From Gemmobacter caeni (lineage in GTDB: Bacteria > Pseudomonadota > Alphaproteobacteria > Rhodobacterales > Rhodobacteraceae): a stretch of DNA of 64,000 nt. The stretch lies in the NCBI RefSeq assembly GCF_003054195.1, contig NZ_QBKP01000003.1, forward strand, positions 186,001 through 250,000, in the 5' to 3' direction. A model generated the notes under the pieces. That model was not told the origin of the DNA, did not search any database, and saw only the letters and a list, made by a program, of their open reading frames with translations. The position numbers were made by a program, and so were the translations under genes. Shown here one piece after another: positions 1 through 64,000 of the stretch (position 1 is the stretch's first letter; the number at the start of each line of letters is the position of its first letter).

Positions 1-1
1 C

Positions 2-1522
2 GATCTGATCATGCCCGATATCGCCTGGCTGGAGGCGCGTGCCGACCGGATCGAGGCGATCTTTATCACCCATGCGCATGAGGATCACATCGGCGCGCTG
101 GGGCATCTTTGGCCCAAGCTGAAGAAGCGGGTCTATGCCCGGCGCTTCACTGCTGCAATCGGTCGCCTGAAGTTCGAGGAACAGGGCCATCCTCTGGATG
201 TGATCCATACGGTCGAGCCGCGCCCCGCGGTGGTCGAGGCCGGGCCGTTCCGCGTGCAGTTCGTGCCGATCGCCCATTCGATCCCCGAAAGCTCGGCGCT
301 GGTGATCGACACGCCCGCTGGGCGGCTGGTGCATTCGGGCGACTTCAAGCTGGACCCGACCCCCATCGTTGGCGAGGGCTGGAACGAAGCCGCGTTCCGC
401 GCCATTGCCGACGAAGTACCGGTGAAGGCGCTGATGTGCGATTCCACCAACATCTTCTCGCCTGCGCCGGGCCGGTCGGAGGCGACGCTGGCCGATCCGA
501 TCCATGGCCTGATTGCCAATGCGGGTGGCATGGTTGTGGCGACGACCTTCGCGTCGAACGTCGCGCGGCTGAAAACGCTGGCTGAGGCCGGGCGGGCAGC
601 GGGCCGGTCTGTCTGTCTGCTGGGCCGCGCGATGCAACGCATGGTCAAGGTGGCACAGGAAACCGGCGTGCTGACCGATTTCCCGACCATCATCCCGTCG
701 GAACAGGCCACGGAAGTCTCGCGCCAGAACCTCATGCTGATCGTCACCGGCAGTCAGGGCGAGCGGCGTGCGGCGACGGCGCAGCTGTCGCGCGGCAAGT
801 ATCTGGGGCTGGAGCTGAAAGAGGGCGACATGTTCCTCTTTTCGTCCAAAACCATTCCGGGGAACGAACGTGATGTGCTGCGCATCATGAACAGCTTCTC
901 GGAAATGGGCGTCGATGTGGTGGATGATACGGGCGGGCGCTACCACGTTTCGGGCCATGCCAACCGCCCGGATCTGGAAAAGATGCATGAAGTCCTGCAT
1001 CCGCAGATGCTGGTGCCGATGCATGGGGAACACCGCCACCTGCGCGAGCATGTGAAACTGGCGGAGGCGCGCGGTAGCGCAGGTGAGATTGCCACCAATG
1101 GCATGATGCTGGATCTCAGCGGTGATGCCCCCGAGGTCGCGGAATATATCGAGACCGGGCGGCTTTATCTGGATGGATCGGTGCTGATCGGTGCGATGGA
1201 TGGTGTGGTGCGCAACCGCATCCGCATGGCGCTGAACGGGCATGCCATGGTCAACGTCATCCTGGATGAACAGAACGAGCCGCTGGGCGAGGCCTGGGTG
1301 GAACTGATGGGCCTGCCGGAAACCGGCAAGCGCGGGCAGCCGTTGGCCGAGGCGATGGAGGCGGAGCTGACGCAGTTCCTTGAAACCGCGCCACCCAAGA
1401 TCATGCGCGACGATGAAAAGACCGAAGAGGCGATCCGTCGGATCGTGCGTCAGGTCGCGGTCGAGGAGATCGGCAAGAAGCCCGAGGTCACCGTTGTGGT
1501 CAGCCGCCTGTCAGAGGAATGA
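2..1522 (+). CDS. rnj: Ribonuclease J, 5'-truncated by the window edge
   Basis: Metallo-beta-lactamase/beta-CASP ribonuclease that processes and degrades mRNA and rRNA in the cytoplasm. The frame is already open at base 2, and the ATG at 11 reads as an internal Met in DLIMPDI, which is an interior segment of RNase J, so about 50 N-terminal residues lie outside the window. Visible motifs are HAHEDH (zinc ligands), HSGDFKLD, CDSTN, the beta-CASP segment GSQGE, and SGHANRP followed by MHGEHRHL. The C-terminal domain ends in VTVVVSRLSEE. The remaining 507 residues fit a full protein of about 555. It converges on the RNA helicase gene, with a shared terminator between them. Confidence 0.95.
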   Translation, partial: DLIMPDIAWLEARADRIEAIFITHAHEDHIGALGHLWPKLKKRVYARRFTAAIGRLKFEEQGHPLDVIHTVEPRPAVVEAGPFRVQFVPIAHSIPESSALVIDTPAGRLVHSGDFKLDPTPIVGEGWNEAAFRAIADEVPVKALMCDSTNIFSPAPGRSEATLADPIHGLIANAGGMVVATTFASNVARLKTLAEAGRAAGRSVCLLGRAMQRMVKVAQETGVLTDFPTIIPSEQATEVSRQNLMLIVTGSQGERRAATAQLSRGKYLGLELKEGDMFLFSSKTIPGNERDVLRIMNSFSEMGVDVVDDTGGRYHVSGHANRPDLEKMHEVLHPQMLVPMHGEHRHLREHVKLAEARGSAGEIATNGMMLDLSGDAPEVAEYIETGRLYLDGSVLIGAMDGVVRNRIRMALNGHAMVNVILDEQNEPLGEAWVELMGLPETGKRGQPLAEAMEAELTQFLETAPPKIMRDDEKTEEAIRRIVRQVAVEEIGKKPEVTVVVSRLSEE

Positions 1523-1548
1523 CAGGCGCTGCCAGACCGGAAATGAAA

Positions 1549-1570
1549 AGGGGCGCCGCGCGGCGCCCCT
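1549..1570. terminator. Bidirectional terminator between RNase J and helicase genes
   Basis: A perfect 10-bp stem, AGGGGCGCCG and its complement, with a 2-base centre. It is followed by TTCTTATT on the plus strand and by TTTTCATTT on the minus strand, so it can end transcripts from both converging genes. Confidence 0.85.
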
Positions 1571-1573
1571 TTC

Positions 1574-3115
1574 TTATTCTGCGGTGGCGTCTTCCACCTG
1601 CGGCTCTGCCGTCTCGTCTGCGGGGCGTTCCTTCAGCTTGAAGCTGCGCATCAGGAAGTCCGGCACATGATCGCCCATACCGACAACACGGTCGTCGCGG
1701 TCATTGCGGCGGCGGTCGTCGCGACGGTCCTCACGGTGGTGATGGTGATGATGCCCGGTGCCATGGGTATGGACCTGCGCCGGGGCAGGGGCGGGCGCCG
1801 GGCTTGCGGGCTTGCGGTCTTCCACCACCTCGGGTTCGCGCGGCGATGCCTCACGCGGAGTGGCCTCGCGCTGCGGCTTCGGCCCCTTGCCCTTCGGGCC
1901 ACGGTCGTCGCGGCGCCGGTCATCCTTGCGGCGGTCATCCCGCTCGCGCGGTTCGGGCAGGGTAAAGCCCTCGGGCAGGCTGCCGCGCGGGATTTCCTGC
2001 TTCACCAGCGATTCGATATTTGTCAGGTATTTCTCGTCATGCGGCGTGGCAATCGAGAACGCCTTGCCCTTGCGCCCGGCGCGGCCGGTACGACCGATGC
2101 GGTGGACGTAATCCTCGGGATGCGAGGGCAGATCGAAGTTGAACACATGGCTGACCGATGGAATGTCCAGCCCGCGCGCCGCCACATCCGAGGCGACCAG
2201 CAGTTGCAGAGACCCGTCGCGGAAGCCATCCAGCGTTTTCATGCGCTGCGACTGGTCCAGGTCGCCATGGATCGGGGCCGCGTTGAACCCATGCGATTTC
2301 AGCGACTTGGCGACCACATCCACATCCATCTTGCGATTGCAGAAGATGATGGCATTGGTGCAGCTCTCACCCTCGGCCCGGATCAGGGCGCGCAGGACGG
2401 CGCGCTTTTCGGCAAAGCTGCGGTCCTTGCGGCTGGGCGTGAACTGCACCAGCGCCTGTTCGATGGTTTCCGAGGTGGTCGATTGCCGCGCCACTTCGAT
2501 CTTCACCGGGTTCGACAGGAAGGTCTTGGTGATCCGCTCGATCTCGGGCGCCATGGTGGCCGAGAAGAAGAAGGTCTGCCGGGTGAAGGGCGTCAGATTG
2601 AATATGCGTTCGATATCGGGAATGAACCCCATGTCCAGCATCCGGTCGGCCTCGTCCACCACCATGATCTGCACGCCGGTCAGCAGAAGCTTGCCGCGTT
2701 CGAAATGGTCCAGCAGACGGCCAGGGGTGGCGATCAGCACGTCCACGCCGCGATCGATCAGCTTGTCCTGTTCGCCGAAGGCCACGCCGCCAATCAGCAG
2801 CGCCTTGGTCAGCTTGGTGTGCTTGGCATAGGTGTCGAAGTTTTCGGCCACCTGCGCCGCCAGCTCACGCGTCGGGCACAGCACGAGGCTGCGCGGCATC
2901 CGGGCGCGGGCACGGCCCTGACCCAGCAGCGTGATCATCGGCAGCGAGAAGCTCGCTGTCTTGCCGGTGCCGGTCTGGGCGATGCCCAGCACGTCGCGGC
3001 CTTCAAGGGCGGGCGGAATGGCCTGCGCCTGAATCGGGGTGGGAGTTTCATAGCCGGCTTCGGCGACGGCTTGCAAAACGCGCGGATCGAGCGCGAGATC
3101 GGAGAACTTGGTCAT
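1574..3115 (-). CDS. rhlE: DEAD-box ATP-dependent RNA helicase, RhlE type
   Basis: Unwinds structured RNA using ATP. All core motifs are present in order: Q motif TPTPIQAQAIP, motif I AQTGTGKT, Ia PTRELAAQ, Ib TPGRLLD, II DEAD, III SAT, V ARGLDIP, VI HRIGRTGRAG. The ATG at 3115 follows AGGA at good spacing; the open frame one codon upstream begins with TTG and is less likely. Residues from about 395 to 513 are a low-complexity tail rich in Arg/Asp, then Pro/Ala, with six consecutive His at residues 455-460 (bases 1736-1753). RhlE-like proteins often have basic disordered tails that bind RNA. The gene faces RNase J, a possible functional partner in RNA decay. The exact subfamily name is an inference. 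Confidence 0.92.
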   Translation of the reverse strand: MTKFSDLALDPRVLQAVAEAGYETPTPIQAQAIPPALEGRDVLGIAQTGTGKTASFSLPMITLLGQGRARARMPRSLVLCPTRELAAQVAENFDTYAKHTKLTKALLIGGVAFGEQDKLIDRGVDVLIATPGRLLDHFERGKLLLTGVQIMVVDEADRMLDMGFIPDIERIFNLTPFTRQTFFFSATMAPEIERITKTFLSNPVKIEVARQSTTSETIEQALVQFTPSRKDRSFAEKRAVLRALIRAEGESCTNAIIFCNRKMDVDVVAKSLKSHGFNAAPIHGDLDQSQRMKTLDGFRDGSLQLLVASDVAARGLDIPSVSHVFNFDLPSHPEDYVHRIGRTGRAGRKGKAFSIATPHDEKYLTNIESLVKQEIPRGSLPEGFTLPEPRERDDRRKDDRRRDDRGPKGKGPKPQREATPREASPREPEVVEDRKPASPAPAPAPAQVHTHGTGHHHHHHREDRRDDRRRNDRDDRVVGMGDHVPDFLMRSFKLKERPADETAEPQVEDATAE

Positions 3116-3233
3116 CAACGTCCTGTCACAGCGGGATCGGCCCGCGGGGAGGTGGAGGGACGCTGCTTGTCCGGGCGCCCCGGCGTCATGGCATACTTTG
3201 CCTTCCGCCCCCTACCGGAAATTTGATCCGTCG

Positions 3234-4262
3234 TCAAGTTGGCCCGCCATGTTCCAGCACATCCTTGTAACTGCCCAGCAGGGGGATATTGCCTTCGAAT
3301 TTCATGCATTCGCGGCGCAGCTGGCGCGCCTCGGGGTCTTCCATGACCTCTTCGAACTTCCGCTTGTGAATGGCGACCGACTGGCGCCGCAACCGCTTCA
3401 GCCGGTCATAGGTCGCATCGTTCAAGGCGTTGAACCGATCCACCAGCCGCGCCCGCCAGGGCGCCATGCTGTCATCCTCGACATAGTTCTTGTTGCGCAG
3501 CGCCCAGTATTTGAGCCCGACCTCGCGGTCATCCTGATGGGCGGAGCCCCTGCGGGTCTTGACCATGAACGTATCCAGATCGCGCACGATGTAATGGTTG
3601 ATCTGCGCAAGGCTTTGTCCACCCGGATCGGTGGAGTTGTAATTCTTGATCTGATATTGCCCCGGCACCAGCCCCGAACCGTTGACGACACGCAACGCGT
3701 CTTCATCCACGCCCTCGCGGGGATTGGGGCGGTGGACGCCCGGGCGTTCAAAATATTTCGGGCGGAACAGACATTTATAGGCGTTGAACCGTTCGTCGTC
3801 GGCCATCACATAATCGGCCATGGTGAAGCGTTCGGTCTGCATGCGGAAGCTTTGCAGCCGCTTGCCGGAATTGCCGAACAGCCGCCAGTTGATCTGTGCC
3901 ACGTCGAAGGGCGGGCTGGCCGCCACGAAATCCTCCAGCCGCCCGTTGCCGGTCTTGATCACCAGAAACTCGTCAAGATCCAGAGCCATGGCAAAATCGG
4001 CCTCGGCGTAGGATTTCAGGCGTGAAGCGCGGATATAGGCCCGCACCTGATGGGTGCCGCGCGCGGCGGCGCTGTTGTCGAAATACCGGATGGCACCCAG
4101 CTTTTGCAGCGCCGTCAGGATGTCCTGCGTCAGATCGTCGGAATCGTTCTGGTAGATCACGATGTCGGTGAAGCCGACTTCCATGTGATGGGCGACCCAT
4201 TCAAGAATGAAGGGGCCTTCGTTCTTCGCAGTGGCAACCAGAAAGGCACGGGGGGCGGACAT
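3234..4262 (-). CDS. Glycosyltransferase family 2-like (PF13704 type) protein
   Basis: 342-aa putative glycosyltransferase. The N-terminus FLVATAKNEGPFILEWVAHH is the usual start of this group, and DLDEF at about residue 93 looks like the DxD metal and nucleotide-sugar site. AGGAGG lies 4 bases before the ATG, so the start is firm. No membrane segment is seen, so it is probably cytosolic or peripheral. It stands alone between the helicase and the prfC pair, so the acceptor (polysaccharide, lipid or protein) cannot be inferred. The many charged residues near the C-terminus are common in this family. Confidence 0.75.
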   Translation of the reverse strand: MSAPRAFLVATAKNEGPFILEWVAHHMEVGFTDIVIYQNDSDDLTQDILTALQKLGAIRYFDNSAAARGTHQVRAYIRASRLKSYAEADFAMALDLDEFLVIKTGNGRLEDFVAASPPFDVAQINWRLFGNSGKRLQSFRMQTERFTMADYVMADDERFNAYKCLFRPKYFERPGVHRPNPREGVDEDALRVVNGSGLVPGQYQIKNYNSTDPGGQSLAQINHYIVRDLDTFMVKTRRGSAHQDDREVGLKYWALRNKNYVEDDSMAPWRARLVDRFNALNDATYDRLKRLRRQSVAIHKRKFEEVMEDPEARQLRRECMKFEGNIPLLGSYKDVLEHGGPT

Positions 4263-4326
4263 GGAACCTCCTGTCGGACGCGGCCAGTCTGGCGCGATTG
4301 GGCAGGGGCCGCAAGGGCGCCTCCGG

Positions 4327-4944
4327 TCACACTCCGGTCAGGCAGGGATGCGGGAGGGGCCGGTAGCCTGCTGCCAGTATGGCGACCAGCGGGGCAGGGG
4401 TCAGAACGGTTGCAGGGCCATCTGGCACGGGCCGGGCAGGGCCATAGCCGTGGTCGGGCGTCCAGGGATGCAAGGCGCCTTGCCATATCAGGGCGGGCTG
4501 GCCCTCGGTCAGGATCATGGCGCCGTCAGGCAGGTCGGGTGAGGGTGCCTGATGGCGGCATTGCTGCGCCGGGCGTCCGGCCAGCCGGGCCTTGTGCAGG
4601 GCCGCGTCGATGGCTTTCGCATCCGCCGGGCCGAACAACCGTTCCCAGATCCCGCGAAAGCGGTTGTAATCCTCGCGGCGGCATTCGGCGCAGGGGCGGT
4701 GACCGGCAGCCAGCGCCTGCGGCTCGTCGTAGAAGAACAGTTCGGTATAGCTATGAGGCGCCATCAGCGGGCGCTTGCGGCCCTTGAAGGCCAGCTTGCA
4801 GCAGATCCAGTTCTTGTGCCGCCAGCGCGCCGGGCCAGGCTGGCCCGCTGCATCGTGCAATATCCCGCGATTGCCCATCCATGCGCCGCGAAACGGCAGC
4901 GCCGCGATCTCGCCAGTTGGCAAGACGCGGTTTTGCCGCGTCAC
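4327..4944 (-). CDS. Conserved CxxC protein of unknown function, coupled to prfC
   Basis: 205 aa with a GTG start that overlaps the prfC stop by four bases (GTGA), so it is probably translated by coupling. The central motif GHRPCAECRREDYNRF (about residues 80-95) contains a CxxC that could bind a metal or be redox active. I recall similar short proteins with this GHRPC-ECRR signature in other bacteria, annotated only as hypothetical. No signal peptide or membrane segment is seen. An Ada-type Cys zinc site or a nuclease-like role is possible, but nothing in the sequence proves either. Confidence 0.75.
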   Translation of the reverse strand: MTRQNRVLPTGEIAALPFRGAWMGNRGILHDAAGQPGPARWRHKNWICCKLAFKGRKRPLMAPHSYTELFFYDEPQALAAGHRPCAECRREDYNRFRGIWERLFGPADAKAIDAALHKARLAGRPAQQCRHQAPSPDLPDGAMILTEGQPALIWQGALHPWTPDHGYGPARPVPDGPATVLTPAPLVAILAAGYRPLPHPCLTGV

Positions 4945-6539
4945 GCCAGCATTTCTTTCGTCGCGGTCAGCTTCAGCTCGGGGTAATCGCGCTGGATGCG
5001 ATCAATGTCCCATTGCAGGCGGGTCAGGTACACCACGTCGCCATCGTGGTCATGGGCGATATGGCCCTTGTTCACGTTGAGGAACTTGTCCATTTCCGCC
5101 TTCGGACCCGCCACCCAGCGGGCGGAGGTGAATTGCGACGCCTCGAACCGCACTGGCAGCGCATATTCCTGCTCGATCCGGCTGGCCAGCACGTCGAATT
5201 GCAGCGCGCCCACCACGCCCACGATGAAGCCCGAGCCGATCATCGGCTTGAACACCTTCGCGGCGCCTTCCTCGGCGAATTGCATCAGCGCCTTTTCCAG
5301 ATGCTTGGCCTTCATCGGATCGGCGGCCCGCACCCCGCGCAGCAGTTCCGGCGCGAACGACGGGATGCCGGTAAAGCGCAGATCCTCGCCCTCGGTCAGC
5401 GCGTCGCCGATGCGAAGCTGCCCGTGGTTCGGAATGCCGATGATGTCACCGGCCCAGGCCTCTTCCGCCAGTTCGCGGTCGGCAGCGAGGAACAGCACCG
5501 GATTCGACACCGCCATCGGCTTTTTCGACCGCACATGCAGCAGCTTCATGCCCCGTTCGAAATGGCCGGAGGCGAGGCGGATGAAGGCCACGCGGTCGCG
5601 GTGCTTGGGGTCCATATTGGCCTGCACCTTGAACACCACGCCGGTCACCGGCGTTTCCTCGGGCGCGACCTTGCGGCTGGCGGTGGGCTGCGGCTGCGGC
5701 TCCGGGCCGTAATTGCCGATACCATCCATCAGTTCTTTCACCCCGAAGGAGTTGATGGCAGATCCGAACCAGATCGGCGTCATATGGCCTTCCAGAAACG
5801 CCTTGCGGTCGAAAGCGGGCAAGAGCTCGCGCGCCATTTCCAGCTCTTCGCGCAATTGCGCCAGCATCCCGGCCGGGACGTGCTGCGCCAGTTTCGGATC
5901 GTCCAGCCCCTTGATCTCGATGGTTTCGGCGACCCGGTTACGGTCGGCGCGGTCCATCAGTTCCAGCCGGTCGTTCAGGATGTCGTAGCAGCCCAGAAAC
6001 TCGCGCCCCGAGCCGATGGGCCAGCTTGCCGGTGCCACGTCGATGGCCAGGTTTTCCTGAATCTCGTCGATGATCTCGAACGTATCGCGTGCCTCGCGGT
6101 CCATCTTATTACAGAAGGTCAGGATCGGCAGGTCGCGCAAACGGCAGACCTCGAACAGCTTGCGGGTCTGGCTTTCCACGCCCTTGGCGCCGTCGATCAC
6201 CATGATCGCCGCATCCACCGCCGTCAGTGTGCGATAGGTATCTTCCGAAAAATCGCTGTGGCCGGGCGTATCGACCAGATTGAAGCGGAACTCGCGGTAG
6301 TCAAAGCTCATCGCCGAGGCCGAGACCGAGATGCCGCGATCCTGTTCCATCTTGATGAAATCCGACCGCGTGCGCCGCGCCTCGCCCTTGGCCCGCACCT
6401 GACCCGCCATCTGGATCGCGCCGCCGAACAGCAGGAACTTTTCGGTCAGCGTGGTTTTCCCCGCATCCGGGTGCGCGATGATCGCGAAGGTCCGGCGGCG
6501 GGCGATTTCGGGCGGGAGGGTGGGGCGATTGTCCAGCAT
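4941..6539 (-). CDS. prfC: Peptide chain release factor 3
   Basis: GTPase that ejects RF1/RF2 from the ribosome after peptide release. 532 aa, the usual length. The G motifs are clear: G1 [14 protein letters not shown]3 DTPGHSDFSEDTYR and G4 NKMDR. The N-terminal RRRTFAIIAHPDAGKT and the segment SDFIKMEQDRGISV are typical of RF3 rather than EF-G. It is first in a two-gene unit with the CxxC protein. The divergent neighbour is the secreted phytase-like esterase. Confidence 0.97.
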   Translation of the reverse strand: MLDNRPTLPPEIARRRTFAIIAHPDAGKTTLTEKFLLFGGAIQMAGQVRAKGEARRTRSDFIKMEQDRGISVSASAMSFDYREFRFNLVDTPGHSDFSEDTYRTLTAVDAAIMVIDGAKGVESQTRKLFEVCRLRDLPILTFCNKMDREARDTFEIIDEIQENLAIDVAPASWPIGSGREFLGCYDILNDRLELMDRADRNRVAETIEIKGLDDPKLAQHVPAGMLAQLREELEMARELLPAFDRKAFLEGHMTPIWFGSAINSFGVKELMDGIGNYGPEPQPQPTASRKVAPEETPVTGVVFKVQANMDPKHRDRVAFIRLASGHFERGMKLLHVRSKKPMAVSNPVLFLAADRELAEEAWAGDIIGIPNHGQLRIGDALTEGEDLRFTGIPSFAPELLRGVRAADPMKAKHLEKALMQFAEEGAAKVFKPMIGSGFIVGVVGALQFDVLASRIEQEYALPVRFEASQFTSARWVAGPKAEMDKFLNVNKGHIAHDHDGDVVYLTRLQWDIDRIQRDYPELKLTATKEMLA

Positions 6540-6685
6540 GGCCGCGCTTTAGCCGAAAGCGGGCCGGTCGTCCACTGGTGCGAAAGCCCGTCACGCAGCC
6601 GTCACCGAAGCTTTGTCTGTGCGCCATCTTCCTGCAATGCGGCACGGCCAGAAGCGGCGCAGCAACACCCAAGCAGGAGATTCCC

Positions 6686-8044
6686 ATGCTGTCGCGCCTT
6701 CTGTCCGCCACCGCGCTTTGCGCCACGCTGATCGCCGCACCGGCACTCGCCGAAACCACCTTCCCGGCAGTGCTGAAGGGACAGGCCGTGCTGCCCGCCC
6801 TGACGCTGATCGACCCGCCGGCCGATGCCCCTGCGGATGCGCGCGTATCGGGCAAGTTCACCGGCGCTGTCCGCAATGATGTGGCCGAAAGCGTGGCCGG
6901 CGATACCGGCGCGATGCATGGCAAGCGCCCGACCGGGCTGAACCTGCCGTTCAACGGCCAGCCGCTTCAGGGCTTTTCCGGTTTCGCCATGCAGCAGGCT
7001 GAGGATGGCAGCACCTATGTGCTGACCGACAACGGCTTCGGCACCAAGCTGAACAGCCCCGATGCGCTGCTGTTCTTCAGCCGGATCATGCCCGATTTCA
7101 CCAGCGGCAAGGTCGAGGTGAAGGAAACCGTGTTCCTGCACGACCCCGACCGCAAGGTGCCGTTTCGCATCGCCTATGAAGGCTCGGACAGCCGCTATCT
7201 GACCGGCGCGGATTTCGACCCTGAAAGCATCCAGATCATCAATGGCGAGGTCTGGATCGGTGAAGAGTTCGGCCCCTTCCTCATCCGCGCCACGCTCGAT
7301 GGCAAGGTGCTCGCGGTCTATCCGACCATGCAGGGTGAAGAGGTCATCAAATCGGTGGATAACCCGGCCAATTCCGGCACCTCGGTGGTCGGCAAGGACT
7401 GGATCGTGCCGCGCTCGGGCGGGTATGAGGGCATGGCACATCAGCCGGGCACCCCTCTGCTTTGGGCCATGCTGGAAAAGCCGGTGATGACTGCCGAGGG
7501 ACAACCCGAAGGCGCCTTCCTTCGCGTCATAGCGTTTGACACGGCAGCGGAAAAGTGGACGGGGCAGGGCTTCAAATTCCGTCTGGCGGAAGGCGCAACC
7601 GCGATCGGTGATTTCAACTTCATCGACGAGACCCGTGCGCTGGTGATCGAGCGTGACAACGGCGAGGGCGATCCGTCGCTGAAATGCGCCGGTGATCCGG
7701 CGCCCGATTGCTTCCCGCTGCCCGCGCTGGTGAAGAATGTCGTGCTGATCGACACCGCCAGCGTCGATGCCGAGGGCTTCGTGCGCCGCATCGGCCATAT
7801 CGACCTGATGGACATTGCCGACCCCGAGGGCGTGAACCGTCAGGAAACCCAGGCTGCGCGCGATCTGACCGGCAAGCACACCTTCCCCTTCTTCACCATC
7901 GAGGATGTGATGCGGGTGAGCGATACGCAGATCATGGTGGCCAATGACAACAACCTGCCGTTCTCGTCGGGGCGCAAGCTGGATGCGGCGGCGGATAACG
8001 AAGTGATCCTGCTGGACGTGGCCGAGATGCTTTCGGCAAAGTGA
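6686..8044 (+). CDS. Secreted esterase-like activity of phytase family protein
   Basis: 452 aa. The start at 6686 is chosen because AGGAGA lies just upstream and the protein then begins with a clean signal peptide, MLSRLLSATALCATLIAAPALA, cleaved before ETT; the frame is open 36 codons further upstream without a good start. The mature part matches the PF13449 type: GFSGFAM, TDNGFGTKLNS, DFDPESIQ, GEVWIGEEFGPFL and late Asn/Asp-rich turns typical of a beta-propeller. Expected location is the periplasm. Substrate is unknown; phosphodiester or phytate-like substrates are only suggested by the family name. Confidence 0.8.
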   Translation: MLSRLLSATALCATLIAAPALAETTFPAVLKGQAVLPALTLIDPPADAPADARVSGKFTGAVRNDVAESVAGDTGAMHGKRPTGLNLPFNGQPLQGFSGFAMQQAEDGSTYVLTDNGFGTKLNSPDALLFFSRIMPDFTSGKVEVKETVFLHDPDRKVPFRIAYEGSDSRYLTGADFDPESIQIINGEVWIGEEFGPFLIRATLDGKVLAVYPTMQGEEVIKSVDNPANSGTSVVGKDWIVPRSGGYEGMAHQPGTPLLWAMLEKPVMTAEGQPEGAFLRVIAFDTAAEKWTGQGFKFRLAEGATAIGDFNFIDETRALVIERDNGEGDPSLKCAGDPAPDCFPLPALVKNVVLIDTASVDAEGFVRRIGHIDLMDIADPEGVNRQETQAARDLTGKHTFPFFTIEDVMRVSDTQIMVANDNNLPFSSGRKLDAAADNEVILLDVAEMLSAK

Positions 8045-8059
8045 GCCGTTGCGCCTGCC

Positions 8060-8485
8060 TCACTTCAGGGGCAGGCGCATCTCCGAACTGCCGGACGGGC
8101 AGCAATGCGGGTCGTCCGGCTGGTAGCTGAACAGCGTCAGAACCAGTTCGCGGCCTGCGGCGGTGGTGTCCAGCCGGGCGGATTTGATTCCGTCCGGCGC
8201 CACGAACTCCTGCCAGATGGTCCAGCTTTCGCCGTCCCGCCGCAACACCATCTGCCGCAGTACAGCGGCATTGCCGCCATCGCCCGCCGTATAAGCGCCC
8301 TGCGCCAGCAGGTCGGCATCACCGTCGCCATCCAGGTCCCCCTGCCAGCCAAGTACAAATTCCGGCGCTTCGGTTTCCGACAGGATCGCAAGTGCCCCTT
8401 CGGGCAGCGGATCGACGGGTTGCAGATCCTGCGCGGCCAGCGGGGTGGCGGCGATCAGCAAAGCGGCGGGCAGCAGCAGGCGCAT
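8060..8485 (-). CDS. Small secreted protein with a calcium-loop-like DxDxDG motif
   Basis: 141 aa. The N-terminus MRLLLPAALLIAATPLAAQD is a signal peptide with likely cleavage after AAA/LAAQ. Residues 50-57 read DLDGDGDAD, an EF-hand or FG-GAP style calcium loop, within a segment GWQGDLDGDGDADLL. A vicinal Cys pair, HCCPSG, lies near the C-terminus. I do not recognise a named family. It is convergent with the phytase-like gene (15 bases between stops) and lies downstream of the Hint-domain gene. Confidence 0.7.
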   Translation of the reverse strand: MRLLLPAALLIAATPLAAQDLQPVDPLPEGALAILSETEAPEFVLGWQGDLDGDGDADLLAQGAYTAGDGGNAAVLRQMVLRRDGESWTIWQEFVAPDGIKSARLDTTAAGRELVLTLFSYQPDDPHCCPSGSSEMRLPLK

Positions 8486-8562
8486 CGGCGGGGTCTCCGG
8501 TTCTGGCGCCAGCATCGTCTGTGGCGCGTCAGGGTCAAGCCCCTGGGGCTGCGACAGGTTCC

Positions 8563-9567
8563 CTATTTTCCACCTGCGGATTCGCGGCGACCGAGGCCGA
8601 TCTCCTCCAGTTCCTGCCGTCCGGCCTCGGTCCCGAAATGCTGGTTCTGGCTCAGGCCGGGGAATCGCGCCCGCACTTCGGCCGACAGCTCGACCGGCAG
8701 GCGGTTCACCACCGCCTCTGTCACCATCAGGCTTTCGGCGGGCACGCCTTCGGCATAGATGATCTCGTGGCGTTCGAACACCAGGCTGAAGTAATCGACG
8801 AAGGCGCCTTCGCGCAGGAAGATCGTTTCGCCGTTCACCAGATGCTTGGCCTGCACCAGCAGTTCCGAAGTTGGCAGGCCCGGCGTCCGCTGACGCTGGT
8901 ACAGGAACATGCGGTGATGCTGGCTGACGATCAGATCGCCCGCATTGCCCATGGCGCCTGAGGTAATGACGACCGGCGCGAAGGCCCCGACGGCCCGCAG
9001 GGTGGCATTCCCGACCCAGCGGACCGCCTGCGGCCCGTGGTCGCGCGTCAGAACCCGGTCCCCGGCGGTCAGTGTCTCGATGGGACGTTGCGAGCCATTC
9101 GCCATGGTGATCATCGTGCCGCGCGCAAAGCTCACGCACAGAAGATCGGACAGCGGCGTTTCCTCGGGCGCGTCCTCGACCTTGACCAGCGTATAGCCAA
9201 GCCCGGCGGCCATGGGTGACAGCGGCAGCGCGAACAGCCCGTCGCCCGAACCCTCCAGCGCCAGTAGCAACAGTTCGACCCGGTTCGCATCGTCGCCCAT
9301 CAGCGTGTAGCGCGCGACGACCCGCACCGGATCGCCCGGTTGCCCCAGACCGGAGCCCGTCGCCACCTGCTGCGCCTTTGCGGCACGCGCCACCACCAGG
9401 CGCAGCGGCTCGGTGCCGGGTTCAAGTTCGTAGACATCGCCCGCGCAGACATCGTCTGGCAGACCCAGCCCGTCACCCATGTTCACGCCATGCGCGACAT
9501 AAACCGCATCGGCGGGGAAGACCATGCAGGCCTGTCCGGGCAGAAGGCGGGTCGGTACGTCGGTCAT
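8563..9567 (-). CDS. Hint-domain (intein/hedgehog-like) protein
   Basis: 334 aa. Residues 144 to about 285 form a Hint domain: C144 starts CVSFARGTMI, followed by IETLTAGDRVLTRDHG, then VISQHHRM-like ISQHHRMFLYQR and AKHLVNGETI, all standard for the PF13403 group common in Rhodobacteraceae. The N-terminal 140 residues are a variable extension beginning LLPGQACMVFPAD. There is no signal peptide; such proteins are thought to be secreted by non-Sec routes or to self-process, but this is inference. There is no C-terminal His-Asn splice junction and no C-extein, so protein splicing is unlikely and N-S acyl shift or cleavage is the possible chemistry. Confidence 0.85.
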   Translation of the reverse strand: MTDVPTRLLPGQACMVFPADAVYVAHGVNMGDGLGLPDDVCAGDVYELEPGTEPLRLVVARAAKAQQVATGSGLGQPGDPVRVVARYTLMGDDANRVELLLLALEGSGDGLFALPLSPMAAGLGYTLVKVEDAPEETPLSDLLCVSFARGTMITMANGSQRPIETLTAGDRVLTRDHGPQAVRWVGNATLRAVGAFAPVVITSGAMGNAGDLIVSQHHRMFLYQRQRTPGLPTSELLVQAKHLVNGETIFLREGAFVDYFSLVFERHEIIYAEGVPAESLMVTEAVVNRLPVELSAEVRARFPGLSQNQHFGTEAGRQELEEIGLGRRESAGGK

Positions 9568-9751
9568 GGCAAAAGGGCTTTCCGGGGCTGTGCGAAAGGG
9601 ACGGCAGGCGCAGGCCGGCCGCTATGCAGTTTTCTGCATCAAGTCACGGAAATGTGCCAGCATTCGGGCAGAAGTAAGGGCCGATTGGTGCGCCTTGGCA
9701 AGTCGGGGGCCGCTTGCTACGGTCGGGCCGCATTATAACGGAGAACGCGCG

Positions 9752-10531
9752 ATGGATCTGGGCATCAAGGGGAAAAGGGCACTGGTCTGCGCCTCGTCCA
9801 AGGGGCTGGGGCGTGGCTGTGCCGAGGCGCTGGCTGCCGCCGGGGTCGAACTGGTGATGAACGCACGCGGGGCCGAGGCGTTGCTTGCGACTGCCGATGA
9901 CATCCGCACGCGCTTTGGCGTGCCGGTCACCACGGTTGCCGCCGATGTGACGACCGAATCCGGTCAGGTCGCGGTTCTGGCGGCGGCGAAGGATGTCGAT
10001 ATCCTCGTCACCAATGCGGGCGGCCCGCCGCCCGGCCTGTGGTCGGACTGGAGCCGCGACGATTTCATCCGTGCGCTGGAAGCCAATATGCTGGCGCCGA
10101 TCGCGCTGATGAAGGCCCTGTTGCCGGGGATGATCGAACGCCGCTGGGGGCGGGTCATCAACATCACCTCGCAATCGGTGAAGGCGCCCATTGCCCAGCT
10201 TGGCCTGTCGAACTCCGCCCGCGCCGGGTTGACCGGCTATGTGGCGGGCACCTCGCGGCAGGTGGCGCCTTTCGGCGTGACCATCAACAACCTGTTGCCC
10301 GGCATCCACGATACCGACCGCGCGACCGCGCTGGATGGCGGGGTGATGCAGACACGCGGCATCAGCCGGGACGAGGCACGGGCCGAACGCATGGCGACGA
10401 TTCCCGCCCGCCGCTATGGCACGCGCGAGGAATTCGGCGCGATGTGCGCCTTCCTTGCCTCGCAGCATGCAGGCTTCATCGTCGGGCAGAACATCCTGCT
10501 GGACGGCGGCGCCACCAACGCGACACTGTAA
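9752..10531 (+). CDS. SDR-family protein lacking the catalytic Tyr-Lys pair
   Basis: 259 aa, Rossmann-fold short-chain dehydrogenase/reductase. The start at 9752 follows ACGGAGAACGCGCG. The cofactor motif is altered (CASSKGLGRG rather than TGxxxGIG), NAGG is kept at about residue 88, and Ser130 is in place. Aligning the RAG of SNSARAG with the usual KAG puts Ser143 where the catalytic Tyr should be and Arg147 where Lys should be. This resembles the known BKR-like subgroup of SDRs that lacks a complete catalytic tetrad. It may be a weakened or repurposed enzyme, so 3-oxoacyl reductase activity should not be assumed. It stands alone, followed by a hairpin. Confidence 0.8.
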   Translation: MDLGIKGKRALVCASSKGLGRGCAEALAAAGVELVMNARGAEALLATADDIRTRFGVPVTTVAADVTTESGQVAVLAAAKDVDILVTNAGGPPPGLWSDWSRDDFIRALEANMLAPIALMKALLPGMIERRWGRVINITSQSVKAPIAQLGLSNSARAGLTGYVAGTSRQVAPFGVTINNLLPGIHDTDRATALDGGVMQTRGISRDEARAERMATIPARRYGTREEFGAMCAFLASQHAGFIVGQNILLDGGATNATL

Positions 10532-10537
10532 GCCGCG

Positions 10538-10563
10538 CCCCGCCGGGGCACCCCCCGGCGGGG
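10538..10563 (+). terminator. Hairpin after the SDR gene
   Basis: A 10-bp stem, CCCCGCCGGG with CCCGGCGGGG, starts 7 bases after the stop codon. The T-tract is short (TTGCCTT), so its strength is uncertain. Confidence 0.55.
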
Positions 10564-10648
10564 TTGCCTTGGCGGGGTTGGGTTGCTAAGGGACGAGGGA
10601 AACCCAATCGTTTCAGTCGAGAAATCTGCCGGACTGAAAGACGCCATC

Positions 10649-11740
10649 GTGACCAGCCTGCCTCCCCGTCTCGAAATCCGGGACATCGTGAAACGTTTCG
10701 ACGCCCGCCGGGTGGTGGACGATGTGTCGCTGACCGTGATGCCGGGGCAGGTCACTTGCCTTCTCGGGCCTTCGGGCTGCGGCAAATCCACGACGCTGCG
10801 CATCATCGCCGGGGTCGAGATGCAGGACAGCGGCACCATTCATCTGGATGGGCGTCTGGTCTGCGACACGGTGACCCGCGTGCCGCCGGAAGGGCGGGGC
10901 ATCGGGCTGATGTTTCAGGATTTCGCGCTGTTCCCGCATCTGACAGTGGCACGCAACGTGGCCTTCGGGTTGAAGGGTGACCGTGCTGCTCAGGCGCGTC
11001 GGGTGGACGAACTGCTGGAGAAGGTGAACCTCTCGGGCTATGGCGACAAGCATCCGCACCAGCTTTCAGGTGGGGAACAGCAGCGCGTCGCACTGGCCCG
11101 CGCGCTGGCGCCGCGCCCGCGGCTGATGCTGATGGACGAGCCGTTTTCCGGCCTCGACAACCGCCTGCGTGACGGCATCCGGGACACGACGCTGGCGGTG
11201 CTGAAGGAAGAGGGCGCGGCGGTCCTGCTGGTCACGCATGAACCTGATGAGGCGATGCGCATGGCTGACGAGATTGCGCTGATGCGGGATGGCCGGATTG
11301 TGCAGCAGGGATCGCCCTACAATGTCTACACCCGGCCTGCGGATCGGGCGGCGGCGGCTTTCTTCAGTGATGTCAATGTGATCCGGGGCGTATCGCGCGG
11401 GGCGCTGACCCTGACCCCGTTTGGCGAGTTCCTGACCCCCGGCCATACCGATGGCGGCGAGGTGGAAATCGTCATACGGCCGCAGCATCTGAAGATTGAC
11501 TTTGATCGTGCCGGGCGCGGGCCAAACCCGACGCCGATGGATGGCACGCCCGCACGCGGCACGGTGCAGCGCGCCCGGTTCATGGGACGCGAGAGCCTTG
11601 TGGAATTCGTGATGGATTACGACGGCTCGACCCTGACCGCTGCCGTGCCGGGGGTGTTTCTGCCGAAACCGGGCACGGCGTTGTGGCTTATGATCCGGCG
11701 GGATCGCTGTTTCGTGTTTCCGGCGCATCGGCGGGCGTAA
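10649..11740 (+). CDS. ABC transporter ATP-binding protein, FbpC/PotA-like, orphan
   Basis: 363 aa from a GTG at 10649; an upstream TTG at 10583 in the same frame would add 22 residues. I prefer 10649 because the protein then begins MTSLPPRLEIRDIVKRF, close to where relatives start, but no strong RBS decides it. Walker A is GPSGCGKST, the Q-loop is QDFALFPH, the signature is LSGGEQQR, Walker B is LMLMDEPFSGLD, and the switch His is in VTHEP. A C-terminal TOBE-like domain (about residue 260 on) is typical of importers of iron(III), sulfate or polyamine type. No permease or binding protein is adjacent. Its 3' end overlaps the converging WYL regulator by 53 bases. Confidence 0.88.
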   Translation: MTSLPPRLEIRDIVKRFDARRVVDDVSLTVMPGQVTCLLGPSGCGKSTTLRIIAGVEMQDSGTIHLDGRLVCDTVTRVPPEGRGIGLMFQDFALFPHLTVARNVAFGLKGDRAAQARRVDELLEKVNLSGYGDKHPHQLSGGEQQRVALARALAPRPRLMLMDEPFSGLDNRLRDGIRDTTLAVLKEEGAAVLLVTHEPDEAMRMADEIALMRDGRIVQQGSPYNVYTRPADRAAAAFFSDVNVIRGVSRGALTLTPFGEFLTPGHTDGGEVEIVIRPQHLKIDFDRAGRGPNPTPMDGTPARGTVQRARFMGRESLVEFVMDYDGSTLTAAVPGVFLPKPGTALWLMIRRDRCFVFPAHRRA

Positions 11741-12413
11741 GTTCGGCGGCGATGCGGGCGCGGTAATCCTCCAGCCTTCGCCCCGGCTCGTCGGGATAGG
11801 TTTCGCCCGTTTCGGTGATGGCGACGATCCGGTCTACGCGGAAGCTGCGGAAATCTGCGCGCGCCTCGCAGAAGGCGGCCAGCGTCCAGACCCGGCCCCA
11901 GAATTCCAGTTGCAGCGGGCGGATGTCGCGGTGCGTCTCGGCGCCGTGCGGGTCGATATAGGTGATGGCCAGCCGCTGCCGCGCGCGGATCGCCTGCCGC
12001 AGGACCGGCAGATGCGGCGCGGCGCGCTGGGTTTCATCGGCGGAATAGACGAACAGATCGTCGGGCTCGGGCGTCGCCGGGGCAGGGACCACGGCGGCGA
12101 TTTTCGCCGCCAGCCCGCGTGCCGCGCGCGCCAGCCCCGGATCGGCACCTTCCGCCACCAGCCGCACCCCGAGCCGCAGCGCCTCCATCTCGGGCGGGGT
12201 CAGGATCATCGGTGGCAGGGTGATCGGCGCGCGCAGGATGTATCCCACCCCGCGCTCTCCCTCCACAGGCAGGCCCGAAGCCATCAGCGTGGCCATGTCG
12301 CGCCAGATCGTGCGCACCGAAACCTCAAGCCGCTCTGCCATTTCCGAGGCGCGGTGCAGCCGCCCGTCGCGCAGGATCTGGATAAGTTCGAAAAGGCGGT
12401 CGGTGCGGCGCAT
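11688..12413 (-). CDS. WYL-domain helix-turn-helix transcriptional regulator
   Basis: 241 aa. The N-terminal winged helix (MRRTDRLFELIQILRDGR, then SEMAERLEVSVRTIWRDM) is of the HTH_11/DeoR-like YafY type. The WYL domain covers about residues 135-225, with ITYIDPHG, RPLQLEFWGRVWTLAAFCE and FRVDRI. WYL domains sense ligands such as nucleotides or nucleic acid. It lies 33 bases downstream of the small monooxygenase-like gene in the same direction, so that gene is a plausible target or co-expressed partner. Confidence 0.88.
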   Translation of the reverse strand: MRRTDRLFELIQILRDGRLHRASEMAERLEVSVRTIWRDMATLMASGLPVEGERGVGYILRAPITLPPMILTPPEMEALRLGVRLVAEGADPGLARAARGLAAKIAAVVPAPATPEPDDLFVYSADETQRAAPHLPVLRQAIRARQRLAITYIDPHGAETHRDIRPLQLEFWGRVWTLAAFCEARADFRSFRVDRIVAITETGETYPDEPGRRLEDYRARIAAELTPADAPETRNSDPAGS

Positions 12414-12446
12414 GATGGCACAGGCTGACGGCTTGGCGCCCCGGCG

Positions 12447-12773
12447 TCAATCCGCCAGAGACCAGATCACCCGGTCATGGCGCATCCGCACGCTGGCGCC
12501 GTCGATCAGGGCCATGAACGGGGCGAAGGCCGGGTCTTTCACCACGGCTGTGGCGGCGGTCCGGGCCGCCGTGAGGTCGGCCCAGAGCACGAGGTCCGTC
12601 CAACTGCCATCTTCGCCCTGCATCAGATGCCGGGCGAGGAATCCGGGCTGCGCTTTCACCAGCGCTGCGCTTCCCTTTGCCGCCGCAAGAAACTGCGCGG
12701 TCTGTGTGCCTTCAACCAGATGAAATTGCACGATTTCGGCGATGGCAACCGGGGTGGATAGGGTCTGTCGCAT
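12447..12773 (-). CDS. Small dimeric alpha-beta barrel protein, monooxygenase-like
   Basis: 108 aa with a strong AGGAGA site 5 bases before the ATG. The pattern AEIVQFHLVEG, then KAQPGFLARHLMQGEDG and WTDLVLWADL resembles antibiotic-biosynthesis-monooxygenase/stress-responsive ferredoxin-like alpha-beta barrels, which act as dimers on hydrophobic substrates or as stress proteins. No catalytic residue can be assigned. It forms a two-gene unit with the WYL regulator downstream. Confidence 0.65.
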   Translation of the reverse strand: MRQTLSTPVAIAEIVQFHLVEGTQTAQFLAAAKGSAALVKAQPGFLARHLMQGEDGSWTDLVLWADLTAARTAATAVVKDPAFAPFMALIDGASVRMRHDRVIWSLAD

Positions 12774-12929
12774 GGGAATCTCCTGTTGTTGCGATGGTGC
12801 TTTCTCGCAGAGGGCAACTGACATATAGCTGTCAGCAATCCGCCGCATCGCAGCGGATTCGGGGCTTACGCCGGGCGACGGCTTGGGTAAGCCTGTGGCC
12901 AAAGACACTTCCCATTGGAGGAATTCGAC

Positions 12930-13151
12930 ATGCAGATGGGACCCTGGCAACTGCTGCTTATCGCCGTCGTGGTGCTGGTTCTGTTCGGCCGCGGCAAGGT
13001 CAGCTCGCTGATGGGCGAGGTCGGCAAGGGCATCACGGCCTTCAAGAAGGGCGTGAAGGACGGCGCGAGCGAGATCGAGAACGCCGCCGATGACACCGTG
13101 AAGGCCGACAGCGCGAAAGACGTGACCCCGGCCGACAAGGACAAGGTCTGA
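12930..13151 (+). CDS. tatA: Sec-independent translocase subunit TatA
   Basis: 73 aa. It forms the pore-like assembly of the twin-arginine translocase that exports folded proteins across the inner membrane. TGGAGGAA precedes the ATG at 12930. One N-terminal membrane helix, [19 protein letters not shown], with the conserved FGRGK hinge, is followed by an amphipathic helix ([17 protein letters not shown]) and a charged tail. First gene of tatABC. Confidence 0.95.
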
Positions 13152-13190
13152 GCCGCGCAACAGGCAGGCGGGTTCTGACGGGGGAAAGCG

Positions 13191-13682
13191 ATGTTCGATA
13201 TCGGATGGACCGAGCTTCTGGTGATCGGCGTCGTGGCGCTGATCGTCATCGGGCCGAAGGATCTGCCCATGATGTTCCAGCAGCTTGGCCGGTTCACCGG
13301 CAAGCTGCGGCGCATGGCGCGCGAGTTTCAGGGCGCGATGGAAGATGCCGCGCGCGAGGCAGGCGTGAAAGAGGCGGCGGATGATCTGAAAAAGGCCACC
13401 AGCGCCAAGTCGCTGGGCCTTGATGCGGTGAAGCAGGCGGCTGACAGGTTCGAGAAATGGGACCCGCTGAAGCCGACCACAGGTCCGGCCAGGGCGCAGC
13501 CCGACCCGGATGCGGCCGCGCCCGCCGACGCACCCGCGCCCACGCCGCCGGCAACCGGCACAGAAACGCAGGCGCTGGCAGAAAAGCAGGCCGCGCGCCG
13601 TGCCATCCTGAACGAGACCGGTGACAGGCTTCGCGCGTTGAAAGACGGCGAGACCCCCGCCGAAAAGGCCCCTGACGCATGA
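13191..13682 (+). CDS. tatB: Sec-independent translocase subunit TatB
   Basis: 163 aa. TatB with TatC forms the receptor for twin-arginine signal peptides. The start [21 protein letters not shown] includes the conserved Glu in the membrane helix, then GPKDLP and a long amphipathic helix ([18 protein letters not shown]). The second half is a Pro/Ala-rich linker (about residues 95-130) and a charged tail, longer than in E. coli only by low-complexity sequence. It overlaps tatC by four bases (ATGA). Confidence 0.95.
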
Positions 13683-14542
13683 GTGCGAACGACCACATCG
13701 ACGACAGCGCGGCGCCGCTGATCGAACATCTGAAGGAACTGCGGACCCGTATCCTTTATGCGATCGGGGCTTTCGCCGTCTGCTTCATCATCGGCTATCT
13801 GTTGTGGAAGCCGATCTTCGCCTTTCTGGCCCGCCCGATGTGCGTCGTGCTGGCCGAGCGCGGGCAGGAATGCCAGCTGATCCTCGTGAAGATGCAGGAG
13901 GGCTTCTTCGTCGCCATCCGCATCGCCATGTGGGGTGGCTTTGCGCTGGCCTTCCCGATCATCGCCTATCAGCTGTGGCGCTTCGTGGCGCCGGGGCTGT
14001 ATCGATCCGAGAAAAAGGCCTTCCTGCCGTTCCTCGTGGCCTCGCCCGCGATGTTCCTGATCGGCGCGGCCTTCGCCTATTTCATCATCCTGCCTTTCGC
14101 TTTTGGCTTCTTCCTGGGCTTTCAGGACCAGTTCGCCAGCGATCTGGGGGGCGGCGACCTGACAGCGCCTCCGGCGGGGGTGGTTTTCCAGGGCTCGATG
14201 GAAAGTTATCTGGCGCTGACCATGACCTTCGTCATGGCCTTCGGTCTGTGCTTCCAGCTGCCCGTGCTGCTGACGCTGATGGGGCGGGCGGGGCTTATCT
14301 CCTCCAAGGGGCTGAAAGCCATGCGGAAATACGCGGTGGTCGGCATCCTTGCCGTGGCCGCTGTGGTGACGCCGCCGGATATGTTCAGCCAGATCATCCT
14401 CTTTGCGGCGATCTATCCGCTGTATGAAATCTCGATCTTCCTTATCGCGCGGTTCGAACGCGAACGTGAGGCGCAAGCCCGTGCCGATGGCACCTGGGTC
14501 GAGGAAGAAGACGACGACCCCGAAGGCGAGGATTACAAGTGA
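13679..14542 (+). CDS. tatC: Sec-independent translocase subunit TatC
   Basis: 287 aa, six-helix membrane protein that recognises the twin-arginine motif. It starts with the conserved cytosolic segment [11 protein letters not shown]. Later marks include [17 protein letters not shown] in the first cytosolic loop and [18 protein letters not shown] 30-residue acidic C-terminal tail ([13 protein letters not shown]) extends past the last helix. Coupled on both sides: ATGA with tatB and GTGA with the following ATPase. Confidence 0.97.
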
Positions 14543-15378
14543 CCGACCCTTTGCTGCGTATCGCCGAGGCGCTGGAGCGTCTGGCGCCGCCACCGCAACC
14601 CGCGCCGGATATCGGCGCGGCCCCGGCCTTCATCTGGCACACCGGCCCCGACCGGCTGGAGCCGGTGACGAAAGTGGCGCGGGTGGATCTGGATCTGCTG
14701 ATCGGGGTCAACCGGGCGCGTGACACGCTGCTGGCGAACACCCGGCATTTTGCGCAGGGTCTGCCTGCGAACAACGCGCTTCTGTGGGGCGCGCGGGGGA
14801 TGGGGAAATCCAGCCTAGTGAAGGCAATCCATGCCGCCGTGCGGGCCGAGGGGCAAGACCTGAAGCTGGTCGAACTGGCGCGCGAGGATCTGCCTTCGGT
14901 CGGGCGTCTGCTGAACCTCCTCCGCGCCTCCGATGCGCGGTTCGTGCTGTTCTGCGACGACCTGTCGTTCAGCCATGATGACCAGCATTACAAGAGCCTG
15001 AAGGCGGTGCTGGATGGCGGGATTGAGGGGCGGCCGGAGAATGTGATCCTTTACGCCACATCGAACCGCCGCCATCTGATGCCACGCGACATGATCGAGA
15101 ACGAACGTTCGACCGCGATCAACCCGAGCGAGGCAGTGGAGGAGAAGGTGTCGCTGTCCGACCGTTTCGGGCTGTGGCTGGGCTTCCACCCGTGTTCGCA
15201 GGACGATTATCTGGCGATGATCGACGGCTATTGCGCGGCTTATGGCGTGCAGGTGGCGCCCGAGGTGCTGCGGGCCGAGGCGATCGAATGGCAGGCCACG
15301 CGCGGCGCCCGCTCGGGCCGGGTGGCCTGGCAGTTCTTCACCGATCTGGCGGCGCGTCACGGCGTGCGCGTATCCTGA
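14539..15378 (+). CDS. DUF815-family AAA-type ATPase
   Basis: 279 aa with a GTG start inside the tatC stop (GTGA). It is a P-loop ATPase: Walker [11 protein letters not shown], Walker [11 protein letters not shown], sensor [14 protein letters not shown]05673 (DUF815) proteins have this layout; their cellular role is not established. Coupling to tatC suggests co-expression with the export machinery, but function in export is inference. The gene ends in front of a strong bidirectional terminator. Confidence 0.88.
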
Positions 15379-15490
15379 AACCGGCGTCCTGAACCAAGGG
15401 ACGGCGCGCCGGGGGCATCGAGCCCCCGTCACCCCGGCTGGCGCGGAAGGTGGCCCGGCCTGATGCGGGATGGCGGGCGGCGGAACCTCC

Positions 15491-15517
15491 GGCGGGGATA
15501 TTTGGGCCAAGATAAAG
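15491..15517 (+). repeat. Intergenic motif copy 1 (ATATTTGGGCCAAGATAAAG)
   Basis: The stretch GATATTTGGGCCAAGATAAAG after a GC-rich GGCGG lead matches two other intergenic copies in this window, at 49543-49575 (reverse strand) and 52501-52532. It lies between the DUF815 gene and its terminator and overlaps the first bases of the terminator stem. Confidence 0.55.
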
Positions 15518-15545
15518 GGCGGGTGCTGTGCGGCACCCGCCCTTT
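15514..15545. terminator. Bidirectional terminator between DUF815 and nlpD genes
   Basis: Perfect 13-bp stem AAAGGGCGGGTGC with its complement around a 6-base loop. It sits between two converging genes, and A/T runs flank the stem on both sides. Confidence 0.85.
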
Positions 15546-15567
15546 GCGTCTATTGCAGGCAGGATGC

Positions 15568-16815
15568 TTATTGGAGGTAGGACATGGGATCGACGGAGTC
15601 GAAGCCTTTGCGCACCTCGAAATGCAGGAAGGACGGGCTTCCGGCGCGGACTTTGGCGATTTGCTGGCCACGCTTGACCGAGGCGCCCTTGGCCACTGCC
15701 ACCGCGTCGATGCCGCCATAGACCGTCAGCAGGTTGTTGGCATGGCGGATCACGAGGATCGGCACGCCATCGGTGTTCTTGGTGATGGCGGCCACGGTCC
15801 CGTCAGCAGCCGAGACCACGCCCGTGCCCGCGCTGGCACCGATGTCGATGCCTTCGTTCTTGCCCTTAGCATAGGGGCGGATGACCTGACCGCTGACCGG
15901 CATCGCCAGCTTCGAAGCCGAGGCGCTGCTGCGGTTCGCGCCGAGATCGGCGGCGGGTTTCTGCGCCGGGGCGGGGGCCGCACTGCCGTCAGGCTTCTTG
16001 GTGGCGACGGGCGGCTCGTCCTTGGCGGGCAGCGGCTTGGCGGCCGAGGGCGGCACTGGCGTCGGTGAACCGGCACCGGGCTGGGTAACAGGCTCTGGCG
16101 CGCGGGTGGCCGGGGCCGGGGTGGCGGCGACCGGGATCAGCAGATACTGCCCCTCGCGCACCGTCATGTTGGCATCCAGCCCGTTCCAGTCGGCCAGCGC
16201 CTTGGCAGAGACGTTGTAGGCCCGCGCGATGATGAAGGCGGTTTCGCCACGCTTCACCTGATGGCGGGCGGGTTCTACGCCGGGCGTTGCAGCAGCGGAA
16301 TCGGCACCTTTCTGCCAGCCCTGCGGCGCGGCGGCAGGTTTCGGCGCGGCGCGGTCGATGGCGGCGCTGGCCAGAGGGGCCACGTCGATGAAGCCTGACT
16401 TGATCGGAGCACCGACAATCGCGCCGGTGGCCGGTGCGACCGGCGCAGCACCTTCCGCGACGCGGCGCGGCAGGGCAAGGATTTCGCCCTCGCGCACGGG
16501 GTCGTTCGGGTTGACAGCATTGTAGCGCGCCAGTTCGCCGGGGTCGATGCCGACGCGGGCGGCGACGCTGGCCACGGTATCGTTGCGCCGGGCAACGGCT
16601 ACCTGATAACCGGGATATGAGATTATACCGCGCGCGTCAGGGCTGGGCCTTGCAGCGGTGGCGGCGCGGGCGGCATCGGCGGTCGAGACACCACCGGGCC
16701 GGAAATCCCAGTCGAAGGGTTTGCCGCCGCCATTGCCGCAGGCCGCGACGAGCAGAAGGCTGCCGCCAAGGCCGAGGGCGCGGAGCGGGGGCAAGGTAAG
16801 AAAGGTCGATCGCAT
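15568..16815 (-). CDS. nlpD: NlpD-like lipoprotein with two LysM and a degenerate LytM domain
   Basis: 415 aa from the ATG at 16815; an upstream in-frame start at 16869 would put 18 charged residues before the signal peptide. The lipobox LVAAC (LLLVAACG) predicts a lipoprotein. Two LysM repeats bind peptidoglycan (YQVAVARRNDTVASVAARVG and HQVKRGETAFIIARAYNVS). The C-terminal M23/LytM domain has GIDIGASAGTGV and FLHFEVRKG, so the first His of HxH is Phe and the YxH position reads YGG. NlpD proteins are likewise non-catalytic and activate amidases in cell division, so this is probably an activator. Third gene of surE-pcm-nlpD. Confidence 0.9.
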   Translation of the reverse strand: MRSTFLTLPPLRALGLGGSLLLVAACGNGGGKPFDWDFRPGGVSTADAARAATAARPSPDARGIISYPGYQVAVARRNDTVASVAARVGIDPGELARYNAVNPNDPVREGEILALPRRVAEGAAPVAPATGAIVGAPIKSGFIDVAPLASAAIDRAAPKPAAAPQGWQKGADSAAATPGVEPARHQVKRGETAFIIARAYNVSAKALADWNGLDANMTVREGQYLLIPVAATPAPATRAPEPVTQPGAGSPTPVPPSAAKPLPAKDEPPVATKKPDGSAAPAPAQKPAADLGANRSSASASKLAMPVSGQVIRPYAKGKNEGIDIGASAGTGVVSAADGTVAAITKNTDGVPILVIRHANNLLTVYGGIDAVAVAKGASVKRGQQIAKVRAGSPSFLHFEVRKGFDSVDPMSYLQ

Positions 16816-16884
16816 AGCTCTGCCTCGTTCCTGCCCGGTTGATCCGGGTCGCGTTGCGTTACGCTTCATATAGTGCGCGCCAGA

Positions 16885-17550
16885 CTATTCGGACGCAAGC
16901 CCTTCGACCAGAGGAACGAAACGAACCGGCCGCAACTCTTCGTAATCGAAACCGTTTGGCAGGCGTGTGACCTTGATCAGGCTCTGCACCGCATCGGATT
17001 GACCGACCGGCAGCACCATAACGCCGCCGGGTTTCAGCTGTGCGAGCAGCGGTCCGGGCGGGTCTTCGGCAGCGGCCGTGACAAGGATGCGGTCGAACGG
17101 GGCCTGTTCGGGCCAGCCAAAGCTGCCATCCCGCGCAACGGCGGTGATGTTGGTCAGGCTGAGCTGGCGAAACAGTTCCGAGGATTCACGCACAAGGCGG
17201 CGGTGGCGGTCGATTGTATAGACCCGGCGCGCCAGCTGGCTGAGGATCGCGGCCTGATAGCCGGAGCCGGTGCCGATTTCCAGTACCACATCGCGCGGCT
17301 GGACCCCCAGCGCCTGGGTCATCAGCCCGACGACCGAGGGTTGCGAAATGGTCTGCCCGCAGGAGATGGGCAGCGGCATGTCCTCATAGGCGCGGTCGGC
17401 GAACAGACCTTTGACGAAAAGGCCACGGTCTATCCGCTCCATCGCGGTCAGAACGCGGGCATCGGTGACGCCACGCGAGCGCAGGGCAAAGAGAAAGCGC
17501 ATCTTGCGTTCGGCCGGGTCGTCCTCGTGATCCGGCGTCCCTGTGGTCAT
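16885..17550 (-). CDS. pcm: [20 protein letters not shown] O-methyltransferase
   Basis: 221 aa. It methylates isoaspartyl residues in damaged proteins using S-adenosylmethionine so that they can be repaired. Motif I is [15 protein letters not shown], preceded by the family signature [29 protein letters not shown] and [12 protein letters not shown] follow. ATGA overlap with surE upstream shows coupling. Confidence 0.96.
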
Positions 17551-18335
17551 GCGAGACCTGCCGCCAGATCGGCCAGAACATCATGGGCGGTCAGATCGGC
17601 CCGCATCGGTGTGACCGAGATATAACCGTCCAGATTGACGGCGGCATCGGTGCCCGGCGCGGTGGGGCGATGTTGGGGGCCGCCCTTGATCCAAAGGAAT
17701 TTCTTGCCGGAGGGCGAGATATGCGGATCAGCGGAAAAGCTGGTATCGCGGCGGAACCCCTGAGCGGCGGCGCGGATGCCTTTCACGGCGGCGCCCCCGA
17801 CGGGCGGGAAATTCACGTTGTAGAACAGGCGGTAATCGGCCTCGGGCTGCCAGAGCCCGGTGTCGAGGATACGGCGCACCACTGCCGCACCGTGCTGGCG
17901 TGCAGCCTGAAACGGATCATCCAGTTCGGCGGTCTGCGGCCCCATGAACTGCGACAGTGCAATGGCGGGGATGCCTTGCAGCGCCGCCTCCATCGCGCCG
18001 CCGATGGTGCCGGAATAAAGCGTGTTCTCGGCGGCATTGTTGCCCCGGTTCACGCCCGACAGCACCAGATCGGGGGCAGCCCCCTGCAACACATCATAAA
18101 GCGCGGCCAGAACGCAATCGGCAGGGCTGCCCTCGGTGGCGTAACGGCGCGGGCCAAGCTTGGCGATCAGCATGGGATGGGTATAGCTGATGCAATGGCC
18201 GACGCCGGATTGTTCGAAGGCGGGTGCCACGGTCCAGACTTCGCCCTCAGGCCCCGCGATTTCGGCGGCGATGGCGGCAAGCACCTCAAGTCCGGGGGCG
18301 TTGATACCGTCGTCGTTCGTAATCAGGATGCGCAT
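17547..18335 (-). CDS. surE: 5'/3'-nucleotidase SurE
   Basis: 262 aa metal-dependent nucleoside monophosphatase. The N-terminal [14 protein letters not shown] holds the Asp pair that binds the metal, with [22 protein letters not shown] as the second site (given here only to mark Ser/Asn ligands). First gene of surE-pcm-nlpD, the order also known upstream of rpoS in enterics; rpoS is absent here, as expected in alphaproteobacteria. Confidence 0.96.
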
Positions 18336-18440
18336 TCGGAAAGCCTTTCGTTGGCATCCTGATTAGACGAGCCCGCCGCATGCGGCAAGCGCCGGGACGG
18401 GATTTCGCAGCGGGTGCCGCATGCGGGCCACGCCCGCCGC

Positions 18441-19061
18441 TCAGGCCAGTGCGAGACCGCCTTCCTCTTGCAGGAAGCGCACGACATCGGCGACGCCGCG
18501 ACCATGGCGCAGCTCGGCCATCACATAGGGCCGGGGGCCACGGGCGCGGGCGGTGTCTTCCTCCAGCAGAATGCGATCCACCCCGACATGCGGCGCTAGG
18601 TCGGTCTTGTTCACCACCAGCAGGTCCGAGCGCGTGACCCCCGGCCCGCGTTTGCGCGGAATGTCCTGCCCGGCGGCGGTGTCGATGACATAGATCGTCA
18701 GATCCGCCAGTTCAGGGCTGAAGGTCGCGGCCAGATTGTCGCCACCGGATTCGATGAGGATCAGATCGAGGTCGGGGAAATTGCGGCGCAGATCCGCCAC
18801 GGCGGCGAGGTTGATCGACGCATCCTCGCGGATCGCGGTATGGGGGCAGCCGCCGGTTTCGACGCCCCGGATGCGATCCGCTGGCAACGCCTGCGCGCGC
18901 ATCAGGTATTCGGCATCCTCGCGCGTGTAGATGTCATTGGTGATGACGGCCATGGAGCAGCGGCCGGCCAGCGCGGCGCAAAGCTTTTCCGTCAGCGTTG
19001 TCTTGCCTGCGCCCACCGGACCGCCGATCCCCACCCGCAGCGGGCCGTTCATGCTGGTCAT
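18441..19061 (-). CDS. ureG: Urease accessory GTPase UreG
   Basis: 206 aa. SIMIBI GTPase that drives nickel delivery to the urease active site. P-loop [17 protein letters not shown]; metal-binding switch [15 protein letters not shown] (Cys-Pro-His); [27 protein letters not shown]. Last gene of the operon and coupled to ureF (ATGA). Confidence 0.97.
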
Positions 19062-19699
19062 GTTCTGAAAATCCTGATGTCCATGGTTTCGTGCCGCATT
19101 GCCGCCAGATCGGCGCCGGGGGTGAAGCCGGAAATGTCGTCCAGCGGGGTGCTGGCCAGTTCGGCGGCGAGCGTGGTGAGGCCGGGGCCGAGTTCGTGCA
19201 GCAGGCGTTGCCCCGCGCCTTGCCCCAAGGGGACGAAGCGCACGGCGGCCGACACAAGCTGCGCGGCAAGGCCATGCAGCCAGAGCGTCAGAACCTCCTG
19301 CGTTGTCACGCGAAGGGGGCGGGTCGCCAGCCCCACTGCCACCGCATAGGGCAGGCCCTCGGGCAAGACGATGCCGGTCATCGCCCGATGGGCGCGGGCG
19401 AAGGCGGCGCCCTGTTCCAGCATCTCGGTCTCGCGTTCCGAGGAGGGGGCGAAGGCCAGCGCCAGATCGGTCAGCATCTGCGGGTCATCGCCCGCGCGGG
19501 CCCGCGCCAGTAGGATACCGTCGGTCCGGCCGCTGCCATGGTGCAGCACGGCCCGCACCCAAGCGTGCAGCGCCCCGGCGCTGGTCAGCCCGCCCTCGGC
19601 AATCGCCCATTCCAGCCCCTGCGAATAGGCAAAAGCGCCGATCGGAAAGGCGGGCGACAGCCATTGCACCAGATACAGCCGGTCGGTCGCCTCAGCCAT
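19058..19699 (-). CDS. ureF: Urease accessory protein UreF
   Basis: 213 aa from the ATG at 19699 ([16 protein letters not shown]); an ATG six bases upstream is equally possible, while the longer frame upstream only reads through the His tail of ureE. UreF joins UreD and UreG in the activation complex. [17 protein letters not shown] is the family start. It overlaps ureE by 8 bases and ureG by 4. Confidence 0.94.
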
Positions 19700-20201
19700 G
19701 GACATGGAACTTGCCGTCGCCATGGTGATGGCCGAAGTGGCCGTGATCGTGCCCCCCATGATCATGCCCCATCGTGCGGCCGTGGCCATAGGCCCCGCCT
19801 TCGGGACGGAACGGCGCGGTCGAGGGCGTCAGCTCCGCCCCCAGCCCGGTGAGCATCTTCTCCAGCACATGATCGCGGCGGATCGCCAGATGGGTGGCGC
19901 CGATCTGGCAGGGCGTATGGCGGTTGCCGATATGCCAGGCCAGACGCGGCAGATCGCCCCGCACCTCGATGATCTCCTCCGCTGCCGCGATGACGACGAT
20001 CAGCCGCCCGTCGGAAAGCTGGAATGCATCACCCTGATCGAGGCTCGTGGTCTCGGCCAGATCGACGAGGAAGGCGCCGCCATCCTCCGCCACCAGCCGC
20101 TTGCGTCGCAGAAACCGTGCGTCATAGCTCAGCACGACGCGGCTGTCGGCCTTCAGCCACTGGCCGCTGCGAAGAATGCCCTGAGCCACGGGGATATTCA
20201 T
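19692..20201 (-). CDS. ureE: Urease nickel metallochaperone UreE
   Basis: 169 aa. Delivers nickel to the urease maturation complex. The N-terminal domain contains VVLSYDARFLRRKRL; the metal-binding C-terminal domain has WHIGNRHTPCQI and DHVLEKMLTGLG. From about residue 138 the tail is very His-rich (GHDHGGHDHGHFGHHHG), a nickel store found in many UreE proteins but not essential in all. 60 bases separate it from ureC. Confidence 0.96.
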   Translation of the reverse strand: MNIPVAQGILRSGQWLKADSRVVLSYDARFLRRKRLVAEDGGAFLVDLAETTSLDQGDAFQLSDGRLIVVIAAAEEIIEVRGDLPRLAWHIGNRHTPCQIGATHLAIRRDHVLEKMLTGLGAELTPSTAPFRPEGGAYGHGRTMGHDHGGHDHGHFGHHHGDGKFHVHG

Positions 20202-20261
20202 GGTCTTTCAACCTTTTGTTGTCTGAGTGAGGGGGAGGGGGCGCCGATGCCGGATCACGGA

Positions 20262-21968
<1,707 letters not shown>

Positions 21969-22274
21969 TCACAGATCTCCCATGACCTTCTGGTTGAAGC
22001 CGTACACCCGGCGCGTACCGCCAAAGGGCACCAGCCGAACCTCGCGGCTTTGCCCCGGTTCAAATCGCACTGCAGTGCCCGCCGCGATGTCCAGCCGCAT
22101 GCCGCGTGCTGCCGCCCGGTCGAAGCTGAGGCCGGGGTTGGTTTCCGCGAAATGGTAATGGCTGCCGACCTGCACGGGCCGGTCGCCGGTATTAGCGACC
22201 ATCAGGGTCAGGCTTTCGGCGCCCTCGTTCAGGATGATGCTGCCGTCGGCTGGAAAAATCTCTCCGGGGATCAT
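21969..22274 (-). CDS. ureB: Urease beta subunit
   Basis: 101 aa from the ATG at 22274 ([13 protein letters not shown]), the usual start; the frame is open 7 codons further upstream. Conserved [19 protein letters not shown] and [12 protein letters not shown] are present. Forms the (ABC)3 enzyme with UreA and UreC. Confidence 0.97.
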
Positions 22275-22278
22275 GGGC

Positions 22279-22857
22279 TTACCCCGCGATGGCAAGCGCG
22301 AGGCCTGCCACGGCCGTCACGCCGCCGAGGCCGCGCACCACCGTTGCCCGGGACAGCCGGATCAACCCGAGGCCCAGCCCGACCCCGGCCAGATGGAGCG
22401 CGATGGTCGCCAGCGCGAAGCCCGCCGCATAAAGCGCCAGTCCAGCTGCGGGGCCTTCCGCGCCATGGGCATGGCCGTGGAACAGGCCGAACAATGCCAC
22501 CGCCGCCATTGCATGCGCGAGGGCTGGGCGCAGTGCCAGTGCTGCGGCGGCACCCAGCGCAACGATGGAGGCAAGGATCATCGGCTCCACCCCTGGCAGC
22601 GGCAGGCCAGCCGCCCCGGCGAGGCCGCCGACAAGCATGGCCGTGACGAAGGCCAGTGGCAGCATCAGCATGGCCCGCCCGCCCATCAGTGCCGCCCAAA
22701 GGCCGACGGCAACCATCGCCAGAACGTGATCGGCCCCTCCGAGTGGATGCCCGATCCCGGCGGCGAAGACGTCACCGCCGATATGGCCGGGATGCGCCAG
22801 CGCCATGCCGGGCAGGAACAGCGGGAACAGGCTTGCGGACAGAAGAATGCGGTTCAT
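22279..22857 (-). CDS. ureJ: HupE/UreJ-family membrane protein, likely nickel permease
   Basis: 192 aa from the ATG at 22857. A signal-like first helix, [21 protein letters not shown], is followed by HPGH and the family motif [18 protein letters not shown] (HPxxGxDH), a nickel-binding membrane helix in HupE/UreJ. About six hydrophobic segments follow, with a second His cluster FHGHAHG. Located between ureA and ureB, 4 bases from ureB, so it is an operon member and probably supplies nickel. Confidence 0.88.
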
Positions 22858-22880
22858 GGGCGGCCTCTCAGAGTAGCGGA

Positions 22881-23183
22881 TCAGCGGATCGGGTGATGGA
22901 CGGTGACGAGCTTCGTGCCGTCGGGGAAGGTGGCCTCGACCTGCACGGAATGGATCATTTCGGGCACGCCCATCATGCATTGCTCTGCGGTGATGACATG
23001 GGCGCCCGCCTCCATCAGATCGGCGACGCTGCGCCCGTCACGGGCGCCCTCGACCACGAAATCGGTGATCAGGGCGATGGCTTCGGGATGGTTGAGCTTC
23101 ACGCCGCGCGCCAGCCGGTTGCGCGCGACCATGGCGGCAAGGCTGACCAGCAGCTTTTCGCGTTCGCGCGGGGTCAGGTTCAT
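22881..23183 (-). CDS. ureA: Urease gamma subunit
   Basis: 100 aa, the exact usual length. [34 protein letters not shown] and the C-terminal [11 protein letters not shown] are diagnostic. It overlaps ureD by four bases (ATGA). Confidence 0.97.
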
Positions 23184-24043
23184 GCGATATCTCCATTCAT
23201 CTGCCAGACCCGCGGCAGCGGGCCGGGGCGAAGTGCGCGGATTGCCCTTGCGAGCTGTCGTTTCAGTGGCCAGCCGTCGCGCGCCCTGAGACGCGCGATG
23301 CAACGGCCGTTCCAGCCGGAAGCGGCGGCCTCGACACCCGGTTCGCACAATTCGGCGCGCAGGCGGGGCAGGGCAGCCTCTGCCCCCGGCGCAATCAGCG
23401 CCAGCACGGCGAAGGCGCGCGCATCGCCCAGCAAGGCGGGCGTAGCGGCTTCGGCCAGAACCCGGCTGTCGATCCGCGTTGTTTCGGCCCAGACCGGACG
23501 ACCATCGCGGAGAATGCGGCGGCGATCTGTCAGTTGCGCATGAAGCGGAGCCTCGCCCATGGCGTGCCGCCCTAGAATGACCGACTCCGCCAGAAGAAGT
23601 CGGGCGCTTCCCGTCAGATGCACTGTAGTTTCTCGTTGCAACATGCTGTGTTCGAACAGGATTGTCTCTTGCGGCAGCCAGGCCAGTTCAGCATCGCTGT
23701 CCAGTCGGGCGCAGATCCGGACTGTGGCTGCTGTGCCACCGCTGGCATAGGCACGCTCGGCCGTTTGCGTGGTGGCGCAGAGCGATACCCCGGCGCCCAG
23801 ATTCAGATCGAAGCCAAGGCGGTCACCGCCCGTCAGTCCGCCGGATGTATTCAGAAAAACAGCCTCGGGGACCGGGCCAGCAACATGGGGCAGCATGATC
23901 TTGGCCGAGCCACGCTGCCGCAAGAGCCCGAGTCGCGGATGCCCGTCCCGGCATGCGAAGGACAGCGCAGCCTCGCCTTGGCTCCGCTGCATGCGGATTT
24001 TCTGAAAACCCCCATCGGCCATCCTGCCCGGTACCCTCCCCAT
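23180..24043 (-). CDS. ureD: Urease accessory protein UreD (UreH)
   Basis: 287 aa from the ATG at 24043; an ATG at 24022 is an alternative and neither has a clear RBS advantage. UreD scaffolds the UreDFG maturation complex on apo-urease. Marks are [42 protein letters not shown] and the C-terminal RVWQMN. First gene of the eight-gene urease operon. Confidence 0.94.
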
Positions 24044-24189
24044 ACCCCTGTCGGCTACTGGTTGACTGTGCAGCCCGACGTCTCATCGTTTGCCCGCGAG
24101 CAGGCGAGGGCAACGGGGCGGGGGCATGGAGGTGAATGGCTTCGCGGCAAGGGGCGACAATTGCCCGCTGTCCGGGCGAAGTGATCATT

Positions 24190-24207
24190 TATTAAGCAGT
24201 ATTAAGC
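24190..24207. repeat. Two direct 8-bp repeats in front of ureD and tRNA-Thr
   Basis: TATTAAGC occurs twice separated by AG, giving a 10-base period (one helical turn). It lies between the divergent ureD and tRNA-Thr genes, in an AT-rich pocket. Possibly a regulator site for the urease operon; no regulator can be named. Confidence 0.4.
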
Positions 24208-24221
24208 TGCCCAGTCCGCCA

Positions 24222-24250
24222 TTGCGCAGCCCGGGCCGAATTGCTAAATG
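24222..24250 (+). promoter_or_regulatory. Sigma-70 type promoter for tRNA-Thr
   Basis: TTGCGC, 17-base spacer, TAAATG, with the tRNA starting 11 bases after the -10 box. Confidence 0.6.
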
Positions 24251-24260
24251 CCGGTGCAAG

Positions 24261-24336
24261 GCCCCTATAGCTCAGCTGGTAGAGCAGCAGTTTTGTAAAC
24301 TGACGGTCGGCGGTTCGAGTCCGTCTGGGGGCACCA
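24261..24336 (+). tRNA. tRNA-Thr (anticodon TGT)
   Basis: 76 bases with CCA encoded. Acceptor GCCCCTA pairs with TGGGGGC; the D arm is GCTC/GAGC; the anticodon loop TTTGTAA carries TGT; the T arm is GGCGG-TTCGAGT-CCGTC. One weak pair occurs at the top of the anticodon stem. Confidence 0.95.
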
Positions 24337-24374
24337 TTTCCTTGCATCCATACCGGACTGTCGGGCCTGTGCCG

Positions 24375-24896
24375 TTACGCGGTCAGCTCGCGTACCCGTC
24401 GGGACAGCCATTCCAGATCAGGGTCGGCGATGCCGAGATCGGCGAGGTGGCTTGCGGTGTTCCACAGGTATTCGCGGTTGGGGCCGCGGCCGCCATGGGC
24501 ATGAGCGATGATGCGGGCCTGCTCTTCCAGCGCCAGCCCGCCGCAGTACTGCACATGGTCGGGGTCGATCACATAGGCGAGGCAGTCGAAACGGTCGGCT
24601 CCGCTTTCAACCGGCACATGGGTTTCCAGATAGGCCGAGGAAATCAGCTCGCGTTCGCGCAGCGCGGCCAGCGTCTCGGCTTCCGCGCCCGCCGCCACGC
24701 GGAAGGCGACACCGGTGCAGGCGGCGCCCTCGGCCCGGTCAAGCGCGAGAACCAGCCCCGGCTCGTCTTCGGTACCGCGATGATGGATCGACCTCATGCA
24801 GAAGCTGCGATGCCAGCCCTCAGCGCGTGCAATGCGCTGCTCGGCCACCGGAAAACCCGGGTGCCAGATCAACGAACCGTAACCGAATACCCACAT
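24375..24896 (-). CDS. Gamma-glutamylcyclotransferase, ChaC-like
   Basis: 173 aa from the ATG at 24896, which follows GGAGAG. ChaC-type enzymes cleave glutathione (or gamma-glutamyl dipeptides) to 5-oxoproline. The substrate-binding start WVFGYGSLIWHPGF is diagnostic; the catalytic Glu is likely in SSAYLETHVPV. C-terminal NREYLWNTASHLADLG is typical of the bacterial group. Stands alone, divergent from the DUF2125 gene. Confidence 0.9.
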   Translation of the reverse strand: MWVFGYGSLIWHPGFPVAEQRIARAEGWHRSFCMRSIHHRGTEDEPGLVLALDRAEGAACTGVAFRVAAGAEAETLAALRERELISSAYLETHVPVESGADRFDCLAYVIDPDHVQYCGGLALEEQARIIAHAHGGRGPNREYLWNTASHLADLGIADPDLEWLSRRVRELTA

Positions 24897-24957
24897 CTCT
24901 GGCTCTCCTTCCGCAGTCTGGTGTAGACGGAGGGACAGGCAAGGGAAAGGGGCGGCC

Positions 24958-25953
24958 ATGCGGGTGTTGATCTGGATCGTTCTTGCGGCGGGGCTGCTGT
25001 ATGGCGGCTACTGGTTCGTCGGCGCGCGTGCGGCAGAGCGCGGGGCCGAAGCGGCACTGGCGCAGATGCAGGCGCGGGGCTGGCAGGTGCAGCAAAAGGG
25101 CGTGTCGATTGCGGGCTTTCCCAGCCGGTTTGACCTGACCGTCACGGAACCGGACCTGTTCGACCCCGTGCGCGGCATCGGCTGGCAGGCACCGTTTGCG
25201 CAGGTCTATTCGCTCAGCTACAGCCCGTGGAAGCTGATTGCGGCGCTGCCCGAGGATCAGGTGCTCACTCTGCCCGGGCAGAAGGTCACCATCGGCTCAA
25301 CGCGGATGCGGGCCTCCCTGTTCATGAAACCGTCCGGCGATCTGCCGCTGGACCGGCTGGATGCCGTGACCGAGGGCATCAGCCTGCGGTCGGATGCCGG
25401 TTGGGCGATGGCCCTGGGATCAGCTAACCTTTCTGTCATCGCGGGCGAGGGCGATCAGGTGCAACTGGCGCTGCGCGGGCTGGAAATCGTGCCGGATCAG
25501 GCGGTGACCTCGGCGTTAACCGGGACTGATCTGCCGGGGCAGATTGCGCGGGTGGATCTGCTGGCTGATGTGCAGCTTGCCGCGCCGATCCTGCTGCGCA
25601 ATCCGGCGCCGCCCGTGGTGCGCAAGGTCAATCTGACCGAGGCCAATCTGGTCTGGGGGCCGGTCAGTGCCAAAGCCGCGGGCGAACTGGTCGCCGATCC
25701 GCAAGGGCAGGCCGAGGGGCTGATCACCGTGACGGTGGACAACTGGCAAACCGGGCTGGCGGCGGCGGAGGCGGCGGGACTGGTGCCCGAGCGGTTCCGG
25801 GTCGCGCTGCGGTCCATGCTGTCGAGCCTGGCCGATCAGGGAGGCGATGCCAACCGGCTGAGCCTGCCGCTGGCCATGCAATCGGGGCGGATGATGCTTG
25901 GCCCGCTGCCGCTGGGACCTGCGCCGATGCTAGGGCAAGGTCAGCCGGGCTGA
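24958..25953 (+). CDS. DUF2125 domain protein, membrane-anchored
   Basis: 331 aa. One N-terminal helix (VLIWIVLAAGLLYGGYWFVG) anchors a periplasmic region that begins ARAAERGAEAALAQMQARGW and contains SIAGFPSRFDLTVTEPDL, the usual DUF2125 signature. Function is unknown; proteins of this fold resemble envelope lipid-handling or AsmA-like proteins only distantly. The last 24 bases overlap the converging M23 peptidase gene. Confidence 0.85.
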   Translation: MRVLIWIVLAAGLLYGGYWFVGARAAERGAEAALAQMQARGWQVQQKGVSIAGFPSRFDLTVTEPDLFDPVRGIGWQAPFAQVYSLSYSPWKLIAALPEDQVLTLPGQKVTIGSTRMRASLFMKPSGDLPLDRLDAVTEGISLRSDAGWAMALGSANLSVIAGEGDQVQLALRGLEIVPDQAVTSALTGTDLPGQIARVDLLADVQLAAPILLRNPAPPVVRKVNLTEANLVWGPVSAKAAGELVADPQGQAEGLITVTVDNWQTGLAAAEAAGLVPERFRVALRSMLSSLADQGGDANRLSLPLAMQSGRMMLGPLPLGPAPMLGQGQPG

Positions 25954-26877
25954 GATGCGGGCGATCTGTCGCCCGTCGCGCTGCAGGCTGGCGATCCCGT
26001 CATAGTTCCCGGCGGGCCAGCCTGCCCCGCGCAATTTGCGGCCAATGGCGCGCATCGCGCGGGCCTGCGTGCGGTCAAGCGCCACATCCTGCGCCGCGAT
26101 TTCGCCCTCGGGTCCGGTCAGCACCAGATGCAGCCTGTCGCCCGCCCGCGTGCCAAAAAGATTGGCCCAGAACACCAGAGCAGGGGCCTGCACATCGGGC
26201 GAGGTCACGGTGCCCGCGTTGATCATCGCGTAATCGGGTATCGCTGTGGCAAAGCCCGCCGCGACAAAGCCTCCGGGCTGATAGGCGATGTCGTCGCGCC
26301 AAAGATCGGCCTGCGTGGCGCCACAGGTGCTCAGATCCGACGTGGCGAATGGGTCGATGACGGCGCCGGCATGGCGCACCGACAGATGCAGATGCGGAAA
26401 TTCGGTATAGCCCGACAGGCCGACCAGCCCGAGCATATGGCCTTCCGCCACGCGGTCACCACTGCGCACGCGGACGGAACCCTGACGCATGTGGCAATAC
26501 TGCGTCTCCCAGCCGTCGCCATGGTCGATCACCAGCCCGTTGCCGCAGTCGCGTCCTTCGAGCGGAGGGGCCGCGGGATCATTTGCGCGGATATCCGGCA
26601 TGCCATCGCGCACGCCCTTCACCATACCGGCGGCGGCGGCGCGCACGGTGACACCTGCCTGCATCGCGGCATCGTCGGGCAGGGCGAAATCGGTGCCCTT
26701 GTGCCCGTCATAGGCGAGGGAGCCGCAAGTAAAATCCCGTGCGCCGGGGCCAGGGTCACGATCAGTATATTGCTGGATGAAACAGGTTTCACCCAGGGTG
26801 CAGTCAATGGGCTGCACAAGTTCGAAAGCCCCCGCCGAAGCGGGGGCCAGCAGCAGCGCCACAAGCGCGGCCTTCAT
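25930..26877 (-). CDS. Secreted M23 metallopeptidase with intact zinc site
   Basis: 315 aa. Signal peptide MKAALVALLLAPASAGA, cleaved before FEL. Zinc ligands are present: GHKGTDFALP (His, Asp) and FPHLHLSVR (HxH), with QYCHMRQG as the YxH-like position, so it should be an active peptidoglycan endopeptidase, unlike the NlpD-like protein at 16 kb. Six Cys suggest disulfides in the periplasm. It overlaps clpA by four bases (ATGA), an unusual partner. Confidence 0.9.
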   Translation of the reverse strand: MKAALVALLLAPASAGAFELVQPIDCTLGETCFIQQYTDRDPGPGARDFTCGSLAYDGHKGTDFALPDDAAMQAGVTVRAAAAGMVKGVRDGMPDIRANDPAAPPLEGRDCGNGLVIDHGDGWETQYCHMRQGSVRVRSGDRVAEGHMLGLVGLSGYTEFPHLHLSVRHAGAVIDPFATSDLSTCGATQADLWRDDIAYQPGGFVAAGFATAIPDYAMINAGTVTSPDVQAPALVFWANLFGTRAGDRLHLVLTGPEGEIAAQDVALDRTQARAMRAIGRKLRGAGWPAGNYDGIASLQRDGRQIARISARLTLP

Positions 26878-29195
26878 TCCGCCGTCAGCAGCGGGGGTTT
26901 CTGCCCGGTCAGCTGCGGCTTGCCAGGCTCTTCGATGATGAGGTCGATCCTGTCGTCCTTCACCTTCACCCGGACGACGCCGCCCTTCTGCAACCGGCCG
27001 AACAGCAACTCCTCCGCCAGCGGTTTCTTCAGGTGCTCCTGTATCACCCGGCCCAGCGGACGCGCGCCCATCTTGTCGTCATAGCCCTTGTCGCCCAGCC
27101 AGCGCGCGGCTTCATCCGAAAGCTCGATATGGACGTTGCGATCCATGAGCTGTGCTTCCAGTTGCAGCACGAATTTCTCGACCACCTGCATGATGGTCTC
27201 TTTCGTCAGCGGGGCGAAGGCGATCACGGCGTCCAGACGGTTGCGGAACTCCGGCGTGAAGGTCCGCTCGATTGCCGCTGTATCCTCACCCTGCCGCTTG
27301 TCGCGGCCAAAGCCGATGGCGGCGCGCTGCATGTCCGAGGCACCCGCGTTGGTCGTCATGATCAGGATGACATTGCGGAAATCGACCTGCCGCCCGTTGT
27401 GATCGGTCAGCTTGCCGTGGTCCATCACCTGCAGCAGGATGTTGTAGACATCCGGGTGGGCTTTCTCGATCTCGTCGAGCAGCAGCACGCAATGCGGATG
27501 CTGGTCCACACCATCGGTCAGCATGCCGCCCTGATCGAAGCCGACATAGCCGGGCGGGGCGCCGATCAGACGGGAAACCGCATGTTTCTCCATGTATTCT
27601 GACATGTCGAAGCGCAGCAGTTCCACCCCCAGCGTGCTGGCAAGCTGTTTGGCCACCTCGGTCTTGCCGACGCCGGTGGGGCCGGCGAACAGGTAGTTGC
27701 CGATGGGCTTTTCGGGTTCGCGCAGACCGGCGCGGGCCAGTTTGATCGAGGCAGACAGCGCCTCGATGGCCTTGTCCTGACCAAAGACCACGCGCTTGAG
27801 CGTCTTTTCCAGATCGCGCAGCACTTCTGCATCGTCCTTCGAGACGGTTTTCGGCGGGATGCGGGCAATCTTGGCCACCACGGCCTCGATTTCCCGGATG
27901 CCGATGGTCTTGCGCCGCTTGTTGGCAGCCACCAGATGCTGCGCCGCGCCCGCCTCGTCGATCACGTCGATGGCACTGTCGGGCAGCTTGCGGTCATTGA
28001 TATAGCGCGCCGCCAGCTCCACCGCCGACTTGATCGCCTCGTTGGTATAGCGCAGGTCGTGGTGCTGTTCGAAATGCGGCTTCAGCCCTTGCAGGATCTT
28101 GATGGCATCAGGCACCGAAGGTTCGTTCACGTCGATCTTCTGGAACCGGCGGGACAGCGCGCGGTCCTTTTCAAAGTGCTGGCGGAACTCCTTGTAGGTG
28201 GTGCTTCCCATGCAGCGCAGCTTCCCGCCCTGAAGCGCGGGCTTCAGCAGGTTGGAGGCATCCATCGCGCCGCCCGAGGTAGCACCGGCGCCGATGACGG
28301 TGTGGATCTCGTCGATGAACAGGATCGCGTCGGGGTGATCCTCCATCTCTTTCACCACGGCTTTCAGCCGCTCCTCGAAATCGCCGCGATAGCGGGTGCC
28401 GGCCAGCAGCGCGCCCATGTCGAGGCTGTAGATCGTGGCATGGGCGAGGATTTCCGGCGTCTCGCCATCGACGATCTTCTTGGCCAGACCTTCGGCGATG
28501 GCGGTCTTGCCGACGCCCGGATCGCCCACCAGCAGCGGGTTGTTCTTGCGGCGGCGGCACAGCACCTGGATGCAGCGTTCCACCTCGCCCTCGCGGCCGA
28601 TCAGCGGGTCCACATCCCCCATCCGCGCCTTCACGTTCAGATCAACGCAGTATTTGGACAGGGCGGATTCCTTCGCCTCGCCCGCCTCGCCCTTGGGCGT
28701 TTCGTGCTGATGCTCTTCCGATCCGCTGACCGGGCGGCTTTCGCCATAGCTCGGGTCTTTTGCCACGCCATGCGCGATGAAATTCACCGCGTCATAGCGG
28801 GTCATGTCCTGCTCTTGCAGGAAATAGGCGGCATTCGATTCCCGTTCGGCGAAGATGGCAACCAGAACATTGGCCCCCGTCACCTCGCTGCGGCCCGAAC
28901 TTTGCACATGGATCGCCGCGCGCTGGATCACGCGCTGGAAGGCGGCGGTCGGCACCGCCTCGGACCCTTCGACCGAGGTCACGAGCGTCGAAAGGTCATC
29001 GTCGATGAAATCGGTCAGCGTCTTGCGCAGGTCGTCCAGATCGACGGAACAGGCTTTCATCACGCGGGCGGCCTCGGGCTCGTCGATCAGGGCGAGCAGC
29101 AGGTGTTCCAGCGTGGCCAGCTCGTGACGGCGCGCATTGGCGATCGCCAGGGCGGCATGAATGGCCTGTTCGAGTGTGGTCGAGAATGATGGCAC
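26874..29195 (-). CDS. clpA: ATP-dependent Clp protease ATP-binding subunit ClpA
   Basis: 773 aa, GTG start behind CAGGAG. AAA+ unfoldase that feeds substrates to ClpP. The N-domain (residues 1-150) is for adaptor binding; NBD1 has GDPGVGKT and LFIDEIHTVIGAG; NBD2 has GPTGVGKTEVAKQL and LLLDEIEKAHPDVYN. No middle coiled-coil domain is present, which separates it from ClpB. clpS is not adjacent in this window: the upstream gene is gloB. A weak heat-shock-like CTTGAAG box lies in the 178-base upstream gap. Confidence 0.97.
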   Translation of the reverse strand: MPSFSTTLEQAIHAALAIANARRHELATLEHLLLALIDEPEAARVMKACSVDLDDLRKTLTDFIDDDLSTLVTSVEGSEAVPTAAFQRVIQRAAIHVQSSGRSEVTGANVLVAIFAERESNAAYFLQEQDMTRYDAVNFIAHGVAKDPSYGESRPVSGSEEHQHETPKGEAGEAKESALSKYCVDLNVKARMGDVDPLIGREGEVERCIQVLCRRRKNNPLLVGDPGVGKTAIAEGLAKKIVDGETPEILAHATIYSLDMGALLAGTRYRGDFEERLKAVVKEMEDHPDAILFIDEIHTVIGAGATSGGAMDASNLLKPALQGGKLRCMGSTTYKEFRQHFEKDRALSRRFQKIDVNEPSVPDAIKILQGLKPHFEQHHDLRYTNEAIKSAVELAARYINDRKLPDSAIDVIDEAGAAQHLVAANKRRKTIGIREIEAVVAKIARIPPKTVSKDDAEVLRDLEKTLKRVVFGQDKAIEALSASIKLARAGLREPEKPIGNYLFAGPTGVGKTEVAKQLASTLGVELLRFDMSEYMEKHAVSRLIGAPPGYVGFDQGGMLTDGVDQHPHCVLLLDEIEKAHPDVYNILLQVMDHGKLTDHNGRQVDFRNVILIMTTNAGASDMQRAAIGFGRDKRQGEDTAAIERTFTPEFRNRLDAVIAFAPLTKETIMQVVEKFVLQLEAQLMDRNVHIELSDEAARWLGDKGYDDKMGARPLGRVIQEHLKKPLAEELLFGRLQKGGVVRVKVKDDRIDLIIEEPGKPQLTGQKPPLLTAE

Positions 29196-29373
29196 TGTTC
29201 GGTGCTCCTGTCCTGCGGGCCGGAGGGTGCGACACCCGGTCCGACCGTGGCCTCATAAGATTAAAGTTCGGTTTTCTGCGCGAGGCTTCAAGTGCTATTT
29301 GACAAAAACGTCCGATTCCCCGGAGGTGGTTGCAAAATGTGATCGGCCCGGGGTGGCGGCTTCCGGCGGGAGG

Positions 29374-30138
29374 TCAGAATTTGTCCTTTCGCGCCCTGAT
29401 TTCCGCGAAAACCGCAGCATCTTGTGCATCGGTCATCCCCAGCGCGGCTTTCATCGCCGGGTCACGGGCGCGCAGAAACGGGTTGGTGGCAAGCTCTTCG
29501 GCAAGGGTGGAGGGCACGGTGGGCTGGCTGGCGGCGCGGGCGCGTTCGACCCCTTCCATCCGCAAGATAAGTGCCGGCGGCACATCTTCAAGGCTCAGCG
29601 CGAAACGGCCGTTGGACGTGGTATATTCATGGCCTGAACAGATGAGCGTATCGGTCGGCAGGGCGGCCAGCCGGGTCAGGCTGTCCCACATCTGGGCGGG
29701 GGTACCCTCGAACAGGCGGCCGCATCCCAGCGCCATCAGGCTGTCGCCGGTAAAGGCCATCTTGCTGTCCGGAAAGTGGAACGCGACATGACCGACGGTA
29801 TGGCCGGGCACGTCGATCACTTCGACGGTTTCGCCGCAGATGGTGATGCGGTCACCGGGGCTGACCGCGCGGTCCAGCGGTGGCAGGCGGTGGGCATCCG
29901 CGGCGGCCCCGGTGACTCGGGCGCCCGTCGCCGCAACTAGGGCGGCAGTGCCGTCGATATGGTCCCAGTGGTGGTGCGTCAGCAGGATGTCGTCCAGCCC
30001 CCAGCCATGCTGGCGCAACGCGGTCAGGATGGGCTCGGCGTCCGGGGCATCGACCAGCGCGGTCTGGCCGGTGACGGAATCATGCAGAAGAAAGGCATAG
30101 TTGTCCGCAAGGCAGGGGACGGTGACGAGTTGCAGCAT
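29374..30138 (-). CDS. gloB: Hydroxyacylglutathione hydrolase (glyoxalase II)
   Basis: 254 aa. Hydrolyses S-lactoylglutathione to lactate and glutathione, the second step of methylglyoxal detoxification. Metallo-beta-lactamase motif THHHWDHIDG, then PGHTVGHVAFHF and GDSLMALGCGRLFEG; substrate-binding GHEYTTSNGRFAL and the C-terminal domain with NPFLRARDP. The ATG at 30138 is the family start. Divergent from the methyltransferase gene 63 bases away. Confidence 0.96.
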   Translation of the reverse strand: MLQLVTVPCLADNYAFLLHDSVTGQTALVDAPDAEPILTALRQHGWGLDDILLTHHHWDHIDGTAALVAATGARVTGAAADAHRLPPLDRAVSPGDRITICGETVEVIDVPGHTVGHVAFHFPDSKMAFTGDSLMALGCGRLFEGTPAQMWDSLTRLAALPTDTLICSGHEYTTSNGRFALSLEDVPPALILRMEGVERARAASQPTVPSTLAEELATNPFLRARDPAMKAALGMTDAQDAAVFAEIRARKDKF

Positions 30139-30201
30139 GGCGTTTCCTGTCTGATCGGCTAAGGTCGTGGTCCAGATTGGCCGTGAACGGACCTGCCCGC
30201 A

Positions 30202-30969
30202 ATGCATCTCGACGTGCTCGACCTGCGCAACTTTTACTACCGTACCGCTTTGGGCCGGGTGGCGCAGCGGGCCATCCGCGATCAGGTGGTGGCGATGTGG
30301 CCGCCGATGGCGGGGCAGACCGTGGCGGGATTCGGCTTCGCGGTGCCCCTGCTGCGCCCCTATCTCACAGAGGCCCGGCGGGTGATCGGCCTGATGCCCG
30401 GGCCGCAGGGCGTCATGCCCTGGCCTGCCGGAATGGAGAATGTAAGCGTGCTGTGCGAGGAAACCGCATGGCCGCTGTCGACCGGCTTTGTCGACCGGCT
30501 TGTCCTGATGCATGGTCTGGAAACCTCGGAACAACCCTCTGCCGTGCTGGAGGAAGCGCATCGCGTACTGGGGCCGGGAGGGAAGGTACTGTTCGTGGTG
30601 CCCAACCGCTCCGGTCTCTGGGCGCGGGGCGATGGCACGCCCTTCGGCTTTGGTCGTCCCTATTCGCTGGGTCAGGTGGAGGCGCAGCTGCGCCGTGCGG
30701 GTTTCACGCCGGAACGGCATGTCGCGGCGCTTTACGCCCCGCCGTCAACCAAACGCTTCTGGCTGCGGACCGCGAATTTCTGGGAACGCACGGGCCGCCG
30801 CTTTGCGCCCTGGATCGCCGGCGGCGTGCTGATGGTGGAGGCCTCGAAACAGATCTATGCCCCGACGCGCGGCGGGCTGGGGGCCGTGGTGAAGAAGCCG
30901 CTGCGGGTCTGGGAGGGGGCGGGGGCCGCCGCGCCGGAACCCGCGATGCGCACGGGGGAGGGGGCCTGA
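30202..30969 (+). CDS. Class I SAM-dependent methyltransferase-like protein
   Basis: 255 aa. Fold features include [14 protein letters not shown] at the SAM loop (a weak motif I), [15 protein letters not shown], and [22 protein letters not shown] (motif III region). The poor glycine loop leaves the activity uncertain. Substrate unknown. It is divergent from gloB, an arrangement I recall in related genomes, which hints at linked regulation. Confidence 0.75.
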
Positions 30970-31137
30970 GTCGCCCCTCGCGCGGGCGCGCGGTCTATAG
31001 CTGCGAGTCCGTGTCGGAGGTGCCGAAAGAAGTGGCGATTCTGGCCGGGCTGTCATTGTAGCGACACAAACGAAGGACCGGCTGCGAAAGCCCGGTATGT
31101 TTGCGACAAACAAGCCCGATTCTGGCGCTGTTCACGG

Positions 31138-31166
31138 TTGCGGCATTAGGGCACCTCTGTTAGAGA
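31138..31166 (+). promoter_or_regulatory. Sigma-70 type promoter of the atp operon
   Basis: TTGCGG, 17-base spacer, TAGAGA, placed about 100 bases before atpH. The rest of the 297-base gap between 30970 and 31266 shows no gene or other clear signal. Confidence 0.6.
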
Positions 31167-31266
31167 CGCGTCGAATTTGAGACGCATGTGCAAACATGCG
31201 CCACAGGAAGCCTCTGGCCTGCGCCCTCCCGCGCCGGCATGGGGCACAGCCAGCGGAAGGGTTGAC

Positions 31267-31827
31267 GTGTCCGAAACAGCTTCGATCTCCTCCGGCATTG
31301 CCGCGCGTTACGCAACTGCCCTGTTCGACCTCGCGAAAGAGGCGAAGGGCCTGAAGGCTCTGGAGGGGGATGTCGATGCGCTCGACGCCGCTCTCCAGTC
31401 CAGCGCTGACCTGCGTGACCTGATCGGCTCGCCGCTTTACTCGCGCGAAGATCAGGGCAATGCCATTGCGGCCCTTGCCGCCAAGATGGGTCTGTCGACC
31501 CTGACCGCGAATACGCTTGCCCTGATGGCGTCCAAGCGCCGTCTGTTCGTTCTGCCGCAACTGGTGGCGAACCTGCGCGATGCCATCGCCGCTGAAAAGG
31601 GCGAGATGACCGCCGAGGTCACCTCTGCCGCCGCCCTGTCGTCGGAGCAGGCCGCCAAGCTGGCCGCCACGCTGAAAGCGCGTGTGGGCAAGGAAGTGAA
31701 AGTCAAAGTCGCCGTCGATGAAAGCCTCATCGGCGGTCTTGTTGTCCGCCTGGGCTCGACCATGATCGACACCTCGATCAAGTCCAAGCTCGCGGCTCTC
31801 CAGAATGCAATGAAAGAGGTTGGGTGA
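31267..31827 (+). CDS. atpH: ATP synthase F1 delta subunit
   Basis: 186 aa from a GTG at 31267, preceded by GGAAGGG; the protein then starts [20 protein letters not shown], the usual alphaproteobacterial start, whereas the open frame 30 codons upstream has no family similarity. Links F1 to the peripheral stalk. It shares one base with atpA (TGATG). Confidence 0.95.
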
Positions 31828-33365
31828 TGGGAATCCAGGCTGCTGAGATCTCTGCGATCCTCAAGGAGCAGATCAAGAACTTCGGCACTGACGCTGCCGT
31901 GGCTGAAGTCGGCCGCGTGCTGTCGGTTGGCGACGGTATTGCGCGTGTGCACGGGCTGGACAACGTCCAGGCCGGTGAAATGGTGGAGTTCCCCGGCGGC
32001 ATCCGCGGGATGGCGCTGAACCTCGAAGTCGACAACGTCGGCGTCGTGATCTTCGGCTCCGACCAGGACATCAAGGAAGGCGACACCGTCAAGCGCACCA
32101 AGTCCATCGTGGACGTGCCGGCGGGCGAGGGCCTGCTGGGCCGCGTGGTTGATGGCCTTGGCAACCCGATCGACGGCAAGGGCCCGATCGTGGCGACCGA
32201 GCGTCGCATTGCCGACGTGAAAGCGCCGGGCATCATTCCGCGGAAATCGGTGCACGAGCCGATGGCGACCGGCCTGAAAGCCGTTGACGCCATGATCCCG
32301 ATTGGCCGTGGCCAGCGCGAGCTGATCATCGGTGACCGTCAGACCGGCAAGACCGCTGTCGCGCTGGACGCCATTCTGAACCAGAAGTCGTACAACGAGG
32401 CCGCCGGTTCGGACGAGTCGAAGAAGCTCTACTGCATCTACGTCGCCGTCGGCCAGAAGCGCTCGACCGTGGCACAGCTGGTGAAGAAGCTCGAAGAAAC
32501 CGGCGCCATCGACTACACCATCGTCGTGGCCGCGACCGCCTCGGACCCGGCGCCGATGCAGTTCCTCGCCCCCTATTCGGCGACTGCCATGGCGGAATAC
32601 TTCCGCGACAACGGCCGTCATGCGCTGATCATCTATGATGACCTGTCGAAACAGGCCGTGTCCTACCGTCAGATGTCGCTGCTGCTGCGCCGTCCGCCGG
32701 GGCGTGAAGCCTATCCGGGCGACGTGTTCTACCTCCACTCGCGCCTGCTGGAGCGTTCGGCCAAGCTGAACGAAGACTTCGGTGCCGGTTCGCTGACCGC
32801 GCTGCCGATCATCGAAACCCAGGGCGGCGACGTGTCGGCCTTCATCCCGACCAACGTGATCTCGATCACCGACGGCCAGATCTTCCTTGAAACCGAACTG
32901 TTCTACCAGGGCATCCGCCCGGCCGTGAACACCGGTCTCTCGGTGTCGCGCGTGGGTTCGTCGGCGCAGACCAACGCCATGAAAACCGTGGCGGGCCCGG
33001 TGAAACTGTCGCTCGCCCAGTATCGCGAGATGGCCGCTTTCGCCCAGTTCGGTTCGGACCTTGACGCCTCGACGCAAGCCCTGCTGAACCGTGGTGCGCG
33101 CCTGACCGAGCTGATGAAGCAGCCGCAATATTCGCCGCTGACCAACGCGGAAATCGTCTGCGTGATCTACGCGGGCACCGCGGGCTTCCTCGACAAGGTT
33201 GCCGTCAAGGATGTGGGCCGGTTCGAGGCCGGTCTGCTGTCCTATCTGCGCGGCCAGCGCAAGGACATCCTGGAATGGCTGACCTCGGCCGACCCGAAGA
33301 TCAAGGGCGCGGATGAAGAGAAACTGAAGGCCGCTATCGCCGACTTCGCCAAGACCTTCGCGTAA
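31827..33365 (+). CDS. atpA: ATP synthase F1 alpha subunit
   Basis: 512 aa from the ATG at 31827; a GTG one codon earlier is open but unlikely. Non-catalytic nucleotide-binding subunit of F1. P-loop [32 protein letters not shown] is the classical alpha/beta signature. Codon usage is strongly biased, as expected for high expression. Confidence 0.98.
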
Positions 33366-33388
33366 GCGCGGGCTGAGAGGACAGGGAT

Positions 33389-34258
33389 ATGCCCAGCCTT
33401 AAGGACCTGAAAAACCGGATCGGAAGCGTCAAGAATACGCGGAAGATCACGAAGGCCATGCAGATGGTTGCCGCGGCGAAACTTCGCCGCGCGCAAGAGG
33501 CCGCCGAGGCCGCCCGCCCCTATGCGGATCGCATGAATGCGGTCATCGCCGGGCTGGCCACTTCGGTCGGCAGCTCTGACGGCGCGCCCCGGCTTCTGGC
33601 CGGGACGGGTGCCGACAAGGTGCATCTGCTGGTGGTGATGACGGCGGAACGCGGTCTCTGCGGCGGTTTCAACACGACCATCGTGCGGCTTGCCCGCGCG
33701 CGGGCCAACGAGCTTCTGGCCCAGGGCAAGGTCGTCAAGATCCTGACCGTCGGCAAGAAAGGCCGCGAACAGCTGCGCCGCGATCTCGGCGATCATTTCG
33801 TCGGCCATGTCGATCTGTCGGACGTGAAGCGTGTGGGCTATGTCAATGCCCAGGAAATCGCCCGCGACATCCTCAACCGCTATGACGCGGGTGAGTTCGA
33901 TGTGGCGACGATCTTCTTCAACCGCTTCCAGTCGGTGATCTCGCAGATCCCGACCGCCCAGCAGATCATCCCCGCCCAGCCGGGCGAGGCGGTGGTCACG
34001 AACACGCTCTACGATTACGAGCCGGGCGAAGAGGCGATCCTCGCCGACCTGCTGCCGCGCGGTGTCGCGACGCAGATCTTCACCGCCCTTCTGGAAAACG
34101 GGGCTTCCGAACAGGGGGCCCGGATGAGCGCGATGGACAATGCGACCCGCAACGCGGGCGACATGATCAACAAGCTGACGATCCAGTACAACCGGAGCCG
34201 TCAGGCCGCGATCACCAAAGAGCTTATCGAAATCATCTCGGGCGCCGAGGCGCTCTGA
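33389..34258 (+). CDS. atpG: ATP synthase F1 gamma subunit
   Basis: 289 aa rotor shaft. N-terminal [20 protein letters not shown] and [14 protein letters not shown], central [10 protein letters not shown]-terminal [18 protein letters not shown] and [15 protein letters not shown] are diagnostic. Good AGAGGACAGGG site before the ATG. Confidence 0.98.
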
Positions 34259-35704
<1,446 letters not shown>

Positions 35705-35714
35705 GGGGGCGTAA

Positions 35715-36107
35715 ATGGCCAACACCCTGCAATTCGACCTGGTGTCGCCCGAGCGGAAGCTTGCTTCCGCCCAGGTGACCGAGGTGCAGATCCCGGGGGC
35801 CGATGGCGACATGACGGCGATGGAAGGCCATGCGGCCACCATCACCACCCTGCGCCCCGGCATCCTGAAGGCGGTTTCGCCGCAAGCCACGCTGGCCTTC
35901 GCGGTCACCGGCGGCTTCGCCGAAATCACCGCCTCTGGCGTGACGGTCCTGGCGGAGCGGGCGATCCCGGTCAGCGACCTGACCGGCACCCTGCTGGATG
36001 AGATGATCCAGGAGGCGCGCGACCTTGCGGCTATGGCCGACGACAAGGATGCCGCCGACAAGATCGTCAATGATCTTCAGGCCCTGCGCTACGCCGCGAC
36101 CCACTGA
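35715..36107 (+). CDS. atpC: ATP synthase F1 epsilon subunit
   Basis: 130 aa. N-terminal beta-sandwich ([35 protein letters not shown]) and a short helical C-terminus. Regulates rotation and couples F1 to the c-ring. Last gene before a strong terminator. Confidence 0.96.
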
Positions 36108-36128
36108 TCGCGGAACCGGCATCAATCG

Positions 36129-36156
36129 AAAGGCCCCGATCTTTCGGGGCCTTTTT
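36129..36156 (+). terminator. Rho-independent terminator of the atp operon
   Basis: 11-bp stem AAAGGCCCCGA with TCGGGGCCTTT, 4-base loop and a run of five T. Confidence 0.92.
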
Positions 36157-36217
36157 CATTATGTTACCAATTTTTTGACGAGATTCTCGCGGAGCATGGC
36201 CGCGAAAAGGAGGCCAG

Positions 36218-36568
36218 ATGCGACGTTTCAACACCGGATCATTCGGGGTCGATCAGGGCAGCCGCGTGCTTTTCTCGGATTTTGCCGATGGCGGTGTGAT
36301 GTGGACGGGGCAGGGGCCGCGTGAAAGCCGGTTCATCGTCACCTTCAAGGAGCCGTTCCTTGATCCGCCCGTGGTCTCGCTGGGCGTGTCGATGTGGGAT
36401 ATGGACCACAAGCACAATTCCCGCGCGGACCTGACGGCCGAGAACGTGACAGAGACCGGATTTCACATCGTCTTTCGCACCTGGGGTGATACGCGCGTGG
36501 CACGGGTGCGGGCCGACTGGATGGCCATTGGTCCGGTGCAAGACGAAGATAACTGGCAGCTTTACTGA
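36218..36568 (+). CDS. H-type lectin domain protein
   Basis: 116 aa behind AGGAGG. The segment FIVTFKEPFLDPPVVSLGVS and the later ETGFHIVFRTWGDTRVARVRADWMAIG match the PF09458 H-type lectin fold found in snail agglutinin and discoidin C-terminal domains, which bind GalNAc as trimers. No signal peptide is present, so it is either cytosolic or exported by another route. It lies right after the atp terminator and has its own terminator, so it is a separate unit. Sugar binding here is inference. Confidence 0.82.
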   Translation: MRRFNTGSFGVDQGSRVLFSDFADGGVMWTGQGPRESRFIVTFKEPFLDPPVVSLGVSMWDMDHKHNSRADLTAENVTETGFHIVFRTWGDTRVARVRADWMAIGPVQDEDNWQLY

Positions 36569-36593
36569 AAGGCCGCCCGGTGGGGCGGCCTTT
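36568..36593. terminator. Bidirectional terminator between lectin and prs genes
   Basis: 11-bp stem AAAGGCCGCCC with GGGCGGCCTTT around GGTG; it serves two converging genes. Confidence 0.85.
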
Positions 36594-36602
36594 CGGTCTG
36601 TC

Positions 36603-37622
36603 TCAGCCGCGCTGGTAAAGCCCCTCGTAGATCGGGACCAGCGTTTCGGTTTCAAACAGCGACGACACGCTGGTGCCATGCCAGATATTGAGGATTGCCT
36701 GCGCGAACATCGGCGCTGTCGGCACGATGCGGATATTGGGGCAGTTCTTCACCGCTTCGGTCGGTTCGATGGAATCGGTGATGACCAGCGATTTCATGAC
36801 CGAATTCTGCACCCGTTCGACGGCGGGGCCGGACAGCACGCCATGGGTGATGTAGCTGTGGACCTCGGTCGCGCCGTTCTCCAGCAGCACCTCGGCGGCC
36901 TTGCACAGCGTTCCGGCGGTATCGCAGATGTCATCGACGATGATGCACTTGCGGCCCTTCACGTCGCCGATCACGGTCATCCCGGCGACTTCGCCCGCCT
37001 TTTCCCGCCGCTTGTCCACGATCGACAGCGGCGCATTGATGCGCTTGGCCAGCTCGCGCGCCCGGGCCACACCGCCCACGTCGGGCGAGACGATCATCAG
37101 ATCGTCCATCTGGCCCTTGAAATGGTGCTCGATATCCAGCGCGAAGATCGGGCTGGCATAAAGGTTGTCGACCGGAATGTCGAAGAAGCCCTGGATCTGC
37201 GCCGCATGCAGGTCCAGCGTCAGGATACGGTCGATCCCGGCTTCGGTCAGCAGGTTGGCCACCAACTTGGCGCTGATGGGGGTGCGGGCCTTGGCGCGGC
37301 GGTCCTGGCGGGCATAGCCGAAGTAGGGGATCACAGCGGTGATGCGGTCGGCGGAGGAGCGGCGCAGCGCATCGGCGATGATCAGCAGCTCCATCAGATT
37401 GTCATTGGCCGGGCGCGAGGTCGGCTGGATGATATACATATCCTCGCCGCGCACATTCTCGAACACCTCGACGAAAACTTCGCCGTCATTGAAGCGTTCA
37501 ACCCGTGCATCCACCAGCCCGACCTGCATTCCGCGGTGCATCGACATGCGCCGCGCGATGGATTTCGCAAGCGCGCGGTTGGCATTTCCGGCGATCAGCT
37601 TGGGTTCGGTGGTGGCAGCCAT
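36603..37622 (-). CDS. prs: Ribose-phosphate pyrophosphokinase
   Basis: 339 aa from the ATG at 37622 ([19 protein letters not shown]). Makes PRPP from ribose-5-phosphate and ATP for purine, pyrimidine, His and Trp synthesis. [42 protein letters not shown] and the PRPP loop [10 protein letters not shown] are present. A slightly longer N-terminus than E. coli Prs. Transcribed alone. Confidence 0.97.
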
Positions 37623-37731
37623 GGGAGGGGTCCTGTAAAGAGCGGCGGATTCGCGACCGTCCGGTAGCGTTGACACCGCTTACCACCGGGTTACGGTCGG
37701 CGCAAATCTTCACGCCCTCGGGGAGGCCGCC

Positions 37732-38328
37732 ATGCCGCATATCGACTATTACTTTGCCGCCGTATCGCCCTTCGTCTACCTGGCGGGGCAGCGGCTGGAA
37801 GAGATTGCCGCGCGACACGGTGCCTCGATCAGCTACAAGCCGCTGGACCCGGCGGGGCTGTTCGCGCGGACCGGCGGGCAGCCGCTGGCGCAGCGGCATG
37901 AAAGCCGCCGTGCCTATCGCTTGCAGGAGTTGCGCCGCCAGTCGCGCAAGCATGGGCTGATGCTGAACGAACAACCGCTGTTCTGGCCGGTCAACCCGGC
38001 GCCCTCGGGCTATGCGATCATCGCGGCGCAGGCGGCGGGGGGCGGCGATCTGGGGGCACTGACGCATGGGCTGGCCCGTGCCTGCTGGGCCGAGAACCGT
38101 GACATTGCCGATGACGCGGTCATCGCCTCGGTCATGGAACAGGCGGGTTTCGACCCGGCTGTGGCGCAGCGCGGTATGCTGGCGGCGGCGGAAACCTATG
38201 CCGTCAACCTGGAAGAGGCGGTATCGCGCGGCGTGTTCGGCGTGCCCTTCTATCTGGTGGATGGCGAAGGCTTCTGGGGGCAGGATCATCTGCAAGACCT
38301 TGATCTGCATCTGTCGGGCAAGCTCTGA
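37732..38328 (+). CDS. 2-hydroxychromene-2-carboxylate isomerase-like DsbA-fold protein
   Basis: 198 aa, kappa-class GST/DsbA fold without a CxxC. N-terminal IDYYFAAVSPFVYLAGQRLEE places Ser where glutathione would be activated; GVFGVPFYLVDG holds the cis-Pro, and FWGQDHLQDLDLHL closes the family pattern. HCCA isomerases act in naphthalene breakdown, but most chromosomal copies have unknown substrates. It shares one base with the hydrolase gene (TGATG), so the two form a unit. Confidence 0.85.
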   Translation: MPHIDYYFAAVSPFVYLAGQRLEEIAARHGASISYKPLDPAGLFARTGGQPLAQRHESRRAYRLQELRRQSRKHGLMLNEQPLFWPVNPAPSGYAIIAAQAAGGGDLGALTHGLARACWAENRDIADDAVIASVMEQAGFDPAVAQRGMLAAAETYAVNLEEAVSRGVFGVPFYLVDGEGFWGQDHLQDLDLHLSGKL

Positions 38329-39110
38329 TGCCGGAGACCATCGCAGGCCATCCGACGGCCTATCGGCACTGGGGGCAGGGCGGGCGCCCGGCCCTGGCGC
38401 TGCATTGCTCGCTGGCCCATGCGGGGGCGTGGTCGGGTGTGGCGACCGGGTTGCCGGAGCTTTCGCTGACCGCGCCGGACCTGCCGGGCCATGGCCGCAG
38501 CGCCGACTTGCCGCCGGGGGGGGATCTGCATGGCCTTGCCACGGCGATTGCCGCCGAACTGGCAGAGCGTGCGGATGGCCCGGTCGATCTGTTCGGGCAT
38601 AGTTTCGGGGCGACCGTGGCGCTGCGTCTGACGGTGGAACGACCCGATCTGGTCCGCCGTCTGGTGCTGATCGAGCCGGTGCTGTTCGCCATCGTGCGCG
38701 GCACGCCGGAGTTTGACGACTTCGCGCGGGTCTATATGGCGGTTGACGCACAGATGGATGGCGATCCTTTCGCTGCTGCCGCATTGTTCCACAAACACTG
38801 GGGTGTCGGCGATTTCGCCAGCCTGCCGGAAATGCAGCGCCGCTACATGGCGGATCGCATGCCGCTGGTGCGGGCACAGAATCCTGTGCTGCTGGAGGAC
38901 CGTCCGGGTCTGACAGCGCCGGGGCGGCTGGAGGCGATCAACGTGCCGGTTCTGCTGTTGGAAGGGGCGGAAAGCCCGGCTGTGATCGGTGCGATCCATG
39001 GCGCGCTGGCAGCACGCATTCCGGGCGCGCGGCGGGTCTCGGTGCCGGGAGCGGCGCATATGGTGCCGATCACCCATTCCGCCGCTGTGGTCGCGGCGAT
39101 CCGGGGCTAG
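38328..39110 (+). CDS. Alpha/beta hydrolase
   Basis: 260 aa. Oxyanion start LHCSLAHAGAW, nucleophile elbow LFGHSFGATVAL (Ser), a late Asp in the INVPVLLLEGAESP strand region, and the catalytic His in GAAHMVPITH. Likely a small-molecule esterase or lactonase; substrate not determinable. Its stop codon TAG shares the palindrome CTAG with the stop of the converging aldolase gene. Confidence 0.88.
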   Translation: MPETIAGHPTAYRHWGQGGRPALALHCSLAHAGAWSGVATGLPELSLTAPDLPGHGRSADLPPGGDLHGLATAIAAELAERADGPVDLFGHSFGATVALRLTVERPDLVRRLVLIEPVLFAIVRGTPEFDDFARVYMAVDAQMDGDPFAAAALFHKHWGVGDFASLPEMQRRYMADRMPLVRAQNPVLLEDRPGLTAPGRLEAINVPVLLLEGAESPAVIGAIHGALAARIPGARRVSVPGAAHMVPITHSAAVVAAIRG

Positions 39111-40126
39111 ATCAGCGCAAGAAAACGATCCACATCCGCCTCGGTCGTGGCCCAGCTTGTCACCAGACGGGCGCCCTCCTGCCCCTCGGGCGCGGGCATG
39201 TCATAGAACATCGCCCCGCCCGCGCGCAGCCGGGCCGAGGTTCCCTTGGGCCAGAGCGGGAACAGGATATTGGCCTCGACCGGGTGGCGCAGTGCGACGC
39301 CGCGCGCCACCAGCCCTTCGGCCAGCCGGGCGCCCATGGCATTGGCCTGCACGGCCCAGTCGAGCCAGCGCCGCCCTTCCAGCATCGCTGCCATCTGCGC
39401 CGCCAGATAGCGGCCTTTCGACAGCAGATGCCCGCCGCGCTTGCGGCGCAGCTCAAATTCCCAGGCGCGGGCGGGGTCGAAGATCACCACCGCCTCTACC
39501 CCCATAAGCCCGTTCTTGGTGCCGCCGAAGGACAGCGCATCGACCCCGGCGCGCCATGTCAGATCGGCGGGGCTGGCGCCTGTGGCCACAACCGCATTGG
39601 CAAAGCGCGCGCCATCGAGATGAACCGGCATCCCGGCGCCGCGCGCCATTCCAGCCAGTTGCGCGGTCTGCGCGGCGGAGTAAACAGTGCCCGCCTCTGT
39701 CACATTGGTCAGCGACAGCGCGCCGCGCTGGCTGTTATGGACGCTCGCCCCTGTGGCACCCAACGCCTGCACCAGTGCCTCGGGCGCGATGCGGCCATGC
39801 GCGCCCGCGCAATGCACCAGCTTCGCGCCATGGGTGAAAAACTCGGGCGCGCCGCATTCATCCTCGGCGATATGGGCCTGCGGATGACACAGCACCGTGC
39901 CCCAGGGCGGGCAAAGGCAGGCCAGCGCCAGCGCATTGGCCGCCGTGCCGGTGGCGACAAGGAACACCCGCGCTTCGGGCGCTTCGAGCACCTCGCGCAG
40001 CCGCGCCTCTACCGCCAGTGACAGGTCTTCAGCGCCGTAGCCCTTGGTATATCCGGTGTTCGCCCTGGTCAGCGCGGCCAGAACCTCGGGCGGCACCCCG
40101 GCGGCATTGTCAGAGGTGAAATACAT
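39107..40126 (-). CDS. Low-specificity L-threonine aldolase (beta-eliminating lyase family)
   Basis: 339 aa from the ATG at 40126 (MYFTSDNAAGVPPEV). PLP enzyme that splits L-threonine or allo-threonine to glycine and acetaldehyde. Marks: FTSDNAAG start, HIAEDECGAPEFF, VHLDGARFANA, and the PLP Lys in LSFGGTKNGLMG. The frame is open 25 codons upstream, into sequence of no similarity. First of a set of unrelated minus-strand enzymes. Confidence 0.9.
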   Translation of the reverse strand: MYFTSDNAAGVPPEVLAALTRANTGYTKGYGAEDLSLAVEARLREVLEAPEARVFLVATGTAANALALACLCPPWGTVLCHPQAHIAEDECGAPEFFTHGAKLVHCAGAHGRIAPEALVQALGATGASVHNSQRGALSLTNVTEAGTVYSAAQTAQLAGMARGAGMPVHLDGARFANAVVATGASPADLTWRAGVDALSFGGTKNGLMGVEAVVIFDPARAWEFELRRKRGGHLLSKGRYLAAQMAAMLEGRRWLDWAVQANAMGARLAEGLVARGVALRHPVEANILFPLWPKGTSARLRAGGAMFYDMPAPEGQEGARLVTSWATTEADVDRFLALI

Positions 40127-40148
40127 CGGGTGGCCTCCGCTGGCAGGG

Positions 40149-40595
40149 TCAGGGCGTTTCGTCGATGACGTAATCGTCCCAGTCTTCTTCGGGAACTTCA
40201 AATTCCGGTACCGTCCAGCCGCGCACGCTGGCCCCAGCCTCGTGCACCGATTCCGGGTTGCCAGTCAGTAGCGGGTGCCAGTCGGGCAGCGGCTTGCCTT
40301 CATAGAGCAGGCGGTAGGCGCAGGTTCGGGGCATCCAGTAGGCGATATTCGGGAGCGTTGCGGGTGTCAGCTGCACGCAATCGGGCACGAATTGCTTGCG
40401 GATCGGATATTGTGTGCAGCGGCAGGTCTCGCCGTCCAGCAGGCGACAGGCGATGCGGGTGAATTCCACCTCGCCGGTGTCTTCATATTCGATCTTGTTC
40501 AGACAGCACTTGCCGCAGCCGTCGCACAGCGCTTCCCATTCCTCGGGGCGCATCCGGTCCAGCGGCACGGTTTCCCAGAAGCGCGGGCGCATCAT
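40149..40595 (-). CDS. YcgN/UPF0260-like cysteine-cluster protein
   Basis: 148 aa. The start at 40595 overlaps the ribF stop by four bases (ATGA). The motif CDGCGKCC followed by CRLLDGETCRCTQYP and C in RTCAYRLL is a cysteine cluster that probably binds zinc or an Fe-S cluster. Widespread family with unknown function. The C-terminus is acidic (EVPEEDWDDYVIDE). Coupling to ribF suggests a link to flavin or redox cofactor metabolism, but this is inference. Confidence 0.88.
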   Translation of the reverse strand: MMRPRFWETVPLDRMRPEEWEALCDGCGKCCLNKIEYEDTGEVEFTRIACRLLDGETCRCTQYPIRKQFVPDCVQLTPATLPNIAYWMPRTCAYRLLYEGKPLPDWHPLLTGNPESVHEAGASVRGWTVPEFEVPEEDWDDYVIDETP

Positions 40596-41515
40596 GCCCC
40601 CGCCAGAATGTCGCGCGCGCGGGCGCAATCGGTGTTCATCTGGTCGATGAGCGCGGGCAGGCCGTCGAACTTCATCTCCGGTCGCAGATAATCGACCAGC
40701 GCGACGGAAATGTGCTGTCCGTAAAGATCGCCCTTGAAATCAAAGATATAGGTTTCAAGGTTCGGGGTGTTCTCCCCGAACATCGGCCGCACGCCGAGGC
40801 TTGCCGCACCGCCATAACTGCCAGCCTGCGGCCCGGTCAGCACATCGACCTTCACCGCATAGACGCCAAGCTTTGGCAGATGCAGGCCCGCCACGCTCAT
40901 GTTCGCGGTGGGAAAGCCCAGTTCGCGGCCGCGCTTTTCGCCATGCAACACTTCGCCGTCGATCCGGTGCAAGTGACCCAGCATGTCGGCGGCATCGCGC
41001 GGGCGGCCTTCGGCCAAGGCGGTGCGGATTGCGGTGGAGGAGACTTCCTGCGCACCGATCTTCAGCAGCGGTGCGACGGTGACGCCAAAGCCCAGCCGCG
41101 CGCCCTCTGCCTTCAGATCCGCGACCGTGCCGCTGCGACCTTTGCCAAAACAGAAATCAGCGCCAACGGTGACATGGGCGGCACCCAGACCGCGTGCCAG
41201 CACCTCTTCGGCGAATTCCGCCGGGGTGAAGGCCGCCATGGTGCCGTTGAACGGCAGTTCGTAAAGATGGGCTACGCCCAGCTTGGCCAGCCGGTTGGCC
41301 CGCGCCTCGGCATTCATCAGCCGGAAGGGCGGGGCGGTGGGGGCGAAAAACTCGCGCGGGTGAGGCTCGAAAGTCAGCACGCCCAGCGGTCCGTGCGCAG
41401 CCGCCGCCTCGATCACCGAGCGGTGCCCCAGATGCACGCCATCGAAATTGCCCATGGCAATCGACGCGCCGCGATCCTGCGGTGCCAGCCCCTGCCAGTG
41501 CCTGACTATCTTCAT
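40592..41515 (-). CDS. ribF: Bifunctional riboflavin kinase/FMN adenylyltransferase
   Basis: 307 aa. Makes FMN and then FAD. N-terminal adenylyltransferase: AMGNFDGVHLGHRSVI and TFEPHPREFF; C-terminal kinase: HRIDGEVLHGEKRGRELGFPTANM and ASLGVRPMFGENTPNLETYIFDF. Full length. Confidence 0.97.
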   Translation of the reverse strand: MKIVRHWQGLAPQDRGASIAMGNFDGVHLGHRSVIEAAAAHGPLGVLTFEPHPREFFAPTAPPFRLMNAEARANRLAKLGVAHLYELPFNGTMAAFTPAEFAEEVLARGLGAAHVTVGADFCFGKGRSGTVADLKAEGARLGFGVTVAPLLKIGAQEVSSTAIRTALAEGRPRDAADMLGHLHRIDGEVLHGEKRGRELGFPTANMSVAGLHLPKLGVYAVKVDVLTGPQAGSYGGAASLGVRPMFGENTPNLETYIFDFKGDLYGQHISVALVDYLRPEMKFDGLPALIDQMNTDCARARDILAGA

Positions 41516-41544
41516 GCGACCCCGTGGCGAGGGCCGTCCTGCCC

Positions 41545-41988
41545 TCAGTCGAACTTGCGGCTTGGCGCCAGAACCAGCGCCTCGCCCTTCAGCACCACGG
41601 TATTACCCACGGCGCAATGGGTTTCAAGGGTCACACGGCGCTTCGCATGGTCAATGGCCGTCACCTTGACCTCGGCATAGACGGTATCGCCGGGACGCAC
41701 GGGCGCCATGAACTTCAGCGACTGGCCCAGATAAACCGTACCATGACCGGGAAGCTGTTCGCCGATCACCGCCGAAATCAGCCCGGCGGTCAGCATCCCG
41801 TGAGCAATCCGGCCTTCAAAGATGGTGTCCTGCGCATAGGCATCGTCCAGATGCACCGGGTTCCTGTCGGTCGAGACCTCGGCGAAGAGTTCGATATCCC
41901 GGTCGGTCACGGTTTTCCGCAGATGGCGGCTCATGCCGATTTCGATGTCTTCAATGCAGATCGTCCCGCGGGGCATGTTGTCGAGCAT
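41545..41988 (-). CDS. MaoC-family (R)-specific enoyl-CoA hydratase-like protein
   Basis: 147 aa from the ATG at 41988, with GGAGG upstream; Met at 41976 is an alternative. Single hotdog domain with the hydratase-2 motif FAEVSTDRNPVHLDDAYA (catalytic Asp and His) and GRIAHGMLTAGL. PhaJ enzymes of this size convert 2-enoyl-CoA to (R)-3-hydroxyacyl-CoA for polyhydroxyalkanoate synthesis; a general acyl dehydratase is the alternative. Palindromes with a CTGC-N3-GCAG core lie just upstream. Confidence 0.88.
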   Translation of the reverse strand: MLDNMPRGTICIEDIEIGMSRHLRKTVTDRDIELFAEVSTDRNPVHLDDAYAQDTIFEGRIAHGMLTAGLISAVIGEQLPGHGTVYLGQSLKFMAPVRPGDTVYAEVKVTAIDHAKRRVTLETHCAVGNTVVLKGEALVLAPSRKFD

Positions 41989-42010
41989 CCTGCGAATCCT
42001 CCGGTTCCTG

Positions 42011-42051
42011 CGCTGCAACGTAGCATATGCTGCGTCGCAGCGCAATTGCGC
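42011..42051 (-). promoter_or_regulatory. Stacked palindromes in front of the MaoC/PhaJ-like gene
   Basis: Bases 42011-42042 match their own reverse complement at 28 of 32 positions; they contain CTGCGTCGCAG (42030-42040) and the degenerate partner CTGCAACGTAG (42013-42023). The perfect 12-base palindrome GCGCAATTGCGC (42040-42051) adjoins them. All lie 23-63 bases before the start codon, where an operator would be. From memory, CTGC-N3/4-GCAG is the type of site bound by the PHA regulator PhaR in Rhodobacter and Paracoccus. Confidence 0.5.
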
Positions 42052-42104
42052 GGGTAATTATTTGGCGCAGGTGCGACAAAAGTGGTAATAATGTTGCTGT
42101 GCCG

Positions 42105-42986
42105 TCAGGCCAGGTGCGGCATGGCATAGGTAGGTGACAGCCCCTCCGCCTCCAGCCAGCTTTCCAGCAAAGCCTTGTCAGGATTGGCGGAATCCGCGCC
42201 GAACCGATCTGCCACAATCCCGCCGGTGATGAACAGCGTGTCGATCCCTTCGTTCTGGCCACCCAGAATATCGGTCCAGGGTCCGTCGCCAATGCACAGG
42301 ATGTCGTCATTGGACAAAGGTTCGGCGGTTTCGGCCATTTTCCGGCGGGCGAGATCGTAGATCGGCGGATGCGGCTTGCCGAAATACAGCGCGGTGCCGC
42401 CGCGTTCCTCGTAATCCTTCGCCAGCGCCCCGGCGCAATAGACCCGCTTGTCGCCCATATCGACCACGATATCGGGGTTGGCGCAGAGCATGGTCAGCCC
42501 GCGCGCCTTGCCGAGTGCCAGTTCGGTCCGGTAGTCTTCAGGCGTCTCGGTCAGATCGTCGCGCAGGCCGGTGCAGACGATGCCCTCGGCCTCGGCCATC
42601 GGCACAAAGGTGATCGGGTGATTGCCCTGCAACTCGGGCGGCAGGTCGGTGAAGAAGGGCATGTCCTTTTCCGCGCCAAGGAAGGCCACGCGGCGCCCGA
42701 CCGCGCCGCTGACCAGCGCCTGCTGCGCGGCATCACCCGAGGAGACGATCATATCATAGCAGTCACGCGGTGCCCCGATCCGGTCAAGCTGTGCCGCGAC
42801 CGAGCCGAAAGGGCGCGGTGCATTGGTCATCAGGACGACGAAGCCACCGCTTGCACGGAATTGTTGCAAGGCGGCGACGGCGGTGGGGAAGGGGGTCTTG
42901 CCATTGTGCAGGCAGCCCCAGAGATCGCAGAACACCGCACGGTAACGGCCGGAAATTTCGGAAAGCGAGGCGATCATCTGGGTCAT
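42105..42986 (-). CDS. HAD-superfamily class IIA hydrolase (TIGR01459 type)
   Basis: 293 aa from the ATG at 42986. Motif I is FCDLWGCLHNG, motif II MTNAPR, motif III Lys in YFGKPHPPIYD, motif IV CIGDGPWTDILGG. The class IIA cap between motifs II and III suggests action on small phosphorylated metabolites, but the substrate of this subfamily is unknown. Confidence 0.88.
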   Translation of the reverse strand: MTQMIASLSEISGRYRAVFCDLWGCLHNGKTPFPTAVAALQQFRASGGFVVLMTNAPRPFGSVAAQLDRIGAPRDCYDMIVSSGDAAQQALVSGAVGRRVAFLGAEKDMPFFTDLPPELQGNHPITFVPMAEAEGIVCTGLRDDLTETPEDYRTELALGKARGLTMLCANPDIVVDMGDKRVYCAGALAKDYEERGGTALYFGKPHPPIYDLARRKMAETAEPLSNDDILCIGDGPWTDILGGQNEGIDTLFITGGIVADRFGADSANPDKALLESWLEAEGLSPTYAMPHLA

Positions 42987-43066
42987 GGCGGGCCTTTCGG
43001 GGAACAGATCGGGCGCAGTCTGGCGCAATGGCCCGACAGCTTTGTGACAGCAGGGCAGAACGGCGA

Positions 43067-43092
43067 CGGGCCGGGGAGGGTTCCCCGGCCCG
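43067..43092 (-). terminator. Hairpin behind the pyrophosphatase gene
   Basis: 11-bp stem CGGGCCGGGGA with TCCCCGGCCCG. No T-run follows on the minus strand, so it may be an mRNA-end structure rather than an intrinsic terminator. Confidence 0.45.
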
Positions 43093-43111
43093 GTCTTGAA
43101 ACGTCAGGCGA

Positions 43112-44029
43112 TCAGAGCGTCAGCGACGGGATGATCTGCTTCTTGCGGCTCATGATGCCCGGCAGCACCACGCTGTCACCGGACACAGCGCAGCCAAACG
43201 AGGCTTCGGCCAGTTGCTTGACCAGATCGTTCGGCACCAGCAGCGTCGCTTCTTCCTTCAGGATGTCGATGATGAACAGCAGCACCTGATCGGCGCCATC
43301 TTCCTGTGCGACGGCAGGCATCGAGGCCATCAGACTGTCCTTGCGGTCCAGCAGGATCTTCGGCGCGGTGGTTTCCAGCACGCTGACGCGCAGTTCCTTG
43401 CCGGCGACATTGTATTCTTTCGAATCCATCCGCAGCAGTTCGGCATCCGAGAAGGCGGAGACATCGGATTTCGCTTCGAACATGGCGGCGGCGAATTCGG
43501 GGATCGAGACACCCAGATCTGCGGCCAGCGCCTCAGCCACCTTACGGTCATGGTCGGTGGTGGTCGGGCTGCGGAATTCCAGCGTGTCCGACAGGATGCA
43601 GGACAGCATGGCACCCTTGATGCCGCGCGGCGCGCGCGCCACGTCGGCGCCCATCAGATCGTAGAGGATGGTCGAGGTGCAGGCCAGCGGCCGCATGGTA
43701 ATGTCGATCGGCGTCTTGGTTTTGATGCCGCCGACCAGCATGTGATGGTCGATGATGCCAAGGATCTTCGCGTCGTTCACCGAGGGCGGCAGTTCGGCGG
43801 GGTTGTTGGTGTCGACGATCACCACTTCCTCACCCGCCGCCACATCGGCGATGATCGCGGGTTTCGGCAGATCCCAGTGCCGGAGCACGAAGGCCGCCTC
43901 GGTATTGGGTTCTCCCAGCAGCACGGCCTCGGCCGGGGTGCCTTTCACCTCGGTCAGATACCAGGCCCAGGCGATGGGCGAGCCGGTGGAATCGGTGTCG
44001 GGGGATTTGTGGCCGAAGACCTTGATCAT
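43112..44029 (-). CDS. ppaC: Manganese-dependent inorganic pyrophosphatase (family II)
   Basis: 305 aa from the ATG at 44029 (MIKVFGHKSPDTDS). DHH-family hydrolase that splits pyrophosphate and pulls biosynthetic reactions forward. Metal ligands: GHKSPDTDS, VDTNN, IIDHHML; C-terminal SRKKQIIPSL is the substrate-binding signature. No CBS domains. Confidence 0.96.
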   Translation of the reverse strand: MIKVFGHKSPDTDSTGSPIAWAWYLTEVKGTPAEAVLLGEPNTEAAFVLRHWDLPKPAIIADVAAGEEVVIVDTNNPAELPPSVNDAKILGIIDHHMLVGGIKTKTPIDITMRPLACTSTILYDLMGADVARAPRGIKGAMLSCILSDTLEFRSPTTTDHDRKVAEALAADLGVSIPEFAAAMFEAKSDVSAFSDAELLRMDSKEYNVAGKELRVSVLETTAPKILLDRKDSLMASMPAVAQEDGADQVLLFIIDILKEEATLLVPNDLVKQLAEASFGCAVSGDSVVLPGIMSRKKQIIPSLTL

Positions 44030-44131
44030 GAATCTAACCCGTGGATGGAATGGTTTCGCGCGCCTTATAGGGAAGGAAAGCGCGCTTGTCACGGGAGGCC
44101 GGGGGCGGGGTGACAGCTTGCCGCCGATGGG

Positions 44132-44506
44132 TCACTCGTCGCGGTCCTGCGGATAAAGCCGCGTGCCGGGGAAGGGCGGCAGCCAGCTTTCGCGGCGGAT
44201 GGTCCAAAGCTCGTAGCCGGGCACGAACTGGTCGGGGGCATCCAGCGTGCCCAGATGCACCTCCACCTCGGTGCCGGTGCGCGAAAACACCGGCGAACCG
44301 CAGGTCGGGCAGAAAAACCGCCCGGCATAGCCCTGCGCCCTGCCGGTCACGGTGACCGCCGTTTCGGGAAAGATCGCCGAGGCATGAAACAGCGCCCCGT
44401 GATGCTTGCGGCAGTCAAGGCAATGACAAACCCCCACCCGCAACGGCCGCCCCCGCGCCTCGATCCGCAAGGCCCCGCAAAGGCATCCGCCGGTGATGGA
44501 GGGCAT
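44132..44506 (-). CDS. GFA-family (glutathione-dependent formaldehyde-activating-like) protein
   Basis: 124 aa. Zinc-binding Cys pattern GGCLCGALR, CHCLDCRKHHGALFHA and FFCPTCGSPVF is diagnostic of the GFA/CENP-V family. Most members have no known substrate; formaldehyde activation is proven only for a few. Single gene. Confidence 0.92.
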   Translation of the reverse strand: MPSITGGCLCGALRIEARGRPLRVGVCHCLDCRKHHGALFHASAIFPETAVTVTGRAQGYAGRFFCPTCGSPVFSRTGTEVEVHLGTLDAPDQFVPGYELWTIRRESWLPPFPGTRLYPQDRDE

Positions 44507-44652
44507 GAGGTTGGCTCCGTTTGGTTGGAAGGGGGCAGGTTTGTGTTGGCTGTCAGCCTGCAGTGTCGCAGCATACTACATTGGGCGATAGGCCGAAAGA
44601 TCGACGATGCATAATGGACAAAAACGTAGTCCGGCATTAAAAGGGGAAGGGC

Positions 44653-45195
44653 GTGCCACGAGTTTTGATTATGTTGAAAAATAAGTTGCGGATTGCAATA
44701 CTGTATGCGGTATCCTTCTCGGTAAATCCTCTGTTCGCTGATGAGGTCAAGCTTTCAAAATATGCAATCGAGGCTTTGAGGCAGGCAGGAGAGATACCTG
44801 ATGTATTCTCACCGAAAGATTTGCCCGGTCTTATTGCGGCCTTTGCGGAGCGCAACAATATTCCTGTTCGCAGGGAAGCAATACACAGAGTTTTGGTGGG
44901 CAGGGCCGCGCACAGATCTCTTCCTGCGTCCCCGAGGGTCATTGATGATGCGTTGCAGGAAATTGGCAAGTATGATCCTCAAGCGCGAGGATATAATTTC
45001 GATAGCTGGTGGGTCTACAAAAGCTTTGAGGGTCGAATGGCTGTCTGTGGCAGCTACGAAGATGTGAGAGGCGTGCAATTTATTCGAGTGCGGGTTCATT
45101 TTTTTAGTGAATCTGAGTGGAAATTTGAAAGAGGTCTCGAAACGGGAGATCGGGCCGCGGGTATGTGTCTTTTCGCGGTTAGTGATTTGAAGTAA
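44653..45195 (+). CDS. AT-rich orphan gene, predicted secreted protein
   Basis: 180 aa from a GTG at 44653 behind AAGGGGAAGG; an ATG at 44671 is an alternative and would begin the signal peptide directly (MLKNKLRIAILYAVSF). Cleavage is likely after PLFA. The mature region has no motif I recognise; it contains SWWVYKSFEGRMAVCG and two Cys. The gene and its flanks (about 44520-45340) are much richer in A/T than everything around them, and A/T-ending codons are frequent. Probably acquired by transfer. The reverse strand also has an open frame, but it lacks a start site and family similarity. Confidence 0.65.
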   Translation: MPRVLIMLKNKLRIAILYAVSFSVNPLFADEVKLSKYAIEALRQAGEIPDVFSPKDLPGLIAAFAERNNIPVRREAIHRVLVGRAAHRSLPASPRVIDDALQEIGKYDPQARGYNFDSWWVYKSFEGRMAVCGSYEDVRGVQFIRVRVHFFSESEWKFERGLETGDRAAGMCLFAVSDLK

Positions 45196-45342
45196 GGGAA
45201 ATGCGCTAATATGGTGATTTAGCAAATCTGACCGTCTGATAAAGTTTCAGACTTTAATATCACTAACTTTAATGCTGAAACCTCATAGCATTCTAACCAC
45301 GACTGACGTCAACATAGCTATCTCAACGTTCGTATGAGGGTA

Positions 45343-46359
45343 TTAACCCTCCGACGGCAGCACGATCCGCTCCACCGTCCAGCCCTGTTCGGCCAGCAGG
45401 TTCAATACGCCGGTCTTGCCCGCCAGATGCAGGGCGCCGAAGGCGGCGAAGGCCGGGCCGGTCGCGGTGGCCTCCTCGATCACCGGAATCCAGGCCTTGT
45501 TGCGGCGGGTCATCAGGATGTCTTCCATCCGGGCAAATTCTGCCTCGGCCTTTTCCGGCGTGTAGCCGGGGGCATCGTGGCTCGACAGCCGCATGTATTC
45601 CCAGATGCGGCGGGTGTCGCCGGCGAAATAGCCGTCGGCCATGGTGGTGGCGAAATCGGCGATCTGCGGCTCCATCTGAAGCGTGGCGCGCAGCATGTCG
45701 AGTTGTTCCTCCATCGACAATTCGTCGAAGATGGCGAACAGCGTGGTGTAGGGTTCCAGCGCCCGCACCGGCACCCCGGTTTCCGCCGCCTGTTCCATCA
45801 CCAGATGATCCAGTCCGCGGCCCGCCTGCGCCTCGGCCATGTCGCAGGGCGCGATGCCCAGCATGGTCGCCAGATACCAGGGCCGCATCTTGGCGGCCAT
45901 GAAGGCGGGAATCTTGCGCGCCTCCAGTGCTGCGGCAACACCGGCCCATTCCTCGTGGCCAAAGCGTTCCAGCAGGCTTGGCCCCTCGGTCAGGAACAGC
46001 AACCCCGGATTGCTGGCAATCTCGCGCTTCAGCGCACGCTCCTCCTCTGGCCCTGCCTCGACCAGCAGGGTATCGACCCCGGCCAGTAGTGGCGTCACCT
46101 CGGCCAGAGTGGCGGCGTGCCGGGCATCGGGCATGTGATAGGTGCCCAGCAGATAGATCTGACGGTCGCCTTTGGTGGCCTGCCACAGATTGCCTTGCGC
46201 ATAGGGCTGCGCTGCGGTCGCATCGGCCAGTTCCGCCGATTCGGCGGCGGGCAGGTCGGCCAGCAGGTTCTGCCCGGCACAGCGGGCGACCGCATCCTGG
46301 GGCAGGGCGAAAAGGGCCAGCGCAAGCGCGGCGGAGCGGAACAGGGAAAGCTTCAACAT
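45343..46359 (-). CDS. TraB/GumN-family protein, secreted
   Basis: 338 aa. Signal peptide LSLFRSAALALALFALPQDAVA. Family marks: IYLLGTYHMPDARH near the start (GTxH), DTLLVEAGPEE, and the C-terminal AFGALHLAGKTGVLNLL. TraB/GumN proteins share a fold with Tiki metalloproteases, so the GTYH and GALH His residues may bind metal. Periplasmic peptidase activity is a plausible but unproven role. Confidence 0.9.
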   Translation of the reverse strand: MLKLSLFRSAALALALFALPQDAVARCAGQNLLADLPAAESAELADATAAQPYAQGNLWQATKGDRQIYLLGTYHMPDARHAATLAEVTPLLAGVDTLLVEAGPEEERALKREIASNPGLLFLTEGPSLLERFGHEEWAGVAAALEARKIPAFMAAKMRPWYLATMLGIAPCDMAEAQAGRGLDHLVMEQAAETGVPVRALEPYTTLFAIFDELSMEEQLDMLRATLQMEPQIADFATTMADGYFAGDTRRIWEYMRLSSHDAPGYTPEKAEAEFARMEDILMTRRNKAWIPVIEEATATGPAFAAFGALHLAGKTGVLNLLAEQGWTVERIVLPSEG

Positions 46360-46440
46360 ATGCGCAGCCTTGCACAGGGGGCCGGTCTCGGGAAGGCAGC
46401 GCGGGGTAAAATTTTTCGTCGAAAATTTCGGATGCAGGCG

Positions 46441-46469
46441 TTGACAGCCCGGCGGACCATGCCTAACTC
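46441..46469 (+). promoter_or_regulatory. Sigma-70 promoter of groESL
   Basis: Perfect -35 TTGACA, 17-base spacer, -10 TAACTC. The start site falls just before the CIRCE operator. Confidence 0.8.
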
Positions 46470-46477
46470 TCGCGGCG

Positions 46478-46504
46478 TTGGCACTCGCTGACGGTGAGTG
46501 CTAA
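46478..46504 (+). promoter_or_regulatory. CIRCE operator (HrcA site)
   Basis: TTGGCACTC-N9-GAGTGCTAA; only one base of the left arm differs from the consensus TTAGCACTC. HrcA repressor should bind here and release groESL on heat stress. hrcA itself is not in the window. Confidence 0.95.
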
Positions 46505-46540
46505 CCGGATTTCTAACTGGAACCTAGGGAGTGTATCCAG

Positions 46541-46828
46541 ATGGCTTTCAAACCGCTTCATGACCGTGTTCTGGTCAAGCGCGTCCAGAGCGACGAAAAG
46601 ACCAAGGGCGGTCTGATCATCCCCGACAGCGCCAAGGAAAAGCCCGCAGAGGGTGAAGTCGTCTCCTGCGGCGAAGGCGCCCGCAAGGATTCGGGCGAGC
46701 TGATCCCCATGACGGTGAAGGCGGGCGACCGCATCCTGTTCGGCAAATGGTCGGGCACCGAAGTGACGCTGGAAGGCGAAGAGCTTCTGATCATGAAGGA
46801 AAGCGACATCCTCGGCGTCATCGCCTGA
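46541..46828 (+). CDS. groS: Co-chaperonin GroES
   Basis: 95 aa lid of the GroEL chamber. [19 protein letters not shown], mobile loop [15 protein letters not shown], and [21 protein letters not shown] are diagnostic. 72 bases before groL. Confidence 0.98.
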
Positions 46829-46858
46829 GGTCGGTCTTCCTGATCCGGGGGCCGGTGA

Positions 46859-48538
<1,680 letters not shown>

Positions 48539-48561
48539 TCTGCCGGACCATCGGTTCGGGG

Positions 48562-48588
48562 AAGGGCGCCCTTTGGGGGCGCCCTTTT
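48562..48588 (+). terminator. Rho-independent terminator of groESL
   Basis: 10-bp stem AAGGGCGCCC with GGGCGCCCTT, 5-base loop, then TTCTATT. Confidence 0.9.
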
Positions 48589-48710
48589 CTATTCCGGCAC
48601 CGAAACGCTGCCTGTCCCGCCTGCGCCGCACCCTTCGCTGCGGGAGGAAAGACCGCTGCCGCGCCGAACATCCCTTGCAGGCGGCGCCGCCGCGCGCGTA
48701 GCGTGGCGCC

Positions 48711-49541
48711 ATGCGGCTCTTCTGGTTGACCCTGCTCACACTCTGCGCCTTCGCGGCGAACTCACTCCTGAACCGGGCAGCACTGGCCGCTGGCGGCGCT
48801 GATCCCTTGGCCTTCGCAGCGATCCGGGTTGCGGCAGGGGCCGCGACGCTTCTGGCGCTGGTGCAGGTGCGGGGCAAGCGGCTGCCCGCATTGCGCCCGG
48901 TGCCGGTGCCGGTGCTGGCGCTGGCCGCTTATATGCTGGGCTTCTCGCTGTCCTATCTGGAACTTGCGGCGGGAACCGGCGCGCTGATCCTGTTCGGCGG
49001 CGTGCAGATCACCATGTTCGCAGGTGCGCTCCTGTCAGGAGAGAAGGTGCCGCCCAGGCGCAGCCTCGGTGCCGCGCTGGCCTTTGCCGGGCTGGTCTGG
49101 CTGATGTTGCCCTCGGCTGGCGCGGTGCCGTCCTTCCGCGCCGCAGCCCTGATGCTCGTTGCCGCGCTGGGGTGGGGGATTTATTCGCTGGCCGGGCGTC
49201 GCGTGGCTGATCCGCTGGCCTCAACCGCCGCGAATTTCATCTGGTGCCTGCCTTTGGCCGCGTTGCCGTTGATCTGGCCCGGCGCCACGCTGCCGAATGC
49301 GCAGGGCTGGCTGTTGGCACTTGTTTCAGGCGCGGTCACCTCCGGCCTCGGCTATGCCCTCTGGTACGCGCTGGTGCCCCAACTTGGCGCAGGACGCGCG
49401 GCGGTGGCGCAGATGGCGGTTCCCGTGATCGCGCTGCTGGGAGGCGTCGCACTTCTGGCCGAGGTTCCGGGCCTCCCTGCACTGGCGGCCTCGGCCATCG
49501 TAATGGCGGGCGTCGCTCTCGCCACCCTGCCACGCCGCTGA
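48711..49541 (+). CDS. EamA/DMT-family transporter
   Basis: 276 aa with about ten membrane helices and two EamA repeats (residues 1-130 and 140-276). It starts LFWLTLLTLCAFAANSLLNRAAL; GWGIYSLAGRRVADP opens the second half. Drug/metabolite exporters of this type often export amino acids, but substrate is unknown. Single gene. Confidence 0.88.
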   Translation: MRLFWLTLLTLCAFAANSLLNRAALAAGGADPLAFAAIRVAAGAATLLALVQVRGKRLPALRPVPVPVLALAAYMLGFSLSYLELAAGTGALILFGGVQITMFAGALLSGEKVPPRRSLGAALAFAGLVWLMLPSAGAVPSFRAAALMLVAALGWGIYSLAGRRVADPLASTAANFIWCLPLAALPLIWPGATLPNAQGWLLALVSGAVTSGLGYALWYALVPQLGAGRAAVAQMAVPVIALLGGVALLAEVPGLPALAASAIVMAGVALATLPRR

Positions 49542-49542
49542 G

Positions 49543-49575
49543 GCTTTTGCTTCTTGGCCAAATACTCAAGCCGCC
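49543..49575 (-). repeat. Intergenic motif copy 2 (reverse strand)
   Basis: On the minus strand it reads GGCTTGAGTATTTGGCCAAGAAGCAAAAG, sharing GAGTATTT and CAAGAAGCAAAA with copy 3 at 52501-52532 and ATTTGG-CCAAGA with copy 1 at 15491-15517. It starts two bases after the exporter stop codon. Confidence 0.6.
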
Positions 49576-49671
49576 GGTGCCGCCATTCCGGTGCCGGGCG
49601 CAGGCACGCGTTCACCGCAGGCCATGGCAATGCCGGGCGAGGGGGCTCGATGCCCCTGAGACCGGCGCTGC

Positions 49672-50739
49672 TTAGCCCTTGATCCGGTTCACATGGCCCA
49701 TCTTGCGGCCCGGCCGTGCCTCGGCCTTGCCATAGAGATGCAGCGCCGCGTTGCGTTCCCCCGCGATCTGCGGCACCCGCAGCACGTCATCGCCGATCAG
49801 GTTCTCCATCACCACATCGGCGTAGCGGTTGCCATCGCCCAGCGGCCAGCCAGCCACTGCGCGGATATGCTGCTCGAACTGGTCGACCGCGCAGCCATTC
49901 TGCGTCCAGTGGCCCGAGTTATGGACCCGCGGTGCGATCTCGTTCACCAGCAGGCCCTGCGGTGTCACGAACAGCTCCACCCCCATCACGCCGACATAGT
50001 CCAGTGCGTTGAGGATACGGGCCGCGATCAGCACCGCGTCGGCGCGCTGCGCGGCACTCAGCCGGGCGGGCACGGTCGTGGTGTGCAGGATGCCGTCGCG
50101 ATGGACATTCTCGCCCGGATCATAGCAGGCCACCGCCCCGTCGATGCCGCGCGCGGCAATCACCGAAACCTCGTGGCTGAAGTTGACGAACCCCTCCAGC
50201 ACCGCCGCAGCGCCGCCCATGGCGGCAAAGGCCTCCTCGGCATCCTCCGCCGTGCGGAGCCGCGCCTGGCCCTTGCCGTCATAGCCCAGCCGCGTGGTCT
50301 TAAGGATTGCCGGTGCGCCGATCCGCCCCAGCGCGGCGTGCAGATCATCCAGGCTGTCCACCGCCCCATAGGGCGCGACGCTGAGGCCGAGGCCGGTCAG
50401 AAAATCCTTTTCCGCAATCCGGTCCTGGCTGACGGCCAGCGCCCGGCGGTTCGGGCGGATCGGTTTCGCCGCCTCCAGCAGATCCAGCGCGGCGGTGGGG
50501 ATGTTCTCGAATTCATAGGTGATGACATCGACGGAGGCCGCAAAGGCCGCCAGCGCCGCTGCGTCGTCATAGCCCGCCGTCGTCACCCGGTCCGCCACAT
50601 GGGCGGCGGGCGGATTGGCGGCGGGTTCGAACACATGGCTGCGGAACCCCAGTCGCGCTGCCGCTACGGAAAGCATCCGGCCAAGCTGGCCACCGCCCAG
50701 AATGCCGATGGTGGCGCCTTGCGGAAGGGGAGAGGTCAT
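49672..50739 (-). CDS. purK: 5-(carboxyamino)imidazole ribonucleotide synthase
   Basis: 355 aa from the ATG at 50739. ATP-grasp enzyme that carboxylates AIR for purine synthesis; PurE then rearranges the product. GILGGGQLGRMLSVAA, YEFENIP, KTTRLGYDGKGQ and NEIAPRVHNSGHWT are diagnostic. 46 bases after purE. Confidence 0.97.
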   Translation of the reverse strand: MTSPLPQGATIGILGGGQLGRMLSVAAARLGFRSHVFEPAANPPAAHVADRVTTAGYDDAAALAAFAASVDVITYEFENIPTAALDLLEAAKPIRPNRRALAVSQDRIAEKDFLTGLGLSVAPYGAVDSLDDLHAALGRIGAPAILKTTRLGYDGKGQARLRTAEDAEEAFAAMGGAAAVLEGFVNFSHEVSVIAARGIDGAVACYDPGENVHRDGILHTTTVPARLSAAQRADAVLIAARILNALDYVGVMGVELFVTPQGLLVNEIAPRVHNSGHWTQNGCAVDQFEQHIRAVAGWPLGDGNRYADVVMENLIGDDVLRVPQIAGERNAALHLYGKAEARPGRKMGHVNRIKG

Positions 50740-50785
50740 GCGGTCACCTGCCCCTGACAACCCGAGGCGCGGCCCCCGGACGGGG

Positions 50786-51271
50786 TTATTCGTCGGCGGG
50801 TTCGTCGGGAATGGAGGCCGAAAGCGCGTCGCGCCACGCGTCCAGTCGCGCGGCCAGTGCCGGGTCGTTCAGCGCGAGGATGCCCGCTGCCATCAGCCCG
50901 GCATTGGCCGCCCCGGCCGCGCCGATCGCCATGGTCGCCACCGGAAAGCCCCTGGGCATCTGGACGATGGAATAAAGGCTGTCCACGCCCGAAAGCGCGC
51001 GGGTCTGCACGGGCACGCCGATCACCGGCACGCGGGTTTTCGACGCCATCATGCCCGGCAGATGCGCCGCGCCACCGGCGCCCGCGATGATGACCTTCAG
51101 CCCGCGCTCTGCGGCGGTCTTGCCATAGCTCCAAAGCCGGTCGGGGGTGCGATGGGCCGAGACGATCTTTGCCTCATAAGGGATGCCCAGCTCGTCCAGA
51201 ATCGCCGCTGCCTCGCGCATCGTCGGCCAGTCGGACTGGCTGCCCATGATGATTCCGACTTCGGTCGCCAT
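50786..51271 (-). CDS. purE: N5-carboxyaminoimidazole ribonucleotide mutase
   Basis: 161 aa. [24 protein letters not shown] (catalytic His) and [11 protein letters not shown] are diagnostic. Precedes purK in the same direction. Confidence 0.97.
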
Positions 51272-51339
51272 CAGCTTCCCCCTTGGTTTGCAGGGGCTTT
51301 AGCGTGCGGCGTGCCAAGGGGCAAGCACCGAAGCCGGGC

Positions 51340-51558
51340 TCAGGCGATGATGTCGGGGATCAGCTGATCCTCGATCTTCACGATCTGATCCTTCAGCGCC
51401 AGTTTCTGCTTCTTCAGCCGCCGCAGGGTCAGCTGATCGGGGCGGCCCGTCGCCTCCAGCGCGGCAATCGCCTCATCAAGATCGCGGTGCTCACGCCGCA
51501 GCACCTCAAGCTTGATGCGCAGCATCTCGTCGAGGTTGAGTTCCATCGAGGCGTTCAT
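51340..51558 (-). CDS. DUF465 (YdcH-like) small coiled-coil protein
   Basis: 72 aa with CAGGAT before the ATG. Two helices, one with LRREHRDLDEAIAALEA and the other LRRLKKQKLALKDQI, form the usual DUF465 hairpin. Function unknown. A TATACT box lies about 50 bases upstream, without a convincing -35. Upstream of purE but 68 bases away. Confidence 0.88.
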   Translation of the reverse strand: MNASMELNLDEMLRIKLEVLRREHRDLDEAIAALEATGRPDQLTLRRLKKQKLALKDQIVKIEDQLIPDIIA

Positions 51559-51762
51559 GGCAATCCTGGCGTCGCTCTGGTTTGAGTCGTGGGCTTCGGG
51601 TTTGAGAAGTATAGTCTTTTTCCTGCTCGAGGGGAAGAAAACTGCGGGGACCGATCCGGGCGCGCGGGCTTGCGCCGGGGGCGGTGGCGCCCCATATTCA
51701 GGACAGGGCCGGATGCCTGACAGGGGCCGGCACGATATGTCGCTTCATTCAAGGGCAAGTCG

Positions 51763-52218
51763 ATGACCAAGATCAGTTTCGGATCGCATCCCTATCTTCT
51801 GGGCTTCGAACAGCTTGAACGGCTGGTCGAACGCACCGCCAAGGGGTCGGGCGAGGGCTATCCGCCGTTCAATATCGAGGCGGTGTCGGAAAACGCCTAT
51901 CGCATCACGCTGGCCGTTGCCGGTTTCCGCGAGGATGAGCTCGCCATTACCGTCGAGGACCGCCAGCTCGTCATTCGCGGACGCCAGGCCGAGGATGAGG
52001 GGGACCGCGTGTTCCTGCACCGGGGCATCGCTAGCCGGGCCTTCCAGCGCAGCTTCGTGCTGGCAGATGGGGTTGAAGTTTCGGGCGCCCATATGGAACA
52101 CGGCCTGCTGCATGTCGATCTGCGCCGTGTCGTGCCCGAGGCGGTCGTGCAAACCATCCCGATCCGCACCTCCCGCAGCGCCGCCGAGGCGCCGGTGAAG
52201 CGGATCGAGGCGAAGTGA
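51763..52218 (+). CDS. Small heat shock protein, Hsp20/alpha-crystallin family
   Basis: 151 aa IbpA-type holdase. Alpha-crystallin domain from about residue 36: PPFNIEAVSENAYRITLAV, GFREDELAITVEDRQLVIRG and MEHGLLHVDLRR. No clear sigma-32 promoter was seen in the 204-base gap upstream. Twelve bases ahead of the DUF1150 gene. Confidence 0.94.
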   Translation: MTKISFGSHPYLLGFEQLERLVERTAKGSGEGYPPFNIEAVSENAYRITLAVAGFREDELAITVEDRQLVIRGRQAEDEGDRVFLHRGIASRAFQRSFVLADGVEVSGAHMEHGLLHVDLRRVVPEAVVQTIPIRTSRSAAEAPVKRIEAK

Positions 52219-52230
52219 AGGAGACGGGTC

Positions 52231-52458
52231 ATGGATGTGAAAGTTGATCTTTTCCCGGAAACCGCAGATCGCATCGTCTATGTGCGTCCGGTTGCCGTGG
52301 CGGAACTGCCAGAGGAAATCCGCAATCAGGCAGGAGGGATTGAGACCCTCTATGCGGTCCATCGCCCGGATGGCGAAAGACTGGCCCTTGTGCGTGACCG
52401 GGCACTGGCTTTTGCCCTGGCGCGGCAGAACGATCTGGCCCCCGTCAGCGCGCATTGA
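52231..52458 (+). CDS. DUF1150 family protein
   Basis: 75 aa behind AAGGAGA. RIVYVRPVAVAELPEEIR and LYAVHRPDGERLALV are the family pattern. Its place directly behind an hsp20 gene recurs in alphaproteobacteria as far as I recall, so it may act with the chaperone. Function unknown. Confidence 0.85.
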   Translation: MDVKVDLFPETADRIVYVRPVAVAELPEEIRNQAGGIETLYAVHRPDGERLALVRDRALAFALARQNDLAPVSAH

Positions 52459-52500
52459 CCGCTGTGCGCAAGACCTGGCGCCGGTGCCGGATGGGGCGCG

Positions 52501-52532
52501 GCGGAGTTGAGTATTTTTGCAAGAAGCAAAAC
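52501..52532 (+). repeat. Intergenic motif copy 3
   Basis: Reads GGAGTTGAGTATTTTTGCAAGAAGCAAAAC. It matches copy 2 (49543-49575, minus) over GAGTATTT and CAAGAAGCAAAA. It is 42 bases after the DUF1150 stop and just before the hairpin of the next feature. Confidence 0.6.
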
Positions 52533-52544
52533 AGGAAGACGGGA

Positions 52545-52568
52545 AGGGGCGGCGACCGGGCCGCCCCT
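52545..52568. terminator. Hairpin between DUF1150 and trxB genes
   Basis: 9-bp stem AGGGGCGGC with GCCGCCCCT between two converging genes. T-runs are weak on both sides. Confidence 0.6.
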
Positions 52569-52576
52569 GTGTCGTT

Positions 52577-53651
<1,075 letters not shown>

Positions 53652-53708
53652 CCGCGCAAAACGTCGGACCACATGCCACGATGGCCCGCGCAGCAAGGAT
53701 ATCTGTAC

Positions 53709-54209
53709 ATGGCCGGCTCCAAACTGGACCCAATCGACCGTCACATTCTGGCCGAACTTCAGGCCGACGGGCGGATGACCAATGTCGAGTTGGCCAAGCG
53801 CGTGGGCATATCGGCGCCGCCCTGTCTGCGCCGGGTGCGGACGCTGGAGGAATCGGGCTACATCAAGGGCTATCATGCCGATGTGGATGCGCGCGAACTG
53901 GGGTTCGAGGTGCAGGTTTTTGCCATGGTGCGGCTGCAAAGCCAGGCCGAGGCGGATCTGAGCGCCTTCGAGGCGCGCTGTCGTGCCTGGCCGCTCGTGC
54001 GTGAATGCCACATGCTGAACGGCGAGATCGACTTCATCCTGAAATGCGTCGCACCGGATCTGTCGACGTTTCAGAGTTTCCTGACGGCCGAACTGACCGC
54101 CGCTGACAATGTGGCCAGCGTGAAGACCAGCCTTGTCATCCGCTGTGCGAAGGACGAGCCGGGCCTGCCGTTCGACGTTCTGGAAGCACGGCTGAGCAAG
54201 AGCGCCTGA
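53709..54209 (+). CDS. Lrp/AsnC family transcriptional regulator
   Basis: 166 aa from the ATG at 53709, with AAGGAT upstream; the frame is open 12 codons earlier. N-terminal HTH (LDPIDRHILAELQADGRMTN, RVGISAPPCLRRV) and a RAM ligand domain (FAMVRLQSQAEADLSAFE, ECHMLNGEIDFILKCV). Probably senses an amino acid. Divergent from trxB, so it may control trxB or itself. Confidence 0.93.
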   Translation: MAGSKLDPIDRHILAELQADGRMTNVELAKRVGISAPPCLRRVRTLEESGYIKGYHADVDARELGFEVQVFAMVRLQSQAEADLSAFEARCRAWPLVRECHMLNGEIDFILKCVAPDLSTFQSFLTAELTAADNVASVKTSLVIRCAKDEPGLPFDVLEARLSKSA

Positions 54210-54237
54210 AGCCGGGGCATATGTTGTTCCGGGGGGA

Positions 54238-54420
54238 GGCCTTGGTCGCCCCAACCGGAGCATCCGACCGCACTTTGAGGATTGGCCGGATGTTCCAGCC
54301 GACAGGTGGCAGCTGAAACACTCAGGCGGCCCCTGATGCTGCGCAGAGGTTCGCAGCGGGGCCGCCCGTACTGAGCTACACAACCTGTTGCGGATGGCTG
54401 GGAGCCAAATTGGGGCAAGG
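54238..54420 (+). ncRNA. Candidate structured RNA of unknown class
   Basis: No convincing coding frame covers this stretch, but nested helices close on each other. Closing helix: 54240-54243 with 54417-54420 and 54248-54254 with 54410-54416. Helix 2: 54257-54266 with 54287-54296 (10 bp, one G-U). Helix 3: 54303-54307 with 54383-54387, supported by 54297-54300 with 54396-54399. Helix 4: 54321-54333 with 54358-54375 (9 bp GGCGGCCCC/GGGGCCGCC plus CTCAG/CTGAG), capped by 54338-54343 with 54352-54357. The G-U pair favours the plus strand slightly. It does not match RNase P, SRP RNA or tmRNA signatures that I know. Confidence 0.5.
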
Positions 54421-54626
54421 ACTTACCCGCCACCATCCGTTCTCGAGGACTAAGGCAAAGGTGGCTGAATTCTGGCGTCTTGTCAAAGTTCCAGCGCTTT
54501 TGTGGCGGTGCTGGCAAAGGTTGTGAAGGGTCGCATAGGATTGTTTCGCAATCTTGCCGCAAACGGGGAGGCATCGGGCAGATCTTTCCCCTTGAAGCGG
54601 ATATCCCGCCCGAATCACCCAAAACG
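54421..54626. other. Gene-free continuation behind the structured element
   Basis: Together with the element before it, this makes 482 bases without a recognisable protein gene (54210-54691). It contains GCCACC and GGTGGC arms (54430-54465) that could form one more hairpin, and a minus-strand TTGACA (54486-54481) with a poor -10 (CACCTT). Nothing else is seen before the terminator. Confidence 0.45.
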
Positions 54627-54657
54627 AAAGGCCGCCCCCGTCAGGGCGCGGCCTTTT
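54627..54657. terminator. Terminator closing the gene-free stretch
   Basis: 9-bp stem AAAGGCCGC with GCGGCCTTT, inner CCC/GGG, followed by TTTT on the plus strand; the flanks also suit the minus-strand small gene that ends 35 bases away. Confidence 0.85.
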
Positions 54658-54691
54658 CGATCTGAAGGGATTTACGGCCGGAACGCGTGGT

Positions 54692-54838
54692 TCAGCGCGC
54701 GGCCTGAGCCCGCTGGGCCGGGGTGGTCGCTTTCACCGCGGCGGGTTTGCGACGGGCGCCGCGCTGCCACGGCATCGCGGGTTGCGCGGTTTCCGAAGCG
54801 GCGATCACCGATTTCAGCCAGCGACGTTCTTTCTTCAT
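54692..54838 (-). CDS. Small basic protein of 48 aa
   Basis: The ATG at 54838 has GCAGGAG nine bases upstream. The peptide starts MKKERRWLKSVIAAS, then QPAMPWQRGARRKPAA and an Ala-rich basic end; it has no membrane segment. I recall similar short proteins starting MKKERRWLKSV in other Rhodobacteraceae, always without function. The basic composition could suit nucleic acid or ribosome binding, which is inference. Confidence 0.7.
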   Translation of the reverse strand: MKKERRWLKSVIAASETAQPAMPWQRGARRKPAAVKATTPAQRAQAAR

Positions 54839-55063
54839 GTGCAGCTCCTGCATCCTGCATGTGCCCGAACCTGTGGGCCTTTGATGCTGCGAAGATGCCG
54901 GAAATTTGCGGCGGGCTTGCGGGAGGATTGTGGCATTTTCTCTGATTGGCCGCGCGGGGCCAGCGGAGAGATTGTGGGGAAATTCGTTATTTTCCGCATC
55001 CCGGAAACAGCCAATACCGACTGTTTCACAAATTGCGGCAAATCGCGGGCCGTTCTGCCGCAA

Positions 55064-55819
55064 TCACAACCGGATACAGGAGATCAGCCGCCCGTAATCT
55101 GCCTCGCCGCGGTGGGTCGTGCGGCGGTAGGAGTAGAATCGCTCGGCGTCGCTGTAGGTACAGTGTCGTGTCCATTCGGCCTCGCCCACGCCCGCCGCGC
55201 GCAGGCGCCACAGCGCATAGCCCGGCAGATCGAACAGGGCGCGGTCGCCCTTGCCATTGGCGAAGAAACGGGCGGTGTCGCGATCATCGTCGATGAAGCT
55301 TTCGACGAATTCGGGGCCAACCTCATAGGTCGCCTGGCTGATGGTCGGGCCGATTACGGCGCGGATGCGTGTGCGGCTCGCTCCCAGGGCCTCCATCGCG
55401 TCCAGCGTCGCCTCCAGCACGCCGTCTTTCGTGCCACGCCAGCCCGCATGGGCCGCCCCGATGACCTGCGCCTCCGGGTCGGCGAACAGCACCGGCTGGC
55501 AATCGGCGGTCAGCACGCCCAGCACCAGCCCCGGCTGGCGGGTCACCATTGCATCGGCGCGTGGCAGCGGCCCCTCATGGGGGCCGGTGACCGTGATCAC
55601 ATCCGGCGAATGCACCTGATGGACACTGACCAGCGCCTCGGGTTCGGCGCCCATGGCCTGCGCCACGCGGCAGCGGTTGATCGCAACCGCCTCGGCCAGA
55701 TCAGAGGAGCCGTTGCCGCAGTTCAGGCCTGCGAAGATACCGGAGGAAGCTCCGCCTTTGCGGGTGAAAAAGCCGTGCCGGATGGGGGCGAGGGTCGGGG
55801 AGGTGATGATCTCGATCAT
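55064..55819 (-). CDS. pgeF: Peptidoglycan editing factor PgeF (YfiH/laccase domain)
   Basis: 251 aa. Multicopper-polyphenol-oxidase fold; E. coli homologue removes faulty L-Ser from muropeptide precursors, while purine nucleoside activities are also reported. HGFFTRKGGASSGIF, TADCQPVLFAD and GAAHAGWRGTKDG (metal His/Cys) are diagnostic. It overlaps midA by four bases (ATGA). Confidence 0.94.
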   Translation of the reverse strand: MIEIITSPTLAPIRHGFFTRKGGASSGIFAGLNCGNGSSDLAEAVAINRCRVAQAMGAEPEALVSVHQVHSPDVITVTGPHEGPLPRADAMVTRQPGLVLGVLTADCQPVLFADPEAQVIGAAHAGWRGTKDGVLEATLDAMEALGASRTRIRAVIGPTISQATYEVGPEFVESFIDDDRDTARFFANGKGDRALFDLPGYALWRLRAAGVGEAEWTRHCTYSDAERFYSYRRTTHRGEADYGRLISCIRL

Positions 55820-56895
55820 GGCATGTCTCGGGGCGATTGCGGCGGAAAGCCCGGCGGCGGCGCGGTGCCGGGGCGGTGCAGGGCCAGCGCCTTGAACAGC
55901 GTTCCCATTTCTTCGGGGTGGGTCAAGCGCCGAGTTGCGGCGATATGGGCCTGAAGCGCCGTGCCGTCCAGCCTTTGCGCCAGCGTGGCCGCGCGTGCCT
56001 CGATCCCGAGCGCCACAAGCAGCGCGCCTTGCGTGGTATAGGCGGCGGGGCAGGCTGTGGCCTGCGCCAGCGCCGCGAAATCGACATGGGCGGTCAGGTC
56101 TGCGGCACCCGGATCGGCCAGCGGATCGGTGAAAGCATGGTTGCGCAGCGCCTGAAACGTGTCGCCTCGCGAGTGCCAGTCGCCATAGTCAAGGATCAGC
56201 GCCACGCCGCCATGCCGCGTGATACGCTCACCAAGCATTGACATCACCGGGATGGCGGCGGGGCAAATCTCCACCACCTCGCCGGGTGCTGTGTCGGCCA
56301 GACGGTGATCCAGCGCCGCAATCGGCAGGGCAGGGCCGCGCGCCAGCGCCAGCCGCCCGTCGCGCAGGGTGACCACGGTTTCCTCCCAGCCACCTGTTGC
56401 GCGGGTGAACTGGCGGATCGGCAGCGCATCGAAGAATTCGTTGGCCAGCAGGAACAGCGGCGTCTCCGGCAGATCGGCGGCGCTGTCCAGCCATGTGACC
56501 GGATGCGCGCCCAGCGTGACACGCTGGCGCGCGCGCAGAGCGGGTGAGGCCTCGACCAGTGTGACCTGTGCCGCCGCATGAAAGCCCGGCACCCGTGCGG
56601 TGGCGCGCAGCACATCGGCCATCAGCGTGCCTCTGCCAGGCCCAAGCTCGGCCAGTGTGAAGGGGCTGGGTGCGCCCAGGTCCAGCCAGCTTTGGGCGAG
56701 GCACAGGCCCAGCAATTCGCCGAACATCTGGCTGATCTCTGGCGCCGTGATGAAATCCCCCGCCTGCCCGAAGGGCTCGTGCGTGGTGTAATAGCCGTGC
56801 TCGGGGTGCAGCAGGCATTCGGCCATGTAATCGGCAAGCGTCATTGGCCCGGTCGCAGCGATGCGGGCGCGCAGGATCGGCTCAAGCGGGGTCAT
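55816..56895 (-). CDS. MidA/NDUFAF7-family SAM-dependent methyltransferase
   Basis: 359 aa. Starts [20 protein letters not shown] and has the SAM motif [17 protein letters not shown], then [15 protein letters not shown]. The mitochondrial relative NDUFAF7 methylates an Arg of a complex I subunit; bacterial role is inferred. Its 5' end overlaps lgt by 14 bases, its 3' end overlaps pgeF by 4, so the three are one transcript. Confidence 0.92.
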
Positions 56896-57775
56896 CGGCG
56901 GACCGGCGGGCTTTAACGATAAAGTAAGCTCCGGCGAGGATCATGGGCAGCGAAAGCAACTGACCGGCCGTCAGACCGTAACCCCCCAGATGGAGGTAAA
57001 GACCCAGAGGATTGTCAGCGGTGATGAATTGCGCATCGGGCTGGCGGACGAATTCCACCAGAAAACGTGCAAGACCATAGCCCGCAATGAAGGTGCCTGC
57101 GATCAGGCCGGGGCGGCGGAACGCGCTGGCGGCGCGGAATGCCAGCCACAGCAGCAGCGCGCCGAGGATCAGACCCTCCATCCCTGCTTCGTAAAGCTGG
57201 CTGGGGTGGCGGACACAGGGCATCTCCAGCGTGGCGCAGGATTGTGCGGCCTCACCGGGAAAGGCCACGCCCCAGGGCAGGGTGGTCGGGCGGCCCCAAA
57301 GCTCGGCGTTGACGAAATTCGCCAGTCGCCCGAGCAGCAAGCCCGGCGGGGTGGCCAGCGCCAGCAGATCAGCGGTGGGCAACATCGGGATGCCTTCGCG
57401 CCGGCAGAACAGTGCCGCAGCGACGATGACGCCCAGAAATCCGCCGTGGAAGGACATGCCGCCTTCCCAGACCCGCAGGATCTGCGCGGGATACTGGAGG
57501 TAGAAACCCGGCTGGTAGAACAGCACATAACCCAGCCGCCCGCCCAGCACGACGCCAAGGATGATCCAGGTCAGCAGGCGGTCCAGCTGCTCTGCGGTCA
57601 TCGGCGGGGAGACGGGCCAGAAACGCGGCGTGGCCAGCGCCCGTGTCACAAGCCGCCAGCCGATCAGCAGACCGGCGATATAGGCCAGCGCGTACCAGCG
57701 CAGCGCGAAGGTGACCCCGAACAGATCGACCGAGAATACCTCGGGTGACAGGTCGGGGAATGGAATGTAGCTCAT
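56882..57775 (-). CDS. lgt: Prolipoprotein diacylglyceryl transferase
   Basis: 297 aa inner-membrane enzyme with seven helices that adds diacylglycerol to the lipobox Cys, the first step in lipoprotein maturation. The signature is [29 protein letters not shown] also belongs to the family. First gene of lgt-midA-pgeF. The NlpD-like lipoprotein at 16 kb would be a substrate. Confidence 0.97.
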
Positions 57776-57913
57776 ACCGGCCTCCGTGACCCCGGCGCAG
57801 GCGGGGCCTTTCGCTTGTGTTGCGGGGCTGCGGCATTGTCAACCGCGCCCGCCCCGGCCCTTGATGCGCCGGGCGACAGGCCGCATATAGGGCCGAAGAA
57901 CAGGAGTAGCCCG

Positions 57914-58159
57914 ATGCAGACGCGCAGCAAGTTTCTGGACGACATGTCGCAGCTGATGACCAACGCCATGGGCGTGGCTCAGGGTGCGAAGACCGAGGCG
58001 GAGACGGCGATGAAAAGCCTGATGGATCGCTGGATGGCCGACCGTGATTTCGTCAGCCGCGAGGAATTTGACGCCGTGCGCGCCATGGCCCAGAAAGCCC
58101 GCGAGGAAAACGAGGCGCTTTCTGCCCGGATCGCGGCGCTGGAAGCGAAGCTGAAGTAA
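57914..58159 (+). CDS. ubiK: UbiK/BMFP-family ubiquinone biosynthesis accessory factor
   Basis: 81 aa from the ATG at 57914 behind CAGGAG; the longer upstream frame has no support. MQTRSKFLDDMSQLMTNAMG, then MADRDFVSREEFDAVRAMAQ and a C-terminal coiled coil (LSARIAALEAKLK) match the BMFP family, which helps assemble ubiquinone enzymes and can fuse membranes in vitro. Confidence 0.88.
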   Translation: MQTRSKFLDDMSQLMTNAMGVAQGAKTEAETAMKSLMDRWMADRDFVSREEFDAVRAMAQKAREENEALSARIAALEAKLK

Positions 58160-58175
58160 GCTGCGGTTTTCGGGG

Positions 58176-58204
58176 TTGCGAAGCGCCCCGTGCCGGTGTT
58201 AATC
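58176..58204 (+). promoter_or_regulatory. Promoter of tRNA-Gly
   Basis: TTGCGA, 17-base spacer, TTAATC (or 18 bases to TAATCG), 13 bases before the tRNA. Confidence 0.5.
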
Positions 58205-58217
58205 GGTCAGCAGAGCG

Positions 58218-58291
58218 GCGGGTATGGTGTAGTGGTAGCGCCTCAGCCTTCCAAGCTGATGGGGCGGGTTCGATTCCCGCTACCCGCTCCA
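58218..58291 (+). tRNA. tRNA-Gly (anticodon TCC)
   Basis: 74 bases with CCA encoded. Acceptor GCGGGTA pairs with TACCCGC; the anticodon loop CTTCCAA carries TCC; the T arm is GCGGG-TTCGATT-CCCGC. Confidence 0.96.
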
Positions 58292-58376
58292 GTTTTCCTA
58301 AAATATGATGATTTTCCGCGCCTTACGGGCCGCAGAAGTCTTACGCAGGACCATGCCGGATGGCCCTGCTTTCGCG

Positions 58377-59165
58377 TCAGAGATTGTCGGCCTGCGGCAT
58401 GCCGAGAACGTGGAAGCCGCCATCGACCCGCACCACCTCGCCCGTGGTGAAGGCGCCGTAATCCGAACACAGCCAGACCGCCGTGCCGCCCACCGCCTCC
58501 AGCGTCGCATTCGACCGCAGCGGCGCGTTCTGTTCGGTGTGCCGGTAGGTCGCGCGGGCGCCCCCGATGGCCGCACCCGCCAGCGTCTTCATCGGGCCGG
58601 GCGAAATGGCATTGACGCGGATCTTCTGCGGACCAAGGTCATTCGCCAGATAGCGCGTGGCGCTTTCCAGCGCGGCCTTGGCCACGCCCATCACGTTATA
58701 ATTCGGCGTGACGCGGTTCGACCCCTGGAAGGTCAGGGTGATCAGGCTGCCGCCATCCGGCATCATTTCAGCCGCGCGCCGGCTGACGTCGATGAAGGAG
58801 AAGCACGAAATATCAAGCGAATGCTTGAAATTGCCGCGGCTGGTATTGATGAACCGGCCCGTCAGCTCGTTCTTGTCGGAGAAGGCGATGGCATGGACGA
58901 GGAAATCCATCGTGCCCCAGCGATCCTTCAGCGCGCCGAAACAGGCCTCCAGACTTTCATCGTCGGTCACATCGACATCCACAAGGAAATCGCTGCCGAC
59001 CGAGGCAGCCAGCGGTTCGACCCGCTTGCCGAAGGCTTCACCCTGATACGAAAACGCCAGTTCTGCGCCTTCATCGGCCAGCGCCTTCGCGATGCCCCAG
59101 GCAATAGAGCGTTCGTTCGCGACACCCATAACGAGGCCGCGTTTGCCTTTCATCAGTTCCGCCAT
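58377..59165 (-). CDS. fabI: Enoyl-[acyl-carrier-protein] reductase (NADH)
   Basis: 262 aa. Last reductive step of each fatty acid elongation round and the triclosan target. Starts MKGKRGLVMGVANERSIAWGI-like (17 residues shown suffice: GVANERSIAWGIAKAL), with the YX6K catalytic motif in NYNVMGVAK and ISPGPMKTLAGAAI. 26 bases after fabB, same transcript. Confidence 0.97.
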   Translation of the reverse strand: MAELMKGKRGLVMGVANERSIAWGIAKALADEGAELAFSYQGEAFGKRVEPLAASVGSDFLVDVDVTDDESLEACFGALKDRWGTMDFLVHAIAFSDKNELTGRFINTSRGNFKHSLDISCFSFIDVSRRAAEMMPDGGSLITLTFQGSNRVTPNYNVMGVAKAALESATRYLANDLGPQKIRVNAISPGPMKTLAGAAIGGARATYRHTEQNAPLRSNATLEAVGGTAVWLCSDYGAFTTGEVVRVDGGFHVLGMPQADNL

Positions 59166-59191
59166 GCCGGCTCTCCCTGAAACGGGGGCAT

Positions 59192-60421
59192 TCAGCCCCG
59201 ATATTTGCTCATGACCAGCGTGGCATTGGTGCCGCCGAAGCCGAAGCTGTTGGACAACACGGAATCCAGTTCCACCCCTTCGCGGTAGGTGGTGGCGATT
59301 TCCTCGGGCTTCAGTTCGGGGTCAAGCTGGGTGACATTGGCCGAGGCCGCGATGAAATTGCCGTCCAGCATCAGCAGCGAATAGATCGCCTCATGCACGC
59401 CGGTCGCGCCGAGGCTGTGCCCGGTCAGAGATTTGGTCGACGAGATCGGCGGCACATTGCCTTCGCCAAAGACGCGGCGGATCGCCTTCACCTCGGTCAC
59501 GTCGCCCGCCGGGGTCGAGGTGCCGTGGGCGTTGATATAGTCGACCTTGCGGCCTTCCGGCAGCGTGGCGACCGCGAGGCGCATCGAGCGTTCGCCACCT
59601 TCGCCCGAGGGCGCCACCATGTCGTGACCGTCGGAAGTGGCACCATAGCCGGTAACTTCGGCATAAATCTTCGCGCCACGCGCAAGAGCGTGGTTCAGCT
59701 CTTCCAGCACCACGACGCCGCCGCCGCCCGCAATGACGAAACCGTCACGGGTGGCATCAAAGGCGCGGCTCGCGGTGGCGGGGCTGTCATTGTATTTCGA
59801 CGACATGGCGCCCATGGCGTCGAACAGGCAGCTCAGCGTCCAGTCAAGTTCCTCGCCGCCACCGGCGAACACGATGTCCTGCTTGCCCATCTGGATCAGT
59901 TCGGTGCCATTGCCGATGCAATGCGCCGAGGTCGAGCAGGCCGAGGTGATCGAATAGTTCACACCCTTGATCTTGAACGGCGTGGCGAGGCAAGCCGAGT
60001 TGGTCGAGGACATGCAGCGCGTGACCATGAAGGGGCCCATGCGCTTGGGCGCGCCCTTCTCGATCACGATCTGATGCGCCTGGAAGAAGTTGGAGGTCGA
60101 GGGCCCGCCGGAGCCCACGATGATCCCGGTGCGCTCGTTCGACACGTCGCCCGCCTCCAGCCCGCTATCCGCGATGGCCTGCTGCATGGCGAGGAAGTTA
60201 TAGGCTGCACCCGGCCCCATGAAGCGCAGGTCGCGTTTGTCGATATGGTCTTCCAGCACGATCTGCGGCATGCCATGAACCTGGCTGCGGAACCCGTGCT
60301 CGGCATATTCCGGCGCAAAGACGATGCCGGATTTCCCGGCGCGCAGGCTGGCTTCCACCTCGGCGGCATTGTTGCCGATCGGCGAGACGATTCCGATCCC
60401 GGTGATGACGACGCGACGCAT
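59192..60421 (-). CDS. fabB: 3-oxoacyl-[acyl-carrier-protein] synthase I
   Basis: 409 aa. Condensing enzyme needed for unsaturated fatty acids with FabA. Active Cys in [15 protein letters not shown], His in [12 protein letters not shown] and in [24 protein letters not shown] ends the protein. Separated from fabA by 277 bases with a terminator and a palindrome. Confidence 0.97.
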
Positions 60422-60611
60422 GGGGCCTCCCTCAAAATCTCAAGCCTGTTTAGGGCAGCGGGCCGGAAGGGGCAAGCGGGAAGGGGGCTTCCGGGGGCGG
60501 GGCAGGGCCTGTTGCAGGAGCGCCCTGCCGATATTACGCACGGATGCGGGCATCGTACCGGGGGTGGCCGGGGCGTGCGCGGACCGCGCTCTGACCTGCC
60601 CAAAGCCCTGA

Positions 60612-60627
60612 CCTGACGCATGTCAGG
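60612..60627. promoter_or_regulatory. Palindrome in the fabA-fabB gap
   Basis: CCTGAC-GCAT-GTCAGG, preceded by two copies of CTGACCTG (60591 and 60609 region). It sits about 190 bases upstream of fabB on the minus strand. Possible operator; the regulator is unknown. Confidence 0.35.
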
Positions 60628-60647
60628 ATGCGGCTTCGGAACTAAAA

Positions 60648-60674
60648 TGCCGGGCCTTTGCTTCAGGCCCGGCA
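60648..60674 (-). terminator. Terminator of fabA
   Basis: On the minus strand TGCCGGGCCT-GAAGCAA-AGGCCCGGCA is followed by TTTTAG, 25 bases after the fabA stop. It implies that fabB-fabI use their own promoter or read-through. Confidence 0.8.
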
Positions 60675-60698
60675 CAACACGCGCGATCTGACAGATGT

Positions 60699-61208
60699 TC
60701 AGTTTGCGCTGAGCGCGACTTTCATGTCGGTGACCTGATAGATGACCTCGCCATCGGCTTCGACGATGCCGTTGGCCACGCCCATGGTCAGGCGGCGGGT
60801 CTGGATCGCCTTGGTGAAATCGACCTTGTAGGTCAACAGCTTGCGGTCGGGCCGCACCATGCCGGTGAGCTTCACCTCGCCCACACCCAGCGCATAGCCG
60901 CGCCCCTGCCAGCCGCGCCAGCCGAGGTTGAAGCCGGTGAGCTGCCAGAGGCCGTCAAGGCCAAGGCAGCCGGGCATGATCGGGTTGCCGGGGAAGTGGC
61001 ATTCGAAGAACCATAGGTCGGGCGTGATGTCGAATTCGGCAACAACATGGCCCTTGCCGTGTTCGCCGCGATCTTCCGAGATGTCGGTGATGCGATCCAT
61101 CATCAGCATGGGCGGCGCCGGAAGCTGCGCATTGCCCGGTCCGAACAACTCGCCCCGTGCGCATTTCAGCAGATCGTCCTTGGTGAAGCTCGTCGGAAAT
61201 GCCGCCAT
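60699..61208 (-). CDS. fabA: 3-hydroxydecanoyl-[acyl-carrier-protein] dehydratase/isomerase
   Basis: 169 aa hotdog enzyme that introduces the cis double bond at C10. Active His in [14 protein letters not shown] and Asp in [14 protein letters not shown]. Divergent from the MFS gene across 138 bases. Confidence 0.97.
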
Positions 61209-61346
61209 CTGGCCCTTTTCTCCTTTTATCCTTGGACCCCTCTATCACCCCGGTCTCTGCCGTGGCAAGGGTGGCGGACCCTGCCTGCGTGGGTTCCGCC
61301 GGGATCGCCGCGGCCGGGCAAGCGGTTTGTGGTGCGGGTGCGGGAA

Positions 61347-62606
61347 ATGCGCAGTTATCGGATGTTTCTGGCGGCTTCCGGGCTGGCCAACCTTGCGGAT
61401 GGGGTGGCGACGGTGGCCTGGCTGTGGGTCGCCACGCTGCTGACACGGGATGCGGCGCTGATCGCGCTTGTTCCGGTGGCCTTGCGGTTGCCCTGGGCGC
61501 TGTTCGCGTTGCCTGCCGGGATCGTCGCGGACCGGATGGACCGGCGCAGGCTGATCGTGGCGATGGATGGCCTGCGCGCGGCGGGTTTTGGGGCCGCTGC
61601 GATTGCCCTCTGGCTGGCCGCCCCGCTGCCGCCCGCCCCGGACAGCGGTGTGACCTCGCTGCCGCTGTTTGGCGCGCTGTGCCTGTCGGCGCTGATCGTC
61701 GGCGTGGCCGAGGTGTTTCGCGACAATGCCGCACAATCCTATCTGCCCGCCCTTGTCCCCTCGGAGGGGCTGGAACGCGCCAATGCCCGGCTCTGGCTGG
61801 TTGAGAGCGTCGGCAATGCACTGGTCGGCCCGGCGCTGGGGGCGGCGGCGCTGGGGCTGATGCTGGCCCTGCCTTTCGCGGGTAATGCGCTGGCTTACGC
61901 TCTGGCGGGGCTGATCATCGCGGGGATCGCCGGAGGCCCTGCATCCCCGCGCGCGGCAGCGGAGCGCAACTGGCGGCGCGAACTGGCCGAGGGCTGGGTT
62001 TTCCTGCGCGGCTCGCCGCTGCTGCGGATGCTCGCGGTGGCGACCGGGTTCTGGAACATGTTCGACAGCATGGTGATGTTCGCACTTGTGCTGCTGGCGC
62101 AGGAGAAGCTGGGTCTGCCTGCCGGGCAATACGGGCTTGTGCTGGCAGCGGCGGCGGTCGGGGGGATCGTTTCTGGCCTGATCGGGGACCGGGTGGTCCG
62201 CGCCATGGGGGCGGTGCGGCTGATGCGGGTCGCGCTGTTTTCCGGCGCACCCTGCTTTGCCGCCATGGCGGTAGCCCCCGGCCCGGTGACCGTGGGGCTG
62301 GCGCTGGGAATGGCGTGGTTCTGGGGCCTGACCTGGAACATCGTCTCGGTCTCGACCCGGCAGCGGTTGGTGCCGGATGCGATCCGGGGGAGGGTGAACA
62401 GCCTTTATCGCCTGATGGCTTGGGGCATGATGCCGGTCGGCTCGGCGTTGGCCGGGCTTGTCATCGGCCTTGCCGAAGCACCGCTGGGCCGCATCGCCGC
62501 GCTGGAGGCGTCGCTCTGGCTGGCCGCCGCCGGCACGCTGATCCTGACGCTGCTTGTCTGGCGGCCGCTTGGCACCTATCTCCCACAGGCATTGTTGCAA
62601 AAGTGA
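61347..62606 (+). CDS. Major facilitator superfamily transporter, exporter type
   Basis: 419 aa from the ATG at 61347; GTG codons at 61329 and 61332 are alternatives. About twelve helices in two halves, with the loop GIVADRMDRRRLIV (A-motif-like) after helix 2 and GLIGDRVVRAMGAVRLM in the second half. Resembles the MFS_3/enterobactin-exporter-like group (TIGR00900 style), which fits an iron-linked neighbourhood next to irr, but substrate is unknown. Confidence 0.85.
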   Translation: MRSYRMFLAASGLANLADGVATVAWLWVATLLTRDAALIALVPVALRLPWALFALPAGIVADRMDRRRLIVAMDGLRAAGFGAAAIALWLAAPLPPAPDSGVTSLPLFGALCLSALIVGVAEVFRDNAAQSYLPALVPSEGLERANARLWLVESVGNALVGPALGAAALGLMLALPFAGNALAYALAGLIIAGIAGGPASPRAAAERNWRRELAEGWVFLRGSPLLRMLAVATGFWNMFDSMVMFALVLLAQEKLGLPAGQYGLVLAAAAVGGIVSGLIGDRVVRAMGAVRLMRVALFSGAPCFAAMAVAPGPVTVGLALGMAWFWGLTWNIVSVSTRQRLVPDAIRGRVNSLYRLMAWGMMPVGSALAGLVIGLAEAPLGRIAALEASLWLAAAGTLILTLLVWRPLGTYLPQALLQK

Positions 62607-62635
62607 CGGTCGGGGGCGCAGGACGGGGAATGGGT

Positions 62636-62664
62636 TTGAAATCCCCGCCCGGCGGGCTTAGACT
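62636..62664 (+). promoter_or_regulatory. Sigma-70 promoter of irr
   Basis: TTGAAA, 17-base spacer, TAGACT, 27 bases before the irr start codon. Confidence 0.7.
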
Positions 62665-62691
62665 GCAAGGATCATTGGACCGGAAGGCAAG

Positions 62692-63120
62692 ATGACCGAG
62701 ACCGCAGACGATATGGTGATGGCGCGCGCAACCGGCTGGCTTGCGCAGGGGGGCTTGCGGCCGACGCGGCAGCGGCTGGCGCTGGCCTCGCTTCTGGTGG
62801 GGGATGGCGCGGATCGCCATGTCACCGCCGAAAGCCTGTTTGCCGCCTCGATGTCGGGCGAGGAGAAGGTCAGCCTCGCCACCGTCTATAACACCCTGCG
62901 GGCCTTCTGCGAGGCCGGGATCATGCAGGAAGTCGTGGTCGATGGTTCGAAAAGCTATTTCGATACCCGCATGGACGATCACCCGCATTTCTATTGGGAA
63001 GACGACGGCCGGCTGACCGATGCGCCCGCCGATCAGCTTGAGATCACCCGACTGCCCGATGCACCGGAAGGGGCCGAGATCGCGCGTGTCGATGTGGTGA
63101 TCCGCCTGCGGCGGCGCTGA
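62692..63120 (+). CDS. irr: Iron response regulator Irr (Fur family)
   Basis: 142 aa behind GGAAGG. Winged-helix DNA-binding part: GLRPTRQRLALASLL, HVTAESLFAA, VSLATVYNTLRAF. The Irr-type metal/heme site reads DDHPHFYWEDDG; there is no N-terminal Cys-Pro heme regulatory motif, so regulated decay via that site (as in Bradyrhizobium) is not expected. The C-terminal CxxC zinc site of Fur is absent. Irr represses or activates iron genes when iron is low. Confidence 0.93.
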   Translation: MTETADDMVMARATGWLAQGGLRPTRQRLALASLLVGDGADRHVTAESLFAASMSGEEKVSLATVYNTLRAFCEAGIMQEVVVDGSKSYFDTRMDDHPHFYWEDDGRLTDAPADQLEITRLPDAPEGAEIARVDVVIRLRRR

Positions 63121-63153
63121 TCGTTAGCGCAATCACGAAACCTGTCGCGCACG

Positions 63154-63180
63154 ACACAGTTGTGTGAAGAGCTGACACAA
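63154..63180. repeat. Inverted ACACA/TGTGT repeats between irr and rpoH
   Basis: ACACA-GT-TGTGT (63154-63165) is followed by a second arm ACACAA (63175-63180), so TTGTGT can pair with either side. It lies between the irr stop and the rpoH promoter, about 55 bases upstream of the latter. Confidence 0.4.
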
Positions 63181-63234
63181 AGCTCGAAATCACGACGGAA
63201 CATGAACATCTGACGTAAAAAGTATGGCATTGCC

Positions 63235-63263
63235 TTGCGACAGCACCGCATGCCGCCTAGATT
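63235..63263 (+). promoter_or_regulatory. Sigma-70 type promoter of rpoH
   Basis: TTGCGA, 17-base spacer, TAGATT, 52 bases before the start codon. Confidence 0.65.
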
Positions 63264-63315
63264 TTGCTGCCCCGTGCGGGGGATGACATTCCGCAGGGGC
63301 CAAGGGGGTCAGACG

Positions 63316-64000
63316 ATGAGCACCTATACCAACCTTCCCGCACCCAGCCCCGAACAGGGGCTGAACCGCTATCTTCAGGAAATCCGCAAGTTTCCGCTGC
63401 TGGAACCCGAAGAGGAATACATGCTGGCGAAGGCCTGGGTCGACCGTCAGGATTCGACGGCGGCGCACAGGCTGGTGACCAGCCACCTGCGGCTCGCCGC
63501 CAAGATTGCCATGGGTTATCGCGGCTATGGCCTGCCGCAGGCAGAAGTGATTTCCGAGGCGAATGTGGGCCTGATGCAGGCGGTGAAGCGCTTCGATCCC
63601 GAAAAGGGCTTCCGCCTTGCCACCTATGCGATGTGGTGGATTCGCGCGGCCATCCAGGAATACATCCTGCGGTCGTGGAGCCTTGTGAAACTGGGCACCA
63701 CCTCGGCGCAGAAGAAGCTGTTCTTCAATCTGCGCAAGGCCAAGGCCAAGCTTGGTGCGCTGGAGGAGGGGGATCTGCGCCCCGAAAACGTGGCGCAGAT
63801 CGCCAAGGATCTGTCGGTGACCGAGGAAGAGGTCATCGCGATGAACCGCCGCCTTTCGGGCTCGGATGCCTCGCTCAATGCGACGGTCGGGTCGGACGGC
63901 GATGGAACGACGCAGTGGCAGGACTGGCTGGAGGATGAAGACAGCGATCAGGCCGGCGCCTATGAGGAACGTGACGAACTGGACGCCCGGCGCGAGCTGC
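63316..64000 (+). CDS. rpoH: RNA polymerase sigma-32 factor RpoH, 3'-truncated by the window edge
   Basis: The ATG at 63316 opens a frame that runs to the end of the window (228 codons, about three quarters of the usual 298). It starts MSTYTNLPAPSPEQGLNRYL; region 2 has NVGLMQAVKRFDPEKGFRLA and TYAMWWIRAAIQEYILRSW, and the RpoH box QKKLFFNLRKAKAKLG is present, which separates it from RpoD. Directs heat-shock genes such as groESL, clpA and hsp20 in many bacteria. Rhodobacteraceae often carry two rpoH genes; which copy this is cannot be told. Confidence 0.95.
   Translation, partial: MSTYTNLPAPSPEQGLNRYLQEIRKFPLLEPEEEYMLAKAWVDRQDSTAAHRLVTSHLRLAAKIAMGYRGYGLPQAEVISEANVGLMQAVKRFDPEKGFRLATYAMWWIRAAIQEYILRSWSLVKLGTTSAQKKLFFNLRKAKAKLGALEEGDLRPENVAQIAKDLSVTEEEVIAMNRRLSGSDASLNATVGSDGDGTTQWQDWLEDEDSDQAGAYEERDELDARREL

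Follow-up and report, generated by a model that had tools for sequence, protein, structure and literature searches.

The window analysed here, a stretch of 64,000 nucleotides from Gemmobacter caeni, carries the gene lrp and, convergent to it, a small minus-strand unit. Upstream of this unit lie a terminator-like hairpin, a short open reading frame (sORF) for a basic protein and the gene pgeF (Table 1). Both lrp and pgeF flank the unit in all nine loci of the genus that were inspected. The sORF was detected in eight of these (not in L004), and in many Rhodobacterales loci it is located between pgeF and either the small RNA (sRNA) described below or a gene with a Hint domain; its product has no match in Pfam or NCBIfam. 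In a Tabrizicola-type group (L034, L044, L055, L059, L060, L064, and L065), neither sRNA nor sORF was detected between lrp and pgeF, as if a single deletion had removed both.

Table 1 Features of the locus in window coordinates
Feature	Position	Strand	Remarks
lrp	53709-54209	+	Convergent neighbour of the sRNA unit; Pfam AsnC/Lrp
Whole unit, revised coordinates	about 54314-54486	-	Promoter, RNA, and terminator
-35 element TTGACA of the sRNA promoter	54481-54486	-	Same in 9/9 genus loci
-10 element CACCTT (CATCTT in most relatives)	54458-54463	-	17-nt spacer, kept
Predicted sRNA, ~138 nt	54314-54451	-	Start placed by inference 7 nt past the -10 element; end is the U-rich tail
GGTAAGTCC box (GGTAAGACC in many relatives)	54419-54427	-	From alignments; missing in some rows, e.g., L004, L005, L048
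GCTCAG element directly before the terminator	54371-54376	-	Alignment A3; GCTC(A/T)G across the genus
Intrinsic-terminator hairpin	54323-54368	-	11-bp lower stem, 4-nt bulge on the 3' side, 6-bp upper stem; covariation in A4/A5 and G-U strand test
Apical loop AACCUCUG	54344-54351	-	CUCUG core, proposed seed; from terminator folds
Weakly U-rich tail past the stem	54314-54322	-	From the sequence
Bidirectional terminator-like hairpin	54627-54657		Between sORF and sRNA promoter; not part of the sRNA
sORF, 48 aa, Lys/Arg-rich, starts MKKERRWLKSVIAAS	54692-54838	-	Neighbour gene upstream of the sRNA
pgeF	55064-55819	-	Beyond the sORF, on the strand opposite to lrp

The minus-strand unit

Read on the minus strand, the conserved blocks follow each other in the order TTGACA-N17-CATCTT-like promoter, GGTAAGACC box, GCTC(A/T)G, hairpin, and modest U tail and, judged by their sequence, they are a complete small transcription unit. 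The promoter (TTGACA-N17-CANNTT) has a spacer of 17 nucleotides in all nine genus loci. The same spacer was present in ten out of ten loci outside the genus, which, together with the duplicate L023, had been collected by means of a promoter pattern allowing 16-18 nucleotides, so that the promoter counts at these loci inform on spacing only. The minus-strand TTGACA, to which the first-pass annotation had given little weight, proved to be the decisive feature, namely a conserved -35 element.

The middle part of the sRNA is poorly conserved. Its U tail is weak in the window (AGTGTTTC); longer T runs are present in L028 and L061. The unit was not flagged in promoter and terminator scans of the window, and folding of the predicted 138 nucleotides as a single sequence was unremarkable (z -1.99, with 8 of 200 shuffles as good). 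Short frames over the hairpin translate alike in several of eight genus copies (around GRPxCEPL) and an ATG precedes GCGCGGTAA in some copies, as might be expected if a small peptide were encoded, alone or by a dual-function RNA. The starts, lengths, and ends of these frames differ among the eight copies, however, the spacer length varies by non-multiples of three, and conserved DNA would show such likeness without any coding; a peptide is regarded as improbable.

Structure and strand of the RNA

In the first-pass annotation, 54238-54420 was taken for a multi-branched RNA structure, with a weak preference for the plus strand, in which a 9-bp GGCGGCCCC/GGGGCCGCC stem was enclosed by a 7+4 bp helix with arms 160 nucleotides apart. 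The 9-bp stem is indeed present, within 54323-54368, and it is conserved. The arms of the closing helix can be read in the window (the 7-bp part at 54249-54255 and 54411-54417), but the helix falls outside the conserved unit and is itself not conserved: when the nine genus loci were aligned, an intact left arm was seen in the window only, an altered one (TCCTCAA) in the sister genome L002, and none that could be recognised in the other seven. Alignment of the region downstream of lrp in the relatives thus yielded conserved blocks but no conserved long-range helix. Stable folding as such was confirmed: for 54210-54420 on the plus strand, the folding energy is -99.2 kcal/mol (z -2.35), a value attained by 2 of 200 shuffles, and for 54210-54660 none of 100 shuffles does as well as the real sequence on either strand (z -2.79 for the plus and -3.46 for the minus strand).

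Evidence that the RNA structure of the terminator hairpin is under selection was obtained from alignments A4 (14 sequences) and A5 (18 sequences). In both, 96.2 % of the cells pair and 18 cells are double-changed, as compared to means of 5.3 (A4) and 5.5 (A5) in shuffled alignments, none of which reached that number in 500 trials. When the partners were slid, 39-56 % of the cells paired and at most six were double-changed. The number of pair types is a less clear measure, as it was reached by 55 (A4) and 15 (A5) of the 500 shuffles; in slid versions of A5, pair types were equal (14) and six pairs were changed on both sides versus seven in the real one. The upper stem occurs as GCUGCG/CGCAGC, GCUGUG/CACAGC, GCUGAG/CUCAGC, GUUGCG/CGCAAC, and GGCAUG/CAUGCC, and the hairpin is kept through matching mutations across some twenty related genera. 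Eight folded terminators, with other stem lengths, are in neither alignment; L008 is present in A1 and A4 and was not included in the sets for the terminator folds, the sRNA profile, the pairwise alignment, and the motif count.

CTCTG was located at the apical loop in all 39 folded terminators, partly paired in a few (e.g., L036 and L052), a count that is biased because the copies had been collected with a DNA match or with covariance model R1, which contains the loop; the divergent L096 carries CCTCAA instead. As related sequences are not independent events and the collecting model includes the loop, the changes within the stem are the firmer evidence.

The strand was derived from wobble pairs. 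In the minus-strand reading of 32 aligned hairpins, G-U occurs in 36 cells and A-C, equivalent to G-U on the plus strand, in a single one; therefore, the RNA is the minus strand, contrary to the earlier preference. Together with the lack of conservation of the closing helix, this ratio led to the rejection of the multi-branched plus-strand fold. The position downstream of lrp and the plus-strand fold (z -2.35 to -2.79) would also fit a 3' UTR of lrp that is structured on the plus strand, or a product processed out of such a UTR. Neither, however, would account for the 36-to-1 wobble ratio and the conserved, oppositely directed promoter. The plus strand lacks a T run past the hairpin, the closing helix is one that the relatives do not share, and visual inspection of the genus loci showed that in four out of nine (L006-L009) lrp is followed by a terminator-like structure of its own, a GC-rich hairpin and T run immediately past the stop codon. 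The long lrp 3' UTR that had been suggested earlier is, consequently, very improbable.

The hairpin might also act as a terminator only, one that shields lrp from convergent transcription and releases no RNA. Its position between convergent genes and its terminator-like character agree with such a role, which nevertheless leaves the conserved promoter some 90-160 nucleotides upstream, the GGTAAGACC box, and the constant loop unexplained, and a separate bidirectional terminator-like hairpin is already present past the sORF. This explanation is given hardly any credence. The latter hairpin, at 54627-54657, had been regarded as the terminator following the RNA; it exists, but in the direction of minus-strand transcription it precedes the RNA.

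The stretch has no match at gathering score in Rfam 15, and nothing came near that score. A tRNA or tmRNA remnant, to which ACTGAGCTAC (the complement of the tRNA D-arm-like GTAGCTCAGT) had drawn attention, was discarded, ARAGORN giving just two tRNAs, elsewhere in the window. The highest-scoring chance match, Proteo-phage-1 (RF03044), was also rejected: it scored 18 bits where 42 are required (E 3.7) and is on the plus strand, the wrong one. A divergent housekeeping RNA, another earlier suggestion, thus finds no support in Rfam or ARAGORN. At 21527-21816 on the plus strand of the window, Rfam reports 5_ureB_sRNA with 105 bits; we suspect that conserved coding sequence of urease is what the model picks up here, and not an antisense RNA.

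What is left of the earlier proposals is the standalone sRNA, on the minus strand: the conserved promoter, the covarying terminator hairpin, the constant loop, the conserved locus, and the lack of an Rfam match all argue for it. The unit is very probably an sRNA gene with a sigma-70-type promoter, a predicted product of about 138 nucleotides, and an intrinsic terminator, the RNA most likely acting in trans via its loop.

Distribution and predicted mode of action

A DNA search of 147 related genomes gave matches in 17, that of the window included. The hairpin was matched in 9 of the 11 genomes of the genus (again with that of the window); outside the genus there were eight matches, seven of which were confined to the GC-rich hairpin at the query's far end. 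Using the promoter pattern (spacers of 16-18 nucleotides) and alignments on 80 named lrp loci, 11 further units were retrieved, counting L023, which is from the same genome as L005.

Two covariance models were used to extend the survey. R1, a model of the 3' module built from 19 sequences, scored at least 33 bits at the locus in 26 of 89 sources, including the window, and has one strong match in the genome; no plasmid copies of the unit were found. Among 394 genomes of the family, 39 had an R1 match at E 0.01 or better. Thirty of the loci were examined: 22 matches are at the lrp/sORF/pgeF locus, one is inside the Hint_2 gene of that locus, and seven are elsewhere. TTGAC with a spaced -10-like hexamer was present upstream of 19 of the 20 non-genus matches at the locus (the hexamer is poor in L113, L119, and L127, and L120 lacks TTGAC), and TTGAC in neither of the two non-locus matches listed; five of the genomes behind those 20 matches are also represented in the set of named loci, and three of the five had served to train R1. 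R2, a two-stem model built from sRNAs only, found a full-length match (at least 47.6 bits) in 10 of the 11 genus genomes, the eleventh being an 87 %-complete draft. In 390 genomes of the order, all full-length R2 matches (8 of 8 loci) were at the locus, as compared to none of 13 short ones. Weak matches to either model mean little, because ordinary GC-rich terminators reach 27-35 bits with both of them. The unit is also present at this locus in other genera of the Rhodobacter group.

A constant loop on a freely covarying stem looks like a base-pairing seed or a protein-binding loop, its constant core being only 5-6 nucleotides long. CCUCUG is complementary to CAGAGG, which resembles a Shine-Dalgarno sequence; translational control of a set of mRNAs, probably with the help of Hfq, is therefore the most likely function, and action in trans, by analogy, the most likely mode. 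RNA polymerase would start at TTGACA-N17-CACCTT and stop at the GC-rich intrinsic terminator (54323-54368). The upper hairpin would present the CCUCUG loop, unchanged, on top of a stem that changes by paired mutations. Purine-rich stretches of the CAGAG/CAGAGG type, in or close to ribosome-binding sites, may then serve as partners of this pyrimidine loop. Hfq or another RNA chaperone could assist in the pairing, upon which the translation or stability of the mRNAs concerned would change.

Intergenic, trans-acting bacterial sRNAs of the Hfq type have their own sigma-70-type promoter, a length of some 100-200 nucleotides, an intrinsic terminator, and a conserved single-stranded seed. The sRNA predicted here resembles them in its promoter, its predicted length, and its candidate seed, and its hairpin is terminator-like, with a covarying stem and a U tail that is good in some relatives and weak in the window; it differs in that the terminator hairpin would itself carry the seed, in its loop, and in having no match in Rfam 15. 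The Cuckoo RNAs, such as CcsR of Rhodobacter sphaeroides, carry pyrimidine-rich, anti-Shine-Dalgarno-like loops, with CCUCCUCCC in the loops of two hairpins. The pyrimidine-rich loop is common to both, but here it is one CCUCUG loop, and CCTCCTCCC, which would correspond to the CCUCCUCCC loops of a Cuckoo RNA, is absent from 54314-54451 on the minus strand.

UTR-derived sRNAs have been described in R. sphaeroides: UpsM originates from the dcw cluster, as part of its 5' leader, and UdsC from a 3' UTR. The likeness is that the sRNA would come from sequence that is, or was, an untranslated region of an mRNA. The difference is that here the gene of that mRNA would be gone and that the sRNA has a terminator of its own, for which a hairpin of what used to be coding sequence is the apparent source. 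Supplementary tables aside, the sRNA is not named in the portions consulted of the work on R. sphaeroides sRNAs and CcsR, on RNA-seq sRNA screens, on sRNA origins, or on structured RNAs of the Rhodobacterales (PMC2864571). The main text of the StsR paper, as far as consulted, mentions neither lrp nor trxB (PMC8307010), and the literature yielded no paper that joins Gemmobacter with sRNA, or the Hint domain with Rhodobacter and sRNA.

The Hint_2 gene and the probable origin of the sRNA

In 30 of the 80 named loci, a gene for a Hint_2-domain protein occupies the same place, on the same strand, as the sRNA. The presence of PF13403 was confirmed in the two genes scanned (L030 and L053, about 263 aa), both of which end at most 5 nucleotides from the lrp stop codon, and a TTGAC box is located upstream of the leader in 23 of the 30 genes. 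Of the other named loci, 18 have the sRNA (17 plus L096) and 32 have neither; not a single locus has both.

The two kinds of locus share sequence features at the 5' end. Of 38 sRNAs, 14 have TGTCCNTCTG, with at most one mismatch, within 60 nucleotides past the -10 element, as do 8 of 23 Hint leaders; the means after shuffling were 0.14 and 0.07, respectively, and the motif had been picked after both groups had been seen. Ten of the 30 Hint genes were chosen for folding (for L069, the eleventh, no position was obtained). A hairpin in the first codons that resembles that of the sRNA, with a lower stem, an upper stem, a CCTCT(G)-containing loop, and a 3' bulge, was observed in five of them (L030, L039, L053, L066, and L071); since the other five are without it, it is not a property of most of the locus Hint_2 genes folded. 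Between genes this hairpin differs in pairs (GGCAATCTC/GAGATTGCC versus GGCGACCTC/GAGGTCGCC). In a synonymous-codon test of 29 genes it received no general support (mean z -0.46); the values were -5.0 in L039, about -0.9 in L066 and L071, and +0.1 in L030.

Direct comparisons gave a mixed picture. R2 finds the Hint hairpin in four of the 30 genes, L066 (E 7e-5), L071 (4e-4), L030 (0.16), and L053 (0.18), and in a search with an sRNA profile, 3 of 19 Hint 5' ends (L066, L071, and L053) scored above all 760 shuffles. When 37 sRNAs were aligned pairwise with 19 Hint 5' ends, the mean best score was 50.2, as compared to 42.2 for other windows of the same loci (sd 1.0, highest of 30 being 44.4) and 42.8 for the reverse complement; the top single pair, at 65, was little above the best control pair at 62. 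The full sRNA profile run against all loci had L066 as its best match with an E value of 0.13 only, and profiles built from the Hint side did not find the sRNAs. Common descent of the sRNA and the 5' end of the Hint_2 mRNA is quite probable.

The genome has 11 Hint_2 matches, among them another Hint_2-domain gene in the window itself (8722-9132, minus strand). That one of these paralogues might be the locus gene, moved, was considered and rejected: of the ten that were compared with the two query genes, the best reached E 1e-28 at 36 % identity, and every one of the 30 locus genes gave a stronger match.

A separate observation concerns the leaders of the Hint_2 genes (L030, L032, L038, L049, L050, L053, L071, L083, and others). 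They contain a GGTGGGGGCC core, a hairpin with a UGGGGG loop that is mostly CGGTGGGGGCCG, some 800-900 nucleotides from the end of lrp on the minus strand and 48-79 nucleotides past the -35 element. The core is unchanged in 18 of 18 aligned leaders, which had been picked from the 30 with a pattern close to the core. Five loci were scanned against Rfam and gave no match for the leader, which is a candidate leader RNA of its own.

A tree of TrxB, Lrp, and PgeF was made for 99 loci (103 assembled, four dropped); before the tree, L023 and L105 were dropped as duplicates and L071, L107, L113, and L127 for missing genes. All sRNA loci except L096 fall in one part of it, near Defluviimonas, which has the Hint_2 gene, and this gene is also present on deep branches. 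The metagenome bin L096 also has the unit at this locus (3115-3290, minus strand; 37.8 bits), in diverged form and with a TTGACA promoter, and is placed among Hint-bearing lineages, outside the main sRNA clade. With loci that have neither gene ignored, it requires two changes on the tree; because the tree test does not reject one clade with the other sRNA loci (p-AU 0.243), we do not decide between a single origin and two, and the change may have happened twice.

It is reasonably probable that a protein-coding Hint_2 mRNA was turned into an sRNA in place, with loss of the coding body and retention of the promoter, the leader, and the first-codon hairpin. The conversion would have taken place in an ancestor of the Rhodobacter/Gemmobacter/Tabrizicola/Cypionkella group that had the Hint_2 gene downstream of lrp, and the coding hairpin, with its CCUCU(G) loop and 3' bulge, would have become both terminator and seed of a stand-alone sRNA. 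The unit might, alternatively, be a mere vestige, a promoter, leader remnant, and terminator left behind after loss of the Hint_2 gene, transcribed and functionless. The sharing of locus and strand with that gene, the poor conservation of the middle region, and the absence of the sRNA from several lineages (e.g., four of the five named Tabrizicola loci) would agree with this. Compensatory changes and a constant loop over many genera, however, need lasting selection, and promoter spacing has been held over the same range; a functionless remnant is accordingly unlikely.

The predicted sRNA, taken as a functional RNA, is a bacterial sRNA of a known kind, and what is unusual about it, if confirmed, is its origin. 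With it, the Rhodobacter-group bacteria gain an sRNA gene absent from Rfam 15 that has a clear strand, promoter, terminator, and candidate seed. Should the origin from a Hint_2 mRNA be true, this would be a traceable case of a bacterial regulatory RNA arising, in which both the state before (gene, leader, and coding hairpin) and the state after (sRNA) are present at the same locus in living relatives. Conversion in place would also imply that the 5' end of the Hint_2 mRNA already had a job as an RNA.
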